From Phycisphaerae bacterium (lineage in GTDB: Bacteria > Planctomycetota > Phycisphaerae > Phycisphaerales > UBA1924): DNA of 64,000 bases. The notes under the pieces were generated by a model, which was not told where the DNA came from, ran no database searches, and worked only from the letters and a program-made list of their open reading frames with translations. The stretch is from assembly GCA_030429705.1 (NCBI GenBank), contig JAUIES010000004.1:186001-250000 (forward strand), in the 5' to 3' direction. Position numbers and translations under genes: made by a program. Numbering within the stretch: position 1 is the stretch's first letter; each line of letters starts with the position of its first letter. Shown here piece by piece: positions 1 to 64,000 of this stretch.

Positions 1-1375
1 GCGCTTGCCCGACATAGACGCTGCCGTCGGCGTCGACGGCGAAGCCGGTCGGGATGTAGAGTTCGTCAGCCCAGATTGTGCTCTTGTCCGCACGCCCGTC
101 ATTGTCGGTGTCTTCGAGGATCACCAGTTTGCATCGAGGCCGCTCGCCCGGCAGCAGGTGCGGATAGGTGGGGGCAGCCATGACCCAAAGGCGATGCTGA
201 TTGTCGAACGCCATGTTAATCGCATTGCCAAGTGCCGGAAACTCCTGCTCGGAAGCGAAGTTTTCAATGGCGTACCCCTCAGGCAGAGTGAACGATTTGG
301 CAAACTCATCGGGAGGGAGAATGTCCAGACTTCCCAGCGAGGTCTCGGTTCCTTTGGCGACGACTTCGCCGGGGGTCCACTCATCTTCGGGCAGGGTTCG
401 ATGGGTCGGTGTGGATTCCCACAGCGGGACTTCGTTTGTGTCTGAGAGCACAGCGAGCGGGCCGGGCTTGTCCATCGTCTGCATGAGCGCCGTGCGGGCA
501 TCGATCATGCGCTTGAGTTGGATGATCTCCGGCGGGAAGTTGACAATGCCGAACGGCCTGAATCGACCCCCCCAGACATACGCGGTGTTGGTCGGGTGAT
601 ACCACAGGCGTTCGAGCCAGGTCTTGTCACACGCCAGTTCGCGCAGTTCGCGGGCGGTTTCCTGCTCTTGCGGGTTCGGAGCGATCTCTTCATCAGTCCA
701 CCAGCCGAGTTGCTCGCCCATTTCTTGAACGAAGACAGCACTGCCGGTTTCGGACGGGTGAATACCGTTCGTTGTGAGTGGCGTGCCATCGCCTGAAACG
801 GCGGTGAGATCGACAAACGAAGCATCGTGTTGAGCGGCGACTTCGCGCATCGCCTCGGCGTACAGGCGAATGTCACGATTTCGACTCGTGATGACATTGC
901 CCGTCGGCATCGGCGCACCAAAGTCTTCATGCGCGATTGGGGAGACGAGCACGACACGGGCGCCTTCGCGGGCGAGTGATTGCAGGTTGGTGATGTCTGC
1001 AGTGAGTCTCGATTTGAACTGTTCGAGACCTGCTTCACCCGCAAACGACTCACTCATGCCAAAGCACATCACGAGCACGCTCGGCTGCAGGTTTCGTACA
1101 TAATCTTCGTTCGTTGGAACGGCTGTTTCGCGTGGGCGGAAACCGACTTCATCGCCCGCCCAACCGAGTTGCCAGATGGTTAACTCTGCGTCGGGGTAGG
1201 CAGCCTGCAAAGCGGCATCGAGGTACCCACTTTCAGCGATGCGCTTGGCGTAAGTGCCGCCGATCACAACAACCGTGTCGCCCGATTCCATCGGCATCGG
1301 CTGAGCCAGAGCCGACGGATGGAGCGTGAGCAAGATCGATGCGAGGGCTGCGAACAAAGACTTCGTCAGGTTCAT
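1..1375 (-). CDS. SGNH-like hydrolase fused to membrane-bound dehydrogenase-type domain (partial, runs off the left edge)
   Basis: The reading frame stays open from the ATG at 1375 to the window edge, giving about 458 residues with the C-terminus missing. It opens with a signal peptide ending near ALAQP. A GDSL/SGNH-like domain follows (about residues 30-230), with a block III-like GMSESFAGEAG and a block V-like TTNGIHPSE containing the usual His. The block I position reads VVVIGGTYAKR, with Thr where the nucleophile Ser of GDS normally sits. From about residue 365 the sequence (FTLPEGYAIENF, LEDTDNDGRADKST) matches the start of the planctomycete membrane-bound dehydrogenase propeller domain. 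It is the last gene seen in a minus-strand run, 29 bases after the ThuA-like gene. The role is probably in extracellular carbohydrate degradation, but the substrate is unknown. Confidence 0.8.
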   Translation of the reverse strand, partial: MNLTKSLFAALASILLTLHPSALAQPMPMESGDTVVVIGGTYAKRIAESGYLDAALQAAYPDAELTIWQLGWAGDEVGFRPRETAVPTNEDYVRNLQPSVLVMCFGMSESFAGEAGLEQFKSRLTADITNLQSLAREGARVVLVSPIAHEDFGAPMPTGNVITSRNRDIRLYAEAMREVAAQHDASFVDLTAVSGDGTPLTTNGIHPSETGSAVFVQEMGEQLGWWTDEEIAPNPQEQETARELRELACDKTWLERLWYHPTNTAYVWGGRFRPFGIVNFPPEIIQLKRMIDARTALMQTMDKPGPLAVLSDTNEVPLWESTPTHRTLPEDEWTPGEVVAKGTETSLGSLDILPPDEFAKSFTLPEGYAIENFASEQEFPALGNAINMAFDNQHRLWVMAAPTYPHLLPGERPRCKLVILEDTDNDGRADKSTIWADELYIPTGFAVDADGSVYVGQA

Positions 1376-1404
1376 GGTGCGTACTTTCACGGGGATTGGT
1401 TGCG

Positions 1405-2493
1405 TTACTCAGGATCGCTCGGAACGGCGATGTCCTGTTCGTATGTGCTGAGGAAATGCGCCGACGGGCGAATGCCCTTGGTGAATGCACCGAAGCCAAA
1501 TGGTGTGGGTTTGAATGCACCGACCAGGTCGACATTGGTTCCTTCAGCCGGAATCTTGTCTTCAAGGCCGAGCGTCCAGTAGGCCCCGTTGACGATCATG
1601 CGTCTGGTTCCGGCACTGGCGAGATCAGTCGACGACCCCATGGTGGTTGTAAACACGCGACCGATCGTGCCTTGGTCGCCGGTGTAGGTTCGTGTCCAGC
1701 CTACGGGCATAAGCGGGTTGTTCTTTTCATTCGTCACCGGTTCGTCGTCGGGGTTCATGCCTGCAAGGACCTGCCCGAGGATGATCGGTTGCGAATCGCC
1801 GGGCAGCGGGAGCCGAACACGGTACACATCGGTCGGACCCCAGATGTCTCTGTCTTTGATGCCTCGAGCGATCGGGTGGTCGCGTGCGTCATCAGCGATG
1901 ATGCCTCCGGTTGATTCGACACCATGATGGCCGTGGTGGGCGACCCAGGTTTCACCAAGCACCTGTCGGCCGAAGCCCTGTTCGTAGCCTTCTGTTTTCC
2001 CGTTCCAGGTGTAGCGTTTGTAGGTGGGGCTGGTTTTGATATCGAAGGCGTGCGTGGCGGTGCGCATGCCGATGATGGGCTTGCCGCTGCGAATATACCG
2101 ATCGATAAACGCCATCTGATCGTCGGGCAAATCGCGGAATCGGGTTGCGATGATCATGAGGTCGGCCTGATCGAGCGCTTCGAGGCCGGGAATGTTGCGT
2201 CGATTGTCCGGGTTGATCTCGCCTGTGTCGGGGTCAATCGCAAAGACGACTCGGCAGTGAAACCCGTGTCGCTGTGAGAGGATCTTGCCAAGTTGCGGGA
2301 GGGCTTCTTCGGACCGATACTCTTCATCGCCGGAGACGAGCACGATGCGCTTGCCGGTTCCGGGCAAGTTTTCAGCAGGTGCGTAGTCAACCCAGGTCGC
2401 ATCTTCAGGTTGGTCGAGTGAAGCGGCTGCGGTTGACCCGGTTCCAGCCAGGAATGAACAGGCAGCGAGACAGGCAAGCAATGACAGCAACAT
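1405..2493 (-). CDS. ThuA-like domain secreted protein
   Basis: This 362-residue protein starts at the ATG at 2493, which has a strong GGGAGG site 6 bases upstream; the frame extends further 5' without any such site. An N-terminal signal peptide (LLSLLACLAACSFLAGTG) may be a lipoprotein-type signal. The body resembles ThuA/trehalose-utilization-like class I glutamine amidotransferase folds: an early strand RIVLVSGDEEYRSEEALP, then ADLMIIATRFRDLPDDQMAFIDRYIRSGKPIIGMRTATHAF, where family members build the nucleophile-elbow region. Family members often sit beside heme-binding dehydrogenase-like proteins in planctomycetes, as here. The biochemical activity of this branch is not established, so I infer only a role in sugar catabolism. 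Confidence 0.8.
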   Translation of the reverse strand: MLLSLLACLAACSFLAGTGSTAAASLDQPEDATWVDYAPAENLPGTGKRIVLVSGDEEYRSEEALPQLGKILSQRHGFHCRVVFAIDPDTGEINPDNRRNIPGLEALDQADLMIIATRFRDLPDDQMAFIDRYIRSGKPIIGMRTATHAFDIKTSPTYKRYTWNGKTEGYEQGFGRQVLGETWVAHHGHHGVESTGGIIADDARDHPIARGIKDRDIWGPTDVYRVRLPLPGDSQPIILGQVLAGMNPDDEPVTNEKNNPLMPVGWTRTYTGDQGTIGRVFTTTMGSSTDLASAGTRRMIVNGAYWTLGLEDKIPAEGTNVDLVGAFKPTPFGFGAFTKGIRPSAHFLSTYEQDIAVPSDPE

Positions 2494-2578
2494 GAAAACC
2501 TCCCATGAGCGCGAAAATAACGAGTGCACCCTGTGGTGCGGATGTATCAGTCTACCGGCTTTCTGAAGGCCTGGTGAG

Positions 2579-5272
2579 TCAATCACGCTTCGTTTCGCCG
2601 CCCGCGAGGATGTAGGCGACCAGATCTCGAAGTTCGGCCGGGCTCAAGGCGTTGATCAAGCCGTTGGGCATGGCCGAAACCGGGCTTTGTTCGATCGACG
2701 CAATTGTGTTGCGCTCGATTTCGACAGCGTCGTCGGGGTTCAAAAAGTTTGTGGTCAGGCGAATCGCGGCATCGGTTGATGAGAGGATGAGTCCTCGAAC
2801 GGTTCGGCCATCGGTGAGGCGTACATCCGAGAGCGCATATTGATCGGTGATGGCTGCACTTGGGTCGATGATCGCTCGTAAAAGGTCAGGTCGCGCGTAG
2901 GTATTGCCGGCACTGGTGAGGTCCGGTCCGGCGTTGGCGCCGTAGCCATTGATCTGGTGGCAACTGTCACAACTTGCTGCTCGGAAAAGACCGGCGCCGC
3001 GATCGAGGTTGACGCGCCCGCGCAGTGCAGCGATGACCGATTCTGCATTCTCTGCAGTCCAGATGCGCCCTGGTCCGGTCGGCTGAACGATGGGCGGGCC
3101 GGCGCTTGGTTCGGGCGGCTGCGCCAGCGTCGCGAGCAGGCTGAGTTCTTGATCGGTACAGGTTGCCAGATGCCGTTCACGCATGCGATCGACATAGCCG
3201 CTCAGGCTCAAGCCGCCACCGGCAACGACTGCTCGATTGAGGAATGCGAGATATCGCTGGCGATCGGCGAACGACCAGCCTGTGTCGACGAACGACAACG
3301 ATCGCGCGAAGTGCAGCTGTGCGGTGGGAGGGGGGTTGTCGAGCATGTCGCGAATGGCTGAGCCGTAACGATCATTGCGTCTGACCAGGTCGGCCCAAGA
3401 GGGCGGGGTGCCGTTGGCGAGACCGTCCATCCGGTCGAGCGTCTGCCGAATAACGCCTGGAGCGTGCAGGAAGACCAGCAGGTCGACCAACTGCGCATCG
3501 GTCGCATCGTCCATCGTCGGATAGACCGAACTGAGTGCAGCGAGCGCACGCTCTCGCTCGGTATCTGTCGGTCTGCCGAGCCGCGTAAAGACGAGCGTCC
3601 ATGCTCGTGCCCAGGCATCGCGCATGGTCGGGCTGAGCGTCGTGGTGTCGATGGCGCTGAGGGATTCGATCATCGCTCCGCGATCGGTGTCTTGGGTGTG
3701 CCGAGCGAGCGCGATGAGTGCCATGATCGACTTGGTGGGTGATGTCTCGCTGAGCGCGCGCTCGCGCCAGCGCTCGACGGGTTGTAACTCGAGCGCCACG
3801 CGTGCGGCTTGCCGGACGAAATGGTCATCGTCGTCGAGTTGAGTCCAGATGGTCGAGATCGCCCGAGCAGGTGCATCCGGGCGATGCAGAGGCTCCAGTT
3901 GGTTGCGCCGGCGGGCTTGGTCATAGGTGGGTTTGGCAACGGTGGTCACGAGATCGGTCGGTTCGTGCCCGCGATAGACGACTCGGTGGAGGGCGCTCTG
4001 CACGCGCCGTCCACCGGTGGTGAAATACATCGCACCATCTTCAGCGATGACGACATCGGTGAGTGGGAGCGCCTTGGCGCTCAAGAATTTGACGACCTCA
4101 CCGCCGAACGAACCGCCGCGGTTGTTGAGCCTGACGGCGTACATCACGCCATAGGTCCAGTCCATCATGAAGAGCGATTGCTGGTCGATTGCGGGGAACT
4201 GCGCGCCGGTTCCAAAAACCACACCGGTTGGTGAACCGGGTCCGATGTCAACGACGGGGGGGCTGGTATCGGGGAATGAGGCAGCCCACTTGCCGCTGCC
4301 GTGTCGCCATCCAAAGTCGGCTCCCGAGACGACATGCACGAGTCGTGTTGGTCGGTACCAGGGGAGACCAAGATCCCACTCCATGTCTGAATCGAATGCG
4401 AAGACATCGCCTGCCGGACTGACGGCGATGTCGTATTCATTGCGGAAACCGATCGCGATGAGTTCGATGTCCGAGCCGTCCGGTTGCACGCGGCAGATGT
4501 ACCCACCGGGCGCTTTGACATTGTTGGCGTGTCCGCGCGGATCAGGGTCGCGTGGGAGCAACTGGTCTTCCCCCCACACGGTTGGTACATGACTGAACAC
4601 GATGTTATCAGGCAATGGCGTGTGGTTGCCACAGGCGAAGAGGAGTGACTTGCCATCGGGTGCGACGACCACGCCGTGTGATCCGTGTTCGCCGACACCG
4701 GTTACTTCCACGAGGAGCGATTCTGAATCGGGGGTGCCGTCGCCGGTTGTATCGACGACGCGGAGGAGTCCGCGTCCGGTCGCCATGACATAGAGTGAAT
4801 CGAAGGCGTAACACAACCCTTGTGCGCCGCTGATCTCAAGATCGAGCGGCCGAACGGCGATGGGTGAGGTGAAGTCATCAATCGGCGGCGGCGTGATCTC
4901 GTAGAGCCTTCCATATTGATCGGCTGCGTAGAGCACGCCGCGAGGCCCGTTGCACAGCGCGACCCACGAGCCTTCCTGTTCGAGGTTTGGGCGATAGAGC
5001 AACTCGGCTTCGTAGCCTTCGAGCGTGTCGATCGAAGGGTCGATCCGCGGATTATGTCGAGGCTGTGCGTCATTCGTTAGTTCGCCTGGTGCATGTGACG
5101 GCTTCGGCGTTGCCGATGGTTCTGCGTTGGTTCGATGAAGGTTGGGTGACGCAGCGTGCAAGTCTTCGTCCGCGTGCGAGCGGAGATCTCGCCCGACGAG
5201 CGCGACAACGAGTATCGCGAGTGCCACAACGACCAGGGTTAAGAATCGTGCCAGCATATTTGTTTGGTTCAT
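2579..5272 (-). CDS. PVC-type heme-binding CxxCH protein with dehydrogenase-like propeller
   Basis: This exported protein has 897 residues from the chosen ATG at 5272, 26 bases after the aroA stop. An earlier in-frame start at 5356 would overlap aroA and add a poor leader. A signal anchor (ARFLTLVVVALAILVVALVG) leads. A beta-propeller region follows (LEGYEAELLYRPNLE, then blades such as VVDTTGDGTPDSESLLVEVTGVGEHGSHG). The middle is HEAT-like helical sequence. The C-terminal cytochrome c module has the heme motif CDSCH and the Pirellula/Verrucomicrobium-type signature from GAGLFRAASCDSCHQ to LRDLVAYILAGG. Known relatives are periplasmic putative dehydrogenases that pass electrons to c-type heme. 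The substrate is not evident; a carbohydrate is likely. Confidence 0.85.
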   Translation of the reverse strand: MNQTNMLARFLTLVVVALAILVVALVGRDLRSHADEDLHAASPNLHRTNAEPSATPKPSHAPGELTNDAQPRHNPRIDPSIDTLEGYEAELLYRPNLEQEGSWVALCNGPRGVLYAADQYGRLYEITPPPIDDFTSPIAVRPLDLEISGAQGLCYAFDSLYVMATGRGLLRVVDTTGDGTPDSESLLVEVTGVGEHGSHGVVVAPDGKSLLFACGNHTPLPDNIVFSHVPTVWGEDQLLPRDPDPRGHANNVKAPGGYICRVQPDGSDIELIAIGFRNEYDIAVSPAGDVFAFDSDMEWDLGLPWYRPTRLVHVVSGADFGWRHGSGKWAASFPDTSPPVVDIGPGSPTGVVFGTGAQFPAIDQQSLFMMDWTYGVMYAVRLNNRGGSFGGEVVKFLSAKALPLTDVVIAEDGAMYFTTGGRRVQSALHRVVYRGHEPTDLVTTVAKPTYDQARRRNQLEPLHRPDAPARAISTIWTQLDDDDHFVRQAARVALELQPVERWRERALSETSPTKSIMALIALARHTQDTDRGAMIESLSAIDTTTLSPTMRDAWARAWTLVFTRLGRPTDTERERALAALSSVYPTMDDATDAQLVDLLVFLHAPGVIRQTLDRMDGLANGTPPSWADLVRRNDRYGSAIRDMLDNPPPTAQLHFARSLSFVDTGWSFADRQRYLAFLNRAVVAGGGLSLSGYVDRMRERHLATCTDQELSLLATLAQPPEPSAGPPIVQPTGPGRIWTAENAESVIAALRGRVNLDRGAGLFRAASCDSCHQINGYGANAGPDLTSAGNTYARPDLLRAIIDPSAAITDQYALSDVRLTDGRTVRGLILSSTDAAIRLTTNFLNPDDAVEIERNTIASIEQSPVSAMPNGLINALSPAELRDLVAYILAGGETKRD

Positions 5273-5298
5273 CACGCCTAGAGCGTAGCGGAAAATCG

Positions 5299-6702
5299 CT
5301 AGGCATACAGCATCGCAAGATCGCGCCAGAACGAGGGATAGGTCTTTGCGACGCACTGCGGGTCTCGAATGGACACATTCGGTCGCCGCAGGCCGATCAA
5401 AGCGAGCGACATCGCCATCCGATGGTCGTCGTAGGTATCAAAAAGGACCGGGTCAGGATCTGGTTCGCCGGCTGTTGCCGCGTCGAGCCCGGTGATGCGC
5501 ATGGTGTCTTCGTCGTCGTTGACATCGGCATCGACATGAACACCGATCTTGGATAGTTCGGTCTGCAACGCTGCAATCCGGTCGCATTCTTTGACGCGAA
5601 GTGTGCGCACGCCACGCAGGATTGAAGTGCCGCTCGCGAACGCGCAGCACACCGCGAGCGACATCGCAGCATCGGGCATATTCGACATGTCCGCCATGGT
5701 CGGACCAAGTGATTCTGAGCCGCGGCATTCAATCCACTTATCTCGTCGACTGTCGCTGCGACGCACGATTGCGCCCATACGGCCGAGCAGGTCGACAAAC
5801 CCGACATCCCCCTGCAGGCTCCTGCCGTCGAGTCCGGTGACCTTGACCGTTGCGCCGGGCAAAAGGGCAGCTGCTGCCCAGAAGTAGGTCGCTCCGCTCG
5901 CGTCTGGTTCAATATCGACATGAAATGACTTGAGTCCGGGTAACACACGGATCACCCGGTTCTGTTCACTCGTGCGCACACGCACACCGATCTGGTCGAG
6001 CAGGCGAACGGTCATGTTGACATACGACGCACTGGTCGGCTCTGGACCAAGATCAAGCGTGATGCCATCAGGCAGGCACGCGCCGGTCATGGCGAGCGCG
6101 CTAATGAACTGGCTTGATTGCGTCTGCCCGAAACGGAGCAGGTTGATCCTGGGGACGCCGCTCTCTGGGGGGGTTATGCGCACCGGCGGGCAATCCATCG
6201 ACCCGAGTTCTTCGACATCGGCCCCGAGTTGAGTGAGCGCGTCGAGCAGTTCGCCGATCGGGCGCTGGCGCATGCGATCGTTGCCATCGATGGTGATGGG
6301 GGCGGGCGAGAGGAGCGCTGAAGCCGCCAGGAATCGGGTCGCGGTCCCCGCGTTGTTCAGATTGAGCGTGACGCCTTCGGGAGGAATACGCCACTTGCCG
6401 CCGACGCCGGTGATATGCAGCGTGGTGTCATCCGGTTGATCAACAATCGCTCCGAGCGTTTGAATGGCGGTCAGCATCCGCTCAGCGTCATCCGCTCCGA
6501 GCAACGGGTCGGTGATGGTGCTGGTCCCTTCTGCCAGAGCAGCCAATAGGAGCGCCCGATTCGTCAGACTCTTCGACCCCGGAGGCCGAACCGCGACATC
6601 GACAGCCGCCTGTCCCCGACGCCGCTGCAAAACCGGTATCGGTAGCGGGTTGGGTAACTCGTCGAGAGGCTGTGTCAGGAGCTGGACGGGGTCGCAAGTC
6701 AC
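5299..6702 (-). CDS. aroA: 3-phosphoshikimate 1-carboxyvinyltransferase (EPSP synthase)
   Basis: This is a 467-residue cytoplasmic enzyme of the shikimate pathway. It transfers the enolpyruvyl group of PEP to shikimate-3-phosphate. The PGSKSLTNRALLLAALAEG motif near residue 42 binds substrate. NNAGTATRFLAA corresponds to the LGNAGTAMRPL loop, and the C-terminal region has LRVKECDRIAALQTELSKIG and YDDHRMAMSLALIGLR, both standard for the family. It is slightly longer than the usual ~430 residues because of an N-terminal extension of about 30 residues (TQPLDELPNPLPIPVLQRRR), so a later start is possible, but no later ATG precedes the substrate motif. It lies between the groES-like gene and a secreted heme protein, an unusual combination for aroA. 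Confidence 0.95.
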   Translation of the reverse strand: MTCDPVQLLTQPLDELPNPLPIPVLQRRRGQAAVDVAVRPPGSKSLTNRALLLAALAEGTSTITDPLLGADDAERMLTAIQTLGAIVDQPDDTTLHITGVGGKWRIPPEGVTLNLNNAGTATRFLAASALLSPAPITIDGNDRMRQRPIGELLDALTQLGADVEELGSMDCPPVRITPPESGVPRINLLRFGQTQSSQFISALAMTGACLPDGITLDLGPEPTSASYVNMTVRLLDQIGVRVRTSEQNRVIRVLPGLKSFHVDIEPDASGATYFWAAAALLPGATVKVTGLDGRSLQGDVGFVDLLGRMGAIVRRSDSRRDKWIECRGSESLGPTMADMSNMPDAAMSLAVCCAFASGTSILRGVRTLRVKECDRIAALQTELSKIGVHVDADVNDDEDTMRITGLDAATAGEPDPDPVLFDTYDDHRMAMSLALIGLRRPNVSIRDPQCVAKTYPSFWRDLAMLYA

Positions 6703-6752
6703 GGGCCGAGTCTACCTCTTCGAGTCGCCGGATTCTTCCCGTCGATGTGTGT

Positions 6753-7079
6753 TCAGGCGTTTGCGTCCTTGCGAAACACCGCCACGATATCTTCGACCGG
6801 GATGACGAAGAGGCGGTTGTCGCCTTCAAAGTCGACGGGGATGCTGTGTTTTGGGTTGAAGAGCACGCGGTCATATTGTTTGATCGGGTAGTCTGCGTCG
6901 TTGGCCACCTGGGCCGAGATTGCGACGACGCGACCGGTAAGCGTCGGAATCTCCATCTTGTCGGGGAGATGGATGCCGGTCTTGGTCTGCTTTTTATCTT
7001 CATCTTTACGGATGAGGACGCGGGCACCGATCGGCTCGACGGTTTCCAGTTCGGGAGTGGCTGCGCGTTTCTGGGGCAT
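6753..7079 (-). CDS. GroES-like co-chaperonin
   Basis: This 108-residue protein starts at the ATG at 7079 (MPQKRAATPELETVEPIGAR); a longer frame begins at 7127. It has the GroES beta-barrel pattern: IGARVLIRKDEDKKQTKTGIHLPDK (with the mobile-loop region at TGIHLP), then GRVVAIS, the YPIKQYDRVLFNPK strand, and RLFVIPVEDIVAVF at the C-terminus, close to the canonical ILRESDILAVI. It would cap a GroEL-type chaperonin ring. No groEL gene lies next to it, so it may be a second or specialised co-chaperonin. It heads the minus-strand run that continues into aroA 50 bases downstream. Confidence 0.75.
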   Translation of the reverse strand: MPQKRAATPELETVEPIGARVLIRKDEDKKQTKTGIHLPDKMEIPTLTGRVVAISAQVANDADYPIKQYDRVLFNPKHSIPVDFEGDNRLFVIPVEDIVAVFRKDANA

Positions 7080-7177
7080 GACAGACGATAGGGGCTCTCC
7101 CGCCGATCTGCCCGCGAACCGCAGCACCCGATCGCAGCATTGGTGCTCTGCGCGAGAACCGGCTACATTGACCCCGC

Positions 7178-7948
7178 ATGATTTTTACCCAGCGATTCTC
7201 AGGATTGCGAAGTTTGATGCGAGTCGGCCTCACCGTCATGAGTGTGGCCGCGGCTGTGGGTTGTCAATCTGCAGCGATCGACAAGTCAGAACGAGCAGAG
7301 CCGAGCGAGCATCTCGTCGAGTCATTCCCCGGCATCTGGGTCGATCGAGAGGCTCGGACGGTCGAGTTCTTGTCAGTTGTTCCAATTGACGCTGCCCAAC
7401 CAGAAGGCGTCCTGCTCGAAAGTGTCGTGTGCATACCGGACACGCGCGAGCACGAAAGTTTGCTCATGGCGCGTGTTCGGCCGTCAGAGGTTCATCAGGC
7501 GTTGCTGCAAATCGGCTTGCACCCCGGTGCGCCTGCCCATTTTGACTTTGTTGGTGGTCGACTGGTCGCGATTGATCCGATCGGCCCTCGGCTGGTGGTC
7601 ACGCTGCATTGGGTTGACGAGCTGGGACAACCGCAATCTGCCCGTCCTTCGTCGTGGGTCATCGACCCTGAGAGCGGCACACACTTGCCTTCGAGCGATG
7701 AAGTCGGCTGGGTCTTTGCCGGTTCCGGCTTCACGCGCGGGGTCAAGAGTGGTGTTGAATACCACGCCGATCGCGATGGCACGCTGATCGGTCTTGCGGC
7801 ATTCGGGACGGAGACCATTGCGTACGCGGATGCCTTCAGCCCGGAGTCGGCGTATGCCGATCAGGTTTGGATCGCGGATGAAAAAGCCGTGCCTCCCGTC
7901 GGCACATCGGTTACAGTGCGTATCCGACCAAAGGAGCCTCGCCCATGA
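7178..7948 (+). CDS. YdjY-like domain lipoprotein
   Basis: This is a 256-residue exported protein. A short signal ends in a plausible lipobox (VAAAVGC, Cys29), so it is probably a lipid-anchored periplasmic protein. The rest resembles planctomycete YdjY domain proteins: IWVDREARTVEFLSVV, HESLLMARVRPSEVHQALLQIGLHPG, and later a DEVGWVFAGSGF segment. The molecular function of this family is unknown. Its stop overlaps the start of the next gene by four bases (ATGA at 7945-7948), indicating translational coupling with the terpenoid-cyclase-like protein. Confidence 0.75.
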   Translation: MIFTQRFSGLRSLMRVGLTVMSVAAAVGCQSAAIDKSERAEPSEHLVESFPGIWVDREARTVEFLSVVPIDAAQPEGVLLESVVCIPDTREHESLLMARVRPSEVHQALLQIGLHPGAPAHFDFVGGRLVAIDPIGPRLVVTLHWVDELGQPQSARPSSWVIDPESGTHLPSSDEVGWVFAGSGFTRGVKSGVEYHADRDGTLIGLAAFGTETIAYADAFSPESAYADQVWIADEKAVPPVGTSVTVRIRPKEPRP

Positions 7949-9132
7949 AACGATTCTTCGTAATGACCGCGTGCGGTTTGCTGACCCTGATGACACCTGT
8001 CGCATGGTCACAATCGGCAGACGAGGCTGCACCCGAGCCGACGCTCGAAGAAATCGTCAACCTCGGCGCTCAGCGTCTCGTGGGTATGGAAGAACAGGAA
8101 GGCAAGAACGCGCAGAGCGGGCAATGGCCGTATGAAGGCGTCTACCGCGTTCGTGGGCAGATCCCGATCGGGTATCGCGTCGGTGGCACTGGCATTACCT
8201 GCCTCGCGATGGCGACTTCGCCTTCGTATCTTGACGACGAAGCGCAGCAGCAGGCGGTGGCCCGCGGCGTGCAGTTTATCATCGACTCGGTGAACCACCC
8301 ATTGATGAACCCCGACTATGACGGCGGGTACGATGTGCGTGGGTGGGGGTATACCTACGGCGCCATGCTCCTGCTCCAACTTGAGCGGTACGACCGTTTG
8401 CCCGAACCCATCGCCGACGAAGCCCGCGCAGCAGCCGCTGCATATGTCAAAGCCATTCAGGAGACCGACATACCCAAAGTGGGCGGTTGGAACTACGCTC
8501 GCGGCCAGGGTAAGGAGGCGGTCTCGCCCCCTTCGCCGTTTATGACCAGCGTAACGCTCCAGACTCTATTTCTTGCCCATTCGCTCGGGTATGAAGTTGA
8601 CGCAGCGGTCGTTGAACGCGGGCTCGACACGCTCGAAGCGGCCCGCGCGTCGAGCGGTGAGTTCGTCTATTCGGGCAATGCAGCCCAGCGTCGCCCGGGT
8701 GGTGTACCAGGAGCGGTGGGGCGCATGACCAACGCCGAGACCACGCTGTTCCTTGCCGGTCGTTCGACCGCGGCTCAGGTTCGTGGCTCGATCGATGCAT
8801 TCATTGTGCATTGGGAGTGGCTCGAAAAACGCCGTAAGCAGAACGGCACCCATGTCGCGCCCTATGGCGTCGCGCCGTACTACTTCTACTACGCCCATCT
8901 CGCAGCGGCTCAGGCGATCGAATGTCTGCCACGCCGCGAACGGGCCGAGTATCGTCGCCGGGTCGTCAATCTACTCATGAAGACTCGCGATCCCGATGGC
9001 ACCTGGAACGATCGCGTCTTCAGTCGTTCGGCCAACTATGGCACCGCGATGGCGATGTTGACGCTTCAAACCGCCGAGACGGGGCTAGTCCCGCGATGGG
9101 AATCACCAGAAGAAGAGCCGGCTTCTGATTGA
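7945..9132 (+). CDS. Secreted prenyltransferase/squalene-oxidase repeat protein
   Basis: This 395-residue protein has a clear signal peptide (FFVMTACGLLTLMTPVAWSQ) followed by an alpha/alpha-toroid of the terpenoid cyclase/prenyltransferase repeat type. Recognisable repeats are GGTGITCLAMATSPSY, YDVRGWGYTYGAMLLLQL, TSVTLQTLFLAHSLGYEVD and the C-terminal DGTWNDRVFSRSANYGTAMAMLTLQ. It lacks the DxDD motif of true squalene-hopene cyclases. It is therefore better viewed as a secreted toroid domain of unknown role than as a hopanoid enzyme. It is coupled to the YdjY-like lipoprotein upstream and lies 54 bases before apt. Confidence 0.75.
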   Translation: MKRFFVMTACGLLTLMTPVAWSQSADEAAPEPTLEEIVNLGAQRLVGMEEQEGKNAQSGQWPYEGVYRVRGQIPIGYRVGGTGITCLAMATSPSYLDDEAQQQAVARGVQFIIDSVNHPLMNPDYDGGYDVRGWGYTYGAMLLLQLERYDRLPEPIADEARAAAAAYVKAIQETDIPKVGGWNYARGQGKEAVSPPSPFMTSVTLQTLFLAHSLGYEVDAAVVERGLDTLEAARASSGEFVYSGNAAQRRPGGVPGAVGRMTNAETTLFLAGRSTAAQVRGSIDAFIVHWEWLEKRRKQNGTHVAPYGVAPYYFYYAHLAAAQAIECLPRRERAEYRRRVVNLLMKTRDPDGTWNDRVFSRSANYGTAMAMLTLQTAETGLVPRWESPEEEPASD

Positions 9133-9186
9133 GTGATCTTGAAAGGTGTGCGGGCGTGGTGTCCCCGCGAGCGATATGCTTCAAGC

Positions 9187-9714
9187 ATGATTGACCTGCG
9201 CAGTCTTATCCGTGAAGTCGAGGACTTCCCCAAACCGGGCATTTCGTACAAGGACTTCACGCCCTTGCTTGCGAACCCGGGCGCGCTCGCACTTGCGGTC
9301 GAACTGATGGCCAATCCCTACCGCGGGACCGGCATCGACCTCGTCATCGGTGCTGAGAGTCGCGGGTTTATCTTTGGGACAGCGATTGCGCAGGCACTCT
9401 CCGCGGGGTTCGTCCCCATTCGCAAGCCGGGCAAACTGCCAAGATCTGTCCATGGTGTGGATTACGCCCTTGAGTACGGCTCTGATCGGCTCGAGATTCA
9501 CTCCGACGCGCTCGGCAAGGGACAACGCGTCCTGCTTGTCGATGACCTCATGGCGACCGGCGGAACGATGCAGGCATCCTGCATGCTGACCGGCATGTGC
9601 GGAGCCGAAATCGCCGGCATCGCGGTGTTGATTGAGTTGTCGTTCCTCAACGGCCGCGACCGGTTGCGTGAATACGGCGAACTGCATTCGGTGATCAAGT
9701 ACGACGGGAAGTAA
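9187..9714 (+). CDS. apt: Adenine phosphoribosyltransferase
   Basis: This 175-residue cytoplasmic salvage enzyme converts adenine and PRPP to AMP. The start MIDLRSLIREVEDFPKPGISYKD at 9187 matches the family N-terminus, so the open frame upstream (from 9133) is not used. GAESRGFIFG, FVPIRKPGKLP and the PRPP loop LLVDDLMATGGTM are all present, as are conserved residues near the C-terminus (LIELSFLNGRDRL). Length is normal for the family. It sits at the end of a plus-strand group with two exported proteins, to which it has no evident functional link. Confidence 0.96.
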   Translation: MIDLRSLIREVEDFPKPGISYKDFTPLLANPGALALAVELMANPYRGTGIDLVIGAESRGFIFGTAIAQALSAGFVPIRKPGKLPRSVHGVDYALEYGSDRLEIHSDALGKGQRVLLVDDLMATGGTMQASCMLTGMCGAEIAGIAVLIELSFLNGRDRLREYGELHSVIKYDGK

Positions 9715-9765
9715 CACCCCCCCCCTGTGGGACGGGGCGATTGGCCGAGCGTATGAGAGCGACGC

Positions 9766-10398
9766 TCAACGCCTTCGGCGGATCATGCCCAACACACCAA
9801 TCATTGGCACCACGCTGAATGGCGCTGGCACGCTCGTCCAGCCAGTCAGGTGTAAGGCGGTATCATGGTCGTTGGGGGCGACGATGGATAAGAAGTCATC
9901 GATCGATGGGTAGAACGACAACCCGCCATGGATGCTGGGGTTGCTGGGTAAAAACTGTATTGGTGCGAGAACAGCGTTTGATGTCGTCATTTCAAACATG
10001 AACAACATGATCGGGTTGTCGGTGTTGGGGTTTGGCTCAACTGGATTGATGGGGTTGCGAGGAAGTTGACCACCCGATACGCCGAGGATGTCGGTGCCCG
10101 ACACGCCTGAAAACTGCCCGAACAGCTCTGACCACGACGGGAACCGAACTTGATCAACGCTGCCAACACTTGATTGACCAGCGGCGTTGATGATGTCAAT
10201 GCCGAAACCGGCCATTGCTGAATAACCTTCGACAAACAACGGGCTCTCCCACCGGCCCCACACTTCGAGTGCGTAGGTCGTGTTCGGTTGCAGCACTTCT
10301 TCCGGCCCCTCGATCCAGATGTAGCCGTTGTGCGTGGCTTGGGCACCAGCCAGACTGATGGTCAATGTGTTCAACACGACGCTCAATCGCAGGCTCAT
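9766..10398 (-). CDS. Secreted paralog 1 of a four-gene PEP-CTERM-like family
   Basis: This 210-residue protein is the most divergent member of the tandem family at 9766-12834. It keeps the core pattern TYALEVWGRW, VEGYSAMAGFGIDII, ILGVSGGQLP, NPIMLFMFE, GGLSFYPSIDDFLSIVAPND. It ends in a degraded sorting tail: VPAPF, a hydrophobic stretch, then RRRR, without the LGLGGL block. The start ATG overlaps the stop of the upstream paralog by four bases (ATGA at 10395-10398), so translation is coupled. The function is unknown; it is probably exported and cell-surface attached. Confidence 0.7.
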   Translation of the reverse strand: MSLRLSVVLNTLTISLAGAQATHNGYIWIEGPEEVLQPNTTYALEVWGRWESPLFVEGYSAMAGFGIDIINAAGQSSVGSVDQVRFPSWSELFGQFSGVSGTDILGVSGGQLPRNPINPVEPNPNTDNPIMLFMFEMTTSNAVLAPIQFLPSNPSIHGGLSFYPSIDDFLSIVAPNDHDTALHLTGWTSVPAPFSVVPMIGVLGMIRRRR

Positions 10399-11015
10399 CT
10401 GCGTCTCCTTTGCCAGCGACCGGCGAAAAAGGCCGACAGCAGCGCTCCCGACGGGGCGGGGACGATGCGTGTGGTCGTGCCAATCATCTCGAGGATGGTG
10501 CCGGGATCGTTTGGTGCGATGACAGGCGCGCCTTCAAATAAATTTGGATAGAACGACAATGCACCATTCACATTTGGATTGCCCGGCTCAAACACCATGG
10601 TGCCTTCGTTTCCAGCGACGACCTCGATGATGAACATGTGAGCAGGATGGTCATAGTTATAAGTTTCAGGTGGGGGCAAAACGACATGGAGAGGAAGTTG
10701 GCCTCCGGATATGCCGTGGACATTGGTGCCGTCTGCCACGCCGCTGTTTCCGAATTGGGCTGCCCACGGATCGATGATCGCAGCCGAGACTGCTTCGATC
10801 GATCCAGAGCCGAGCACATCGAATCCGAATCCAGCGATCACGCTTTCGCCTTCGACCCAGCTTTCGCCTGCGAATGATGCCCAGAGGTGCAGTTCAAAGG
10901 TCTCGCCCGGCTGGACCGTCGCGGGCGCTTCAGCCCGGATTGTGCAGACCTGGCTGCTCGCGGGCACGATGACCGCGCCCAACGCCAGGCTGCTGAGAGT
11001 CAGTTTGATGCCCAT
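10395..11015 (-). CDS. Secreted paralog 2 of a four-gene PEP-CTERM-like family
   Basis: This 206-residue protein has a signal peptide (LTLSSLALGAVIVPASSQ). The shared domain follows: APATVQPGETFELHLWAS, VEGESVIAGFGFDVLGSG, VHGISGGQLP, PGNPNVNGALSFYP, VIAPNDPGT. The C-terminus has VPAPSGALL, a short hydrophobic segment and RRRR, so the sorting tail is recognisable but atypical. It is cotranscribed with paralog 1, which overlaps its stop codon. No enzymatic motif is visible. The beta-rich pattern could be a cohesin-like or other immunoglobulin-like fold, which is only an inference. Confidence 0.75.
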   Translation of the reverse strand: MGIKLTLSSLALGAVIVPASSQVCTIRAEAPATVQPGETFELHLWASFAGESWVEGESVIAGFGFDVLGSGSIEAVSAAIIDPWAAQFGNSGVADGTNVHGISGGQLPLHVVLPPPETYNYDHPAHMFIIEVVAGNEGTMVFEPGNPNVNGALSFYPNLFEGAPVIAPNDPGTILEMIGTTTRIVPAPSGALLSAFFAGRWQRRRR

Positions 11016-11198
11016 GTTTGTACCCCGTGTTGCAGCCGATTGGCCCGGCGAACAGAGTCATGACGCGGGCGTGCTATTCAAACATACGACGAGTGGGGGC
11101 ATGAGCCAGCGAATGCGAGGGTTTGTGTGAAGCCTGAAGCGATCATGAGAGCAAAGGGTGCGTCATCGCGAACTGGATTTTGGCAGTGCGTGCGCAGA

Positions 11199-11227
11199 AA
11201 AAGACCCTGGTTCGAGGACCAGGGTGT
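11199..11227 (-). terminator. Rho-independent terminator after paralog 3
   Basis: A perfect 8-bp stem ACCCTGGT/ACCAGGGT (11204-11211 with 11218-11225) encloses a 6-base loop. On the minus strand it is followed by CTTTTTC. It lies about 30 bases beyond the stop of the gene ending at 11256. Confidence 0.8.
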
Positions 11228-11255
11228 TCTAATTTGTGGATGACCGATCAGTTGT

Positions 11256-11864
11256 CTATCGGCGACGACGGCTCACGAGCCCGCCCAGCCCGATCAAGGC
11301 AAGAGTCGATGCAGGTGCTGGAATGACCTGGGTGGTCGCGCCTGTGAAGTTCATGGTGGTTCCGGCATCGACACCGGCGGAAATCGAGCCGCCATCGGTT
11401 GAATCGGGGTAGAAACTCAGGCCACCGTTCGGGTTCGGGTTTCCACCGATGTAGGTGATCGAGCCGAGACCTCCAGCGGTGACTTCGAGTGAGAACAGGA
11501 ACATGGGGTTGTCCATGTTGATGCCCGGGTTGAGATTGAACACATTGGCGATCTGGCCAGCGACGATTCCCTCAACGCTCGCGCCGTTGACTGTGCCTGT
11601 GAGCACGCCGACCGCGAGATATGACGCAACATTTGCGGATGAGACTGATGCGACCGAGCCGGACCCGATGGCATCGATGCCGAATCCGGACATGGCGCTG
11701 GTTCCCTGGACCCATTCGGTTCCGGTGACTGAGCCCCAGAACTCGACCGTGAAAGTGTCACCAGCATTGACGGTGGCGGGTGCCGACGCGGAAATGGTGA
11801 AATCTTGGGCGGAGGCTGCAGCAGCAAGCCCTGTGACAGTGGCGATTGCACAAAAACGAACCAT
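11256..11864 (-). CDS. Secreted paralog 3 of a four-gene PEP-CTERM-like family
   Basis: This 202-residue protein starts at the ATG at 11864, preceded by a GAGGAGA ribosome site; the longer frame to 11981 lacks one. A signal peptide ends in AAASAQ. The shared domain reads SAPATVNAGDTFTVEFWGS, VQGTSAMSGFGIDAIGSG, FNLNPGINMDNPMFLFSLEVTAG, GNPNPNGGLSFYPDSTDGG. The tail is a good PEP-CTERM-like signal, IPAPAS then LIGLGGLV then RRRR. It has its own terminator downstream and a candidate promoter upstream, so it is probably a single-gene unit. It is closest to paralog 4. Confidence 0.85.
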   Translation of the reverse strand: MVRFCAIATVTGLAAAASAQDFTISASAPATVNAGDTFTVEFWGSVTGTEWVQGTSAMSGFGIDAIGSGSVASVSSANVASYLAVGVLTGTVNGASVEGIVAGQIANVFNLNPGINMDNPMFLFSLEVTAGGLGSITYIGGNPNPNGGLSFYPDSTDGGSISAGVDAGTTMNFTGATTQVIPAPASTLALIGLGGLVSRRRR

Positions 11865-11949
11865 GTTGTCTCTCCTCAATATATGGCTACCGATCCAAGC
11901 TGCCCATTCGATGGGCATCGCATCGGTATGCAAACTATGTCTCTGTATC

Positions 11950-11978
11950 AGATTAGACAGCGAGGGCGAAATGTGCAA
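11950..11978 (-). promoter_or_regulatory. Candidate sigma-70-type promoter for paralog 3
   Basis: On the minus strand, TTGCAC (11978-11973) and TAATCT (11955-11950) are separated by 17 bases. This would give an untranslated leader of about 80 bases before the ATG at 11864. The assignment is by eye only. Confidence 0.4.
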
Positions 11979-12160
11979 CATGTGTTTTGGATTATGCCAA
12001 TAAAATGTGAGAATAAATGTTGAAATGGCCCAGAAGTGTGCTTGAGGGGTGTGTTGAAAGTAGTTGGCGACTCGGTTTCGGGTTCAAGTCGGATGAGGCG
12101 CGTCGGGATGTGAGTGCAGGAATCGATTTGACAGCGGTCCTGGGGCGAGACAAAACGAGA

Positions 12161-12188
12161 ATGGCCTCGGTCGTGAGACCGAGGCCAT
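12161..12188 (-). terminator. Terminator hairpin after paralog 4
   Basis: A perfect 12-bp stem ATGGCCTCGGTC/GACCGAGGCCAT has a GTGA loop. It lies 28 bases beyond the stop at 12217. On the minus strand the sequence after it is TCTCGTTTTG, a modest T-rich tail. Confidence 0.7.
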
Positions 12189-12216
12189 TGAGAATCAATC
12201 GAGTCGGCGATCGCTA

Positions 12217-12834
12217 TTAGCGACGACGACGGGCGACGAGGCCGCCGAGGCCGAGGAGGGCCAATGAGGCGGGTGCCGGGACGACGCTGGTGGTCGCACC
12301 GTTGTAGGTGATGGTGGTGCCATCGTCGTTCGGGGCGATGACTGACGCACCGTCAGTGCTTGAGGGGTAGTATGAGAGGGCACCGTTGACATTGGGGTTG
12401 CCCGGGGTGTAGGTGATGTCGCCAACTTCATTGCCGGCGGTGACATCGAAGGTGAAGAGCAGGATTGGGTTGCTCAGATCGATGCCGGGGTTCAGGTTAA
12501 AGATATTGGCGATCTGGCCGCCTGAAACGCCGTTGATGTCGGCGCCGTTGACGACACCTTCGTTACCGAAGCCGGCAGCCCAGCCGGAGACGACGCCAGC
12601 GGATGTGCCAGCGACGAGGCCTGCACCGCCGGTGGCGAGTGCGTCGATACCGAAGCCAGCCATGGCGCTCACGCCATCGACGAAGCTACCGCCTGAAACG
12701 GAGCCCCACACTTCGACGGTGTAGGTGCCGCCTTGGGCGACGGTTGCCGGGGCAACCATATCGATTGAAAAGTCTTGGGCGGAAGCGGCGGCGGCGACGC
12801 CGGCGACAACAACGAGTGCAACTGCATTCTTCAT
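12217..12834 (-). CDS. Secreted paralog 4 of a four-gene PEP-CTERM-like family
   Basis: This 205-residue protein begins MKNAVALVVVAGVAAAASAQ. The start at 12834 is supported by a GAGGAG site 8 bases upstream. It has the shared domain in full: APATVAQGGTYTVEVWGS, VDGVSAMAGFGIDAL, INGVSGGQIANIFNLNPGI, NPILLFTFDVTAGN, PGNPNVNGALSYYP, VIAPNDDGTT. The tail is the best match in the array to a PEP-CTERM-type sorting signal (VPAPAS, LGLGGLV, RRRR). Such tails are normally recognised by an exosortase, none of which is encoded here. The function of the domain is unknown. Confidence 0.88.
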   Translation of the reverse strand: MKNAVALVVVAGVAAAASAQDFSIDMVAPATVAQGGTYTVEVWGSVSGGSFVDGVSAMAGFGIDALATGGAGLVAGTSAGVVSGWAAGFGNEGVVNGADINGVSGGQIANIFNLNPGIDLSNPILLFTFDVTAGNEVGDITYTPGNPNVNGALSYYPSSTDGASVIAPNDDGTTITYNGATTSVVPAPASLALLGLGGLVARRRR

Positions 12835-13448
12835 GGGAAATCTCCTCACATCTTCTCTCAGGTAGTGAACCTAACAGTAACTTTACATTGTGAAACGAAC
12901 GATTCGTTCCTGACCTGCAACGAAAGTACACGCGCCCAGCAAACTGGCAACTCGTTTCAGGAACATCATCAATGTTTTTGCAATGTTCTTGCGAATTCCC
13001 ATCTCTAGATCGGAAGACACCCCGGAACTTGGGAGTTCTGGGACCTCAATCGAGGCCCTTGAGAGACCAAAAACAGCCACTGGCGATCGCCAAAGCCTGT
13101 GGACCAATAAAAATCGTAATTCGGCTCAACAGAGCACGCCGTTGGGCCACTCATTGAATATTGCATGGCAGGTTTGACAATCGGACAGGCTCATCGTGGT
13201 GTGCTTTGGCCCGGAACGGCCAGATGTGGCCAATGAAATTGGTGGTCAATCGACAGGATGCTCATCAAGTACGCTTCATATATATGAGATGGCAATGAAC
13301 CTCGATTGAGGGCGGAGGCAGATCACAGGTGATCGAAACCAGTGAGTGCTCAAATCTGAGGAGATGCCGCCGATGACACCGGAAGTTTGCTGATGATCAT
13401 CAAGTCAAAGCCTGGGAGAGAACGGGCGACGGTCCTGAGTCAATCGAC
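12835..13448. other. Gene-free stretch upstream of paralog 4
   Basis: About 610 bases without a convincing gene on either strand. The short open frames present have no ribosome sites or recognisable products. It probably carries the promoter of paralog 4, but no clear -35/-10 pair stands out. A near-palindrome GAACGATTCGTTC lies near 12897-12909. A 7-bp hairpin CTGAGTC-AATC-GACTCAG (13435-13452) overlaps the folA stop codon. Confidence 0.4.
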
Positions 13449-13952
13449 TCAGTCGTTGTGTGAGAGTGAAGGGGCTCGATCCAGAATTTGAAACACGAAC
13501 GGGGCTTCATTGCGATCGTTCGCCTCGAAACGCTCCTTGTGGACACAGGTCCAATCCGGACTCAGATCGGGGAATGTGGCATCGCCGACGGGCTCGAGAT
13601 CGACCGTGGTGAGATAGATTCGGCTCGCGAGCGGCAGGAAGAGCCTGTAAATCTCGCCGCCACCAACTACAAATGGCTCGAGGTCATTTTCACAGAGCGC
13701 GATCGCTTGTGTAACCGTGGACACGACGATGACGCTTTTTGGCGCCGCAAGGGATGTTTGTCGTGTTAGTACGATATTCGTTCGGTCTGGCAGAGGTGCG
13801 TTGAGTGTGTCATAAGTCTTGCGCCCCATGATGACGGCATGGCCGGTCGTGTGTTGTTTGAAAAGACGCAGATCGTCACGGAGCCTCCAGGGGAGGCGGC
13901 CTTCCACTCCTATGACGCGATTGCGTCCCATGGCTGCGATCATGCTGAGCAT
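13449..13952 (-). CDS. folA: Dihydrofolate reductase
   Basis: This 167-residue enzyme makes tetrahydrofolate from dihydrofolate with NADPH. MLSMIAAMGRNRVIGVEGRLPW at the N-terminus fits the family and favours the ATG at 13952 over the one at 13979. LRDDLRLFKQHTTGHAVIMGRKTYDTL carries the catalytic acidic region and the NADPH-binding segment. FVVGGGEIYRLFLPLASRIYLTTVD contains the GGxxIY motif. The C-terminus (HKERFEANDRNEAPFVFQILDR) is normal. It stands alone on the minus strand. Confidence 0.95.
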   Translation of the reverse strand: MLSMIAAMGRNRVIGVEGRLPWRLRDDLRLFKQHTTGHAVIMGRKTYDTLNAPLPDRTNIVLTRQTSLAAPKSVIVVSTVTQAIALCENDLEPFVVGGGEIYRLFLPLASRIYLTTVDLEPVGDATFPDLSPDWTCVHKERFEANDRNEAPFVFQILDRAPSLSHND

Positions 13953-14051
13953 GGCTGAGGATAGGGTTGCGTCATGCATTCAGGACGGGGTCTCGATAGG
14001 ATGTGTGGATTCGTGTACAGATAGTTTGAGCATGCGAAGGAGAATGAGGAC

Positions 14052-15098
14052 ATGGACCCGTTGATCAATCGTCGAACATTTGTGGGTGTGGGTATCGCAT
14101 CGGGCATTTCTCTGGCGGCGTCTGCACGCGTGTTCCGGGACGACGACCAGATCCTGGGTCACGGCGAACACCGATTTAGGGTCGTCAAGGACTGGGGTGT
14201 GCAGGATCCGGCCAAGATTCCGGTCAAGGACTGCCACGAGATGGTGATGACACGAGATGGTCGGCTGATCATGTTCGGAAATCACACGAAGAACAACGCC
14301 ATCATCTATAACAAGGATGGCAAGGTCATGGGCACCTGGGGAACGGCGTTTCCTGGTGGCCACGGGTGTTCGATCGCGGATGAGAACGGCGAAGAGTTTC
14401 TGTTCCTGACCGATCCTGATCGGCACCAGGTGTTCAAAACGACGCTGGATGGCAAAGTGGTGATGACGCTCGATCCTCCTCTCGATGCGGAGCAGTACAG
14501 CGATGCCGGTCGGTACAAGCCGACAGAGACAGCGATCGCGCCGAATGGCGATATTTTCGTCGCTGACGGATATGGCAGCCAGTACCTTGTCCGGTACTCA
14601 TCGACAGGAGAACTTCTCGGTGTGTACGCGGGGCCGGGCGGCGACGAGGATCGGTTCAACAACATGCATGGCGTGGCTGTGGATAGCCGAGATGCTGCGA
14701 ACCCGACGCTGCTTTTGACCGCGCGTGCCCAGAACAAGTTCAAGCGATTCAGTCTGGATGGTGATTACATCGAGACGATTGACCTGCCGGGTGCTTGGGT
14801 GTGCCGACCGGTGATTGTGGGCAAGAACCTTGCGTGCGCGGTGATCATCTCGGGCCATCAGTCATGGAAGTCTGATCGATCTGGATTTGTTTTGATTCTC
14901 GATGAGAACAACAAGGTTGTGTCGTGTCCTGGTGGGCATGAGCCCAAATATGTTGACGGCCAGGTGCAGGCGATGAGTCAGGCGAGGCCGGATGTGTTCA
15001 TGCATCCGCATGATGTGTGCATTGACCGGGACGGAAACCTGTATGTGCCGCAGTGGAACTCTGCGCAGACCTACCCGGTGAAGTTGGAGCGTGTGTAG
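14052..15098 (+). CDS. Tat-exported NHL/six-bladed beta-propeller protein
   Basis: This 348-residue protein has a twin-arginine-like leader (NRRTFVGVGIASGISLAAS) and a GGAG ribosome site upstream. The body repeats propeller blades with D/N-G turns: VMTRDGRLIMFGNHTKNN, DRHQVFKTTLDGKVV, IAPNGDIFVADGYGSQYLVRYSSTG, MHGVAVDSRDA, MHPHDVCIDRDGNLYVPQWNS. These are typical of NHL-repeat proteins related to peptidylglycine lyase-like or gluconolactonase-like propellers. No catalytic residues can be assigned safely. It is probably periplasmic and may bind a ligand or act on a sugar lactone. It lies 38 bases before a GNAT gene on the same strand. Confidence 0.8.
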   Translation: MDPLINRRTFVGVGIASGISLAASARVFRDDDQILGHGEHRFRVVKDWGVQDPAKIPVKDCHEMVMTRDGRLIMFGNHTKNNAIIYNKDGKVMGTWGTAFPGGHGCSIADENGEEFLFLTDPDRHQVFKTTLDGKVVMTLDPPLDAEQYSDAGRYKPTETAIAPNGDIFVADGYGSQYLVRYSSTGELLGVYAGPGGDEDRFNNMHGVAVDSRDAANPTLLLTARAQNKFKRFSLDGDYIETIDLPGAWVCRPVIVGKNLACAVIISGHQSWKSDRSGFVLILDENNKVVSCPGGHEPKYVDGQVQAMSQARPDVFMHPHDVCIDRDGNLYVPQWNSAQTYPVKLERV

Positions 15099-15136
15099 GG
15101 TTTGCCGTGAATCATGATTGTTGAATTGAGGTGGCG

Positions 15137-15730
15137 ATGGCTGGTGCCTGGGTTGAGCCGGTTGTGTTGGACAATGCGCATGTTCGACTTGAGCCATTGA
15201 CCGAAACGCGGTCAGCGGAACTAGCTGTGGCTGGTGGGTCGCTGGAGACCTGGCGGTATTTCTCGCGCGGGCCTGAAGAACTGACCGAAGGCGGGATGGG
15301 CGCATTTGTGCGCTACTTGCTGTCGTTGCCAGCGACGGTGCCGTTTTGTGTGGTTGACCCGGCGAGTGGGAAGGCTGCGGGGATCACGACTTATCTTGAC
15401 ATTCGTGATGCGCATCGCGGGCTGGAAATTGGGTGGACCTGGTACGGGTCGAGTCATCGCGGGTCGAAGTTGAACCCGGCGTGCAAGTTGCTGTTAATGG
15501 AACATGCGTTCGAACGGCTTGGAGCGATTCGGGTGGCGCTCAAGACGGACGAACGGAATGCCGCGAGCCGAGCGGCGATCCTGAAACTTGGCGCGAAGTT
15601 TGAGGGGATTAACCGCGAGAATGTCATCATGCGCGATGGGTTCCACCGGTCGACGGCGATGTACTCGGTGCTGGCGGGGGAGTGGGCTGAGGTGAAACGG
15701 GGGCTCGAAGCAAGATTAGGGATTGAATGA
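15137..15730 (+). CDS. GNAT family N-acetyltransferase (RimJ/RimL-like)
   Basis: This 197-residue protein starts at the ATG at 15137, with a GTG six bases earlier as an alternative; GAGGTG lies just upstream. LDNAHVRLEPLTETRSAELAVAG opens like RimJ/RimL acetyltransferases. TYLDIRDAHRGLEIGWTWYGSSHRGSKLNPACKLLLMEHAFERLGAIRVALKTDERNAASRAAILKLGAKFEG contains the acetyl-CoA-binding segment and the N-x-x-S helix. It would use acetyl-CoA to acetylate an amine; the acceptor is unknown. A dispersed repeat follows the stop at once. Confidence 0.88.
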   Translation: MAGAWVEPVVLDNAHVRLEPLTETRSAELAVAGGSLETWRYFSRGPEELTEGGMGAFVRYLLSLPATVPFCVVDPASGKAAGITTYLDIRDAHRGLEIGWTWYGSSHRGSKLNPACKLLLMEHAFERLGAIRVALKTDERNAASRAAILKLGAKFEGINRENVIMRDGFHRSTAMYSVLAGEWAEVKRGLEARLGIE

Positions 15731-15732
15731 GT

Positions 15733-15760
15733 CCCACGCTTGCGCTTCGGGCTCGTTGAG
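15733..15760. repeat. Dispersed repeat, type B (copy 1)
   Basis: This copy contains the core CGCTTGCGCTTCGGGCTCGTT. It matches other copies at 20346-20375 and 60803-60834, and partly at 49881-49899. It lies between the GNAT gene and a convergent membrane-protein gene. Confidence 0.65.
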
Positions 15761-15783
15761 AGGGGCGGAAGTTGAATATCGAC

Positions 15784-16290
15784 TTACTCAGTCGAAGCGG
15801 GCTCTTTGGCCCGTTTTTCAATTTTTGGCCGTTGGGAGAGCATGGATGCGAATGCGAAGCCACTGATCGCGGTGAGTGACCAGAGTGCGACGACGAGGTA
15901 GTCCTTGCGATAGGCTTTGCTTTGATCTTCGTCGAGAACGGCGGCTGCTTGCTCGATGGCGCTGTCTGAGTTGAGTGCATTCTTGGCATTGAGGTAGGCG
16001 CTGGTTGCTGGCAAGGCTCGGAAGGTAAAGGCAAGTGTGAACAGCAATGGGAGCAGGATGCCGAGGTGGATGCCGACGACACCGATTTTGCTGATGCCTT
16101 TGCCATCGCGACCAGATGCGGCGCCCATGATGGTGAGGACGGCGCAGGTGATCATCAGGCCGCTACAGACAGCGGGGATGATGAGTGCTGTTGCAGCGCT
16201 CGCGCCGGAGGGCGCAACGAGGTAAGCGACCACGCCGATGATGAGCATGGCGACGGCGTAGAGACACATGGTGATGGCGGCTTTGATCAT
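15784..16290 (-). CDS. Small four-helix membrane protein
   Basis: This is a 168-residue integral membrane protein with four hydrophobic segments: about residues 2-27 (AITMCLYAVAMLIIGVVAYL), 33-57, 70-92 (GVVGIHLGILLPLLFTLAF) and 132-150 (YLVVALWSLTAISGFAFA). A soluble stretch of about 40 residues, rich in Asp and Ala, precedes the last helix. The tail is charged. I do not recognise the family. It is divergently arranged with the OsmC gene, with about 67 bases between the starts. Confidence 0.7.
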   Translation of the reverse strand: MIKAAITMCLYAVAMLIIGVVAYLVAPSGASAATALIIPAVCSGLMITCAVLTIMGAASGRDGKGISKIGVVGIHLGILLPLLFTLAFTFRALPATSAYLNAKNALNSDSAIEQAAAVLDEDQSKAYRKDYLVVALWSLTAISGFAFASMLSQRPKIEKRAKEPASTE

Positions 16291-16357
16291 GCAAGATCAT
16301 TGGCACGCCGGGATGGTGGAGCAGTCGCGCGGCTGGAATCTGTGCGTATCGTCCTAC

Positions 16358-16756
16358 ATGGCTGATACTGAAGCGGTAATCGTTGAGATCGGGCGTGAGG
16401 CGTACACGACGAGCGTCAAGGCTGGTGGTCATGCGTTGACGGTGGATGAGCCGGGCGACCTGGGTGGCGGCAACCGAGGCCCGTCGCCGTATGGGCTTTT
16501 ACTTGGTGCGATCGGGTCGTGCGTGGTTATTACGGTCCGGATGTATGCCGATCGCAAGGGGTGGGCGCTTGAACGCGTGCGGGCTGAGTTGACGCACGAG
16601 CGGCGATCACCGGGCGATGAGACAATCCGAATGACGCTTCGTTTTGACGGCGATCTGGACGACGATCAGCGGGCACGGCTTGAGGTGATCGCGGGGAAGT
16701 GTCCGGTGAAGCGGACCGTGACGGGTGATCTCGCGATCGAGACAACGGTGGATTGA
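16358..16756 (+). CDS. OsmC-family protein
   Basis: This 132-residue cytoplasmic protein starts at 16358 (MADTEAVIVEIGREAY); the frame further 5' runs into the divergent gene and looks non-coding. GPSPYGLLLGAIGSCVVITVRMYADRKGW contains the first conserved Cys, and VIAGKCPVKRTVTGDLAIET contains the second, so both redox Cys of OsmC-type peroxide-responsive proteins are present. Family members reduce organic hydroperoxides or act as related thiol-based enzymes. It is followed by an inverted-repeat element that could end its transcript. Confidence 0.88.
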   Translation: MADTEAVIVEIGREAYTTSVKAGGHALTVDEPGDLGGGNRGPSPYGLLLGAIGSCVVITVRMYADRKGWALERVRAELTHERRSPGDETIRMTLRFDGDLDDDQRARLEVIAGKCPVKRTVTGDLAIETTVD

Positions 16757-16763
16757 TCGTGTG

Positions 16764-16850
16764 ACAACGAGCCGCGGCCGTGAGGGCTTGGTTTCCTTTC
16801 AAGAGCGTGCGTCACTCGGAAGACCCCTCCCTCACGGGCGGGGCTCGTTG
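16764..16850. repeat. Dispersed inverted repeat, type A pair (copy 1)
   Basis: The left arm ACAACGAGCCGCGGCCGTGA (from 16764) and the right arm, ending CGGGGCTCGTTG at 16850, are imperfect inverted copies of about 22 bases separated by about 40 bases. The arms match the elements at 20256-20335 and 58306-58341. Its position just after a stop codon suggests it could act as a terminator or mRNA-end hairpin. Confidence 0.7.
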
Positions 16851-16876
16851 CTGTGTTTTTGCGGTACACTTGCATC

Positions 16877-18019
16877 ATGAGTACTGCAACCGTGATGGCG
16901 GGGATACCCGAGAAGAACCTGAGTCTGTTTCACCGCGTGCGATTCATGATGGGCGACCCGGCAGCGGTTGTTGATCTGCCGAGCGGGCGAAGCGTGTTCA
17001 TTTGTCGCGACATCGAGCTGCATCGGGCGAATAAGGAAGCGCGTGTCGATATCGCGGTCGGGCCGGACGCATATGCACCCGCGGGCGGGCTCAGCGCGGA
17101 CCGAGCGACGCAGACCGGTCAGGCGCTCGCGGAGTTGTTGGTCCGTGAGGGGGTGACTGAAGCGCGGGCCGATCGGACCTTTGGACTTGTCTATGCGGAG
17201 TGTTTACGCGGACGCGGGATCTCAATCGTGTATGACCCCGATCTCGGCGTCGTTGATCGTCGGTCGAAAGATGAGCAGGAGTTGGCGGCCCTTCGTGAAG
17301 CGCAGGCAATGACCGAGCGGGCGATGACGCTTGGGTGCGAGATGATTGCCGGTGCTGATGCCGATGCGAGGGGCGTGCTGCAAGTGGGAGGCGATGTGCT
17401 GACGGCTGAACGCGTGCGCTCGGCGATTGATGTCTTTCTGTTACAGCAGGGGTATGTGAACCCGAGTTGCATCGTGGCGGGCGGTGTCGAGGGTGCGGAT
17501 TGTCACAATCGAGGGATGGGCCCGCTGCGGACGGGCGAACCGGTGATCGTGGATATCTTTCCGCAGAACAATGCGACGCACTACAACGGCGATTGCACGC
17601 GGACTGTTGTACACGGCGATGTGCCCGATGAAGTCGCACGCATGCATGCGGCTGTCGTGGCAAGTAAGAAGGCTGCGATTGAGGCGACCAAGGCTGGGAT
17701 CGACGGCAGCGGGCTCTATGGCGTGTGTATTGAAGTGATTCGAGCGCACGGGTATGACAGGGCGCTCTTGCCTGAGAACCCGCCTGCAGATTTCTGTTCG
17801 ATACAGCACGGGCTTGGGCACGGGATTGGGCTTGAAGTTCACGAGGCGCCATTGGTCGACGAGGGGGGGCCGGCGCTCGTTGTTGGCGATGTGGTGACGA
17901 TTGAGCCGGGGCTGTATCATGCGTCGCTGGGCGGGATTCGCATCGAGGACATGGTGGCGGTCGAGAAAGACGGATGTGCAAACTTCAATACACTACATGA
18001 GGGGTTGACATGGAAATGA
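16877..18019 (+). CDS. M24-family metallopeptidase (Xaa-Pro peptidase-like)
   Basis: This 380-residue protein starts at the ATG at 16877. An N-terminal creatinase-like domain (about residues 1-150) leads to a pita-bread catalytic domain. All five metal ligands of the family are visible in order: Asp in VIVDIFPQ, Asp in NGDCTRT, His in HGLGHGIGLEVHE, Glu in VTIEPGLY and Glu in GGIRIEDMV. It should cleave N-terminal residues before proline, or a related small peptide bond, in the cytoplasm. Its stop overlaps the start of the DUF885 gene by 10 bases, so the two are probably an operon for peptide turnover. Confidence 0.9.
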   Translation: MSTATVMAGIPEKNLSLFHRVRFMMGDPAAVVDLPSGRSVFICRDIELHRANKEARVDIAVGPDAYAPAGGLSADRATQTGQALAELLVREGVTEARADRTFGLVYAECLRGRGISIVYDPDLGVVDRRSKDEQELAALREAQAMTERAMTLGCEMIAGADADARGVLQVGGDVLTAERVRSAIDVFLLQQGYVNPSCIVAGGVEGADCHNRGMGPLRTGEPVIVDIFPQNNATHYNGDCTRTVVHGDVPDEVARMHAAVVASKKAAIEATKAGIDGSGLYGVCIEVIRAHGYDRALLPENPPADFCSIQHGLGHGIGLEVHEAPLVDEGGPALVVGDVVTIEPGLYHASLGGIRIEDMVAVEKDGCANFNTLHEGLTWK

Positions 18020-19758
18020 TGAACACGGTGTCTCGGCGGCTGCGCGCGCTCGTTTTTTGTGTACTGGGGCTCACGCCAATCGCTGTTGGTCAGGTGATTT
18101 CGCCAGATAGTGCGATGGCGCCGATGATTCGTTCGGCGGCTTCTGATGAACAAACAGTGTCGAGTTACTTTGACCTGCGATGGTCGAGCGATCGGCTGGA
18201 TGCGCAGGAGCAGTTAGCCCGAGAAGCGATGGGCCGATGGCAAGAAATCGACTGGGGCGCCCTCGATGTGACGGGACGGATTGATGCAGTTCTGCTTCGG
18301 CATCATCTTGAGGGTGCGTTGCATGATGTCGATCAGTCGCGGGCGCGGCGGGCGGAGATGTTGCCGCTGATGCCAATGCTTCCGTTGATCGAGCGGCTTG
18401 AGCGTTCACGGGCCAACATGTTGCCAATGGATCTGGAAGCATTGGCGAAAGAGATCGGGCAGATGCCTGCGGAGATTGGGGCGCTTCGAAAGAGGCTGGT
18501 CAAATCGGGTGGCGACTTGAACGACGATTCGCTTGAAGTGTCGCCGACGCTGGCGCTACGAACGGCGGGCGCTGTCGGTGACACGCTGCGGATCTTTGAG
18601 CGGTGGAACTCGCACTACGCGGTGTACATGCCCGAGTTTTCTTGGTGGATGGATTCGCCGTTTCGTGAAGCGAGTCGAGCGATGCGTGAGTATGGGCAGT
18701 TTCTTCGTCGCGATCTTGCCGGGCAGACGGGTGACGATGATGACCCGTTGGTGGGGGACCCGGAGGGGCGCGATCGTTTGATGGAAGCGCTCAATCGCGA
18801 AATGATTGCGTACTCACCTGAGGCGTTGATCGAGATCGGTGAGCGCGAACTCGCGTGGTGTCAGGAGGAGTTGCGCAAGGCAGCCCGCGAGATGGGGCTT
18901 GGTGATGACACCGCGGCTGCGATCGAGCGGGTCAAGGAACGGCATGTGCCGCCGGGTGAACAGGCTGTCCTTGTGACCAAGCAGGCGGAAGATGCGATCG
19001 AGTTGATGCGTGATCGAGGCTGGGTGACGGTGCCGCCGCTTTGCGCCGAGTTGTGGCGGACGACGATGATTTCGACGCGCGACCAACGGATCTGGCCGTT
19101 TGCAGCGTACAACAACAACGCGGTGATGGTGGGGTATGCGACCGACGAAATGGACACGGAAGCGAAGATGATGTCGATGCGTGGGAACAACGAGCATTTC
19201 ACGCGGATCGTGGTGCCGCACGAATTGATACCAGGGCATCACCTGCAGGGGTTCATGGCGGACCGTATCCGGACCTATCGGCAGATTTTTTCGACGCCGT
19301 TCTTTGGTGAAGGGTGGGCGCTGTACTGGGAGATGCTGCTCTGGGACGAGGGGTATGCGCGGAGTCCGGAGGACCGGGTGGGGATGTTGTTCTGGCGATC
19401 GCATCGGGCGGCACGAATCATCGTGAGCCTGAAGTTCCACCTCGGCGAGATGCCCCCGGAGGAGATGATCGAGTTTCTGATCGATGAGGTCGGGCACGAA
19501 CGCGACAGCGCGACCAGCGAGGTGCGGCGGTATATCAACGGGATGTACAGCCCGCTCTATCAGGTGGCGTACATGATCGGCGGCTTGCAGCTGCGGGCGC
19601 TTCGCGGTGAGACTGTGGACAGCGGGCGAATGACGCTGTTGGCGTATCACGATGCGTTGTTGCAGCAGAACTCGATACCGGTTGAGATGATCCGGGCGCA
19701 GTTGCTCGGGATATCGGTGGAACCGGATTGGCAGGCTCAATGGCGGTTTGCGGACTGA
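18010..19758 (+). CDS. DUF885-family putative zinc carboxypeptidase-like protein
   Basis: This 582-residue protein begins MEMMNTVSRRLRALVFCVLGLTPIAVGQ, a signal peptide, so it is exported. The start at 18010 has GAGGGG 5 bases upstream. The long helical body resembles DUF885 proteins. The family signature PHELIPGHHLQ begins at Pro403, with His404, Glu405 and His410 as likely zinc ligands. GEGWALYWEMLLW supplies a further conserved Glu, and the C-terminal PLYQVAYMIGGLQLRALR is also typical. The upstream M24 peptidase overlaps it, which suggests joint peptide or cell-wall peptide degradation. The true substrate is not known. Confidence 0.85.
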   Translation: MEMMNTVSRRLRALVFCVLGLTPIAVGQVISPDSAMAPMIRSAASDEQTVSSYFDLRWSSDRLDAQEQLAREAMGRWQEIDWGALDVTGRIDAVLLRHHLEGALHDVDQSRARRAEMLPLMPMLPLIERLERSRANMLPMDLEALAKEIGQMPAEIGALRKRLVKSGGDLNDDSLEVSPTLALRTAGAVGDTLRIFERWNSHYAVYMPEFSWWMDSPFREASRAMREYGQFLRRDLAGQTGDDDDPLVGDPEGRDRLMEALNREMIAYSPEALIEIGERELAWCQEELRKAAREMGLGDDTAAAIERVKERHVPPGEQAVLVTKQAEDAIELMRDRGWVTVPPLCAELWRTTMISTRDQRIWPFAAYNNNAVMVGYATDEMDTEAKMMSMRGNNEHFTRIVVPHELIPGHHLQGFMADRIRTYRQIFSTPFFGEGWALYWEMLLWDEGYARSPEDRVGMLFWRSHRAARIIVSLKFHLGEMPPEEMIEFLIDEVGHERDSATSEVRRYINGMYSPLYQVAYMIGGLQLRALRGETVDSGRMTLLAYHDALLQQNSIPVEMIRAQLLGISVEPDWQAQWRFAD

Positions 19759-19847
19759 GTTGGTGACGATTCAGGGCGAGTTTTGCTGAATTTGGAATAG
19801 ATTTCCGCTTGGGCTTGTATACTGGTGATGTGACCGGGAACTCTCAC

Positions 19848-20237
19848 ATGTACGGCGACGATGATCGATTGCTGATTGGACCGAGCATCGCGGACCGCGG
19901 ATCTGCGCACGATCTGCTGGAAGACGCTCGTCAGAAGGTGCGCGAGGCGGACGATGACGATCGCGAAGGGACCGGCACGACACGGCGTGTGATGGTTGCG
20001 TTTATCTTGAGTGTGTTTCTGGCGGTGCTGAGTTTTGTGCTCTTGCCCAAGTGGGGCGTGTACCTGCCGCCGATGATTCCGGTGCTTGGGTTCATCGTGA
20101 TTCTGGTCGGGACGATCATGGGATCATATGAAGCCGAGCAGACACGAAAGAAGCAGCGGGCGTGCGCGTGCGACGACGAGGGTCGGCCGATGTGTTGCGG
20201 CGGGCCGAGACCGATGCGTGCGTTTCGGGATGAATGA
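19848..20237 (+). CDS. Small two-helix membrane protein with Cys-rich tail
   Basis: This protein has 129 residues if started at the ATG at 19848; in-frame GTG (19830) and TTG (19809) codons are alternatives. An acidic N-terminal region (DARQKVREADDDDREG) precedes two close transmembrane segments, VMVAFILSVFLAVLSFVLLP and PPMIPVLGFIVILVGTIMGS. The cytoplasmic-type tail is basic, then Cys-rich (RACACDDEGRPMCCGG), which could bind a metal. I do not recognise a family. A repeat element follows the stop. Confidence 0.6.
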   Translation: MYGDDDRLLIGPSIADRGSAHDLLEDARQKVREADDDDREGTGTTRRVMVAFILSVFLAVLSFVLLPKWGVYLPPMIPVLGFIVILVGTIMGSYEAEQTRKKQRACACDDEGRPMCCGGPRPMRAFRDE

Positions 20238-20255
20238 GTTGAAGTCTTGTTGATT

Positions 20256-20335
20256 GAACGAGCCCCGACCGTGAGGAAGGGGTTTTTTGTGCGCCGTGTG
20301 TGTGGAGAGCCCCTCCCTGACGATCGGGGTTCTTT
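20256..20335. repeat. Dispersed inverted repeat, type A pair (copy 2)
   Basis: The left arm GAACGAGCCCCGACCGTGAG (from 20256) is mirrored by a right arm beginning CCCCTCCCTGACGATCGGGG at 20310. The arms are separated by about 27 bases that include GGTTTTTTG. The layout matches the element at 16764-16850. The T-run after the left arm would suit a plus-strand terminator for the preceding gene. Confidence 0.7.
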
Positions 20336-20345
20336 GAATGGGTGA

Positions 20346-20375
20346 CACCCTCGCTTGCGATTCGGGCTTGTTTTG
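20346..20375. repeat. Dispersed repeat, type B (copy 2)
   Basis: This copy contains CACCCTCGCTTGCGATTCGG followed by GCTTGTT. It differs from the copy at 15733-15760 at only a few positions. It lies directly next to the type A inverted pair and just beyond the 3' end of the convergent pheA gene. Confidence 0.65.
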
Positions 20376-20380
20376 GGTTA

Positions 20381-21610
20381 TTAGAGGATGCGTGTTGAGC
20401 GTGGGAAACTGCCCAGGACGATGAGTTCGCGGCAGTGTTGTTCTGCGCTTTTGATGGCTTTTTTCATGACCGGGTCATCGCGATGGCCTTGGGCATCGAT
20501 GAAGAATGTGTATTGCCAGTTTTCGCGTCCGCTCGGGCGTTTGTCGATATGGGTGAGATTGATGCTGGCATCTTCAAAGACACGGAGGACGCTGACCAGA
20601 GCGCCCGGTTCGTCGGCGGTGTTGAAGAGGAGCGCGGTCTTGTCGTCGCCGGATCGCTTGGCCTTTTGTCGACTGAGGACATAGAAGCGGGTGATGTTGC
20701 TGGCGTTGTCTTCGATTTCTTCGAACAAGGCGGACAGGCCGTAGAGTTGGCCGGCAAGAACGGACCCGATGGCGGCGGTGCCAGGGGGGGCTCCAATACT
20801 TTCCGCGATGCGATCTTCTTCGACTGCGGTCTGGACGGCGCGGCTTGAACTTGGGGCGGCAATGAGTTCAGCCTTTGGGTACTGGGTTGCGAGCCATGTG
20901 CGGCACTGGCTGAAGACTTCGGGCTTGGAGTGGATGCGACGGACCTGACTGGGCTCACAATTGGCGAGGAGGGCGTGGTGAATTGCGATCTGGATTTCGG
21001 CGTAGACCTGAATGTGCCCGGCGTTGGCTTGTAGAGCAGCGAGCGTTTCTGCGATACCGCCACCGGTCGAGTTTTCGATGGGGACCAGGCCGTAATGAAC
21101 ATGTCCGCGTCGAACTTCGGTGACGACCCCTCCGATCTCGTGGAGATCCTCGAAACTGACGGAGTTGCCGAACTGGCGAACGGAGGCGAGGTGCGAATAT
21201 GAGCCTGGAGGCCCGAGGTAGCCGATGCGGAGTGGGTGTTCGAGTGCGAATGAGCCGGACATGAGTTCGCGGAAGACGCCTTCGATGGTGCGGTCTGGGA
21301 GTGGTCCTTTGTTTGTTTGAAGTGCCCGCCCGAGGACCTGGGCTTCGCGGTGCGGGGCGTAGATTGGTGTATCTGAGGATTGCTTGCGTTTGCCGATCTG
21401 CACGACGAGTTTGGCCCGGTCGTTGAGCATTTTGACGAGGGCGGTGTCAATCGCGTCAATTTTGGTACGGAGATTGTTGAGGGCTTTGGACTGGGCGTCG
21501 GTTTCGGTGGCGGACTGATCGGTCGTCGCTTTTCGGGTTCTGGGTTTTGATGGTGCGGTCGACCGCTTGGGCTTGGTGTTGGCGGATTTTTTGGACGGTT
21601 GTTTTGCCAT
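20381..21610 (-). CDS. pheA: Chorismate mutase / prephenate dehydratase (P-protein)
   Basis: This 409-residue bifunctional enzyme makes phenylpyruvate from chorismate for phenylalanine synthesis. The start is MAKQPSKKSANT at 21610, giving a basic, low-complexity leader of about 45 residues. Next come a chorismate mutase domain (LRTKIDAIDTALVKMLNDRAKLVVQIGKRK), a prephenate dehydratase domain (IGYLGPPGSYSHLA, GLVPIENSTGG, SKPEVFSQCRTWL, AAIGSVLAGQLYGL, DNASNITRFYVL) and a C-terminal ACT domain (DEPGALVSVLRVFEDASINLTHIDKRPSG) that would bind phenylalanine for feedback control. It is divergent from the membrane-protein gene at 21729. Confidence 0.95.
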   Translation of the reverse strand: MAKQPSKKSANTKPKRSTAPSKPRTRKATTDQSATETDAQSKALNNLRTKIDAIDTALVKMLNDRAKLVVQIGKRKQSSDTPIYAPHREAQVLGRALQTNKGPLPDRTIEGVFRELMSGSFALEHPLRIGYLGPPGSYSHLASVRQFGNSVSFEDLHEIGGVVTEVRRGHVHYGLVPIENSTGGGIAETLAALQANAGHIQVYAEIQIAIHHALLANCEPSQVRRIHSKPEVFSQCRTWLATQYPKAELIAAPSSSRAVQTAVEEDRIAESIGAPPGTAAIGSVLAGQLYGLSALFEEIEDNASNITRFYVLSRQKAKRSGDDKTALLFNTADEPGALVSVLRVFEDASINLTHIDKRPSGRENWQYTFFIDAQGHRDDPVMKKAIKSAEQHCRELIVLGSFPRSTRIL

Positions 21611-21728
21611 TGGTGTTCTCGTGTGCAGATTCAATCGGCCGATGGAATGAGTATTCTTCGACGAAGATAGGGGTGTGGCATCGGGTGATTCAGGTAATTT
21701 CGGGGGTTGGGCTCCCAATCAGGTGGAT

Positions 21729-22646
21729 ATGAACCCAGAGACGGCAGATATTGCGGGCGCCCTGATGGCATTTGACCCGGCGGCGAGTGCGGCGACGCTG
21801 CCGACCATTGTTGGCGTGGGTCTGGCGTGCGGGCTGTTGTTGTGGCTGCTCGGGTCAAAGGTGCTTCGTCCGGCGGCTGCGGTGTTGGGCGGGGCGATTG
21901 GTTCGGCGTTTGGGGTGATCGCGCCGACTTCGCTGGGCATTATGGAAATTGCAGGCGTTCCGGCTTCGCTGTTCGGGCTTGGAGCCGGTGCCGTGCTTGG
22001 GATGCTCATTGCGCTTGCGCTCTATCGGGCGGTGTTGACTTTTTCGACCGGATTGGTGTTTGGAGCGGCAGGGCTCATGACGAGTCTGGCGGTGTTTACA
22101 CCAATGGTTGTTGACTCTGAGGAGTCGGTAGCGAGCGAGCCGTTCGCGGCTTTGGTCGGCGACCGCGCCACGATTGACGCGGTTGCGTTGACGCTGATGC
22201 AGGAAGACTCGCCCGTTACCAACGAATCACCGGACGAATCTCGCCACGGCGAAACGATCGAACAAGTCGCGATTGATCGAGCGATGGTGTTTATTGGTAC
22301 AACCGGATCTGCGTTGCGGTCTCATTGGGCTGGGCTTGCGAACGATGCGAAGTTGATCGTTCTGGGTTCGACGCTTGGCGCGTTGATGTTCGGATTGATT
22401 CTGGGGCTTGCGGCACCGGAACGAGCGAGTGCTGTGGTGACAGCGGCACTGGGTTCGGGGCTGTGGCTGTATTGTTTCGCTTGGCTTTCGGTTTCGGAGT
22501 CTGCGCCATGGGTTTCATCGCTCGACTTTGGTGCCCGTGGGTGGGCACTCGTGTGGGCGGTGACAGCGTTGGTGGGGACGGGTTCGCAGCTGCTCCTGTG
22601 GTCTCGGAAGAAGCCGAAAGCAGCGCCTGAGCCTGCACCGGCGTGA
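21729..22646 (+). CDS. Multi-pass membrane protein, Gly/Ala-rich
   Basis: This protein has 305 residues from the ATG at 21729 (AGGTGG just upstream); an in-frame GTG at 21675 is an alternative. It has about seven hydrophobic segments: LPTIVGVGLACGLLLWLLG, AAAVLGGAIGSAFGVIA, FGLGAGAVLGMLIALALY, VLTFSTGLVFGAAGLMTSLAV, then after a loop of about 80 residues LIVLGSTLGALMFGLILGL, VVTAALGSGLWLYCFAWL and a last one before a Lys-Pro-Ala tail. The first half looks like the TMEM198/DUF4203 type of small-residue-rich membrane domain. The function is unknown. Confidence 0.7.
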   Translation: MNPETADIAGALMAFDPAASAATLPTIVGVGLACGLLLWLLGSKVLRPAAAVLGGAIGSAFGVIAPTSLGIMEIAGVPASLFGLGAGAVLGMLIALALYRAVLTFSTGLVFGAAGLMTSLAVFTPMVVDSEESVASEPFAALVGDRATIDAVALTLMQEDSPVTNESPDESRHGETIEQVAIDRAMVFIGTTGSALRSHWAGLANDAKLIVLGSTLGALMFGLILGLAAPERASAVVTAALGSGLWLYCFAWLSVSESAPWVSSLDFGARGWALVWAVTALVGTGSQLLLWSRKKPKAAPEPAPA

Positions 22647-22708
22647 TCGTTGCCTGGTCGATACCGGGTCATCGGGCGGGTGCTGATTGGCGTTGATACG
22701 ATCGGGGC

Positions 22709-24934
22709 ATGCACAAGTTCTTGATGTTCGTCGCGATGCTTACGGGTGTGGCTTTTGGTCAGACGCTGTCTGAACAGGCTTTTCTTGGTCTTGGCCTGCG
22801 TGACTCGGTCCATGGGCCGATTGTCAGTTGGGTGTATCCGGGGCCGTTCGGAGGCACAGGTTTCGGGTCTTCGACCGGTGTGCAACGATCGGACAATGTT
22901 GACGCTGTCTATGTCGGCGACACGATTGCACCTGAAACGCGTCAGGAGATCAAGACGGTGGCTGCGTTCGATGCGATTGTCGAATCGCTTGCTGTTGGTG
23001 ACACTTTTTCGATTGAGATTCGACGGTCACCTGACGCGAACATGAACGCATCGGTTCCGATCGGCGGCGAGGGCGGCGAGCGGGAGACGATCACGGTGAC
23101 CGTTGCCGATCGAGATTCCTGGATGGGCACAATCGGTCGCAGTTCGGGTGATGAAGCGTTTGATGAACTCGATGAAGGCGAGTTTGAAGCGTTTATCCTT
23201 TCAGAGATCGATACTGCAGGACTGAATGATGAACCTGGCGGCGTGGATGCGTTGCTTGATCTTCTGAAAAGGACGGTCGACGGTTCGCGCGACCCCAACA
23301 TGGTGCCCAGCGTTGTACAGGCATTTCATCGTCCGTTCAGTCTGGACGAGATCAGTGCGGATCTTGGCGGTCTTGCGCGGCGCGTCGGTCGAAGCCCGAC
23401 AGCCGCGAATGTGCGCGAGTTGATCGAGACGGCGCTGGGTGTTTCGATGTCAATGGACGAGCCGTCACCGGACGATGAAGCACTGTACCGCGAGCAGGCC
23501 GAGAACCTGGTGCGGACGATGCGTGACAGCGTGTATATCTATAACGAACATGCTGCGGATCACATTGCGGTGATTCGTGAGAGTCCGACGAAGACGAGTT
23601 TGTGGATTGGTTCGTCGATTCGAGGTCTGGAGGCGCTCGGGCTGCACCGCGCGTATGACGCCAATGAGGCCGACTGGGTCACACCGACGGACGAAGTGCG
23701 GGCGCTGGTCGAGGGTGATCTGGTCGCGATGCGCATTGAGGCGGACGGGACGATTGCTGTGGTCGGTGGGCCTGGGCCGAATGTGTATGACATGGCGGGG
23801 ATTGATCATGTGCTTGATGTCGGCGGGAACGACGAGTATCGATGGTCAAAGCCGCCGGTCCGAGCCCGGACACGGTCATTTGTTGTTGATCGTGGGGGGG
23901 ATGATCGATATGTATCGACGGCTGCTTTCGTTGGTCCGGGTGTTGGCTCGTTCGGGCTGTCGGTTGTTGAAGACTATGGTGGTGACGATGTGTATGAATC
24001 GGCCCATATCGGGTCGCTCGGGTTTGGGCTGTTTGGCGTCGGGATGATCATCGATCATGCTGGCGATGATCACTATTCGAATCTTGGTCCTGATTCAGGT
24101 TGGTCGATTGGATCCGGGTTTTATGGTGTCGGGCTTGTGATCGACCGGAATGGCGCGGATGTGTATGCGGGTGAAAAACTCGTGCAGGGTGCTGCGGGTG
24201 CGCGTGGGTTTGGTGCGGTGATCGATGCTTCGGGTGACGATCGGTACACCGCGAACGGGCCGAACTTTGGTTCGGTGTACGGGACCGCCGATGTGTTTGT
24301 GGGCATGAGTCAGGGGTTTGGCATGGGTATCCGCGGATACGCAGCGGGCGGGCTTGGCGCCCTCTGGGACCTGGGCGGCGATGATCGATACGAAGCGGGT
24401 GAGTTCAGCCAGGCGTGCGGGTACTACTTCGGCATCGGTCTTGTGCATGATTTCGACGGTGCCGATGAGTATGTGGGCAACCGCTACGGCCAGGGCACCG
24501 GGGCACATCAGGCGGTCGGGATTCTGCTCGATGTGCGCGGCGATGATGTGTATCGGTCCATGACCGCGGCTTCGCAGGGTGGTACCTGGGATCAAACAAT
24601 CGGGTATCTGATCGATCGAGATGGCAACGACACCTACGAGGCGGACGGGCTGGCGCAGGGTTCTGCTGCGATGCAGGCAATCGGTCTGTTGATCGATTTG
24701 CGAGGGGACGATACCTATCGGGCCAAAGGGGCATCGATTCAGGGCCGAGGCGGGTCGAACACCTACCACTATGACGCGCAGAAAGTGTTCAGTTTTAGTG
24801 GGTTGTTCGATTTTGGCGGCGAAGACTCGTATTCGTCCGGGCGTGAGAACGGGGTTATGACGCGATTTGGCGAGTTGAATGAGTCTTCACCAGGTGCGAG
24901 TCAGGTGTACGGACTTTTCGACGATCAGCCATAA
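22709..24934 (+). CDS. Secreted protein with a PDZ-like N-domain and twelve GGDDxY repeats
   Basis: This is a 741-residue exported protein with signal peptide FLMFVAMLTGVAFGQ. Residues about 20-110 look like a divergent PDZ domain (FLGLGLRD, then VYVGDTIAPETRQEIKTVAAFDAIVESLAVGDTFSIEIRR). A helical middle part follows. From about residue 372 to 709 there are twelve copies of a motif D-x-x-G-[GADN]-D-x-Y, spaced about 20-45 residues apart with glycine-rich, QG-containing linkers: GGNDEY, GGDDRY, GGDDVY, AGDDHY, NGADVY, SGDDRY, GGDDRY, DGADEY, RGDDVY, DGNDTY, RGDDTY, GGEDSY. The pattern suggests a repetitive beta-solenoid, possibly calcium-binding like RTX repeats. I do not know a named function. 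Confidence 0.8.
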   Translation: MHKFLMFVAMLTGVAFGQTLSEQAFLGLGLRDSVHGPIVSWVYPGPFGGTGFGSSTGVQRSDNVDAVYVGDTIAPETRQEIKTVAAFDAIVESLAVGDTFSIEIRRSPDANMNASVPIGGEGGERETITVTVADRDSWMGTIGRSSGDEAFDELDEGEFEAFILSEIDTAGLNDEPGGVDALLDLLKRTVDGSRDPNMVPSVVQAFHRPFSLDEISADLGGLARRVGRSPTAANVRELIETALGVSMSMDEPSPDDEALYREQAENLVRTMRDSVYIYNEHAADHIAVIRESPTKTSLWIGSSIRGLEALGLHRAYDANEADWVTPTDEVRALVEGDLVAMRIEADGTIAVVGGPGPNVYDMAGIDHVLDVGGNDEYRWSKPPVRARTRSFVVDRGGDDRYVSTAAFVGPGVGSFGLSVVEDYGGDDVYESAHIGSLGFGLFGVGMIIDHAGDDHYSNLGPDSGWSIGSGFYGVGLVIDRNGADVYAGEKLVQGAAGARGFGAVIDASGDDRYTANGPNFGSVYGTADVFVGMSQGFGMGIRGYAAGGLGALWDLGGDDRYEAGEFSQACGYYFGIGLVHDFDGADEYVGNRYGQGTGAHQAVGILLDVRGDDVYRSMTAASQGGTWDQTIGYLIDRDGNDTYEADGLAQGSAAMQAIGLLIDLRGDDTYRAKGASIQGRGGSNTYHYDAQKVFSFSGLFDFGGEDSYSSGRENGVMTRFGELNESSPGASQVYGLFDDQP

Positions 24935-25029
24935 CTCGATACACATTCTGTCAAACGAGATGCAATCTGCTCGGAGTGAGGTGCGAATTCTGCTAGCCTG
25001 TGTGTAGGTCCAGAAGGAGATCGCTCGCG

Positions 25030-28000
25030 ATGGGTACGTGTCGAATTTGGTTTGTGTTGGTGATTGCTGCTGGCGTCGTTGCTGCGATTGGTGTCGGGCC
25101 GGTGCCGATTGATCGAATCGTGGGTGTTGCGATGAGCGGTCAGGTTGAAGAGCCCGTCGATTTTAATCGCGATATTCAGCCTTTGCTTTCGGACCGATGT
25201 TTCAAGTGCCATGGTCCGGACGAGGCGGCCCGCGAGCAAACGGGCGGGCTGCGGTTTGACTCGTTTGAAGGCGCGACAGCGGAACTTGATGGCGGGGCGC
25301 AGGCATTGGTTCCTGGTGACCCTGCGGGCAGCCTGATCATGCAACGATTGACGGCGGCGGATGAACGCAAGCGCATGCCGCCGGCCGATTCAAATCTGAC
25401 GATGAGTGATGAAGAGATCAAACTCATCGAACGGTGGATCGCGGATGGTGGGGCGTACACCAAGCATTGGTCATTTGTCGCTCCTGAGCGGCCGCCCGTG
25501 CCTTTGGCTGATGATGATTCGTGGAGTCGCAACGAGATCGACGCATTCATTTTGGAGAGGCTCGATCGGGCGGGTTTTGAGCCGTCGCCTGAGGCGGATC
25601 GTTCGAGTTTGATTCGGCGATTGAGTCTCGATCTGACCGGATTACCGCCGACGGTCGAAGAGGTCGATGCATTCCTGGCTGACGATGCACCCGGTGCGTA
25701 CGAGCGGGTTGTGGATCGATTGCTGGCATCGCCGCACTATGGCGAGCGCATGGCGTTGATGTGGCTCGATGTGGCGCGGTATGCGGATACCAATGGGTAT
25801 CACCATGACAACGAGCGTTCGATGTGGCCTTGGCGAGACTGGGTGATCGAAGCGTTCAACAGCAACAAGCCGTATGACGACTTTGTTGTTGAGCAGATCG
25901 GTGGCGATCTGTTGCCAGATGCGGCGCGCGACCAGATCATCGCGACGGGGTTTAATCGAAACCACCCGATGACTGATGAAGGGGGGGCGATCGACGCGGA
26001 GTATCGTGTCGAGTATGCCGCCGATCGTGTTGAAACCATGTCGAACGCGTTTCTTGCGTTGACGATGCAATGCACGCGTTGTCACGATCACAAATACGAC
26101 CCGGTGACGCAGGACGACTACTTCAGCCTGTTTGCGTTTTTTAACAGTTCAAATGAACGCGGGTTGTACGACCGAGGGCAGGGCGATCGTGATAAAGCGT
26201 TCCCGCCGTTCATCAAGGCTCCGACGGTCGAGCAGCAGGAGACACTCGCAACGATCGAAGAACATATCGCCGAAGTTGCTGCAAAGATGGAAGGGCCGCT
26301 CGAAGGGCTTGATGAACAGCAAGGCATCTGGGAATCCACGCTGCGCACAAGTCACAATATTGCCTGGGCGACAGGTGAGGTCGTCGCAGCCGCCTCATCG
26401 AGCGGCTCAACACTCGAGGTGCTCGACGATGGGTCAGTGCTTGCGACGGGTGAGAATCCTGCGACGGATATTCACACGATCACGCTGCGCACAGACGCGA
26501 CACAAGTGAACATGATCGTGGTTGAAGCGATGGGTGATCCGAGTCTTTTTGAGGGTCGGGTTGGGCGCGCACCCAATGGGAATGCTGTGTTGAGCGGGAT
26601 CGAGGTTGAGGCGGTATCTGTCTCCGATCCTTCGCAGGTGCAGACAATGGTCATGCAGTATGCCTGGGCTGACATTGAGCAGCGGAACGGCGATTTTGAT
26701 GTGATGAACGCGCTTCGGGCGGACGATCCACTCGGGTGGGCGGTTGCGGGGCACCTGCAGGGTGGGGGCCGCATCGCAATGTTTGTTGCTGACGAACCGG
26801 TGGGTTTTGAAGGCGGCACGGACCTGCGCGTTCGTCTTCGCTACGAGACGCAGTACGGGCAGCATGTGCTCGGGCGTGTTCGCCTGCGGGCGGGTGCGGG
26901 CGAGTCGGTTCGATCGGTCATGCCAATTGTCGAACGCGATTGGTTTATCGCGGCTCCATTTCCGGCGGAGTCGGGCGATGCTGCTTACGAAACGGCATTT
27001 GGACCGGAGTCAGTGACCACCATCAGTCTGGCGCAGACATTCGGTAAAGAGAATAAGGTCAGATGGGCTCACCGCGGTGACATCAGGAATGGTGCTGCTG
27101 TCGCACTGAATGGTGAGCGGCGTGCGTTTTATCTCGGGCGGAGTTATTTCTCGCCCGAGCCGCGCCAGATCACGCTCGGGCTCGGGTCGGATGACGCCAT
27201 TCGCGTCTTCTTGAATGGTGCGGAGTTGCTCGGGAACAACACACGGCGAGGCGTGGCTCCGGATCAGGAAACCGTCACGGTTGACCTGCCTGCGGGCGAG
27301 AGCGCTGTTGTTGTGAAGGTGGTCAACGAAGGCGGACCGGGTGGTTTTTATGCTGGTCGACTCGATGAAGAGCCGCTGCACATCGAACCGATCGCTTTGG
27401 TTGATGAGGCGTGGCGATCATCGTCCTTGAACGATGCGTTGCGGCAGGGGTACCGCGAACGACTTTCGCCAGCGTATCGCGCGCTGCGTGAAGAGCGTGC
27501 GGCGCTTGAAGCCGAGTTGGTCGAAGCCGAGGCATCGATTCCGAATGTGATGGTCATGGAAGAGTTGCCCGAGCCGAGGCAGACCTATGTGTTGGCTCGA
27601 GGGCTGTACGACTTGCCCGATGAATCGAGGCCGGTTGAACGGACTTCGCCGCTTGTCTTGAATGCATGGCCTGAGGAGGCGCCGCGTGATCGTCACGGGC
27701 TTGGTTTGTGGTTGGTGGACGCTTCGAATCCGTTGACATCCCGAGTGGCGGTGAATCGCTTCTGGCAGACGGTGTTCGGATTGGGCATAGTCAAAACGGT
27801 GGATGATTTTGGCGTGCAGGGTGCGTGGCCGAGTCATCCTGCGTTGCTTGATTGGCTTGCGGTTGATTTCCGCGAGAACGGGTGGGATGTCAAACGACTG
27901 ATCAAGCAGATCGTCATGAGTTCGACCTATCGGCAGTCGTCGGCCTGGCGCGATGATCTTGCCGAAGCCGACCCGGAGAATCAGTTGCTCGGGCGGTCAT

Positions 28001-28644
28001 CACGAATGCGACTGCCTGCGGAGGTCGTTCGAGATTCGGCGCTGGCGATGTCCGGGCTTTTGGATATGAAGGTGGGGGGTCCGAGCGTGCGGCCGTACCA
28101 GCCTGATGGCTTGTGGCGTGAGCGATCGATGCCAAACTCGAACACCCGTATTTTTGCACGCGATTCAGGAGCAGACCTTTATCGGCGCGGCATGTACACA
28201 TTCTGGAAACGATCGGCACCGCCGCCTCAGATGGCCAACTTCGACGCACCGGCGCGTGAGTATTGCGTAGCCAAGCGAAGCCTGACGAACACTCCCATGC
28301 AGGCGCTGACGCTGATGAACGACGAAACTTATTTGGAGATTGCCCGTGCCCTGGCTCAGCGTGCAGCACTTGAGGTGCCGGGAGAGGACGCTGTTCGTAC
28401 GCGACTTGGGTATATGTTCAAGTTGGCTACGGCTCGCGAGCCGGACATGGATGAACTTGATGTGCTCGATGCATCGTATCGCATGTCGTTGCGTGATTTC
28501 GAGCGATCACCGGGTGATGCCGAGGCTGTGCTTGCTTATGGCGATTCGCCGCGAAGTGAGCAGATTCGCGCATCGGAGCACGCGGCACTGATGATGGTTG
28601 CGAGCATCGTTTTGAATCTTGATGAGACGATTACACGAGAGTAA
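25030..28644 (+). CDS. DUF1549/DUF1553 protein with Planctomycete-type cytochrome c motif
   Basis: This is a 1204-residue secreted protein; the ATG at 25030 has AAGGAGAT upstream. After a signal peptide comes a PSCyt1-type cytochrome c domain with heme motif CFKCH (DFNRDIQPLLSDRCFKCHGPDE). DUF1549 follows (SRNEIDAFILERLDRAGFEPSPEADRSSLIRRLSLDLTGLPPT, PHYGERMALMWLDVARYADTNGYHHD), including a second CxxCH, CTRCH. A long beta-rich insert (about residues 440-800) resembles carbohydrate-binding or PA14-like modules. The C-terminal DUF1553 region has NPLTSRVAVNRFWQTVFGLGIVKTVDDFGVQG and LTNTPMQALTLMNDETYLE. Planctomycetes carry many such proteins next to DUF1501 genes, as here; they are thought to act on sulfated polymers, but the activity is unproven. 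Confidence 0.92.
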   Translation: MGTCRIWFVLVIAAGVVAAIGVGPVPIDRIVGVAMSGQVEEPVDFNRDIQPLLSDRCFKCHGPDEAAREQTGGLRFDSFEGATAELDGGAQALVPGDPAGSLIMQRLTAADERKRMPPADSNLTMSDEEIKLIERWIADGGAYTKHWSFVAPERPPVPLADDDSWSRNEIDAFILERLDRAGFEPSPEADRSSLIRRLSLDLTGLPPTVEEVDAFLADDAPGAYERVVDRLLASPHYGERMALMWLDVARYADTNGYHHDNERSMWPWRDWVIEAFNSNKPYDDFVVEQIGGDLLPDAARDQIIATGFNRNHPMTDEGGAIDAEYRVEYAADRVETMSNAFLALTMQCTRCHDHKYDPVTQDDYFSLFAFFNSSNERGLYDRGQGDRDKAFPPFIKAPTVEQQETLATIEEHIAEVAAKMEGPLEGLDEQQGIWESTLRTSHNIAWATGEVVAAASSSGSTLEVLDDGSVLATGENPATDIHTITLRTDATQVNMIVVEAMGDPSLFEGRVGRAPNGNAVLSGIEVEAVSVSDPSQVQTMVMQYAWADIEQRNGDFDVMNALRADDPLGWAVAGHLQGGGRIAMFVADEPVGFEGGTDLRVRLRYETQYGQHVLGRVRLRAGAGESVRSVMPIVERDWFIAAPFPAESGDAAYETAFGPESVTTISLAQTFGKENKVRWAHRGDIRNGAAVALNGERRAFYLGRSYFSPEPRQITLGLGSDDAIRVFLNGAELLGNNTRRGVAPDQETVTVDLPAGESAVVVKVVNEGGPGGFYAGRLDEEPLHIEPIALVDEAWRSSSLNDALRQGYRERLSPAYRALREERAALEAELVEAEASIPNVMVMEELPEPRQTYVLARGLYDLPDESRPVERTSPLVLNAWPEEAPRDRHGLGLWLVDASNPLTSRVAVNRFWQTVFGLGIVKTVDDFGVQGAWPSHPALLDWLAVDFRENGWDVKRLIKQIVMSSTYRQSSAWRDDLAEADPENQLLGRSSRMRLPAEVVRDSALAMSGLLDMKVGGPSVRPYQPDGLWRERSMPNSNTRIFARDSGADLYRRGMYTFWKRSAPPPQMANFDAPAREYCVAKRSLTNTPMQALTLMNDETYLEIARALAQRAALEVPGEDAVRTRLGYMFKLATAREPDMDELDVLDASYRMSLRDFERSPGDAEAVLAYGDSPRSEQIRASEHAALMMVASIVLNLDETITRE

Positions 28645-28674
28645 GACCAGAAGCGGTTCGACAGGGGCGACACG

Positions 28675-30147
28675 ATGGATCAGTTTGAGAATTACTTACG
28701 GAATTTGACGCGTCGGCAGTTCTTTGCGAAATCTGCCCGCGGGGTTGGTTCTGCGGCATTGGGATCTTTGCTGGTGCCTTCGGCGCTGGCGGGGATGGAG
28801 CCACAGGGGGGTGCGTTGCCCGGCGGGCTGACGATGCAGAACTTGCCGCATTTCGCTCCCAAAGCCAAGCGTGTGATCTTCTTGCATATGTGTGGCGCTC
28901 CGAGCCAGCTAGATCTTTTTGATTACAAGCCGGACTTGCATGAGCAATTTGACAAGGACTTGCCGGATTCGATCAGGCAGGGTCAGCGCATCACAACGAT
29001 GACAAGTGGCCAGGCGAGGCTGCCGGTTGCGCCGTCCATGTTCAAGTTCAAGAAGTACGCGAACAATCAGGACGGTCTGTGGGTGAGTGAGTTGTACCCG
29101 CACACGGGTTCCGTTGCCAAGGAACTGTGTGTGATGTATTCGTTGCATACGGATGCCATCAATCACGACCCGGGCATTACATTCTTCCAGACGGGACATC
29201 AGCAGCCAGGCCGACCGAGTATGGGCTCGTGGTTGAGTTATGGTCTGGGAAGCGAAAACAACAGTCTGCCGACTTTTGTTGTGCTCATCAGCCAAGGCTT
29301 TGGCAATATGCAGGCGTTGTATTCGAGGCTTTGGGGGAGCGGGTTCCTTCCGAGCGAGCATCAGGGTGTGCAGTTCCGGTCGGCTGGCGATCCGGTGTTG
29401 TTTCTCAAAGATCCGAAGGGCATGAAGCGCGATGATCGCCGTCGCATGCTCGACGCGGTGGCGGCACTGAATCAGAAGCAGTTCGGTCGCACTGGTGACT
29501 CTGAGGTGTTGACGCGAATTTCACAATACGAAATGGCGTACCGCATGCAGATGTCTGTCCCCGAACTGACGGATATGAGTGATGAACCCGAAGAGACTTT
29601 TGAGTTGTATGGTCCTGACGCGAAGACGCCCGGGACCTTCGCAGCCAACTGTTTGCTCGCGCGCCGTTTGGCCGAGCGTGGTGTTCGATTCACGCAGTTG
29701 TATCACCGCGGGTGGGATGCACACGGCAATCTGCCAAGAGAGATTCGCGAACAATGTCGCATGACCGATCAGCCTCAGGCCGCGTTGATCAAAGATCTGC
29801 GGCGGCGCGGGTTGCTTGACGAAACGCTCGTGATCTGGGGTGGCGAATTCGGCCGAACGGTGTATTGCCAAGGGGCGCTGAGCAAAGAAAACTATGGTCG
29901 TGATCACCACCCCAAGTGCTTTACCATGTGGATGGCTGGCGGCGGCGTGAAGCCGGGTGTGACCTGGGGCAAGACGGATGACTTCGGGTACAACATCGTC
30001 GAGAACCCGGTGAGTGTGAACGATTTGCATGCGACGATGCTGCATCAACTCGGCATTGATCACGAGCGGATGACTTACAAATTCCAGGGACGACGATTCC
30101 GATTGACCGATGTTGCGGGTGAGGTGCTCACGCCGCTGCTGTCGTAG
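28675..30147 (+). CDS. DUF1501-family protein, Tat-exported
   Basis: This 490-residue protein follows the DUF1553 gene by 30 bases, the standard planctomycete pairing. The leader [30 protein letters not shown] is a twin-arginine signal. The body matches DUF1501 (alkaline-phosphatase/sulfatase-like fold): [101 protein letters not shown]. Conserved Asp and His residues of those segments are likely metal ligands. It probably works with its neighbour in the periplasm on a polymeric substrate that has not been identified. Confidence 0.93.
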
Positions 30148-30213
30148 GCCGACGGACATTCGCCGAGACGCGAGTGTGTACCACGCGCACGGTCTTTTTG
30201 CTAGACTCGTGGC

Positions 30214-31386
30214 ATGGATACATGTAATCGGTTTTTGATGCGGTGGCGTGGCACGCGTCTCGCGGTATTGCTGGCATGTTTGATTGTGTCGGCGGGCTCT
30301 CTCGATGCGCCTGCCGATGCATCCATACAACCAACGGCTTCGCGTGCCGAAGCGGTTGATCGATGGCTCGATGAGCATGCTGAGGGCTCGCGGTATGAGT
30401 CGCGTATGTACAAATCGCCATCGTGGGGCGAGATCCGGGCGGTTGAGTCGAACGGTGACGCGGTCGTATACCTGTTCGTGTTTGATTGGCCGAAAGGCCG
30501 CGTGCTGTTTGCGCCTGATGTAGGCGGCGATATCGCAGCGGTTGCACTCGGTTCGGTCGAGGGCGACCGCAGACCCTGGCGGCTGGTTGATGATGGCTTA
30601 CTCGTCGGGGTTGCGGACGATCAAGCAAGCGGGTCATTTGAAGTGATCGCGGTTTCGTGTCGGGGTGGGGCTGTGGTTTTTGAGCAGCCGCGCATGGTTG
30701 GGGTTGAGCCGGCGTTTATTGATTCGGCGCGACTGAGTCTTGATACAAGATCGGGGCTGGCGATTCGGTTCACGACAGATGGCACAGATCCGACGCAGCG
30801 ATCAGCTCTTTTTGAATCGCCGATCGAGTTGAACGCGACGACCGAAGTGCGGGCTCGGTCATATTACAACGGGCGACCTGTCAGTGGCGTTGTGAAGCAG
30901 CGATTCGAGCGACTTGAAGAAGCGTGGCCTGCACGAAAGGTGGGGACACTGCCCGGATTGGTTGAAGAAGAATATGGCGGTCTCTGGAGCCGCATGCCCA
31001 AGTTTGATGATATGAAACCGAAAGCGGTGCGAACGAAGCCGCAGTTCGGTTTCCCGAGTGGCACAACACCGGGTGAGACCGGGCTTCGGCAGCGCGGCAT
31101 TGTGAGTGTGCCGAATACGGGTATTTATGCGTTTGAACTGGTGAGTGACGACGGCGGGAAGTTGTGGATCGATGGCCGACTCGTCATTGATCACGATGGC
31201 CCGCATGGCGCGACCGCAAAGGTTGGGACGGCTCCATTGATGGCGGGTGGGCACGATATCGTCGTTGAGTATTTCAATGCCACGGGCGGTTCGGCGCTTC
31301 GCGTTCGCATGCGTCTGGGGGATGCACCGTTCGAGCAGATTCCTGAACCAAGCTTGACACATGATGCTGAAGGAGACGACCAATGA
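30214..31386 (+). CDS. Secreted protein with fucosidase-tail-like, chitobiase C-type and PA14-like modules
   Basis: This is a 390-residue exported protein with a signal peptide (RLAVLLACLIVSAGSLDAPADA). The N-terminal module (about residues 40-150) contains GDAVVYLFVFDWPKGRVLF, much like the C-terminal beta-sandwich of GH29 alpha-L-fucosidases, but no fucosidase catalytic barrel is present. The middle module, IRFTTDGTDPTQRSALFESPIELNATTEVRARSYYNG, is a chitobiase/beta-hexosaminidase C-terminal-type domain. The last module (GLRQRGIVSVPNTGIYAFELVSDDGGKLWIDGRLVIDHDG) is PA14-like. It looks like a non-catalytic glycan-binding protein. Its stop overlaps the start of the next gene (ATGA at 31383-31386), so they are translated together. 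Confidence 0.78.
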   Translation: MDTCNRFLMRWRGTRLAVLLACLIVSAGSLDAPADASIQPTASRAEAVDRWLDEHAEGSRYESRMYKSPSWGEIRAVESNGDAVVYLFVFDWPKGRVLFAPDVGGDIAAVALGSVEGDRRPWRLVDDGLLVGVADDQASGSFEVIAVSCRGGAVVFEQPRMVGVEPAFIDSARLSLDTRSGLAIRFTTDGTDPTQRSALFESPIELNATTEVRARSYYNGRPVSGVVKQRFERLEEAWPARKVGTLPGLVEEEYGGLWSRMPKFDDMKPKAVRTKPQFGFPSGTTPGETGLRQRGIVSVPNTGIYAFELVSDDGGKLWIDGRLVIDHDGPHGATAKVGTAPLMAGGHDIVVEYFNATGGSALRVRMRLGDAPFEQIPEPSLTHDAEGDDQ

Positions 31387-32462
31387 AACCAGATCGACGC
31401 GGATTTCTTGCGGCTGTCAGCGGCGCAGCGATCGCTCCGACGGTTCTTGCGAGCACCAGTTCGGGACGCGTGCGTGCGCCCGGTGATGATCATCGCGGCA
31501 AGTGTGTGATTGCCTCGGCGAACGGGCTGTGGCAGGACGGCACAGGTTGTGTCGTTGAAGCGATGCACCGGATCAACAACGGCGACGACCCGGCGGATGC
31601 GGTGGTCGCGGGCGTGGCGCTGGTCGAAAATGATCCTGACGATCACTCGGTCGGGTATGGAGGGCTCCCGAATGAACTCGGGGTTGTGCAACTCGATTCT
31701 TCGGTCATGCATGGTCCGACGCATAAAGCCGGTGCTGTGGCTGCGATCGAAGACATCAAGAATCCGGCGGCGGTGGCGCTCAAGGTGCTCAAGTACACGG
31801 ACCATGCGTTGCTGGTTGGTGCAGGCGCGAAGCGGTTTGCGCTGCAGATGGGGTTCAAGGAAGAGAATCTGCTGACGGAAGAAGCCCGCAAGATCTGGCT
31901 CAGATGGAAGCAGAATCAGAATCCGAACGACGATTGGCTTGATGAAGATCAGAACGATTTTCCGCCGCCTTCACATGCACGGGTCGATCCTGATCAGCCT
32001 TTTACCTATGGCACGATTAACTGCTCGGGCGTAACGGATGACGGCTCACTTGCGAGTTGTACGACGACGAGTGGTCTCAGTTACAAATTGCCGGGTCGTG
32101 TGGGTGACTCGCCGATCATTGGTGCGGGGATGTTCGTCGACAATGCGATTGGTGCCGGGGGGGCGACCGGTCGCGGCGAGGCTGCGATTCAGAACTGCTG
32201 TTCGTATGAGGTTGTGCGGGCGATGGGCGAAGGGATGTCGCCGACGGAAGCATGTCTGAGCGCATTGCGGCGTGTTGTGACGAATACGCGGCAGAAGCGG
32301 CTGCTCAATGATCGCGGCGAGCCGAACTTTGGGCTGACGCTCTATGCACTGCGCAAAGATGGTGCGTACGGCGCCGCCAATTTGCGAGGCAAGGGCGTCC
32401 GGTTTGCTGTGCATGACGGGACGACCGCCAAACATGTGGAAGCGGCAACGGTGTTTGATTAA
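31383..32462 (+). CDS. Tat-exported glycosylasparaginase-like Ntn hydrolase
   Basis: This is a 359-residue protein with a twin-arginine-type leader (DRRGFLAAVSGAAIAPTVLA). It matches N4-(beta-N-acetylglucosaminyl)-L-asparaginases: SANGLWQDGTGCVVEAMHRINNGDDPADAVVAG, DHSVGYGGLPNELGVVQLDSSVMHG, and after the processing site TTSGLSYKLPGRVGDSPIIGAGMFVDN, GRGEAAIQN. The predicted autocleavage is at Gly210-Thr211 (YGTINCSG), freeing Thr211 as nucleophile; the lysosomal enzyme has Asp before Thr at that site. It would split the GlcNAc-Asn bond of N-linked glycopeptides or a related beta-aspartyl bond. Coupling to the upstream glycan-binding protein fits glycoprotein degradation outside the cytoplasm. 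Confidence 0.9.
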   Translation: MKPDRRGFLAAVSGAAIAPTVLASTSSGRVRAPGDDHRGKCVIASANGLWQDGTGCVVEAMHRINNGDDPADAVVAGVALVENDPDDHSVGYGGLPNELGVVQLDSSVMHGPTHKAGAVAAIEDIKNPAAVALKVLKYTDHALLVGAGAKRFALQMGFKEENLLTEEARKIWLRWKQNQNPNDDWLDEDQNDFPPPSHARVDPDQPFTYGTINCSGVTDDGSLASCTTTSGLSYKLPGRVGDSPIIGAGMFVDNAIGAGGATGRGEAAIQNCCSYEVVRAMGEGMSPTEACLSALRRVVTNTRQKRLLNDRGEPNFGLTLYALRKDGAYGAANLRGKGVRFAVHDGTTAKHVEAATVFD

Positions 32463-32495
32463 TCCGCTGCGGCGATCTTTTTATTGAGACAGTTG

Positions 32496-33356
32496 TTAGT
32501 CGATTGTGGAGTCGGGGTCGTACCCAAGACCGTTCCACAGGCTGTTGTCGCCAGCGTCGATCTCGACTGTTCCGTCGCGTTCGTTGATGACGGCGTAGCC
32601 GAGTTCGGCGAGCGTGAGGCGTGAGGCGTGACCGTCGGCGAACGAGGTGGTCGCTCGACCATTGTGGCGAGTTGCGGCTGTGACGGGTCCGGTGCTGTGA
32701 CCCCATTCGGTCGCGCCGCCGTTGCGCTGAACATCGAGCCGTGGCGGGTCGAGCGAGTAGGCGTGTTCGCGCACACCTTGCTCGATGCGCGTCGCTTGCG
32801 AGCCTCCGCTGTCGGCGAAAACAATCGTGCGATCGGTCATGCGGACCTGGTGATCGCGGACGGGGTAGTTAAAGTAGCCGCCCTCGGTCGTTCGGCTGTT
32901 CCCGAGGTATTGGTAGTTGTACCCGAACGAACCGCATCTGAGGACCTGAATCTGGCCGTTGAGGGCTCGCATGTCTTCAGGTGATTGTGTGGGATCTCGA
33001 AAGACATCGGCATCGAGTCGTTCGAAGTCGCTCGTTGACAGGAAGTCCTGATGTTCTTCAGCGTTTCGCGGGCTGTAGGGTCGTCCGACATAATCGCCGA
33101 TTGCCCAGTGCCATCGGGCCCGCGGGCGGGAGGTCTCGGTATGGACCTGTCCGCTTGGCAACCGCAGCGCGGGGAACATCTGATGATCGTTGAGGTACAG
33201 CGCGTTGCCTTGGCCGAGCGAGCGTAAGTTGGCGAGGTTGGCGGTCGTGCGTGCTGCGGCCCGGGCCGAACCCAGCGCCGGGAGGAGGATCCCGATCAAC
33301 AACGCGATGATGGCGATGACGACTAACAATTCGATGAGCGTGAAAGCGTTCCGCAT
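32496..33356 (-). CDS. Type II secretion pseudopilin-like protein (prepilin N-methylation motif)
   Basis: This 286-residue protein starts at the ATG at 33356 with AGGAG 6 bases upstream. It opens with a short basic leader and the class III/type IV prepilin motif: [28 protein letters not shown], with Phe-Thr-Leu-Ile-Glu after the cleavage site. The rest resembles planctomycete secretion-associated pseudopilins, with a [15 protein letters not shown] helix and the C-terminal FADGHASRL, the H-X9-DG-like feature common in these expanded families. It would be processed by a prepilin peptidase and sit in the inner membrane or a pilus-like fibre. Planctomycetes carry many such genes, so a specific role cannot be assigned. 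Confidence 0.85.
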
Positions 33357-33486
33357 AGTGGCTCCTGACGAGGGGCCAATCATAGTGCGATTGAGAATCA
33401 ATCTCAATAGTCGTGGTCGTTTGGATGCGAAATTTTGAGAACTGGGTTCTGGTGCGGTTCCGGTTCAGGCTGCGATAGCATGGGGC

Positions 33487-34068
33487 ATGGCATTTACACT
33501 CTCAATCGGTGATCAGGCACCCCCGTTTTCACTCCCAGCGACTGATGGCAACCAGCGTTCGCTCGCTGACTTTGCTGAGGCATCAGTGCTGGTTGTGTTT
33601 TTTACCTGCAACCATTGCCCGTATGTGGTGAACTCGGATGAGCACACACGAGCGCTGGTTGCGTCATTGGCGGGCCGAGGCGTGCAGTTCGTCGCGATCA
33701 ACTCGAACAGCGCGAACACCTACAAGGAAGACGACTTCGAGCACATGGTCACTCGCATGGAAGAGCACGGCTTTCCGTGGGTCTATCTCCATGACGAGTT
33801 GCAGGATGTCGCCAAGGCGTATGGGGCGCTCCGCACGCCTCACTTCTTTGTGTTTGATCGAGACCGGAAACTGGTGTACACCGGGCGATCGAACGACAGC
33901 CCGCGCGACACGAGCAAAGCAACCACGGCGGAACTTGCAGATGCGATCGACGATGTGTTGGCGGGTCGACCGGTTCGGTTGCCGGTGACGAATCCGATCG
34001 GGTGCAATGTGAAATGGGACGGGAAAGATGCCCATTGGATGCCTGCTGAAGCGTGTGACCTGGTGTAA
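33487..34068 (+). CDS. Thioredoxin-like (AhpC/TSA-type) redoxin
   Basis: This 193-residue protein has no signal peptide. It has the redoxin pattern [23 protein letters not shown], then [24 protein letters not shown] with the active-site motif [27 protein letters not shown] carries the cis-Pro segment of the thioredoxin fold. The C-terminal extension ([14 protein letters not shown]) is common in this subgroup. It should catalyse thiol-disulfide exchange or peroxide reduction in the cytoplasm. It lies 35 bases before the SseB-like gene. Confidence 0.88.
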
Positions 34069-34103
34069 ACGAAAGAGCAACTTCGCTCCATGAAAGGAAT
34101 GCC

Positions 34104-34505
34104 ATGACGATCGAGTTCGATTCGTTGGTGCTTGGCTCACAGATGGGTCAGAACAAGTCGGGCGACCACGCTTTGTGGCAAGCGGCGGTGATGCTTGAAC
34201 AGTGGTACATGCTCGGCGTGGGTGAAGGTGACGATCTTTCGCCCATGTTTGCCAAGCATGAAGGCAAGACGCACTTGCTCGCGTTTACCGAAGAAGAGCG
34301 GGCTGAGGCGATGGCGGAAGAAACCGAGAAACAGACGGGCATGCCTGCAGCGATTCTGCATATGGAAGTACCGGACGCGATCGAGTATCTTCGAGCGCTC
34401 GATGAAGACGGGCAGGTCGCCGGGGTTCATTTCAATAACGGCATGTTTGCATTCGGCGACTCGCTGGTCAACATCATCGAGGCGTATAAGAAATACTGCG
34501 AATGA
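34104..34505 (+). CDS. SseB N-domain-like conserved protein
   Basis: This is a 133-residue soluble protein with AAAGGA 6 bases before the ATG. The order of segments (ALWQAAVMLEQWYMLGVGEGDD, FAKHEGKTHLLAFTEEERAEAM, MPAAILHMEVPDAIEYLRAL, GVHFNNGMFAFGDSLVNII) fits the SseB N-terminal-type domain, in which a strand ending in FT-x-x-x-R-A is characteristic. No molecular function is known for the stand-alone bacterial proteins. It is probably in the same transcript as the redoxin. Confidence 0.65.
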   Translation: MTIEFDSLVLGSQMGQNKSGDHALWQAAVMLEQWYMLGVGEGDDLSPMFAKHEGKTHLLAFTEEERAEAMAEETEKQTGMPAAILHMEVPDAIEYLRALDEDGQVAGVHFNNGMFAFGDSLVNIIEAYKKYCE

Positions 34506-34592
34506 GACGGCGTTCATCCAGCGGTGAGAATTAAATCGCGTTGATTGGTGAACCAATGCTCGGTTCGTGCGACTGGTGTTCTCAGAACCCAC

Positions 34593-35141
34593 ATGGAACG
34601 CACACAGCGCGACATCTCGGAAGAATGGCTGGTCATTGAGGCCCAATGCGGCGATGCCGATGCTTGGGCCATGCTCATCCAGTTATGGGAGCGACGGATC
34701 GCCGGTCGCGTCGTTCGGCACTTGGGTACGCCCAATGCCGATGTTGTGCAAGATGTGTGGGTGTCGATGGCCCGGTGTCTGCGTCGGCTCGATGACGCCG
34801 CCCGGTTTGGCCCATGGATGTACCAGATCATTGACCGTCGATGCGCCGACGAGATTCGGCGGGTTTCGCGTGTTCGCAAACACCCTGTCGCGCAGCCGGT
34901 AGAAGCGCGCCAACACGATGACGACATTGAACTGCTTCGTGTGGCGCTGGCGGATATCAACTCAGAGCAACGCATGCTGCTCTCGATGCACCATGGCGAC
35001 GGGTTGTCGGTGCGGGCGATCGCGTATGTGCTGGGTATTCAACAAGGAACGGTCAAGTCTCGCCTGTACGCCGCCCGCGAGGCGTTGCGCGAGCGACTTG
35101 AGCGATTGGAACGCACAAACGAATCGAAACAGAACGACTAA
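34593..35141 (+). CDS. ECF-type RNA polymerase sigma factor
   Basis: This is a 182-residue protein from the ATG at 34593 (MERTQRDISEEWLVIEAQCGDADAWAML). Region 2 includes DVVQDVWVSMARCLRRLDD and WMYQIIDRRCADEIRRVSR, with the usual -10-binding aromatic/basic helix. Region 4 is INSEQRMLLSMHHGDGLSVRAIAYVLGIQQGTVKSRLYAAREALRERL, a helix-turn-helix for the -35 element. It redirects RNA polymerase to a small regulon. The next gene, 12 bases downstream, is a DUF6768 membrane protein, a pairing that suggests membrane-linked control of this sigma factor. Confidence 0.92.
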   Translation: MERTQRDISEEWLVIEAQCGDADAWAMLIQLWERRIAGRVVRHLGTPNADVVQDVWVSMARCLRRLDDAARFGPWMYQIIDRRCADEIRRVSRVRKHPVAQPVEARQHDDDIELLRVALADINSEQRMLLSMHHGDGLSVRAIAYVLGIQQGTVKSRLYAAREALRERLERLERTNESKQND

Positions 35142-35153
35142 AGGAGGTTCATG

Positions 35154-35531
35154 ATGGATGCTTTTGAAAAGAAAATCGCAGAAGCTCTCGAACGCGACGC
35201 CGCTGAGCAGTTTGAAAAAATGGGTGCGGATCAGTCCCTGATCGGCATGATGATTGGCGGGTTTCAAGGTCAACTGATGTGGTTGAAAGTCATCATGAGT
35301 TTCATCATGCTGATTGGTCTGGTCGGTGCGGTGTTTTGCACTATCCGATTTTTCCAGGCCGACGAACTTCGCGGCATGATGAGCTGGGGTTTCGGCTCGT
35401 TTATGCTCATGTTCATCGTGTCGTTCCTCAAGCTGTTTCTGTGGCTCGAAATGGAACGAAACGCCGTCGTTCGAGAAGTCAAACGAGTGGAGATTCAGAT
35501 TGCCAGCATGAGCAATCGGATGTCGGCGTGA
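35154..35531 (+). CDS. DUF6768-family membrane protein, partner of the ECF sigma factor
   Basis: This 125-residue protein has an AAGGAGG site, followed by two ATG codons at 35151 and 35154; the second has the better spacing. The amphipathic N-terminus (AFEKKIAEALERDAAEQFEKMG) is followed by two transmembrane helices, WLKVIMSFIMLIGLVGAVFC and WGFGSFMLMFIVSFLKLFLWL. A charged helix with the family-typical LEMERNAVVREVKRVEIQIA ends the protein. Proteins of this DUF are often encoded next to sigma factors. It could tether or inhibit the sigma factor through its N-terminal helix, which is an inference. Confidence 0.8.
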   Translation: MDAFEKKIAEALERDAAEQFEKMGADQSLIGMMIGGFQGQLMWLKVIMSFIMLIGLVGAVFCTIRFFQADELRGMMSWGFGSFMLMFIVSFLKLFLWLEMERNAVVREVKRVEIQIASMSNRMSA

Positions 35532-35540
35532 TGGATCCGT

Positions 35541-35586
35541 GGCCACGAGAGGCCATTGCTCGCTGATGCAATGGTCTCTGTTGGCC
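35541..35586 (+). terminator. Long hairpin after the sigma factor/DUF6768 operon
   Basis: A 19-base arm, GGCCACGAGAGGCCATTGC, pairs with 35568-35586 around an 8-base loop, with a few mismatches. It starts 9 bases after the DUF6768 stop. No T-run follows, so termination may be weak or Rho-aided. Confidence 0.55.
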
Positions 35587-35727
35587 AAATTGCGGACTTT
35601 GACATCCTTTTTAAGGGAGCGAATGAAGTACAGAGCGGATGGCACGACACTTGCAACGAATTCTTTTGGAGGGTCAGTCTGTCAGGCTGCCCCATCGTCT
35701 GAACTTCGCGCAAGACAGGGGAATGGA

Positions 35728-38181
35728 ATGCACCGAATCGCGCTTTATACGATGGTTCTGCTCTCGGGTTCAGCATTCGGGCAGGCGTGGGAGTCGGCTC
35801 CAGCCCTCCCAACGGGCGGTGTCGCGAAAATCTATGCCGTCGGAATCAACGATGGTGGGACCATTTATGCCATGGGTGGAGCGCCGTGGATCAACGGCGA
35901 AGACGGGTCTGTGTACTCGTTGAATCTCGGATCGCTCAGTTGGGTTGAAGAGACCAGCTTTGATGGGTTCGGACCGGTCATCTCGCAAGGTGGCGGGATC
36001 GATTCGCTTGGGCGCATCGTCATTTTCGGCGGCACGAACACAGAGGCCATCGAACCCGCAGCGTCGTTCCATTGGACTCCAGAAGAAGGCCCATGGTTTG
36101 ATCTCGCCATGCGTTCGAGTTCGGCGCCGGCCAACTATTTCGCCTATTGCACGGATAACACAGGTCGCTTGTATTCGTTCGGCGGTGGTGGGGGAGAAAG
36201 CGGCTCGAACCAGACACGCGTCGAACGATACATTGCGTCAAGTGACTCATGGCAGGTACTCGCGCCAATGCCTGTGGCTGCAGGAGATGCAGCAGCGGTC
36301 GATGACGGAACAGGGCACATTCTTGTCATCGGCGGGGTGTCCGCCAATGGCAACGATCGACTTACCGAAGTGCAACAATACAACATTGCGAGTGGTACAT
36401 GGAGCACGACAAATGTGCCCGATCTGCCGGTCGCTGTTTCGGCCGCCAAAGCGGTTCGTGATACCAATGGCAAGATCTACCTGATCGGTGGTCGCGATGG
36501 ACCGACCGGCAACGGGCAGGCACGAGATGAAGTGTTGATCTACGACCCGGGCATTGGTGCCTGGAAAAATGGACCTTCAATGTCAACGCCGCGTTACCAC
36601 TTTGGTGCGGTCCTCGGTAGTGATGACTTCATTTACGCCATCGGCGGGGCGAACAGTACGGGTGGAACGAACACCGTCGAAAAGCTGCATCCCACAGACT
36701 GCCCTGTGTTCAATCAACAACCGGCATCAACTCAGCCATGGAGAGGTTCAACGCTGCGGCTTCAGGCGGCCGTGGTCGGGTCATCGCCTATTTCGCTTCA
36801 ATGGCGGCGCAATGGGGTCGATCTCGCCAACGGCCCGACAGCCCACGGCAGTGTGATCTCTGGCGTGGATACCGACAGTTTGTCAATCGCCAATGCGCAG
36901 GCGGATGACTCGGGTAATTATGTGGTTGTCGCGCAGAACGCGTGTGGCACCTCGATATCAGATATCGCCGAAGTGAGTGTTCGAGTTCAGGTGGCCTTGC
37001 CCACGCACTGGACCGTGACAAGTTTGCATCCGAGTTATGCTGAAACCTCTTACGCATATGATGTTGATAACCGCGTGCAGGTTGGAAAGGCCGTGTTTGA
37101 CACGCCCGAATACAACAATATCGACCACCCGATGATCTGGCGAGGTTCGGCGGCATCGGGTATCAACGCCACGCCGGCAGGCTCACAAGGGGGGGCGATC
37201 AATGCCATCTCTGGCGATACCTTGGTCGGTTGGTGGTGGAGGCCGTTCAATGTGGTCGGCGGAACAGAGTATTATCGTCGCGCCGGAATCTGGGATACGG
37301 TTGGCAATCACCGGTATCCAACCGCGACTGGGTGGGAATACCACTCGATGAGCGACACCGACGGTACCTGGCATGTTGGCAGCCAGACCAACCACGACGC
37401 ATCGGGCAATTACTGGACACATGCGGTGATCTGGCGTGAGCCAACATTGGGGCCGATTGATCTTCATCCAACCGGATATTCCTCGAGTTTCCTGAGTGCG
37501 ATGGATGGTGATGATCAGTTTGGCTCGGTCAATACGCCGTATCCTGCGCCGTCGCCGCGAGCTGCCAAGTGGTCTGGAACACGCGACTCGTTTGTGTCCT
37601 TGCACCCGGATGGCGCGGTCAATAGTGGCATCACTGGCGCGGGTGACGGACAGCAGGTCGGTGTTATCAATCGATGGAACAATCCGGTTCCGGGCGTTTG
37701 GAGTGGCACGGCGGACAGTTTCACGCCATTCGTCATGTCAGGTGTGACATCGCTCGCGCTGAATGGGTGCATGGCGGGCATGCAGTTCGGGGCTGTGCAG
37801 CATCTTGATGGCACGACGAGTGCATATCTATGGCGTGGTTACGCGGATGAAGGCGTTGATGTGGGGTCGTTTGCAGATCCCAACATCACGGGTACCAGTA
37901 TTAACGGGATGGATATCGAGCCTGACGGCACGATCGTGGTTGTGGGGTCTGGGTACAACCAAACCACAGGGCGTCATGAGGCGCTGATGTGGCGAAGCAC
38001 GATCGGTTGTGGTCCGGCGGACCGTGCCGAGCCGTTTGGTGTGCTTGATTTCTTCGATGTCGCCGCGTTTCTTGGACAGTTCAGTGCTGGGGATCCTGCG
38101 GCAGATTTCAACAATGACTCGGTACTCGATTTCTTCGATGTTGCTGGATACTTGAGTGCATTCTCAGCAGGGTGCCCTTGA
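35728..38181 (+). CDS. Secreted kelch / Ig-like / HAF-repeat protein with GC-type dockerin
   Basis: This 817-residue protein starts at the ATG at 35728; the longer open frame from 35539 has no leader. A signal peptide (YTMVLLSGSAFGQ) is followed by kelch-type blades (GGTIYAMGGAPWINGED, DSLGRIVIFGGTN, GTGHILVIGGVSANGND, NGKIYLIGGRDGPTGNG, DDFIYAIGGANSTGG). An Ig-like domain follows (STLRLQAAVVGSSPISLQWRRNGVDL to DSGNYVVVAQNACGTS), then HAF-like extracellular repeats. It ends in a GC-type dockerin with two copies of DFFDVA around DPAADFNNDSVLDFFDV and a terminal CP. The dockerin would let it bind a partner module at the cell surface. It is followed by a terminator. Confidence 0.85.
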   Translation: MHRIALYTMVLLSGSAFGQAWESAPALPTGGVAKIYAVGINDGGTIYAMGGAPWINGEDGSVYSLNLGSLSWVEETSFDGFGPVISQGGGIDSLGRIVIFGGTNTEAIEPAASFHWTPEEGPWFDLAMRSSSAPANYFAYCTDNTGRLYSFGGGGGESGSNQTRVERYIASSDSWQVLAPMPVAAGDAAAVDDGTGHILVIGGVSANGNDRLTEVQQYNIASGTWSTTNVPDLPVAVSAAKAVRDTNGKIYLIGGRDGPTGNGQARDEVLIYDPGIGAWKNGPSMSTPRYHFGAVLGSDDFIYAIGGANSTGGTNTVEKLHPTDCPVFNQQPASTQPWRGSTLRLQAAVVGSSPISLQWRRNGVDLANGPTAHGSVISGVDTDSLSIANAQADDSGNYVVVAQNACGTSISDIAEVSVRVQVALPTHWTVTSLHPSYAETSYAYDVDNRVQVGKAVFDTPEYNNIDHPMIWRGSAASGINATPAGSQGGAINAISGDTLVGWWWRPFNVVGGTEYYRRAGIWDTVGNHRYPTATGWEYHSMSDTDGTWHVGSQTNHDASGNYWTHAVIWREPTLGPIDLHPTGYSSSFLSAMDGDDQFGSVNTPYPAPSPRAAKWSGTRDSFVSLHPDGAVNSGITGAGDGQQVGVINRWNNPVPGVWSGTADSFTPFVMSGVTSLALNGCMAGMQFGAVQHLDGTTSAYLWRGYADEGVDVGSFADPNITGTSINGMDIEPDGTIVVVGSGYNQTTGRHEALMWRSTIGCGPADRAEPFGVLDFFDVAAFLGQFSAGDPAADFNNDSVLDFFDVAGYLSAFSAGCP

Positions 38182-38214
38182 GGCGAAACCTGGTTCGTCC
38201 TTTCTGACGCATCG

Positions 38215-38260
38215 GCGGGAGGCTGTTCTTCGAGAGAAGACGCCTCCCGCTCCTCTTTCT
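38215..38260 (+). terminator. Rho-independent terminator after the kelch/dockerin gene
   Basis: The 9-bp outer stem GCGGGAGGC/GCCTCCCGC (38215-38223 with 38242-38250) has a further GTTCTTC/GAGAAGAC-type inner pairing. It is followed by TCCTCTTTCT. Confidence 0.75.
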
Positions 38261-38296
38261 AACTGAATATGCGCACGAGTTGGTCGCGTGACCAGG

Positions 38297-39733
38297 TTAC
38301 GCGTTGATTGTCCAGAGTTGTTCGAGGAGTTGGGCGTGGCTGTGAGCGCCCAAACGCCAGCACTGAATCTCGAATTTTTCGTTGGGTGAATGCACGCGGT
38401 CGTCTTCGAGGCCGTAGCCCATAAAGATGGTTTCGAGTCCGAGATCTTGCTTGAGGAGTCCTGCGACGGGGATCGAGCCTCCGGTTTTGATCATGGCGGG
38501 TTCGATGCCACACGCTTGTGCGACGGCTTTGCGGGCGGCATCGAGGGGCGCCGAGTCGGTGGCGCAGGTTGCGGGTGATCCGCCGCCGTGGTCGGTCTTT
38601 TCCCAGCGGCATCCTGGGGGGGTTCTTTCGTCGAGCCAGGCGAAGAACAAATCACGAATCTTGACATGATCCTGATCGTCAACAAGGCGGAACGACACCT
38701 TGGCGGTGGCGTGCGCGGGGATGACGGTTTTCGCTCCATGGCCGGTATAGCCACCAAAGATGCCGTTGATTTCGGCGGTGGGGCGTGCCCATTCGCGTTC
38801 AGTCATGCTGAATCCTGCTTCGCCGACCGAGGCTTCCGGCGGGAAGCCGATGCCTTTGAGGGCGGCTTCGTCGTCGATACCGAGACCTTTCCATTCGGCG
38901 CGTTCTTCGGCGGTCAGGGTTCGAACGCCATCGTAGAAATTCGGGATTGTGATTTTGCGATCGTCGTCCCAGAGTTGAGCCAGGATTTTCGAGAGTTCGT
39001 TGATGGGGTTGGGGATCTTGCCTCCCCACATGCCGGAATGGAGATCATGTGATGGTCCGTGGAGTGTGACTTCGGTGTATGCGAGGCCGCGCACGCCATA
39101 GGTGATCGCAGGTCGTCCTCGACGGAGCATGCCGGTATCAGAAATCACGCAGACATCGCACTTGCCGAGCATCGCTGCGTTTTGTGTAACAAATCGTTCG
39201 AGATTGACCGAGCCGGATTCTTCTTCGCCTTCGAGCAGGACCGTCATTCGAACGCCGCCTGCGACGGGTCCGCCGCTCTCTTTCCATGCCCGCAATGCTT
39301 CGAGGAACATGGAGACCTGTCCCTTGTCGTCGCAGGCGCCGCGTGCCACAATTCGTCTGGTGTCGGCTTCGCCTTGCAAAACCGGTTCGAAGGGGGGGTT
39401 GTCCCATAGATCGACCGGATCAACCGGCTGCACATCGTAATGGCCATAGAAGAGCACATGCGGCCCGGCGTAGTCTGGTGAGCCGGGGCACTGTGCGAGG
39501 ACGACGGGGTGACCTGCTCCGGCGGGGTCGCCGGTGGGCATGATCTCGACATCGAGCCCGCTTTCGGCGAGGTGATCCCGAGCGAACTCGGCTGCGGTTT
39601 GGACATCTGCTTTGTAGGCGGGGTCGGTGCTGATGCTCGGTATTTTGAGCCAATCCATGAGCCTGCCGATGCAGGCATCTTCGTTGTCGTTGAGCCATTG
39701 AATTGCGTTCGCAGCGTTCGCGGTCGATGCCAT
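38297..39733 (-). CDS. M20-family dipeptidase
   Basis: This 478-residue metallopeptidase has GAGGA 7 bases upstream of the ATG at 39733. The zinc-binding pattern is complete: HVLFYGHYDVQPVD (His and the following Asp), RGACDDKGQ (bridging Asp), LLEGEEESGS (catalytic Glu pair), VISDTGM, and His in GLEDDRVHSPNEKFE near the C-terminus. The lid/dimerisation domain (about residues 210-390) includes GPSHDLHSGMWGG and the NPINEL segment of carnosinase-like dipeptidases. It should hydrolyse dipeptides in the cytoplasm. The prpB-like gene upstream is 48 bases away and on the same strand. Confidence 0.92.
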   Translation of the reverse strand: MASTANAANAIQWLNDNEDACIGRLMDWLKIPSISTDPAYKADVQTAAEFARDHLAESGLDVEIMPTGDPAGAGHPVVLAQCPGSPDYAGPHVLFYGHYDVQPVDPVDLWDNPPFEPVLQGEADTRRIVARGACDDKGQVSMFLEALRAWKESGGPVAGGVRMTVLLEGEEESGSVNLERFVTQNAAMLGKCDVCVISDTGMLRRGRPAITYGVRGLAYTEVTLHGPSHDLHSGMWGGKIPNPINELSKILAQLWDDDRKITIPNFYDGVRTLTAEERAEWKGLGIDDEAALKGIGFPPEASVGEAGFSMTEREWARPTAEINGIFGGYTGHGAKTVIPAHATAKVSFRLVDDQDHVKIRDLFFAWLDERTPPGCRWEKTDHGGGSPATCATDSAPLDAARKAVAQACGIEPAMIKTGGSIPVAGLLKQDLGLETIFMGYGLEDDRVHSPNEKFEIQCWRLGAHSHAQLLEQLWTINA

Positions 39734-39781
39734 GGTTGTGTCCTCGGCGGGTTGGTGGTCTGGTGGTTTTACGGTCTGGAT

Positions 39782-40672
39782 TCAGGGATTGGCGTGCACT
39801 TCAAACGGCTCGCCCGGGGTGTAGCCGACCAAGTCGTACAGTTGTGCGCGTGTTTGCATGCGGTCGAGCAAAACCTCAGGCGAACCCGTCTCTTTTAGTT
39901 CGGCCAGTGCCTGTGTGACTGCGCCCATCGCCACGCGCAGCATGGTGACTGGATAGATCACGATGTTGTACCCCAACGCGGCAAATCGATCGAGAGCGAT
40001 CATGGGTGTCTTGCCGAACTCGGTCATGTTGGCGAGCAGGAAGGCGTCCGGGTGTGCGTCGCGCAGGCGGTCGGCGAATCGAGCGAACTCGTCTTCACTG
40101 TGGAGGCCTTCTGGAAAAATCATGCTTGCGCCTGCCTGCATGTAGAGATCGGCTCGCTCGACGGCTGCATCGAACCCCTCGACACCGGCGGCGTCAGTTC
40201 GTGCACAGACAATGAACGCCCCATCGGAGCAATCGGACGCGGCTTTGGCAGCCCAGTTGATTCGGCTTTGACTCTGGTCGGCGGAGATCAGTTTTTTGCC
40301 ATCGAGGTGACCGCACCGTTTCGGGAAGACCTGATCTTCGAGATGCAAGCCGGCGGCTCCTGACCGGTGGTATTCGATGACCGTTCGGCGGACCATTTCT
40401 TCTTCACCGAACCCGGTGTCGGCATCGGCGAGAACAGGCAGTTGCGATGCGTCGGCAACCTCGCGGATCAGCCTGCAGAAGTGCTCGAGCCCGAGCAGTC
40501 CGACATCTGGGACCCCTGCAGCCACGCTTGTCGCCCCGCCGGATACATAACAGGCCTCGAAACCGGCTTGTTTGACGGCTTTTCCGACGAGTGCGTTGAA
40601 GGCTCCGGGAGCCGCGATGCAGCCCGATTTCATGAGCGATCTGAGGTGCGTGCCTGGGTGCAACTGGTTCAT
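39782..40672 (-). CDS. prpB: Isocitrate lyase/PEP mutase-family protein, methylisocitrate lyase-like
   Basis: This is a 296-residue cytoplasmic TIM-barrel enzyme. The active-site loop K-R-C-G-H is present (Lys118 to His122), as are ADADTGFGEEEMVRRTVIEYHRSGAAGLHLEDQ (metal-binding Asp/Glu) and VCARTDAAGVEGFDAAVERADLYMQAGASMIFPEGL. The overall match is best to 2-methylisocitrate lyase, which yields pyruvate and succinate in propionate breakdown. No prpC or prpD gene lies nearby, so a related lyase with another 2-methyl or oxaloacetate-type substrate is possible. Confidence 0.85.
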   Translation of the reverse strand: MNQLHPGTHLRSLMKSGCIAAPGAFNALVGKAVKQAGFEACYVSGGATSVAAGVPDVGLLGLEHFCRLIREVADASQLPVLADADTGFGEEEMVRRTVIEYHRSGAAGLHLEDQVFPKRCGHLDGKKLISADQSQSRINWAAKAASDCSDGAFIVCARTDAAGVEGFDAAVERADLYMQAGASMIFPEGLHSEDEFARFADRLRDAHPDAFLLANMTEFGKTPMIALDRFAALGYNIVIYPVTMLRVAMGAVTQALAELKETGSPEVLLDRMQTRAQLYDLVGYTPGEPFEVHANP

Positions 40673-40860
40673 GATCGAGTCTAGGGCATTTCGCTGATGA
40701 AGGCGGGAAATGGGGTTGCTCTGATCGCGTGTCTCACCTGGGCGACAAATCCGATATGGTGTAGTTTCAATCCGAGACTGATGGTGCGAAGATCGGTCGT
40801 CACGGTTTGAAACAGGCTATCGACTTCGACATCCGCTGCAGCAGTTTGAGGAAACACACC

Positions 40861-43800
40861 ATGCTCGTTCGAATTCTTGTATCGCTTCTTTTGTGCACGC
40901 TCATCATGACACCCGCGGCTTATGCGCAGGACGAGTCTGAGCCTGTCGAGGAGTCTTCAGATGCTCAGCAGCCAGCAGACGAAACCAGTGAGGATGAAGC
41001 CGAAGAGGAGGCAGAGGAAAAGAACCCAGCTCGCGATGCCATGATCGCGGCGATCAAGGGGCTTCGGTTTCGCGGCATCGGCCCGGCACTGATGTCCGGC
41101 CGCGTCGGTGATTTCGCGATTCACCCGGAGAATTTCAGCATCCGCTACGCGGTGGTCAGTTCTGGCGGCGTGTGGAAGACCACCGATGCGGGTGTGACCT
41201 GGCAACCGATTTTCGACAGCCAGGGATCGTACTCGATCGGATGTATCACGCTCGACCCGTCAAACCCCAACATTGTGTGGGTGGGATCGGGTGAGAACAA
41301 CAGCCAGCGCAGCGTTTCGTTTGGCGATGGTGTGTATCGCTCGGCTGATGGCGGCTCGAGTTGGAAGAACATGGGTCTTAAAGATTCACAGCACATCGGC
41401 ATGATCGCGGTCGATCCGCGTGATGGCGATCGGGTGTTTGTGGCGGCGCAAGGGCCGCTGTGGAACTCGGGCGGCGACCGGGGGTTGTATCGCACGACGG
41501 ATGGCGGGGCGAACTGGGAGAAAGTGCTTGAGATCTCAGAACACACCGGTGTCAACGAGGTGTTCATGGACCCGCGCGATCCGGACACCATGTACGCCTC
41601 GTCGTACCAACGCCAACGGCGGGTGTGGACGCTGGTCAATGGCGGCCCGGAGTCGGGGATATGGAAATCGACCGATGGCGGGGACACCTGGCGCAAGATC
41701 AACAGGGGGTTGCCCGGTGGTGACAAAGGTCGCATCGGCATGGCGATGTCACCGGTCAACCCTGATGTGTTGTATGCGATCGTAGAGGCTGCGGGCGGGT
41801 CTGGGGGGGTGTACCGCTCGGTCGATCGTGGTGAGCGTTGGTCCAGGCAGTCAAGCCATATGACGACGAGTCCGCAGTACTACAACGAGTTGGTTGCAGA
41901 CCCGCATAATGTCGATCGGGTCTATTCGCTTGATACCTACTTGCATGTTTCAGATGATGGCGGCCGAACATGGTCACGGGTGCCCGGCAGAAATCGACAT
42001 GTGGATGATCACGCTTTATGGATCAATCCGCATGATGAAGATCATCTGCTTGTCGGATGTGATGGAGGCATTTACGAGTCGTGGGATCGCGGTGGTGACT
42101 GGCGGTATGTTCCAAATCTGCCGGTCACCCAGTTCTATCGTGTCGCGGTCGACAACGCCGAGCCGTTCTACAACATCTATGGCGGCACGCAGGATAACTC
42201 AACACTTGGCGGACCCAGTCGTACCTTTGAGAGCCGTGGGGCGGCGAATGCGGACTGGTTCGTTGTTGTTGGGGGAGATGGGTTTGAGCCGCAGATCGAT
42301 CCGACGGATCACAACATTGTGTATGGACAGTGGCAGCACGGCGGGCTCGTCAGGCATGATCGCAGGACAGGTCAGAATGTGTCCATTCAACCACGCCCGG
42401 CACCCGGGGAGGATCCGACGAAGTTCAACTGGGATTCGCCGCTTTTGATCAGTCCGCACGCTCATGAGCGTTTGTATTTTGCAGATCGACGCGTGTGGCG
42501 GTCAGAGAATCGTGGCGAGGATTGGGTCGCTGTCAGCGGGGATCTCACACGAGGTCTCGATCGCAATCAACTTGAGATCATGGGCAAGATTCAGAAACCC
42601 GAAGCGATCGCCAAGCACAACTCGACATCCATCTGGGGCAGCATCGTCGCATTTTCAGAATCGCCTATCGTCGAAGGGCTTCTCTATGTCGGGACCGATG
42701 ACGGGTTGATCCAGGTTAGCGAAGACGGGGGGGACACCTGGCGGAAACTCGAGGTTGAAGCAATCGAAGGTGTGCCCGAACTGACTTATGTGTCATGCCT
42801 GCGCGCGTCAGAGACAGATGGCGATGTCGTCTTTTTGACGCTCGACAATCACAAAATGGGCGACTTCAACCCATATGTGTTCAGGTCCGATGATCGCGGG
42901 CGCACATGGGTGTCGATCAAGGGGGATCTGCCCGAACGCAACATTGCGTACGCGATCGTGCAGGATCACGAGAACGCCGATCTGCTGTTCTGTGGTACGG
43001 AATTCGGTGCCTATTGCACGATCGACGGCGGCGAAACCTGGATCAAACTGAGCGGCACACCGACGATTGCGGTCCGCGATGTCGAGATCCAACGGCGCGA
43101 GAATGACCTCGTGATCGCGACCTTTGGTCGCGGTTTTTATGTACTCGATGACTATTCGATGCTGCGTTCACTCGATGAATCGCTGTTCGAACGCGAGGCT
43201 GTGATCTTTGAAGTACGCGATCCGGTTCTGTATCAACAAAGGTCGCAGTACGGCGGCTCGGGTGGTAAGGGATGGCAGGGCGCGACGCTGTATACCGCAC
43301 CCAATCCGGGATACGGTGCAAGTCTGACATACTATCTCAAAGACAAGATCAAGACGCCCGAAGAGGTGCGTAAGGAGAAGATCAAGGAAGATTCGAGGGA
43401 CGATGGCGTGTGGGAATATCCGACGATCGACGAGATCCGCGAGGAGAACTTTGATCGTGAGCCGCGTGTCTTGCTGGTCGTGCGCGATGCGGAAGGCCGC
43501 GTGGTGCGGCGCATCGCCGGCAGTCGACATAAAGGCGTTCACCGAACAACCTGGGATCTTCGTCTGACTTCGCATCGTCCGATTGAGGCTTCGCCACAGT
43601 CGGTGAATTCGTGGTCGGGCCGATCGAGCGGGCCGTACGCGGCACCCGGCAAGTACACCGTTGAAGTGATGAAAGAGTTTGAAGGCGTGGTCGAGGCGCT
43701 CGCGGGACCAACCGCGTTTGAGCTTCGTCCGATCGGGTACCACGATCTGACGGCTGCGGATCGACAGACGATCCGCGCGTTCCAGGAGAAGGTGGGTGTC

Positions 43801-44238
43801 TTGCAGGGCGAGATCATGGCCACCATGCGCGTGATGTCGGATGCAGACACACGCATCGCGAGCCTTCGACAGGCCATTCTCGATACACCGAACGCCGATC
43901 CGAGTTGGCTCGAGCGCGAGGAAGTTCTGCGGTCTCGCATGAATGAGTTGTCCATCGAGATGCGTGGCGATCCGGTCTTCGGGCAGTTGTTCGAGCCCAG
44001 CCCCCCCTCGATCTCCGGGCGTGTGAGAACTATTGTTGGCCGACTTTGGGATTCGAATCTGGTTCCATCGCAGAGCGATCGTGATCAATACGGATACGCC
44101 GCCGAGGGGTATGTTGCAGTCCTTGCCAAGTTGCGGACTCTGATCGAGTGGGATATTCCTTCGCTCGAGCAGGATCTGGAAGAGGCGGGTGCTCCTTGGA
44201 CACCCGGCCGCTTGCCCGATTGGGAATTCAAGCCCTGA
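40861..44238 (+). CDS. Secreted VPS10/BNR-type sialidase-like propeller protein
   Basis: This is an 1125-residue exported protein; the ATG at 40861 has GAGGA 9 bases upstream. The signal peptide (VRILVSLLLCTLIMTPAAYAQ) is followed by a strongly acidic stretch of about 35 residues rich in Glu and Ser. Two propeller regions then run to about residue 760 with many BNR/Asp-box-like turns: SSGGVWKTTDAGVTW, SADGGSSWKNMG, TTDGGANWEK, STDGGDTWRK, VSDDGGRTW, SEDGGDTWRK, RSDDRGRTWVSIKG, TIDGGETW. The C-terminal part holds a beta-sandwich (RVLLVVRDAEGRVVRRIAG) and a helical segment. Relatives are called glycosyl hydrolase or sortilin-like, but no sialidase active site is evident. The substrate is unknown. 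Confidence 0.85.
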   Translation: MLVRILVSLLLCTLIMTPAAYAQDESEPVEESSDAQQPADETSEDEAEEEAEEKNPARDAMIAAIKGLRFRGIGPALMSGRVGDFAIHPENFSIRYAVVSSGGVWKTTDAGVTWQPIFDSQGSYSIGCITLDPSNPNIVWVGSGENNSQRSVSFGDGVYRSADGGSSWKNMGLKDSQHIGMIAVDPRDGDRVFVAAQGPLWNSGGDRGLYRTTDGGANWEKVLEISEHTGVNEVFMDPRDPDTMYASSYQRQRRVWTLVNGGPESGIWKSTDGGDTWRKINRGLPGGDKGRIGMAMSPVNPDVLYAIVEAAGGSGGVYRSVDRGERWSRQSSHMTTSPQYYNELVADPHNVDRVYSLDTYLHVSDDGGRTWSRVPGRNRHVDDHALWINPHDEDHLLVGCDGGIYESWDRGGDWRYVPNLPVTQFYRVAVDNAEPFYNIYGGTQDNSTLGGPSRTFESRGAANADWFVVVGGDGFEPQIDPTDHNIVYGQWQHGGLVRHDRRTGQNVSIQPRPAPGEDPTKFNWDSPLLISPHAHERLYFADRRVWRSENRGEDWVAVSGDLTRGLDRNQLEIMGKIQKPEAIAKHNSTSIWGSIVAFSESPIVEGLLYVGTDDGLIQVSEDGGDTWRKLEVEAIEGVPELTYVSCLRASETDGDVVFLTLDNHKMGDFNPYVFRSDDRGRTWVSIKGDLPERNIAYAIVQDHENADLLFCGTEFGAYCTIDGGETWIKLSGTPTIAVRDVEIQRRENDLVIATFGRGFYVLDDYSMLRSLDESLFEREAVIFEVRDPVLYQQRSQYGGSGGKGWQGATLYTAPNPGYGASLTYYLKDKIKTPEEVRKEKIKEDSRDDGVWEYPTIDEIREENFDREPRVLLVVRDAEGRVVRRIAGSRHKGVHRTTWDLRLTSHRPIEASPQSVNSWSGRSSGPYAAPGKYTVEVMKEFEGVVEALAGPTAFELRPIGYHDLTAADRQTIRAFQEKVGVLQGEIMATMRVMSDADTRIASLRQAILDTPNADPSWLEREEVLRSRMNELSIEMRGDPVFGQLFEPSPPSISGRVRTIVGRLWDSNLVPSQSDRDQYGYAAEGYVAVLAKLRTLIEWDIPSLEQDLEEAGAPWTPGRLPDWEFKP

Positions 44239-44541
44239 GGTAGATTGATCAAAACAGCCTGCGCCTCGGATGGCTTCGATTGAGTTGGTGATCGGACGCA
44301 CTGTGTGCGATGGTTAACGGACATTTGCTCAAATTGTTTTGATAATTTGGGCATCATAATTGTGCTGTGCCGCGAATAAAATCGTGATATAGCTTGCAAT
44401 ATCTCAGACAGAGTGTTTGAGTCGGTGATTGCGGGGTACGCTGAAGCGACCGTGGGCTCGAACTCCGATGAGGAGGGCCGAGGTCTGGTTATGAGGTCGA
44501 TAGAGATTGCCAGTATTTGATTCTGGCTACTGGAGAGAGAT
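44239..44541. other. Gene-free stretch with a possible promoter
   Basis: About 300 bases between two plus-strand genes. The middle is AT-rich for this genome. TTGTTT (44334-44339) and TAATTG (44357-44362) with a 17-base gap are a weak promoter candidate for the gene at 44542. No coding sequence or clear hairpin is visible. Confidence 0.35.
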
Positions 44542-45135
44542 ATGAAAAAGTTGATGTGCTTGAGCATTGTTGGGTGCGCGGCCGCTGCAAATGCTGGAAC
44601 GGTCAACAGAATTGACCTGTTGATGTTTGAGGACAACGGCGTCGATCCTGCGATTGTCGATTTATGGGTGGATGTAGTCGACGCCGGGTCGAATGTGGAT
44701 TTCATCTTTCACAATGACTCAACAGATGGGTCGGTCGCCAATATCTACTTCGAGAACAACTTGTTCTTGTCGAACGGCTCCATCAACGGCGTGACGGGTA
44801 CGGTCGCATTTGCAGAGGGGGGTTCGCCCGGTACACCCCCAGGCACGATTGGTGCATGGGGCGGCAACATGTTTAGTGCGTCTGCCGACAATCCTGCTCC
44901 GACCAATGGAATCAACCCGGGCGAAACACTGACCATTCGATTTGATCTGGCCGGTTCGTTTGGTGATCTGTTCAACGCACTCGAAGACCCGAGTGGCGAT
45001 AATGGGTTTCGTATCGCGCAGCACGCAATCTCGTTTGGTAGTCAGAGCATTTGGACCACCAATGTGACCGTGCCAGCACCGGGTGCCCTGGCAGTGCTTG
45101 GTCTTGGCGGCTTGGCGATTCGCCGTCGTCGTTGA
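44542..45135 (+). CDS. Secreted PEP-CTERM-like protein
   Basis: This is a 197-residue protein with a short signal peptide (MKKLMCLSIVGCAAAANA). The central domain is beta-rich (IDLLMFEDNGVDPAIVDLWVDVVDAGSNVDFIFHND, ANIYFENNLF, GETLTIRFDLAG) and unrelated by eye to the four-gene family at 9766-12834. It ends in the same kind of sorting tail: VPAPGA, LGLGGLAI, RRRR. Export and exosortase-type processing are likely; the function is unknown. An efficient terminator follows 25 bases after the stop. Confidence 0.85.
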   Translation: MKKLMCLSIVGCAAAANAGTVNRIDLLMFEDNGVDPAIVDLWVDVVDAGSNVDFIFHNDSTDGSVANIYFENNLFLSNGSINGVTGTVAFAEGGSPGTPPGTIGAWGGNMFSASADNPAPTNGINPGETLTIRFDLAGSFGDLFNALEDPSGDNGFRIAQHAISFGSQSIWTTNVTVPAPGALAVLGLGGLAIRRRR

Positions 45136-45160
45136 TCGAATAACGCATTCCTGAATTTGT

Positions 45161-45197
45161 GCGATCGCATCACTCGTTGATGCGATCGCTTTTTTTT
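45161..45197 (+). terminator. Strong Rho-independent terminator
   Basis: A perfect 12-bp stem, GCGATCGCATCA with TGATGCGATCGC, has a 5-base loop and is followed by eight T. It serves the gene ending at 45135 and separates it from the convergent gene at 45208. Confidence 0.93.
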
Positions 45198-45207
45198 GGC
45201 GGGTGAA

Positions 45208-45741
45208 TCAGTCTCCGTCAGGTTCTTCCGCGTTGTTATCGCTGCGTTCAAACTCGCGGATTGAACTGACGACTTCTTTAGCGATGACATTGGGGACGAG
45301 AAATGTCAAACTGTACTGTTCGATGAACCAATCACCATTCTTCCGGGTGAGTACACCAGTACCACGAAGTGTGCCGTAGGATTCGTTGGTGAGAGTCTCA
45401 TCAAACCATGCGGTTTTTCCGCCTCGACTGATCTGGATATGGCGCTGCGTGGGTACATAGGTCCAGCCTCGGCCCTCGGAAAAATAGGGCTCGCAGAACG
45501 CTCGGAACTCGTCTCTGGTCCATCGTTCGGTTGCGTCGGTCCCGAGGAACACACCAGTGGGGGCCATGCGCCCGATGTAGTCTTCGAGTGATGCGTGTGA
45601 TGCTGCATCGTGATATGCGTCGATCGCATGTGCAACGCGATCGGTCGAGACTTGGTGCGATGAGCAGCCGACGAGGAATGATGCGGCTGCTGCACCGAGT
45701 GCTTTGGTGCGAGAACTGAATCGCGATGGTTGAGTGGTCAT
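45208..45741 (-). CDS. NTF2/SnoaL-like lipoprotein
   Basis: This is a 177-residue protein whose leader ends in a lipobox (SFLVGC, Cys26), so it is probably lipid-anchored. The mature part has the SnoaL-like/DUF4440 layout: IDAYHDAASHASLEDYIGRMAPTGVFLGTDATERWTRDEFRAFCEPYFSEGRGW, then HIQISRGGKTAWFDETLTN, and GVLTRKNGDWFIEQYSLTFLVPN. Such domains form small cone-shaped folds that bind ligands or act as isomerases. The substrate is unknown. It is 9 bases downstream of the small gene at 45751, so the two may be cotranscribed. Confidence 0.85.
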   Translation of the reverse strand: MTTQPSRFSSRTKALGAAAASFLVGCSSHQVSTDRVAHAIDAYHDAASHASLEDYIGRMAPTGVFLGTDATERWTRDEFRAFCEPYFSEGRGWTYVPTQRHIQISRGGKTAWFDETLTNESYGTLRGTGVLTRKNGDWFIEQYSLTFLVPNVIAKEVVSSIREFERSDNNAEEPDGD

Positions 45742-45750
45742 GCCACCAGT

Positions 45751-46008
45751 TTACTTGGCGTGGTGCGAGAGTGCTGTCAGGTCACGATTTTGCACAACGC
45801 GTTCCACCTCGGCCGGCTGCACACCCAGGTTCTTGAGTGCGGTTGCTGCCTGTTTCCAGAGTCGAGTCGATTTCTTGTCATCATCGAGTGCGAGATAGAG
45901 ATCACTGACGAGTTCGCCGAGTTTGTTGGCGTTGAGGCTCTCCTTGTTCTGGTAGTAGCGGTCAACGATCTTTTTTTGCGTGCTGGAGAGGTCGGGTCGT
46001 TTAGCCAT
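45751..46008 (-). CDS. Small conserved-looking soluble protein
   Basis: This 85-residue protein starts at MAKRPDLSSTQKKIVDRYYQNKESL (ATG at 46008; another ATG lies five codons earlier). It is predicted helical throughout, with LGELVSDLYLALDDDKKSTRLWKQAATALKNLGVQPAEVERVV resembling a paired-helix bundle. I cannot name a family. Base and codon use match the neighbours, and it sits 9 bases before the SnoaL-like gene. Confidence 0.65.
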   Translation of the reverse strand: MAKRPDLSSTQKKIVDRYYQNKESLNANKLGELVSDLYLALDDDKKSTRLWKQAATALKNLGVQPAEVERVVQNRDLTALSHHAK

Positions 46009-46558
46009 GGCTGATTGTTGCACCGCATCAAACGAATGGAACGAATCGGTGTCCTGGAGCGACCAGAAAGATGAGTCATCGGCCAGTTTCCTGCGTGCCG
46101 TTTGTCTTCGGTTGCTCGGGCTGATGCGTCAGCAGTGTTGTGCAGGTGGAAACAGGATACCTGCAGTGATGTGCGCGATCGATCTGTTTGCGATGATCGC
46201 GGGTGGTGAATGCAGCCGGTGTGCACTAGAGAGTGCGCACTACTTATGGGGGGTGCACCGATACCTAAGTTGTGCTGTTGATGTAGACCGCATAGCCCGA
46301 AGGCAAATTGAATCAGGCTGCGTGTGTCTATGCGGGGTTGCACGCTGCTTGATCGTATCGAACGCCATGTTCGCGCGCGCGCATGCACGGCGGACAAACG
46401 GCGGCTGGTTCAAAAACGAGAAAATTTTAAACCTGATGTTTGCAACGACTTGCGCGCCGCATGGAGTGTGTCAAGGGCGGTGATTGAGCGCACGGCGAAG
46501 GGATTGGTCGCAAGGGTAGAGCCGCGAGAGACAGTCGGCTCGGAAGGAGACCCGGACC
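46009..46558. other. Gene-free boundary region upstream of the phage-like cassette
   Basis: About 550 bases. The open frames here are Cys-rich or otherwise implausible. A hairpin GTGTGCACT-AGAG-AGTGCGCAC lies at 46219-46240, an alternating GC run at 46371-46382, and an AT-rich patch at about 46410-46435. The leader of the portal gene ends with GGAAGGAG at about 46542. No terminase gene is visible in this stretch. Confidence 0.4.
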
Positions 46559-48061
46559 ATGTCTTACCGGCTCGAAGCGTTTTCCAGCGTCGGCCTCGAT
46601 GAGGCACTCATCACGCTCGTCATCGACGAGCATATCGCGGGGCGTGTACCCCGCCTTGAGAAACTGTGGGCGTACTTTCGGAATTCGCTCGAGCCGGTTG
46701 GTCGTGGTCTTGCACACAGCCCCACCTACAGGCCGGCGCAGCAGCAGGGGTTGCCCCAGCGTTTGATTGGGACACCCGATGCTTCGATCGATGACCGAGC
46801 GCGCCACAGCCGTGAAGTCGTTATCGAGAATGATATCGGGTGGCGTATCGAAACGATGGTCGACTTCATGTTCGGGAAGCCGGTCCAGATCCTTTCGACT
46901 GCACAAGATGAACCAACTCGGCGGACAATCGAGCGAGTTCTGGATGCGGTGTGGGAATCATCAGGCGGCATCGGGCTGCTGCAAGACATGGCGCTCCTTG
47001 CGCATATCTATGGCTATGTTGATCTCGCTATTCGTATTGACGAAACAGCACTGCGCACCGTTCGATCACTGGACGAATCGACAGATGCGATTGCCGATGT
47101 TGCTCGGGCATTCCGGATCGAGGTCATCGAACCGACTCGCGGCATCCCGCTTGTGAGCCCGGATGATTACCGTTCGCTCGATGCTTACCTCGTGCACTTC
47201 GAGCGTGAGATCAACGAAGTGACGACGAAGCCGAAGCGGCGACGATCAGTCATCGGGCGCGCGACGCGCCGAGACGATGGGCCTCGTCGTCGCGTCGCAA
47301 CCGTGACTGAGATCTTTGGGAAGGGCGTGTGGCAGCGATACCACGAGCAGGAACTGGTCGACGAATCGATCAGCCGATTGTTGCCCGATGTCGTCCCGAT
47401 TGTGCATATTCAGAATCTCGCGCAGCCGTTTCGTTATGAAGGTGTGAGCGAGGTCGAGCCGTTGATTCCGCTGCAGGATGAGTTGAACACACGGCTGTCA
47501 GATCGGGCAAACCGCGTGACGATGCAGAGTTTCAAAATGTACCTTGCGCGTGGTCTCGATGGCTTTGACCGTGTGCCGGTTGGACCCGGGCAGGTGTGGA
47601 CAACAGACAACCCGGATGCATCGATCGAGGCATTTGGCGGCGATGCCGAATCGCCGGGTGAGTCGGCGCACATCGACGAAGTGCGAGAAGCGCTCGACAA
47701 GATCAGTGGCGTTCCGCCGCTCGCCGGGGGGGTTGTGCGGGCGAAGATCGGCAATCTGTCAAGCGCCAATGCGCTCAAGATCACGCTGATGGGCATTCTC
47801 GCAAAGACCGCTCGTAAGCGTGTGACCTATGGGCGCGGTATGCAGCGTGTTCACGAGCTCGTCCTGCGATCTCTTGACGCTGCGGGGATTCTTGAGACTG
47901 CCGAGCGCGATCGAGATACGCGATTGGTGTGGCCGGATCCATTACCCACAGAAGCAAGTGAAGAGGCCGAGACTGCAAAACGCAAACTTGAACTCGGTGT
48001 CCCGAGCGAGCGCGTGCTCAGCGAACTGGGATACGCACCGACGGATCCAGGGATCGAGTGA
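46559..48061 (+). CDS. Phage portal protein, SPP1 gp6-like
   Basis: This 500-residue protein has the usual length for an SPP1-type portal. GGAAGGAG lies 9 bases before the ATG. The N-terminal half includes REVVIENDIGWRIETMVDFMFGKPVQI and LLQDMALLAHIYGYVDLAIRID, as in this family. The middle holds VPIVHIQNLAQPFRYEGVSEVEPLIPLQDELNTRLSDRANRVTMQSFKMYLARG. The C-terminal crown/stem region has ISGVPPLAGGVVRAKIGNLSSANALKITLMGILAKTARKR. Portals form the dodecameric ring at one capsid vertex through which DNA passes. A short basic insert (KPKRRRSVIGRATRRDDGPRRR) sits near residues 222-243. Confidence 0.88.
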   Translation: MSYRLEAFSSVGLDEALITLVIDEHIAGRVPRLEKLWAYFRNSLEPVGRGLAHSPTYRPAQQQGLPQRLIGTPDASIDDRARHSREVVIENDIGWRIETMVDFMFGKPVQILSTAQDEPTRRTIERVLDAVWESSGGIGLLQDMALLAHIYGYVDLAIRIDETALRTVRSLDESTDAIADVARAFRIEVIEPTRGIPLVSPDDYRSLDAYLVHFEREINEVTTKPKRRRSVIGRATRRDDGPRRRVATVTEIFGKGVWQRYHEQELVDESISRLLPDVVPIVHIQNLAQPFRYEGVSEVEPLIPLQDELNTRLSDRANRVTMQSFKMYLARGLDGFDRVPVGPGQVWTTDNPDASIEAFGGDAESPGESAHIDEVREALDKISGVPPLAGGVVRAKIGNLSSANALKITLMGILAKTARKRVTYGRGMQRVHELVLRSLDAAGILETAERDRDTRLVWPDPLPTEASEEAETAKRKLELGVPSERVLSELGYAPTDPGIE

Positions 48062-48118
48062 TCGAATCAAGCAACCAGGGCGAAGTTTGTTCGCTCGCAA
48101 TATCGAAGGGGGTTCCAT

Positions 48119-48640
48119 ATGGGTGTTGAAGGTAGTGGCGTCGGAGAGCCTGAGGGGGGCGGCCCGGTGCCGGGAGGTGAAGTCATCGGCGTGGTCGGAT
48201 CTGTTCCGAGTGTCAATGAGGACCTGATCTGGCGAGCGCGAGCAGCTCGTGCAGAAGCGCAGGTTGAAGAACTCACCGCTCGCGTGCAGGAGATCGAAGG
48301 GGAGTTGGAGATGACTCGCCGCGAAGCCGGGCGAACGGACCAGCGTCGAACGCTCGAACTTGAACTCGCACTCGCCGAGGCAGTGGATATTGAAACTGCT
48401 GCACTCGTCGGCGAGAGTGTGCTCGGGCAGATGGAGGAGCCCGATGTCCATGCTGCGGTTGCTCAGATGCGACGAACCAAGCCGTTTCTGTTTCGTGCCA
48501 AGAAGGCACCGAGCGCGTTGGGTGCGCGCGTGTCGACCGCCGGTGCGAGCACGATTCTCGATGAACTGGCGGATGAAGCACGAGTCTCCGGTGATCGGGG
48601 AGCACTCTTGAAGTACCTGCGGGCTCGTCGTTCGAACTGA
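48119..48640 (+). CDS. Scaffold-like coiled-coil phage protein
   Basis: This 173-residue protein lies between portal and capsid genes, the usual place of a scaffolding protein. It has a Gly/Val-rich, flexible start and a coiled-coil stretch of about 60 residues (WRARAARAEAQVEELTARVQEIEGELEMTRREAG, then RRTLELELALAEAVDI). The C-terminus is basic (LLKYLRARRSN), as scaffolds often have for binding capsid subunits. The sequence itself matches no family that I recognise, so the call rests on position and composition. Confidence 0.6.
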   Translation: MGVEGSGVGEPEGGGPVPGGEVIGVVGSVPSVNEDLIWRARAARAEAQVEELTARVQEIEGELEMTRREAGRTDQRRTLELELALAEAVDIETAALVGESVLGQMEEPDVHAAVAQMRRTKPFLFRAKKAPSALGARVSTAGASTILDELADEARVSGDRGALLKYLRARRSN

Positions 48641-48680
48641 TTGTGAAGCAAACAAGTCTGGTTAGAAGGAGATCGAATCA

Positions 48681-49853
48681 ATGACATTTACAGGCAAAGC
48701 AACATATGACAGCGGCGTGGGTCTTGACGAACTCGCGGAAGATGTTTCTGACATCATCGGCATCGTCAGCCCGTTCGAGACACCATTGCTCGACCATATC
48801 GGCGACCCAAAACGATCGGCGACGAGCACGGTTCACGAGTGGATTGAGGATTCACTGTTGACCAATATTGGGCAGATCAACCAGAATACCTTCGCACCCG
48901 ATCCGGAGACGGATACGAGTGTGAAGGTGGATGACTCGTCCATTTTCCAGATCGGTGACCTGGTGCGGCCAGCGGCATCGAGCGAGGTCATGTTCGTTAC
49001 CGCCATCACAAGTGGTACGAACACGCTGACCGTGGTGCGTTCATACGGGGGGACTTCACCAGCAACGCTCGCGAACAACATGATACTTCACATTTTGGGA
49101 AATGCTGCTCTAGAGGGGGCGGATGCTCCGGACGCTCGGTTTACGCTGCGTACGCGCCGACAGAACTACACACAAATTTTTACAGCCGGGATTGAAGTCA
49201 GTGGGTCCATGCAGGCATCACGCGCGGTCGGGATTGCGGATGAAGTTGACTATCAGAAGCAGGAGCGCATGCGTGAGATGTTGCGCGATCTCGAAAACTG
49301 CGTGATTAACGGCGTTGCACCGACGGCCGATCAACAAGGTTCCTCGAGTACGCGGCGTTCGATGAACGGAATCATTCACTCGCTGCTTTCCAATGTGTTT
49401 GAGCCGGGCGTGGGGACCATTCCGTCAGGCGGCGGCGCGGGCGATGAACTCGATGAAGTTGTTCTCAACGCAGCGTTGAAAGAAATCTGGGACAGTTCGT
49501 CCGGCGCGATTGACACGATTCTGGTCAACGGAGCACAGAAACGCCGCATCAACTCGTTTGCCACTGGCTCGCGGGCGTATCTGCCTGAGGATACTTCGTA
49601 TCGCAACATGGTCAGCACCTACGAGAGCGACTTCGGTGTCTGCAAGGTAATCCTCAGTCGATGGATGCCGACGAACAAGGTGCTGTTGCTTGATTCGTCA
49701 CGCCTGCAGGTAATGCCGTTGCAGGGGCGCAGTTTCCACTACAAGCCACTTGCTTCGACCGGCGACGCAGTCAGCGGGCAGGTCATTGGAGAGTACACCC
49801 TGGAAATCAAGAACGAGAGTGCGCACGGCCTGTTGGATGAACTCGCTGTGTGA
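48681..49853 (+). CDS. Major capsid protein, SU10/DUF5309-like
   Basis: This 390-residue protein has AAGGAG 8 bases upstream. It matches the SU10-type (HK97-fold) major capsid proteins: VSDIIGIVSPFETPLLDHIGDPKRSATSTVHEWIEDSL at the N-terminus, a beta-rich insertion with SGTNTLTVVRSYGGTSPA, FTAGIEVSGSMQASRAVGIADEVDYQKQERMREMLRDLENCVINGV, and ESDFGVCKVILSRWMPTNKVLLLDSSRLQVMPLQGRSFHYKPLASTGD near the C-terminus. It would form the icosahedral shell. A stem-loop follows its stop, before the next cassette gene. Confidence 0.85.
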   Translation: MTFTGKATYDSGVGLDELAEDVSDIIGIVSPFETPLLDHIGDPKRSATSTVHEWIEDSLLTNIGQINQNTFAPDPETDTSVKVDDSSIFQIGDLVRPAASSEVMFVTAITSGTNTLTVVRSYGGTSPATLANNMILHILGNAALEGADAPDARFTLRTRRQNYTQIFTAGIEVSGSMQASRAVGIADEVDYQKQERMREMLRDLENCVINGVAPTADQQGSSSTRRSMNGIIHSLLSNVFEPGVGTIPSGGGAGDELDEVVLNAALKEIWDSSSGAIDTILVNGAQKRRINSFATGSRAYLPEDTSYRNMVSTYESDFGVCKVILSRWMPTNKVLLLDSSRLQVMPLQGRSFHYKPLASTGDAVSGQVIGEYTLEIKNESAHGLLDELAV

Positions 49854-49880
49854 TATCACTGGTTGTCGCGGGGTCGGGGG

Positions 49881-49899
49881 GCTCGCGTGCGCTTCGGGC
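49881..49899. repeat. Partial dispersed repeat, type B-like (copy 3)
   Basis: CTCGCGTGCGCTTCGGGC here matches CTCGCTTGCGCTTCGGGC of the type B repeat at 17 of 18 positions. The rest of the element is not conserved, so this may be a fragment. Confidence 0.45.
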
Positions 49900-49930
49900 G
49901 GGGGCACTGCCCCCGCCTGGAGTTTTAGTT
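49897..49930 (+). terminator. GC-rich hairpin between capsid and connector genes
   Basis: The perfect 9-bp stem GGCGGGGGC/GCCCCCGCC (49897-49905 with 49909-49917) has a 3-base loop and is followed by TGGAGTTTTAG. It may partly terminate transcription after the capsid gene. The bases just before it resemble the type B dispersed repeat. Confidence 0.6.
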
Positions 49931-49974
49931 GACGGGAAACAAACTGGGTCGTCGGAATCACCCGGGGGGACGCA

Positions 49975-50622
49975 ATGGCATTTACACAAGATAGAGACTT
50001 ACTCATTCTCGAACCAGGGCTCTTTCGAGAAGTCATGTGGGTTGGGCAGCGATTGGTGAGTGGGACGGGGACAGCATCCGGTACCGCACTCACCATGACC
50101 GCACAGGATGTGTTGTTTGATGCAGCCGAAGTTGGAACTGGTCGCGTGGTTCTCGTCGATGGCGCTGCTTACGAGGTGGTTGATCGAGTATCAGGCACGG
50201 TCCTGACGATTTCTCGACTGCGAGGTACTGCGGACGATGCAGCCATTCCTGTGACCGGAGCGATCGGTGTTGAGGTTGTCATATCAACATTTGCGCCGCA
50301 AATAGAAACCGTGCATCGACAGGTCATGCGTATGCTGGGGATCGAGCCGGACATCGCGCCAGAAGACGGTGATGCGAGTGAAGCATCGATTATGAATCGA
50401 ACCGCGGTTGCACGGCTGGTGGCGCTCGGTGCGATTCATCAAGTTTATGCTGCAGCCAGTTCTACGCTTGGAAGTGATAGCCCCCTGGGGCTGAAGAGCA
50501 CATTTTATCGCGAGCGGTTTGCGAGCGAGCGACATCGAACCGTTGGCGTGCTGGATCTGGATGGCGATGGCAAACCAGATGCGACGCGAAGGCTGAACAT
50601 CGTTCAGTTTATGAGGGGGTGA
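49975..50622 (+). CDS. Phage head-tail connector-like protein
   Basis: This is a 215-residue protein with GGGGGGA before the ATG. Residues 1-110 form a beta-rich segment (VMWVGQRLVSGTGTASGTALTMTAQDVLFDAAEVGTGRVVLVDGAAYEVVDRVSGTVLTISRLRG). The second half is helical and starts FAPQIETVHRQVMRMLGIEP, then ASIMNRTAVARLVALGAIHQVYAAAS, similar to head-completion/connector proteins that dock onto the portal. The assignment depends on location after the capsid gene and on this layout; direct sequence similarity is weak by eye. Confidence 0.55.
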   Translation: MAFTQDRDLLILEPGLFREVMWVGQRLVSGTGTASGTALTMTAQDVLFDAAEVGTGRVVLVDGAAYEVVDRVSGTVLTISRLRGTADDAAIPVTGAIGVEVVISTFAPQIETVHRQVMRMLGIEPDIAPEDGDASEASIMNRTAVARLVALGAIHQVYAAASSTLGSDSPLGLKSTFYRERFASERHRTVGVLDLDGDGKPDATRRLNIVQFMRG

Positions 50623-50626
50623 TGTC

Positions 50627-51031
50627 ATGTTGATCTTGAATCCCCAGCAAGTCACTTTTGATGGCGTTGACTGGCGTGAGGTTGAGTCAATAGCCGTCGA
50701 CCGGCTTGGTCATCGACTGGTGCAGGAGTGGAGTGATGAAGGCCCATGGATGGTGTTTGTTGATGTTCCTGAACAGCGCCTTCGCGTTGTGCTGCGACAG
50801 CGCGTTGATGAAGGGGCGCTTTCGAGCCCGACACCTGGAGACGCGGGATTGCTTCGATTTGAAGCGGCGCGATCGAGCAGCGATGCTGGGCGCGTCAGTG
50901 TCGAAATGGAGGCCACGATCGGGGAAGTGCGGCACGATCTCACACGCAATGGGGGGGTCAGGTCGATGGTCCTTTGGGCGGTGTCAGTCGATGGTGCAAC
51001 AGACCCGGTGACGGTGGAGGGTCTCGCATGA
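50627..51031 (+). CDS. Small phage-cassette protein, tail/neck-like
   Basis: This 134-residue protein has GAGGGGG 7 bases upstream and lies 4 bases after the connector-like gene. It is beta-rich (VTFDGVDWREVESIAVDRLGHRLVQEWSDEGPWMVFVDVPEQRLRVVLRQRV), with a strand pattern ending VRSMVLWAVSVDG. That look fits a small tail-tube or neck component, but no family is recognisable. It overlaps the next start (ATGA at 51028-51031), so the two are translated together. Confidence 0.5.
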   Translation: MLILNPQQVTFDGVDWREVESIAVDRLGHRLVQEWSDEGPWMVFVDVPEQRLRVVLRQRVDEGALSSPTPGDAGLLRFEAARSSSDAGRVSVEMEATIGEVRHDLTRNGGVRSMVLWAVSVDGATDPVTVEGLA

Positions 51032-51411
51032 GTAGTTCATTCAAAGGACTCGATTTGTTTGGCTCCGGACCACACCGGTTTCATATGGCCAAGCAAGGTC
51101 TGTACATCGTGGCGTTACGCGCTTTCGCAGATCCATCCATCCCAGGATCTGCCGCGTTCGGTGATGTCGAACTTGAAGTCATCGTGCGCGGTCGGCTCAT
51201 TGCAGCGACCGAGTCGGCACTCTGGACGCTACGCGATGCGATTACGGCGCAAGCGACATTCTCGCCCATCGCTGGGACCCTGATTGATGCGCACGGACGG
51301 ACCTGGAACGACATGACACTGTGGTGTTACGAAGAAGAAGATCGAACGGATCGTGGGCGCGAGATTTCAATCGCCTACGAGGCACGCTTTCGTCGATTCG
51401 TGGGTTCCTGA
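51028..51411 (+). CDS. Small phage-cassette protein, tail-associated-like
   Basis: This 127-residue protein starts at the ATG overlapping the preceding stop; GGAGG lies 7 bases upstream. It shows a beta-rich pattern (GSAAFGDVELEVIVRGRLIAATESALWTLRDAITAQATFSPIAGTLIDAHGRTWNDMTLWCYEE, then ISIAYEARFRRF). The central G-T-L-x-D-x-x-G-x-x-W turn is common in small phage tail or baseplate-type proteins. It is the last gene of the cassette and faces the convergent glgP gene with only 9 bases between stops. Confidence 0.5.
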   Translation: MSSSFKGLDLFGSGPHRFHMAKQGLYIVALRAFADPSIPGSAAFGDVELEVIVRGRLIAATESALWTLRDAITAQATFSPIAGTLIDAHGRTWNDMTLWCYEEEDRTDRGREISIAYEARFRRFVGS

Positions 51412-51420
51412 CGATTTCTT

Positions 51421-53130
51421 CTACAAAGCGTACGCCCGTTGGGCGTATTCTCGCACCATGCGTTCGGTCGTGAAGTGCGACGCGTTGAGCGCGATACACG
51501 CCTGCATCATTTCAATCCATGCGGCACGGTCATTGTAGTAACGAGGCAGGATCGCGTGTTCGAGTTTGCTATACATGTCTTCAGCGTGGGCTGCGTCCAT
51601 TTCATCAGCGGGTTGCGTGCGAATGTCATCGGCGAGTTTGCCGATGCCCCAGCCTGTCTTGCCCTCGACCCATCCTTCAAGCCACCACCCATCGAGTGTG
51701 GACAGTGAGGGCACGCCATTGATCGCAGCCTTCATGCCGCTTGTGCCGGATGCTTCAAGGGGGGGCCTCGGGTTATTGAGCCATACATCACAACCTGCGA
51801 CGAGTTTGCGTGCGAGATCGATATTGTAGTTTTCGAGGAATACGCCGGTTGCCGGGCTTTTTAGCCGAGCCAATGCGTTGTGCACTTGTCGCATAATCTC
51901 GCGGCCGGTGCCGTCGTGAGGATGCGCCTTGCCGGCGTAGATGATCTGGATTGGTCCGACACGCTCAGCGATCTGCTGCAAGCGGTCCGTGTCAGCCACC
52001 AGCATGCCCATACGCTTGTACTCAGTTGCCCGGCGTGCAAAAACAATCGTAAACGCCTCAGGATCGAGCAGCGTCTTGCCTTCTGTCCTTGCGAGAACCT
52101 CCTGAATCAATTCGTTCTTTGCGGACATATGCGCTTGAAACAAAGATTCAGGCGGGATCCGACCCGCCAGACGAAGTTCGGTGTTATTGGTGCGCCATGC
52201 TGGCGTGAATTCATCGAAGAGCGCTCGCATGTGGTCGCAGGCCCATGTTGTCGCGTGAATCCCGTTGGTGATACCTGCGATGTCATAGCCTGGGAACATA
52301 TCGCGCGAGACTTCGCCGTGTCGTCGAGCAACGCCGTTGGCAAACTTGCTCAGATTCAACGCCATCAGCGTTGTGTTCAAGACACCAGGTTCGCCGTACA
52401 GGTCGGGGCGATGAAAAATAGGATGATCGCCGATGATTGCTCGCACCCGCTCGATGTCAAATCGATCGTGCCCCGCCGGCACGGGCGTGTGCGTGGTGAA
52501 GACGCACTTGCGCTGGACATCAATCATCGCGTCGGCATGAATCTCGGTCGTTTCGTTTCGGCACAAGTACTCACTGAGCAAATCGACCGTCAGAAAGCAC
52601 GCGTGCCCTTCGTTCATGTGGAAGCAACCGATGTCGTGTCCGATCGCACGAACCATCCGCCGGCCTCCGATACCGAGAATCGCCTCCTGCTTGATGCGGT
52701 GATCTGTATCGCCGGCATACAGCCGCTGGGCAATGGCGCGATCATCGGCGGTGTTCTCGGGCAGATCTGTATCCAGGTAATACACAGGGACCACATGGCC
52801 GGTCACGCCCACGATGTTCTGGCGGTAGGCGCGAAGCACGACTTCGCGCCCTTCGATAGGAACCACGATGCGCTGGCTCATGAGCTGAAGCATCTGCTCG
52901 GGTTGCCACTCGACGGGAACTTCCGTCTGTGCTCCTTGTTCGTCGAGCGATTGGCGGAAGTACCCTTGCCGGTACAGCAGCGTGACGCCGACCATCGGCA
53001 GTCCAAGATCGGCTGCTGCTTTAATGGTGTCGCCCGCGAGCACGCCGAGACCACCCGAATAAGTCGGAATGGACCCTTCCAGGCCGATTTCGAGCGAAAA
53101 ATAGGCAATATCCTGACCGGTTCGTAGCAT
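51421..53130 (-). CDS. glgP: Alpha-glucan (glycogen/starch) phosphorylase, short form
   Basis: This is a 569-residue cytoplasmic enzyme that releases glucose-1-phosphate from alpha-1,4-glucans. It begins directly with IAYFSLEIGLEGSIPTYSGGLGVLAGDTIKAAADLG, so it is the compact bacterial/archaeal-type phosphorylase. Other family landmarks are FHMNEGHACFLTVDLL, FTTHTPVPAGHDRF, GITNGIHATTWA, FARRATEYKRMGML and the PLP-binding GTSGMKAAINGVPSLSTLDGWWLEG (Lys467). It ends next to the phage-like cassette, whose last gene is convergent. Confidence 0.94.
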   Translation of the reverse strand: MLRTGQDIAYFSLEIGLEGSIPTYSGGLGVLAGDTIKAAADLGLPMVGVTLLYRQGYFRQSLDEQGAQTEVPVEWQPEQMLQLMSQRIVVPIEGREVVLRAYRQNIVGVTGHVVPVYYLDTDLPENTADDRAIAQRLYAGDTDHRIKQEAILGIGGRRMVRAIGHDIGCFHMNEGHACFLTVDLLSEYLCRNETTEIHADAMIDVQRKCVFTTHTPVPAGHDRFDIERVRAIIGDHPIFHRPDLYGEPGVLNTTLMALNLSKFANGVARRHGEVSRDMFPGYDIAGITNGIHATTWACDHMRALFDEFTPAWRTNNTELRLAGRIPPESLFQAHMSAKNELIQEVLARTEGKTLLDPEAFTIVFARRATEYKRMGMLVADTDRLQQIAERVGPIQIIYAGKAHPHDGTGREIMRQVHNALARLKSPATGVFLENYNIDLARKLVAGCDVWLNNPRPPLEASGTSGMKAAINGVPSLSTLDGWWLEGWVEGKTGWGIGKLADDIRTQPADEMDAAHAEDMYSKLEHAILPRYYNDRAAWIEMMQACIALNASHFTTERMVREYAQRAYAL

Positions 53131-53201
53131 GAAGCACTCCTTGAAGAGGATCTATCGGCTGAAAGTAGGCACGATCGTTGACGAACAGTATTCTGGTGTC
53201 C

Positions 53202-53804
53202 ATGTCAAACGCGTCCATACTCAGAGCGTGCCATTGTTGCGGGCTTGTCCATCGTGTTCCGCCGATTGGGGTGCGTGACGAAGCGTTTTGCGTGCGATGT
53301 GCGACCCGCCTCGCGGTCAAGGCTCATCCACGGTCGCGATCACGAGCTGCGGCATTCGCAGCAGCGGGGCTGGTCCTCTATCCACTCGCGGTCGGGCTGC
53401 CGATCATGCGCATCGAACAGTTCGGACAGGTGAATGCAACGAACATCTGGTCAGGTGCGATCGGGCTTCTTAGCGGCGGTGAACTGGCAGTGGGGGTTGT
53501 GGTGTTCCTTTGTTCCATCGTCGCGCCAGTCCTGAAACTCCTGGCGATGCTGGCGTTGTCGATGCCCCGCTCGCTCCTGGGGCGCAGGCACCGGGCGATG
53601 ACCTATCGGTTTGTCGAGTGGATCGGCCGGTGGGGGATGGTGGATGTACTCTTGGTAGCCGTGCTGGTCGCGCTGGTCAAACTTGGCAGCTGGGCCGAGG
53701 TCGCGCCCGGACCGGGGCTCATGGCGTTTGCGAGTGTTGTGGTGCTAAGTGTGTTATCGTCAGCGGTGTTCGAGCCGCACGCGATATGGGAGGATGACCG
53801 TTGA
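53202..53804 (+). CDS. Single-module PqiA-like membrane protein
   Basis: This is a 200-residue inner-membrane protein from the ATG at 53202. A zinc-ribbon-like start (CHCC and CVRC, residues about 10-33) is followed by four transmembrane segments, including AFAAAGLVLYPLAVGLPIMRI, LAVGVVVFLCSIVAPVLKLLAML, WGMVDVLLVAVLVALVKLG and LMAFASVVVLSVLSSAVFE. This is the paraquat-inducible protein A fold, but with one module instead of the two in E. coli PqiA. Its stop overlaps the TTG start of the MCE gene downstream, as expected for a PqiA/PqiB-type lipid-transport pair. Confidence 0.85.
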   Translation: MSNASILRACHCCGLVHRVPPIGVRDEAFCVRCATRLAVKAHPRSRSRAAAFAAAGLVLYPLAVGLPIMRIEQFGQVNATNIWSGAIGLLSGGELAVGVVVFLCSIVAPVLKLLAMLALSMPRSLLGRRHRAMTYRFVEWIGRWGMVDVLLVAVLVALVKLGSWAEVAPGPGLMAFASVVVLSVLSSAVFEPHAIWEDDR

Positions 53805-54703
53805 CGCAGGAACCACCAACCCAGTCAGTTACACCAGAAGTGCCCGATGCGGTCATCGTTCGCGGTGCGCGGCGATTCAGCGCAGCGTGGCTCTTGCCAG
53901 TCATCGCGATTGTCGTTGCCGGCGTACTCGGGTGGCAGGCTTGGCAGCAACGAGGGGTTTCTGTCTGGGTCACTTTCCCAGATGCTGCCGGGCTCCGTGT
54001 TGGCAACGATGTGATCTATCGCGGTATTTCAGTCGGCACCATTCGTGATGTACGCCTCGCACCACAGGGAAAGCGAGTCATGGTCGAAGCCATGCTCCGC
54101 CCCGAAGCCGCGCCACTCGCTGTCGAGGGCTCACGCTTCTGGATCGCCAAACCATCAGTCAGTCTGGCGGGAGTCACAGGGCTCGAAACGCTCATCGGGC
54201 CGACCTACCTCAATGTCTCACCAGGGCGGGCAGAGAATGCAGAGGCATTTGTCTTTGACGGCCTGCCAGAAAAACCCGCAGATCTCAGCGATCAGCAAAA
54301 AGGGCTTCGGGTGGTCCTGCGTGCCGCGAGACGCGGCACCGTCTCCGTCGGTTCGCCGGTGCTCTATCGCGATGTCGCGGTCGGTCGTGTCGAGGAGGTT
54401 CGCCTTGCACAAGATGCCCGGTGGATCGAGATCGACGCGGTGATCATCGATGAGTTTGCACACCTCGTTCGTTCGCGAACAAGGTTCTTCAAAGCCAGCG
54501 GCATCGGGATCGACTTCGGTTGGTTCGGAGGCCTCAGCGTCCGCGCCGAATCCCTCGAAGCACTGGTCAGCGGTGCGATCGGGTTCGCAACGCCCGAAAA
54601 AACCGGCGAACGCGCCCGAGATGGCGATGTCTTTGATGTCGCCGACGAACCCGACTCTGACTGGCTCAAATGGGACCCGGTTCTGAGCGATGAGGGGGGG
54701 TGA
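53801..54703 (+). CDS. MCE-domain (PqiB/MlaD-like) lipid transport protein
   Basis: This 300-residue protein appears to start at TTG 53801: GGGAGG lies 7 bases upstream, the codon overlaps the preceding stop, and no ATG gives a complete domain. One N-terminal transmembrane helix (AWLLPVIAIVVAGVLGWQAW) anchors it. Two MCE repeats follow: VSVWVTFPDAAGLRVGNDVIYRGISVGTIRDVRL and, from about residue 165, LRVVLRAARRGTVSVGSPVLYRDVAVGRVEEVRL. MCE proteins form rings or tubes that carry lipids between membranes. It is shorter than E. coli PqiB, which has three repeats. Confidence 0.87.
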   Translation: MTQEPPTQSVTPEVPDAVIVRGARRFSAAWLLPVIAIVVAGVLGWQAWQQRGVSVWVTFPDAAGLRVGNDVIYRGISVGTIRDVRLAPQGKRVMVEAMLRPEAAPLAVEGSRFWIAKPSVSLAGVTGLETLIGPTYLNVSPGRAENAEAFVFDGLPEKPADLSDQQKGLRVVLRAARRGTVSVGSPVLYRDVAVGRVEEVRLAQDARWIEIDAVIIDEFAHLVRSRTRFFKASGIGIDFGWFGGLSVRAESLEALVSGAIGFATPEKTGERARDGDVFDVADEPDSDWLKWDPVLSDEGG

Positions 54704-54706
54704 TCA

Positions 54707-54949
54707 TTGCAGATCCTCCTGGTTGCCATTCTTGTCGCGATACCTGTCGCACTGGCGACTGTCGGCGTGACGCTGCTTTTTGGTTTCAAACCAAACCTTG
54801 TGGTCATCTCGTCAGTGACGGCTGTTTGCACAACCATCGCCGTCTCGAGAGTGCTCGATAGTTTCATAGGAGCCGGAGAGGGCCGCGCGACCAATGATTC
54901 AAGTGACGACCCAACGGAAGTCAATGACCGAACCAACGAGTGCCAGTAG
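54707..54949 (+). CDS. Small membrane protein of the pqi/MCE operon
   Basis: This 80-residue protein seems to begin at TTG 54707, with GAGGGGGG about 7 bases upstream and only 3 bases after the MCE stop. It has two hydrophobic segments (LLVAILVAIPVALATVGVTLLF and NLVVISSVTAVCTTIAVSRVL) and a short acidic, hydrophilic tail. I do not recognise a family. Its place suggests a small subunit linked to the MCE/PqiA pair. Confidence 0.65.
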   Translation: MQILLVAILVAIPVALATVGVTLLFGFKPNLVVISSVTAVCTTIAVSRVLDSFIGAGEGRATNDSSDDPTEVNDRTNECQ

Positions 54950-54971
54950 CGGATTCTGAGCCCTTGGCTCT

Positions 54972-55955
54972 CTAAGGCTCTATCCAAGTTGGATTCGTTG
55001 CATCGGATTCCCAACGCATGAACTCGCCCAACATGTTGGTGGTATAAATGGTCGTGCCGTCTGGCGACCACGCCAATCCCCAGAGTTTTGAATCAACTTT
55101 CGATTCGTGAAGGAGGGCGCCCTTTGCGTCGTAAATAAGAAGTGCGTCAGAGGTCGCTGCGAACCGTGTGCCGTCCGGATTCCATTGAATCTGACGAAAC
55201 TCAGCGCCCGGTCGTTCGAATCGGTGTTTCAACGAACCATCATCAGCGCGAAACTGAATCTCAGGCGCATCGCCAAAGTCATGGTTACCGTAGTCACCAA
55301 TGACGAAATACGCGCCACTCGGGTGCCACGCAGCGCAGAGCAGCAAACACGGCCCGCGTGAGTTCGGACGGTGAACGATTGTGGTCGGTTCAATGGGCTC
55401 TTCCTGCGAGAAGTCATAGAGAAGCACAAACTCGCCAATGGCGATGACCTTGTTCTCGCTTGGGTGCCATGCGACCCCAGTGAGGCTTTTGCCGTTCTCA
55501 ATCCTGTGCTTGTAAACCAGTTTCGGTTTGGCCACATCGTCGGCCACATTCCACACTCGAATCGCACCGTCATGACCTGAGATCGCAACCATGGAGCCGT
55601 CATGATTCCAAGCTATGCCTCGAGCACCCTCGTCCGTTTCAAAGTGAACAAACCGCCCGGTATCGAGATGATAGAGTCCTGTTGATTCAGGTGGCCCTGT
55701 GACGCCGAGCCAATTTCCATCAGGTGAGAATACTGCTGCCGATCCAACGATCGGGGGGAGAACACGCCCTCGTGTATTCGGTTCGAGACCGTCTGTGTCA
55801 TAGAGCCACTGTGTGGGTAGGCCGCTCGTCGCAAGCAGGGAACCATCTGGCGAAACATCGACGGCCCAAAGAACTGGAGGCGGCTCGGTCCGGGCAATCG
55901 ACACCAAGACCAGAACGAAGATCACGCTCAATATATGGTTGAGTAGTCTCGTCAT
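54972..55955 (-). CDS. Secreted WD40-repeat protein
   Basis: This 327-residue protein starts at MTRLLNHILSVIFVLVLVSIARTEP (ATG at 55955), a signal peptide. The mature part is a beta-propeller of WD40-type blades: LWAVDVSPDGSLLATSG, AAVFSPDGNWLGVTG, GIAWNHDGSMVAISGHDGAIRVWN, GVAWHPSENKVIAIG, QIQWNPDGTRFAATSD, GLAWSPDGTTIYTTN. It probably acts as a protein-binding scaffold outside the cytoplasm. No catalytic module is attached. It is convergent with the pqi operon, and another secreted protein gene (M64) lies upstream on the same strand. Confidence 0.85.
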   Translation of the reverse strand: MTRLLNHILSVIFVLVLVSIARTEPPPVLWAVDVSPDGSLLATSGLPTQWLYDTDGLEPNTRGRVLPPIVGSAAVFSPDGNWLGVTGPPESTGLYHLDTGRFVHFETDEGARGIAWNHDGSMVAISGHDGAIRVWNVADDVAKPKLVYKHRIENGKSLTGVAWHPSENKVIAIGEFVLLYDFSQEEPIEPTTIVHRPNSRGPCLLLCAAWHPSGAYFVIGDYGNHDFGDAPEIQFRADDGSLKHRFERPGAEFRQIQWNPDGTRFAATSDALLIYDAKGALLHESKVDSKLWGLAWSPDGTTIYTTNMLGEFMRWESDATNPTWIEP

Positions 55956-56071
55956 CCATAGACTATAGATGGTGCCTGTAGGAAAACGGCAAAGCGTCAT
56001 CAAACCAACGGAGTCTCGATGCGCGAGAACGCGCGATCGAGAATGCCTTCACTGGTCGGTACTCGCCAGGT

Positions 56072-57535
56072 TCAGCCGTCACCATGAGTTGGACAGACCT
56101 CCGTAAACAGCCGTAGGTATTCGGAGACATCCCAGAAGTCGAACTCTCCGAAAGGCTCCGCGAGGTCTGCCATCGGGTCTTCATTCGAGTAGTCGTTCAG
56201 GAAGTGAATGAGATCGGCAAAGTCGATGATGCCATCAGCAGTCCGATCGGCGGGCGGGGTGTCAATCACTATGTTCCACCACACATTACCGAAAAGAGCC
56301 ATTCGCTTTTGCTCATCGCGGACCCAGGGTGTGTCATCCTGAGCCTTGGCAATCAGCACATACTCGCCCGGCTGTAATTGCAACTCACAGAGGTCGTAAA
56401 TGAATCGACCTTCAGACCCGGGGATGACATCGAATCCAAGTTGCCACCACACATTGAGATCATGACCAACAGGTTGAACAACATCGAAGCTGAAACTGTG
56501 GCCGTGTCCATGAAACTCGCCTTGCGGAGAGTGAGAGTCAATCACACGAGCACCGATATGCGAAAAATACACAAGTTCTTCGACCGATGGCATGTTGAAC
56601 TGCCGCCCGAGCGATCGCATGAGTGAGTTCACGCTTGGGCGGAAAAGTCCAAAAGACGAGTACATTGCCCCTTCCCATGAACCGACGAGACCATCAAACT
56701 CTGGAAAAGACTCGCCGATCCAGTCATGCCACTTCGTTTCGAGTGCAAGTTGGTCTTCGGCATCGTAAATCGAAGCATTGGTACGAATCGTCTCCGGTCC
56801 GGTATAGGTTGTCGGGCCTCCCGTTTGGTACTCGTCGGCAAGATGGCCGAACGCATGTCCAAACTCGTGCAAAAGAACCCAGTCAGCGGCGCTGTGTCCT
56901 GCCGCCACATAAGAAATGAGTTGGCCGAATGAAGCTGCTCCTCCGTATCTGGTCGAGTTACACAGCACAATCACTTGCTCGTCCCCAGGTGCGAGCGACG
57001 ATATCGATCGAATCTTTGACCAGTCGCCACAAATAGCCCGTTCGATGCCGCTGCACCAATAGCCGGTGTCGAGCGCAGTGTCACGATCGATACCTTCAAC
57101 AGGGTCGTTGTCGATACCTGACTCATTTGAAATGACATCAATTCGGTGAACATTGAAGTGAGATCGGTATGTCTTAAATGGTTCTTTGTCGAACATGAAC
57201 GCGATTTGCTCATTGACCTGGGCATGGAATAGGTCAAGTTCGTCTTCCGTATACCCATCACCCATGAACACAATGTCAACCCGGTTGTCCGAGCGTCCGC
57301 TATCAATAAGTGTCTCGATGTTGTACGCCCCGCGCGATTGGGCTTGTTCGGCGGCGTCGAGAGATTCGAGTGTGGGGGGGTCGATTGGCATGTGAATGAC
57401 ATCGCCAGCGAGATGGCCATTCTCACCTGGATAGCAGACATGAATCGTGTCGATCATGCTGTCTTGCGTTTGCGCAGCAAGAGAATTCTGAACGATCAAA
57501 ACCAACGCGGAAATACAGAACGGTCGTCGGTGCAT
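56072..57535 (-). CDS. Secreted M64-family metallopeptidase with GC-type dockerin
   Basis: This is a 487-residue protein with a signal peptide (PFCISALVLIVQNSLAAQ). The M64 (IgA-peptidase-like) catalytic domain shows VDIVFMGDGYTEDELDLFHAQVNEQIAFMF at the N-terminal side and the zinc site HEFGHAFGHLADEY starting at His223. The C-terminal 50 residues are a GC-type dockerin (ADRTADGIIDFADLIHFLNDYSNEDP and FGEFDFWDVSEYLRLFTEVCP). It should therefore be an extracellular protease held on the surface by a dockerin-partner interaction. It is the second dockerin protein of the window, after 35728-38181. Confidence 0.9.
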   Translation of the reverse strand: MHRRPFCISALVLIVQNSLAAQTQDSMIDTIHVCYPGENGHLAGDVIHMPIDPPTLESLDAAEQAQSRGAYNIETLIDSGRSDNRVDIVFMGDGYTEDELDLFHAQVNEQIAFMFDKEPFKTYRSHFNVHRIDVISNESGIDNDPVEGIDRDTALDTGYWCSGIERAICGDWSKIRSISSLAPGDEQVIVLCNSTRYGGAASFGQLISYVAAGHSAADWVLLHEFGHAFGHLADEYQTGGPTTYTGPETIRTNASIYDAEDQLALETKWHDWIGESFPEFDGLVGSWEGAMYSSFGLFRPSVNSLMRSLGRQFNMPSVEELVYFSHIGARVIDSHSPQGEFHGHGHSFSFDVVQPVGHDLNVWWQLGFDVIPGSEGRFIYDLCELQLQPGEYVLIAKAQDDTPWVRDEQKRMALFGNVWWNIVIDTPPADRTADGIIDFADLIHFLNDYSNEDPMADLAEPFGEFDFWDVSEYLRLFTEVCPTHGDG

Positions 57536-57717
57536 TATTTACTCCAATGGCCTTCAAATGCGAAAGGCTCATAGCGGGTGATCAGCGGGCGGAAAAAATC
57601 CGAACCGAGGTCAAACCACGCGTTCCGATTAACCATACTGCAACATTGGTCCTACTGATCCACGAATCTGGAGAAGTAGCGCCATTCGAAGAAATGCCGT
57701 GTGAGTAGGAGAGATCT

Positions 57718-58242
57718 TCACGCGCCATCAATCATTGTGTACATCAGCGTATTAAAATCAATCTCGCCCGTCTCGACCCCGAGTCGGCGCAGCATGTGCA
57801 TTGCCTGGGCCCGGTGATGGATCTCGTGAAACGCCAACTGCGTGAACACATCCGCCGGTGATGCCCGGTACACGAACGCTCGGCCCTCGTGCTCCGTCGT
57901 ACAAGTCATCTCCGTCAGCCAATCCGCAACGCCGTCAAGATCCCGCCGAATCTGCGTCGCCTGAGCGGTCCATACCCGTTCGACCTCGGCAAACGGCAAG
58001 GCTGACGCGGTGGTCACTTCAGGATCACGCTCGGGGGGGAGTGTCCCGAGCGGCTCCGTGCGCCCGATGATCCGCTGCATGTAGCACCACTCGGCCGCCA
58101 TCATGTGGTGAATCGTCCGCGCCAAAGAGCCCAGCCCGATCGGGTGCTCCGTGCGGTACTGCTCATCCGCAAGCGGCCGGACCCACCCAAACAGATGAGC
58201 CCGCGACTTGATGAGGTAGTCATAGGTGCGTAAGGGTTGCAT
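57718..58242 (-). CDS. DinB-family protein
   Basis: This is a 174-residue cytoplasmic four-helix bundle, starting MQPLRTYDYLIKSRAHLFGWVRPL. The family metal site is visible: His in LARTIHHMMAAEWCYMQRI and a later H-x-x-x-H in FHEIHHRAQAMHMLRRLG. LPFAEVERVWTAQATQIRRDLDGVADWLTEM forms the third helix. DinB-like proteins include thiol-dependent transferases and hydrolases; the specific activity is unknown. A dispersed repeat separates it from the VOC gene upstream. Confidence 0.87.
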   Translation of the reverse strand: MQPLRTYDYLIKSRAHLFGWVRPLADEQYRTEHPIGLGSLARTIHHMMAAEWCYMQRIIGRTEPLGTLPPERDPEVTTASALPFAEVERVWTAQATQIRRDLDGVADWLTEMTCTTEHEGRAFVYRASPADVFTQLAFHEIHHRAQAMHMLRRLGVETGEIDFNTLMYTMIDGA

Positions 58243-58305
58243 GCCAAAGTGTACAGCCAACCGAGTCACATGGCCAAGACTATGCACGACCACAAACGAT
58301 CTCTC

Positions 58306-58341
58306 CCAACGAGCCCCGACCGTCAGGGAGGCGGTCTCTCC
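58306..58341. repeat. Dispersed repeat, type A single arm (copy 3)
   Basis: This copy contains CAACGAGCCCCGACCGTCAG followed by GGAGGCGGTC. It matches the left arms at 16764 and 20256, but no inverted partner is found within the gap. It lies between two minus-strand genes. Confidence 0.65.
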
Positions 58342-58344
58342 AAC

Positions 58345-58812
58345 TCAATCAACACCACACGCCTCTCTCAACGCCGCGATATCAATCTTCACCATCGTCG
58401 TCATAGCCGCAAACGCCCGATCCACCGTCGCCGGATCATTCATCAGGTCCATCAGCATGGTGGGGGTAATCTGCCACGAGAGTCCGAACTTGTCCGCGAG
58501 CCACCCGCAGGCATGCTCCTGCCCACCCTCGCCAAGCCGCGACCAATAGTGGTCGATCTCATCCTGTGTCTCACAGTAGATCATCAGCGAGACACCCATC
58601 GAAAACGAAAAATCCGGCCCGCCGTTGAGCGCGACATACGGCTGCCCGTCCAACTCAAACGAAATCGTCATGACTTTCCCAGCCATACCAGGCACGGATG
58701 CAGGAAAATGCGTGGTATCCACAATGCGACTGTTGGGAAAAATCCCGGTATAAAACGCGACGGCTTCCTCTGCCTGATCATTGAAAGTCAGAAAAGTGGT
58801 GATTGTGGTCAT
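58345..58812 (-). CDS. VOC-family (PhnB-like) protein
   Basis: This is a 155-residue cytoplasmic protein of the vicinal oxygen chelate superfamily. TFLTFNDQAEEAVAFYTGIFPNSRIVDTTHFPASVPGMAGKVMTISFELDGQPYVALNGGPDFSFSMGVSLMIYCETQDEIDHYWSRLGEGGQEHACGWLADKFGLSWQITP is the usual PhnB/YjdN-like pattern of beta-alpha-beta modules with the W-L-x-D-x-F-G motif. It is probably a small-molecule-binding protein or enzyme with an unknown substrate. Confidence 0.9.
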   Translation of the reverse strand: MTTITTFLTFNDQAEEAVAFYTGIFPNSRIVDTTHFPASVPGMAGKVMTISFELDGQPYVALNGGPDFSFSMGVSLMIYCETQDEIDHYWSRLGEGGQEHACGWLADKFGLSWQITPTMLMDLMNDPATVDRAFAAMTTMVKIDIAALREACGVD

Positions 58813-58933
58813 GCGGATCAGTGTACAGTCCTCTTCGAGATCCGCAACAGCCGAGCGTAAGTGGGAAGATGCGCACGCCGCGGCTATTGTCGTGCACTGA
58901 ATAAAGATGGAATATACCCGAAAGGATCGCTCT

Positions 58934-59872
58934 ATGGCTCAACGAATCAATGTGAAGACGATGTTTGCTCTCCTTATCACCGCGACCGGTACAGCGTGGG
59001 CGCAGGACGCCGCTCCGGTCGATCAGGCTCAGCCCGTCGCGCAACAACCGACTGAGGACAAACCTGCCATCAAGTTACTTGACGCAGGCAAAGGCGACAA
59101 GTTTGAACTGCGATATGCACCAAAAATTGGACAGTCGTTTCTTCTAACCATGTCGATGGACACATCGATGGAGTTGTCGATGGCCGGGCAACAAATGCCG
59201 GCACAAGACATTCCGACAACGACCTCAACCATTCGTATAACAACCACAAAGATCGAAGGTGACGCGATTCACTACGCAATGGTGGTTGAAAGCATGAGGG
59301 CAGAGGGGGGTCCGATGGCCGAAATGCTCAACGGCATGCTCAAGTCGATAAAGGGTGTCAAGGGCACGGGCATCATGAGCGACCGCGGCGAGAATCGATC
59401 GATGCAATTCGAAGCCCCAGCCGGCCAGAATCCGATGATGGCTCAGTCCATGTCGTCAATGGAAGACACACTGCGGAACGCAGCCACATTCCTGCCACAG
59501 GAAAAAGTAGGGGTGGGAGCCAAGTGGCAAGCAGTTTACACGATGGATGCTGACGGCATCAACATGAAGCAGACGATGGAGTACACGCTCGGTTCATTCA
59601 ACGATGGCGTGGCAAAACTGGAAGTGAAGATGACCCAGTCCGCCGAGCCGCAGTCAGTGACCAACGATCAACTGCCCCCCGGCATGACGCTTGACCTGAA
59701 GAGTCTCAAAGGAACGGGCAAGGGGACATCGACGATCAACCTTGGGTGGTTGGTCCCGTTGGAGACGGCCGGAACGAGCACCACCACCGTCGTCATGTCG
59801 GCAGCCCAGATGGGTGAGATGTCGCAGACGGTGTCAGTTAAAATCGACATGGCGAGCAAACCCGTCGAGTAA
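58934..59872 (+). CDS. Secreted DUF6263-like protein
   Basis: This is a 312-residue protein with AAAGGA 8 bases before the ATG at 58934. A signal peptide (NVKTMFALLITATGTAWAQ) is followed by a short Gln/Ala/Pro-rich linker. The main domain (KGDKFELRYAPKIGQSFLLTMSMDTSMELSMAGQQ, IRITTTKIEGDAIHYAMVVESMRAEGG, VGVGAKWQAVYTMDADGINMKQTMEYTLG) fits DUF6263-type proteins with a long beta-sheet built from Met/Thr-rich strands. The function is unknown. A terminator lies just after the stop. Confidence 0.72.
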   Translation: MAQRINVKTMFALLITATGTAWAQDAAPVDQAQPVAQQPTEDKPAIKLLDAGKGDKFELRYAPKIGQSFLLTMSMDTSMELSMAGQQMPAQDIPTTTSTIRITTTKIEGDAIHYAMVVESMRAEGGPMAEMLNGMLKSIKGVKGTGIMSDRGENRSMQFEAPAGQNPMMAQSMSSMEDTLRNAATFLPQEKVGVGAKWQAVYTMDADGINMKQTMEYTLGSFNDGVAKLEVKMTQSAEPQSVTNDQLPPGMTLDLKSLKGTGKGTSTINLGWLVPLETAGTSTTTVVMSAAQMGEMSQTVSVKIDMASKPVE

Positions 59873-59881
59873 ATCAGATTG

Positions 59882-59915
59882 ATATGGTCACCCTTTTGGG
59901 TGGCCATATTTTATC
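59882..59915 (+). terminator. Terminator after the DUF6263-like gene
   Basis: A 12-bp stem, ATATGGTCACCC with GGGTGGCCATAT (one G-T pair), has a TTTT loop and is followed by TTTATC. It starts 10 bases after the stop. Confidence 0.75.
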
Positions 59916-60075
59916 AAGTATCGAAACGGGCTCCCCGAGTCTGCGGTCACAGGCAGTGAAAAGATCTGCAGGGAATTCCTTGCAGAACATTGATCCGGTT
60001 GTACTTTATTGGGACGAACCCCTCTGTTCGGGCGGTATCGGTGGGCTCAAAGATCTATTGAAACAGGAGAGAATC

Positions 60076-60720
60076 ATGAAAAGTGCTCGTATTGCGTTAC
60101 TGGCATCAGGACTTCTGATCGCTTCCGGCGCCCAGGCTGACATCGTCCGAGTCGAAATCCTTGGTTCGGTCGATTTCAATGTCATCGGTGGCGACCACGC
60201 GGGCATCCCAAGCGGCGCACCCGTCATGATGGCGTTTGATCTGGACTCAGATGACTTTGTCGATAGCGGGTCATTCCCGACGCGCGGGTATTCCATCATT
60301 CTCTCGTCCTTCGTGATGACCGTCGGCGGCGCTGGAATCACCATGGACGATCCGCAGCCATTCGGACCTGCGTACTTCGTCCTCCGTGACAATGACCCCG
60401 CGGTCGATGGGTTCCTCATCTCCCGCAATGTTGACTTTCCGCAGCCGGTCGGTGTGCATGTCAACGGCCTGACACAAGCCCATGAACTCGACTTCCTCGC
60501 CACTTATGGCAACACCACCACGCTGTCCTCGCTCAACATTCTTGATGCGGTGGGTTCCTACGACTTCACGGGTATCAGCGTCTTTGGCTGGGGCGTTGGT
60601 CGCTTCGGCAACCATGGGGCTGAGTACATTTATGAATCGATGACCATCACCCGCGTCCCGGCTCCGGCATCGCTCGCGCTGCTCGGACTGGGTGGGTTCG
60701 CCATCCGTCGTCGTCGCTAA
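60076..60720 (+). CDS. Secreted PEP-CTERM-like protein
   Basis: This 214-residue protein starts at the ATG at 60076, with AGGAGAG upstream; the long open frame before it (from 59884) crosses the terminator and is not used. The signal peptide is ARIALLASGLLIASGAQA. The beta-rich domain has VEILGSVDFNVIGGDHAGIPSGAPVMMAFDLDSDDFVDSG and ends YIYESMTITRVPAP. The tail is RVPAPAS, LGLGGFAI, RRRR, the same sorting-signal type as in the other five such proteins. The domain differs from the four-gene family and from the protein at 44542. Confidence 0.87.
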   Translation: MKSARIALLASGLLIASGAQADIVRVEILGSVDFNVIGGDHAGIPSGAPVMMAFDLDSDDFVDSGSFPTRGYSIILSSFVMTVGGAGITMDDPQPFGPAYFVLRDNDPAVDGFLISRNVDFPQPVGVHVNGLTQAHELDFLATYGNTTTLSSLNILDAVGSYDFTGISVFGWGVGRFGNHGAEYIYESMTITRVPAPASLALLGLGGFAIRRRR

Positions 60721-60752
60721 GACGGCACAATCAGACAATGTCTGTTGAATCG

Positions 60753-60780
60753 ACACCCGCGGGAAGCCGCGGGTGTTTTT
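60753..60780 (+). terminator. Rho-independent terminator
   Basis: The perfect 10-bp stem ACACCCGCGG/CCGCGGGTGT has a GAAG loop and is followed by TTTTC. It lies 32 bases after the stop at 60720. Confidence 0.85.
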
Positions 60781-60802
60781 CATTGTCCAGATTGAGGTGC
60801 TG

Positions 60803-60834
60803 GGGACTCCCTCGCTGGCGCTTTGGGCTCGTTG
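60803..60834. repeat. Dispersed repeat, type B (copy 4)
   Basis: This copy contains CTCCCTCGCTGGCGCTTTGG followed by GCTCGTTG. It is a variant of the copies at 15733 and 20346 and lies between two convergent genes. Confidence 0.6.
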
Positions 60835-60842
60835 GGGCAACC

Positions 60843-61733
60843 CTAGTGGTCGCCTTGCCATTGTTCGCCAGCGGTGACAGGGAAGGAGAATCGGTTGGAT
60901 GCGATGGGGATGTCGCAGGTGGCGAAGGGTGTGAAGGCGCAGGGCGGGCTGTAGGCGCGGTTGAAGTCGAGCGTGATGGTGCCATCCTGGGGGGGCAGGT
61001 CGATCAAGAGGTATCGGCCGACGGGGTAGGTGGTGTCGCCGCTCGTGGCGTCGGCGAAGCGGAGGTAGCAGGTGTTGGTGCCGCCTTGATAGAGGGCGGC
61101 GTTGACCTGATGACTCGCGTACTCGAACTGGGCGCGGCCGACGATGGTTGTGGTTTCCTGGGTGTTGATGACGGTGTCGACGGTGGTGGTGCTGGTCTCG
61201 GGGACGAACCGGGCGGTGATGCGCCACGCGGGGTCGGCGGGGTAGCGGTCGATGCCGGTGAAGGTGGTGCGCGTCTGGGCGGCGGCATCTTTGATGCGTA
61301 CGGCGAGGCGGCCGCCACGGACGATGACATAGAAGCGGATATCGCCGAGCATGAGGATGGTCGGTGAGCCTTCGGCATCGATGCGGAGGCGGCGGTCAAC
61401 GGGCAGGCCTTCAAAGGTGAGGCCGGCGGCGGGTTCGAAGGTGACGACGCGGCCGCGCACCTGCATGGTGCCCACGATGTCGCGCGGGAAACCGGCGTAG
61501 TGGATCTGGGCGTCGCGCGAGCGGCCAACGGTGTTGGTGCCTTCTTCGAGCCAGAGGAGGCCGACGAGCGAGAGCCAGCCATCGGGTGCGGTGAGTTTGT
61601 CGATGCGTTCGGCGTGCCACGCGTCGGTCGCCGCGGTGAACTGGTCGGGCTTGGTGGTCGATTCGGCGGGCACGGCAGAGCAGGCGGGGAGGACAGCGAG
61701 CAGCAGCAAGATAGTGAGCGTGGGTCTGGGCAT
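60843..61733 (-). CDS. DUF1684-family lipoprotein
   Basis: This is a 296-residue protein from the ATG at 61733 (MPRPTLTILLLLAVLPACSA); the longer frame to 61793 lacks a leader. The lipobox Cys is Cys18. DUF1684 is recognisable from WHAERIDKLTAPDGWLSLVGLLWLEEGTNTVGR near the start and from GGTNTCYLRFADATSGDTTYPVGRYLLIDLPPQDGTITLDFNRAYSPPCAFTPFATCDIPI near the end. The function of the family is unknown; members are exported or membrane-associated. Confidence 0.88.
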   Translation of the reverse strand: MPRPTLTILLLLAVLPACSAVPAESTTKPDQFTAATDAWHAERIDKLTAPDGWLSLVGLLWLEEGTNTVGRSRDAQIHYAGFPRDIVGTMQVRGRVVTFEPAAGLTFEGLPVDRRLRIDAEGSPTILMLGDIRFYVIVRGGRLAVRIKDAAAQTRTTFTGIDRYPADPAWRITARFVPETSTTTVDTVINTQETTTIVGRAQFEYASHQVNAALYQGGTNTCYLRFADATSGDTTYPVGRYLLIDLPPQDGTITLDFNRAYSPPCAFTPFATCDIPIASNRFSFPVTAGEQWQGDH

Positions 61734-61937
61734 GCCCTGAGTGTAGCGGACGGCTGGCTGCCATGGGCAGGCGGTCAAGGGAACGGAAGGCATGAGACCG
61801 CGTCCGCTGTACCACCATTCTCAGGTGGGGGATCGGAGGAGATGGGTGGAGTCGAGAGCGTCGTGGCTAGACAGAGCCATAGCCATGCAACCTTGGCAGA
61901 CGGGTCAGGTGTACGAATGTTGAATGACTGGCTCCGG

Positions 61938-63755
61938 TCAGTCCCGTGCCAGGATCCCTTTGACGACGGCGCGAAGCTCCTCGAGCTCGGCTCGGAGCAT
62001 CCGGTTCTCGATCGCAAGCGCATCGATCTGACTCTGCTGCTCTTGGACACCCTGGACGATCACGGGAACGATGGCCGAGTAGGCGATGCCGAGGTCGCCG
62101 TCGGGTCGCGCCTGCACAACCTGCGGCAAGATATTCTGGACTTCCTGTGCGATGAAACCTACCTGGTTTCCATCTGGGAACTGCTTGTCTGGGAAGCCAG
62201 CCCGGTCCCAGTCGAAGGTGACGCCGCGGAGTTCGAGCAGCGTGTCGAGAGCGCCGTCCATGGGCGTGACGTTGGTCTTGTAACGGGCATCGGATGTGTT
62301 ATTCCAGGGTTGATTCCCGCCCGCGAGGCCGGCCGCGTAGAACGCCCAGGTCTGCCCGGCGGGCTGGTAGGCGACCATGTTGAATCCGTCGGTCGCGGGG
62401 GGGCCGCCGATGCCAATGATGCCGTTGGAGGCGATTTGGATCGCGTTGACGACTGTTCCCGCTTGTTGCGATCGCAGGATCATCCCGATGTTGGATGCAC
62501 CAGAGGTGTCGCGAGCCTGGATATACGCGGTTCCGTTGGCTCCGTCGCCTTCCAAGGCGTGCAGGCGGAAGTCGCCCCAGCCGTAATAGGCGCCGTTGAC
62601 ATGAAGGCGCTCCTTCGGATTGGCCGTGCCGATGCCGACGCGACCATCTAGAAGAACGGAGACTCTTCCGCCGATGACATTTGGGGCGTCGATCTGGAAG
62701 AAGCCGTTGGCGTTTTGCCGATAAGAGCCATTTGAATAGATGACGCCCGACTGATCGACCCTGAACAAGGTCGTGTTGTTGTTGACGTTGCGAATCAGCA
62801 GTTGGCCAGAGCCATCGGGGTTTCCTAAGCCGCTCGTGACTACGTCGTATCCCTGGTTCGACGACGCGTTGAACATCCTGAGCGTTGTTCCATATGTGTT
62901 ACCTGAATTGAATCGTGCCGCGGCGCCCAGCCCTTGAACATCGAGACGCCAGTTTGGATCTGTCGCAATGACGCCGATACCGACGCTGTCGACGAACGAA
63001 GAATTGCCGTTGACCGACAACAAGTTGGTTGGTGTGGTCGTGTTGATCCCAACACGGCCGAACTCATCGATGGCTATGCGGGGCCCCCCGCCCGAGCTGT
63101 CCACAAACAGCAGTTTGCCAGAGCCGTTGGCATTCCCGGGTCCCGTGGAGATCAGGTCGTACACCCGTCCTTCGTCACTCGTGTTGTTCAAACGGAAGCG
63201 GGTCCCAATCGTGCTCGATGATTGGAGCAGCAGCGAGCCTTGTCCGCTCTGCGAATCGATATTGACTTTGAATCCGGTCAGCGAACTTGGACCGAAGTTC
63301 GCCGAGCTTGACTGGTCAAAGAACATGCCGCGAGTCTGGAGCGCGAAGGGTGCCGCGTCAATCTTCTGACGCGGGGCGAGCGTGGTGAACGCGCCAGCGC
63401 CCGCCGGCGAGCGGACGGCGATCTCCAGCCAACGGGAACCGCCCATATTCAGATTGACGCCATCGAACGGGCTCGGTCCGAACTCATCTGCTGTGTTCAG
63501 GTCGACAGCGAACAGGCCGTTGACGACATCGACATTATTGAGCGCGACGACTGAACCGATCATACTGCCATCGACTGGCGCGTCCCAAAGTGTGAACTCG
63601 AAGTCAGCGGTGTCGCTCAGCGGTGCGCCCGCGACATCAATCCGGCCTTGGTAGTTGAAGGTATTGACGGATTGAGCCTGAGCAAGGCTGGCACATGCCA
63701 GCAGCGCGCCAAGAGACAACGCGACCAGTGGATGACGACGAAGACGGGTATACAT
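61938..63755 (-). CDS. Secreted protein with C-terminal S74 endosialidase-type chaperone domain
   Basis: This is a 605-residue protein from the ATG at 63755, with GGAGGAG 7 bases upstream. A signal peptide (RRHPLVALSLGALLACASLAQAQ) precedes a beta-rich N-terminal domain (FNYQGRIDVAGAPLSDTADFEFTLWDA). Many short repeats follow, each with a G-x-x-x-I/V-G-I-G/N turn typical of trimeric phage-fibre-like shafts (RVGINTTTPTNLLSVNG, RVGIGTANPKERLHVNG). The C-terminus is a peptidase S74 intramolecular chaperone: NTSDARYKTNV with the self-cleavage Ser at about residue 488, GFIAQEVQNILP, and a final coiled coil. It should trimerise and cut off its own chaperone. It is not in a phage context here. Confidence 0.88.
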   Translation of the reverse strand: MYTRLRRHPLVALSLGALLACASLAQAQSVNTFNYQGRIDVAGAPLSDTADFEFTLWDAPVDGSMIGSVVALNNVDVVNGLFAVDLNTADEFGPSPFDGVNLNMGGSRWLEIAVRSPAGAGAFTTLAPRQKIDAAPFALQTRGMFFDQSSSANFGPSSLTGFKVNIDSQSGQGSLLLQSSSTIGTRFRLNNTSDEGRVYDLISTGPGNANGSGKLLFVDSSGGGPRIAIDEFGRVGINTTTPTNLLSVNGNSSFVDSVGIGVIATDPNWRLDVQGLGAAARFNSGNTYGTTLRMFNASSNQGYDVVTSGLGNPDGSGQLLIRNVNNNTTLFRVDQSGVIYSNGSYRQNANGFFQIDAPNVIGGRVSVLLDGRVGIGTANPKERLHVNGAYYGWGDFRLHALEGDGANGTAYIQARDTSGASNIGMILRSQQAGTVVNAIQIASNGIIGIGGPPATDGFNMVAYQPAGQTWAFYAAGLAGGNQPWNNTSDARYKTNVTPMDGALDTLLELRGVTFDWDRAGFPDKQFPDGNQVGFIAQEVQNILPQVVQARPDGDLGIAYSAIVPVIVQGVQEQQSQIDALAIENRMLRAELEELRAVVKGILARD

Positions 63756-63774
63756 GGCGAATCTCCTCCAGATG

Positions 63775-63815
63775 AAAGCGAGCGCAGACTGCATCACACC
63801 GTCTGCGCTCGCTTT
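63775..63815 (-). promoter_or_regulatory. 15-bp hairpin in the leader of the S74-chaperone gene
   Basis: The perfect stem AAAGCGAGCGCAGAC/GTCTGCGCTCGCTTT has an 11-base loop. It is about 20 bases upstream of the start codon's leader region and could block or stabilise the transcript. On the plus strand it is followed by TATCG only, so a terminator role is not clear. Confidence 0.55.
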
Positions 63816-63879
63816 TATCGCGAGGATGAACCATCCTGACGAAGACAATGTCTTGCATCAAGCCGCACGGACAATCGAG

Positions 63880-63908
63880 AGGTTACTTGAAAGACGGCCT
63901 TGAGTCAA
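63880..63908 (-). promoter_or_regulatory. Candidate sigma-70-type promoter for the S74-chaperone gene
   Basis: On the minus strand, TTGACT (63908-63903) and TAACCT (63885-63880) are separated by 17 bases. A start point near 63873 would give a leader of about 118 bases that includes the 15-bp hairpin. Confidence 0.45.
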
Positions 63909-64000
63909 TGAGGGCGGTCTGTCGCGAATCAGAAGAGCAAGCGGCAATTGTGCTTGGCGTGTCGAGCGATGTGCATTACACTGGCTCCCCACGGATCTCG

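Follow-up and report, generated by a model that had tools for sequence, protein, structure and literature searches.

Four adjacent minus-strand genes, here called p1 to p4, lie in a 64,000-nucleotide window (the whole stretch of DNA analysed) of a Phycisphaerae bacterium genome, the host genome below. Is this row a recent local expansion whose members grade from intact to degraded, as the original prediction held, or is it something older? We consider it likely that p1–p4 are the host copies of an old, positionally conserved array, and that its products are surface or matrix proteins which are processed by exosortase and have a stand-alone cohesin fold.

Paralogy and graded tails of p1–p4

The alignment bears out that p1–p4 are four adjacent paralogs (Table 1). 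All four open reading frames are intact, with no stops and no frameshifts, the p3 start being taken as the ATG behind GAGGAG. Over about 200 aligned residues, identity is 60% for p3–p4, 45% for p2–p4, 40% for p2–p3, 39% for p1–p4, 36% for p1–p3 and 35% for p1–p2; 40 columns are invariant, and the similarity is far above chance. The motifs ascribed to all four do recur, with substitutions: SAMAGFGID in p4 and p1 becomes SAMSGFGID in p3 and SVIAGFGFD in p2, GGQ in p1, p2 and p4 is replaced by AGQ in p3, and GNPNxNGxLS[FY]YP, shared by the paralogs, reads SNPSIHGGLSFYP in p1. The p2/p1 junction is as tight as had been noted, stop and start overlapping in ATGA. A consensus scan finds 9 terminator-like sites in the region, whereas shuffled sequence gives 3.3. 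The hairpins after p4 and p3, taken with the ATGA overlap, would suggest that p4 and p3 are each transcribed alone and p2 and p1 together.

Table 1. Features of the array and its surroundings, with positions in the window
Feature	Position	Strand	Description
aroA-like gene (EPSP synthase)	5299..6702	-	apt side
groES-like gene	6753..7127	-	apt side; two more genes between it and apt
apt (adenine phosphoribosyltransferase)	9133..9714	+	convergent, at far array end; named by sequence reading
p1	9766..10398	-	210 aa; tail PAPFSVVPMIGVLGMIRRRR, off-consensus; body with predicted cohesin fold
ATGA overlap of p2 stop and p1 start	10395..10398	-	
p2	10395..11015	-	206 aa; tail PAPSGALLSAFFAGRWQRRRR, off-consensus
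Terminator-like hairpin and T-run 3' of p3	11204..11225	-	consensus scan
p3	11256..11864	-	202 aa; tail PAPASTLALIGLGGLVSRRRR, exceeding the consensus by one residue
Terminator-like hairpin and T-run 3' of p4	12160..12189	-	consensus scan
p4	12217..12834	-	205 aa, transcribed first; hydrophobic segment at N-terminus, putatively cohesin-like body, tail PAPASLALLGLGGLVARRRR
dfr (dihydrofolate reductase)	13449..13979	-	upstream of array; named by sequence reading

The N-termini of p1–p4 are hydrophobic, as judged by eye from the translations, and all four tails, likewise by eye, show a P-x-P, a hydrophobic stretch and RRRR; that these are paralogous, probably exported proteins of the exosortase type is supported. 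The p4 tail scores 16.9 bits with TIGR02595 (cut-off 16) and, with PF07589, 18.7 bits, below the cut-off of 20.7. The p3 tail lies below both cut-offs (13.1 and 14.6 bits, respectively) and reaches 44 bits with our own tail matrix when one extra residue is allowed, and the p1 and p2 tails match neither model at E up to 1. Of the split into canonical tails in p3 and p4 and degenerate tails in p1 and p2, the off-consensus state of p1 and p2 holds, as does, by TIGR02595, the canonical tail of p4; p3 is a borderline case. The layout of P-x-P, hydrophobic stretch and basic end is present in every array member of the host genome and of G040, a genome from another genus.

An exosortase is encoded in 160 of the 163 genomes of the Phycisphaerales family. 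In the host genome it is a single PF09721 match (149 bits) whose sequence shows ACSGMR, NVLR and HMIIG, in line with the catalytic Cys, NxxR and HxxxG motifs given in the available part of PMC1569441. G040 and G205 also have one PF09721 match each, so that in these three genomes there is no second enzyme for a second tail type, and this idea was set aside. A second exosortase may play such a role elsewhere, G255, the genome with the longest array, having two.

The gradient of tails from one end of the array to the other is real, and other genera show it too. In 25 of 45 arrays the tail of the first gene has a higher score than that of the last, in 2 (L229 in g35 and L217 in g145) a lower one, and in 18 the two are level, where "first" is the first gene seen in arrays cut at contig ends (e.g., L135). 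Since the genomes are related, these arrays are not independent, and the count by genus is fairer: 12 down, none up and 8 level. Packed genes score below the lowest control tail in 17 of 21 cases and spaced non-lead genes in 9 of 38, with gene starts, and hence intergenic gaps, set by our own rule. A polarity common to other genera argues for a maintained architecture rather than decay in one genome.

Predicted fold of the body

No body domain from Pfam or NCBIfam exceeds its cut-off in p1–p4 or in ten relatives from other arrays, the over-cut-off matches in these proteins all being tail models. The earlier remark that no named family was known for the domain agrees with these profile searches, and the paralogs did not fall into different characterised families. 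The cohesin model PF00963 has no match in p1–p4, and none in the host genome even with an E-value limit of 10; in the relative L135 it gives E 0.049, below cut-off. A PDB sequence search with an eight-sequence profile returned only E 0.39 and 0.54, which we took as chance.

Structure prediction had been proposed earlier as a check. The p1 body, modelled with AlphaFold2, adopts a cohesin fold with pLDDT 78.1 and pTM 0.80, the other models being poor (four of five, pLDDT 45–56). The best Foldseek match of this model is a cohesin (E 5.1e-6), and VIA superposes it on a cohesin with Z 13.1 and 2.6 Å over 129 residues. Rows 1–47 of the 50 VIA rows are cohesins, by title except for three; 4fl4, 3kcp and 2o4e we take to be cohesins. 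Sequence identity to the top three rows is 8–12%. The full-length p4 model is weak (pLDDT 59.9); cohesins still rank on top, with a VIA Z of 8.8 that is close to what chance arrangements give, and of the 8 Foldseek matches with E no higher than 0.001, 2 are chains of Integrator. Of these two cohesin-like models that of p1 is the better, in a comparison that is not like for like as p1 was modelled as body only and p4 at full length. From these predictions, which rest on eight sequences, we assign a cohesin-type β-sandwich to the p1 body with fair confidence, and a cohesin-like body to p4 much less surely.

A locus between dfr and apt, and the age of its copies

The array position is conserved within one Phycisphaerales family. 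The neighbouring genes are the same in G040 and G216 and partly so in G143 and J022, the J022 array being without apt alongside, and the dfr neighbour of the array recurs in 33 other genomes. The dfr survey drew on every genome with a DHFR match, 48 in number; in 45 of them the flank reached 1.5 kb or more, and L202, L203 and L231 were dropped. Same-strand genes with exosortase-type tails lie directly downstream at 34 of the 45 loci, 17 of the 34 coming from one genus, g19, against 2, 0 and 1 at control positions; 30 of the 34 have at least two tailed genes and 4 have one only. Seven of 17 genera have no array at dfr. Arrays downstream of dfr often end at apt. The apt survey used 64 of the 126 apt genomes, namely 60, mostly one per genus, plus the host genome, L053, L054 and L099; it was not blind, as some sampled genomes were known beforehand to hold arrays. 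Among the 62 loci whose 3' flank measured 2.5 kb or more, 27 have an array (4 of these with a single tail-bearing gene) and 35 do not. Tails were detected with our own pattern, which demands P-x-P and basic residues and therefore misses more divergent members; one L053 copy was dropped by it in the apt survey. Misses are also possible because the genome searches scored, in each genome, only so many initial candidates (8 or 19).

Array bodies, with signal and tail removed, were compared between genera by hhalign. The core array is linked at 82–97% to arrays of g14 and g2 and to L135 of g117, at 91% to g19 and at 97% to g145, and more weakly to L200 of g117 (49%) and to g137 (54%); array–control pairs reach 6.2% at most. 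The values depend on profile order (88.5 vs 82.4 for L135). At 80% probability the apt-linked arrays form six groups and four unlinked loci, two of which were later tied to the first group, and 15 of 28 apt-linked loci have no sequence link to the p1–p4 family by our own threshold. Links of 80% or above chain ten genera: g1, g7, g33, g14, g2, g117, g19, g145, g119 (over 53 columns only) and g137. Lowering the threshold to 50% brings in another group (L138, L144, L154 and L183) via one 63% link.

In the tree, p1 pairs with copy 7 of the nine-copy array in G040 (support 100/99), p4 groups with J022_a (89/88), and p3 with J022_b, G040_2 and G143_C18 (98/95); p2 has no clear ortholog and sits at an open fork (91/78). 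A single clade of p1–p4 is rejected (p-AU 7.2e-21). Between p1 and its G040 ortholog dN is 0.49 and dS about 3, the p3/p4 dS is 1.5, and the substitutions fit purifying selection. Given that p1, p3 and p4 each have orthologs in further genera, and given the one-clade test, the array is most probably old; a recent expansion is not supported, and the earlier reading is mostly wrong. Degradation of p1 and p2 is not supported either, in view of the intact frames, the p1 dN and dS, and the better model obtained for the p1 body. What does hold is that body and tail have both diverged. Two apt-proximal copies in G012 have identical bodies and represent a recent duplication; because this pair sits at the apt end, we did not follow a "conveyor" model in which new copies arise next to dfr.

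Competing readings and known systems

A recent expansion in the host genome, with p2 and p1 decaying, would suit the tandem order, the fall in identity to p4 from p3 through p2 to p1, the off-consensus p1 and p2 tails, the lack of a clear p2 ortholog and the G012 pair, an instance of such duplication at this locus. It is nevertheless very unlikely given the rejected clade, the orthologs of three copies in other genera, the p1 dN far below dS, the intact frames and the recurring polarity. An alternative is that one fold serves two product classes, p3 and p4 being sorted and p1 and p2 being no exosortase substrates at all, released or held in the membrane by the hydrophobic stretch. The lack of any model match in p1 and p2, the mostly low-scoring packed genes and the single exosortase of the host genome, G040 and G205 point this way, but the tail layout persists in every member of the host and G040 arrays and G255 has two exosortases, so that we regard this division as unlikely; the locus survey, whose detection requires the layout, is silent on members that lack it. 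It is likewise doubtful that the dfr/apt site is a hot spot for unrelated exosortase-tailed genes, the arrays of different genera then not being one family: the six groups, the four unlinked loci at 80% and the 15 loci that remain unlinked favour it, whereas the ten-genus chain, even with its short g119 link, the joining of the second group at 50% and the low array–control values argue against it.

The predicted fold also makes a dockerin-receptor role possible. Dockerin_1 matches in the host genome include a protein that reads as subtilase-like, is encoded on the array's contig and has two dockerin-type loops, and an exosortase-tailed protein with three. In its full form, in which array members would be surface receptors to which secreted enzymes bind by their dockerins, as the exosortase-anchored equivalent of the proposed planctosome, the idea draws on the p1 model, on these matches and on the cohesin/dockerin complex proposed for freshwater planctomycetes in the available text of PMC6461901. 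However, a cohesin fold by itself is no proof of dockerin binding, the dockerin_1 search also matches 9 of 14 control genomes (over cut-off in 2), and the published planctosome model, in that text, anchors by a lamin-tail; we judge the full form rather improbable. More improbable still is that the fixed dfr–array–apt locus yields exosortase-anchored cohesin receptors for dockerin enzymes, with array position setting surface retention: the first copies, expressed separately, would have consensus tails and the later, packed ones would not.

Our best reading remains an ancient, fast-diverging array. An N-terminal signal, recognised by eye, would export each protein, predicted to be one stand-alone cohesin-fold β-sandwich, and the P-x-P, hydrophobic stretch and RRRR end would be cut by the sole exosortase, the protein then being anchored or released. 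The products would be diverging surface or extracellular-matrix modules, most likely binding secreted proteins or exopolysaccharide. First genes stand alone with consensus tails, and later ones, often packed or overlapping, retain the tail layout and lose the consensus. To our knowledge, few exosortase-tailed proteins have a known fold or function; here one such family gains a predicted fold and a possible tie to proposed planctomycete docking complexes. A natural paralog series with graded sorting signals in a single-exosortase genome suits asking what exosortase reads, and the locus is a case of surface-protein genes staying in place though their sequences diverge, partly past recognition.

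Our literature search returned no paper joining PEP-CTERM and cohesin; for exosortase and cohesin, a paper on methanotrophic archaea lists both domain types in the portion available, without joining them, and Phycisphaer* and PEP-CTERM occur together only in one paper's reference list. No such array is described in the titles and abstract openings of the literature searched.

Like PEP-CTERM/exosortase (EpsH) substrates, the array proteins are probably exported, end in P-x-P, a hydrophobic stretch and an Arg cluster, and coexist with an exosortase having Cys, NxxR and HxxxG. Unlike them, they carry PAP in place of PEP; no model matches p1 or p2, tail quality tends to drop with position, and a cohesin fold is predicted for the body. 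The closest functional precedent in the literature consulted, as far as its available text goes, is the Aquincola PEP-CTERM protein PepA, whose part in forming flocs and in bound exopolysaccharide has been tested (PMC9850573, in part); PepA is encoded by a single, RpoN-dependent gene according to the same excerpt, and p4, at 18.4 against a cut-off of 80 for NF033554, is not a member of its family. Cellulosomal and non-cellulosomal cohesins resemble the p1 body in predicted fold, and p4 much less surely, whereas the array proteins lack a PF00963 match and combine one module with an exosortase-type tail, and the p1 body is 8–12% identical in sequence to its top three VIA rows. Limihaloglobus, a PVC member, is listed with cohesin proteins in the accessible part of PMC11557425. 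With the planctosome of Nemodlikiaceae (PMC6461901, available text) the array would share the setting of planctomycete cohesin/dockerin proteins outside cellulose degradation, and the host genome, too, encodes a dockerin-bearing peptidase-like protein; the planctosome, as portrayed there, consists of large multidomain proteins with a lamin-tail, whereas the array consists of small single-domain paralogs.

The four-gene array and the age of its copies

Between a DHFR gene (dfr) and apt, the window carries four intact, related genes on the minus strand, p4 to p1 in order of transcription; the names of the neighbouring genes are our own reading of their sequences. The p2 and p1 genes overlap at ATGA, p4 and p3 are set apart from their neighbours, a terminator-like hairpin follows p4 and another follows p3, and the apt-groES interval holds two extra genes. 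The original prediction of four related adjacent minus-strand genes is thus borne out, and the array is a real feature of a known kind of system. The protein family is not named in any of the libraries searched.

Features of the window, with positions and strands
Feature	Position	Strand	Remark
p4	12217-12834	-	first transcribed copy
p3	11256-11864	-
p2	10395-11015	-
p1	9766-10398	-
dfr (DHFR)	13449-13979	-	upstream of the array
apt	9133-9714	+	convergent
groES-like gene	6753-7127	-	apt side
aroA-like gene	5299-6702	-	apt side
ORF with exosortase-type tail (PAPASLALLGLGGFAIRRRR)	59842-60720	+	elsewhere in the window

The expansion had also been thought recent, but the array is older than that: in a tree including relatives from four genomes besides the source genome, p1-p4 do not form one group (p-AU 7.2e-21). 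Instead, p1 pairs with copy 7 in the nine-copy array of genome G040, p4 pairs with J022_a, p3 groups with J022_b, G040_2 and G143_C18 (copies from genomes J022, G040 and G143), and p2 has no clear partner. Comparison of p1, p3 and p4 with relatives in G040 and J022 (NG86) gave dN of 0.20-0.49 and dS of 0.8-3.0, the larger dS values being near saturation; dS for p2 versus G040_5 was not computable. Three scattered, distant body relatives in the source genome (27-32% identity; body, the protein minus signal and sorting tail) form a separate clade with G040 and G143 relatives (100/99). Close relatives are rare, occurring at E up to 1e-20 in 6 of 163 family genomes and 4 of 74 genera (one of these genomes, G213, reaching only 3.4e-22), and at E up to 1e-10 in 2 of 392 genomes of a phylum sample, the source genome counted in each case. 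A partial relative with a stop within its match lies in G143 (L056, C25:214844-215209), and two adjacent array copies in genome G012 (L165) have identical bodies, which marks a recent duplication at this locus.

A conserved position and its occupants

The order dfr-array-apt-groES-aroA is kept in G040 and in genome G216 (L099); G143 retains array-apt-groES-aroA as far as the contig end, and in J022, which lacks apt there, groES and aroA come immediately after two copies. Across the 163 family genomes, apt was detected in 126 and DHFR in 48. Among 62 apt genes with enough flank, a sample that was not blind, an opposite-strand tail-bearing ORF lies within 2.5 kb of the apt 3' end at 27 loci, as against 2, 4 and 2 at three control positions. 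Same-strand tail-bearing genes lie downstream of DHFR at 34 of 45 loci, with two or more genes in 30 of these (controls: 2 on the opposite strand at the 3' side, 0 and 1 at the 5' side). The 34 loci span 10 genera, 17 of the loci being in genus g19; seven genera with enough flank have no array downstream of DHFR, though in one of these, g27, tail-bearing ORFs lie on the opposite strand. With 12 tail-bearing ORFs, the array of genome G255, joined from two stretches, is the longest.

Profile comparison of bodies, with signals and tails removed, links the window family to arrays of genera g14 and g2 and locus L135 of g117 (82-97%), g19 (91%) and g145 (97%). Genus g119 joins via g145 (96% over 53 columns) and g137 via L135 (91%); directly against the core, g137 reaches 54% and L200 of g117 49%. 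Pairings of any array with other tail-bearing proteins of the source genome reach 6.2% at most (689 pairs in all). Five more groups and two single loci, which account for 15 of the 28 apt-linked loci that carry a tail-bearing gene, are unlinked to the window family in this comparison. Because these 15 remain unlinked, the site might there be a hot spot for unrelated genes, a reading we consider possible yet rather unlikely.

Sorting tails and exosortase

Each of the four proteins has a hydrophobic N-terminus, and its C-terminal end runs from P-A-P through a hydrophobic stretch to four arginines. Of two sorting-signal models, one accepts p4; p3 is near acceptance, and the p1 and p2 tails match neither. 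At E up to 10, p4 has 36 matches in its own genome, including the four window copies and the three scattered relatives; 27 of the remaining 29 extend to its C-terminal end, indicating that the p4-type tail is a common one in this genome.

Tails were scored against a matrix built from 20 tails that belong to other source-genome proteins. Among 45 arrays with at least two genes, the first gene scores higher than the last in 25, lower in 2 and level in 18; by genus, the score falls along the array in 12, rises in 0 and is level in 8. Of the apt-linked arrays, 23 have at least two genes; in these, 17 of 21 genes that begin within 60 nt of the preceding stop fall short of the lowest control tail, compared with 9 of 38 spaced non-lead genes and 0 of 23 lead genes (1 of 45 lead genes in the 45-array set). 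The positional gradient of the sorting signal is recurrent.

Exosortase matches occur in 160 of the 163 family genomes. A single match occurs in the source genome, which spans 3.49 Mb in 8 contigs, and it shows the Cys, NxxR and HxxxG motifs described in the accessible text of PMC1569441. Since the source genome, G040 and genome G205 have one match each, they are unlikely to have a second enzyme for a second tail type; G255, with two matches, may have one.

Tandem duplication of exosortase-tailed genes seems common in the source genome. A second tandem set (L013:2570-7031; contig C7, about 410.6-415.0 kb), four genes of which have an EGFRYAT motif in common, has no sequence link to the window array (hhalign 0.1%), and L015, L017 and L019 on contig C4 hold more adjacent pairs of exosortase-tailed paralogs.

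Predicted fold and putative function

The model of full-length p4 (8 sequences) is weak (pLDDT 59.9, pTM 0.60); at E up to 0.001, six of its eight Foldseek matches are cohesins and two Integrator chains, and VIA places mostly cohesins in its best rows, though at Z 8.8 these lie close to what common arrangements score. For p1, which diverges most of the four copies, the body gave pLDDT 78.1 and pTM 0.80, its other four models being poor. Its top Foldseek match is a cohesin (E 5.1e-6), VIA gives Z 13.1 (2.6 Å over 129 residues), and cohesins occupy rows 1-47 and 50 of the best 50, rows 48 and 49 being others; three of rows 1-47 we take to be cohesins. By sequence, the p1 body is not a Pfam cohesin. 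A cohesin fold is predicted for the body, an unexpected result.

The array proteins would be exported, processed by exosortase and displayed at the surface or in a matrix, where they may bind a partner that is either a protein or a polysaccharide. L195 (C8:259734), which lies on the window's contig and which we read as subtilase-like, has two dockerin-type loops (one by pattern, one by eye). L194 (C4:309813), on contig C4, encodes an exosortase-tailed protein with three. Because dockerin-type modules occur in the genome and a cohesin/dockerin complex is proposed for other planctomycetes in the accessible text of PMC6461901, a putative receptor role is worth testing, no more. The nearest tested functional precedent found is PepA of Aquincola, with a role in floc formation and bound exopolysaccharide according to the accessible text of PMC9850573.
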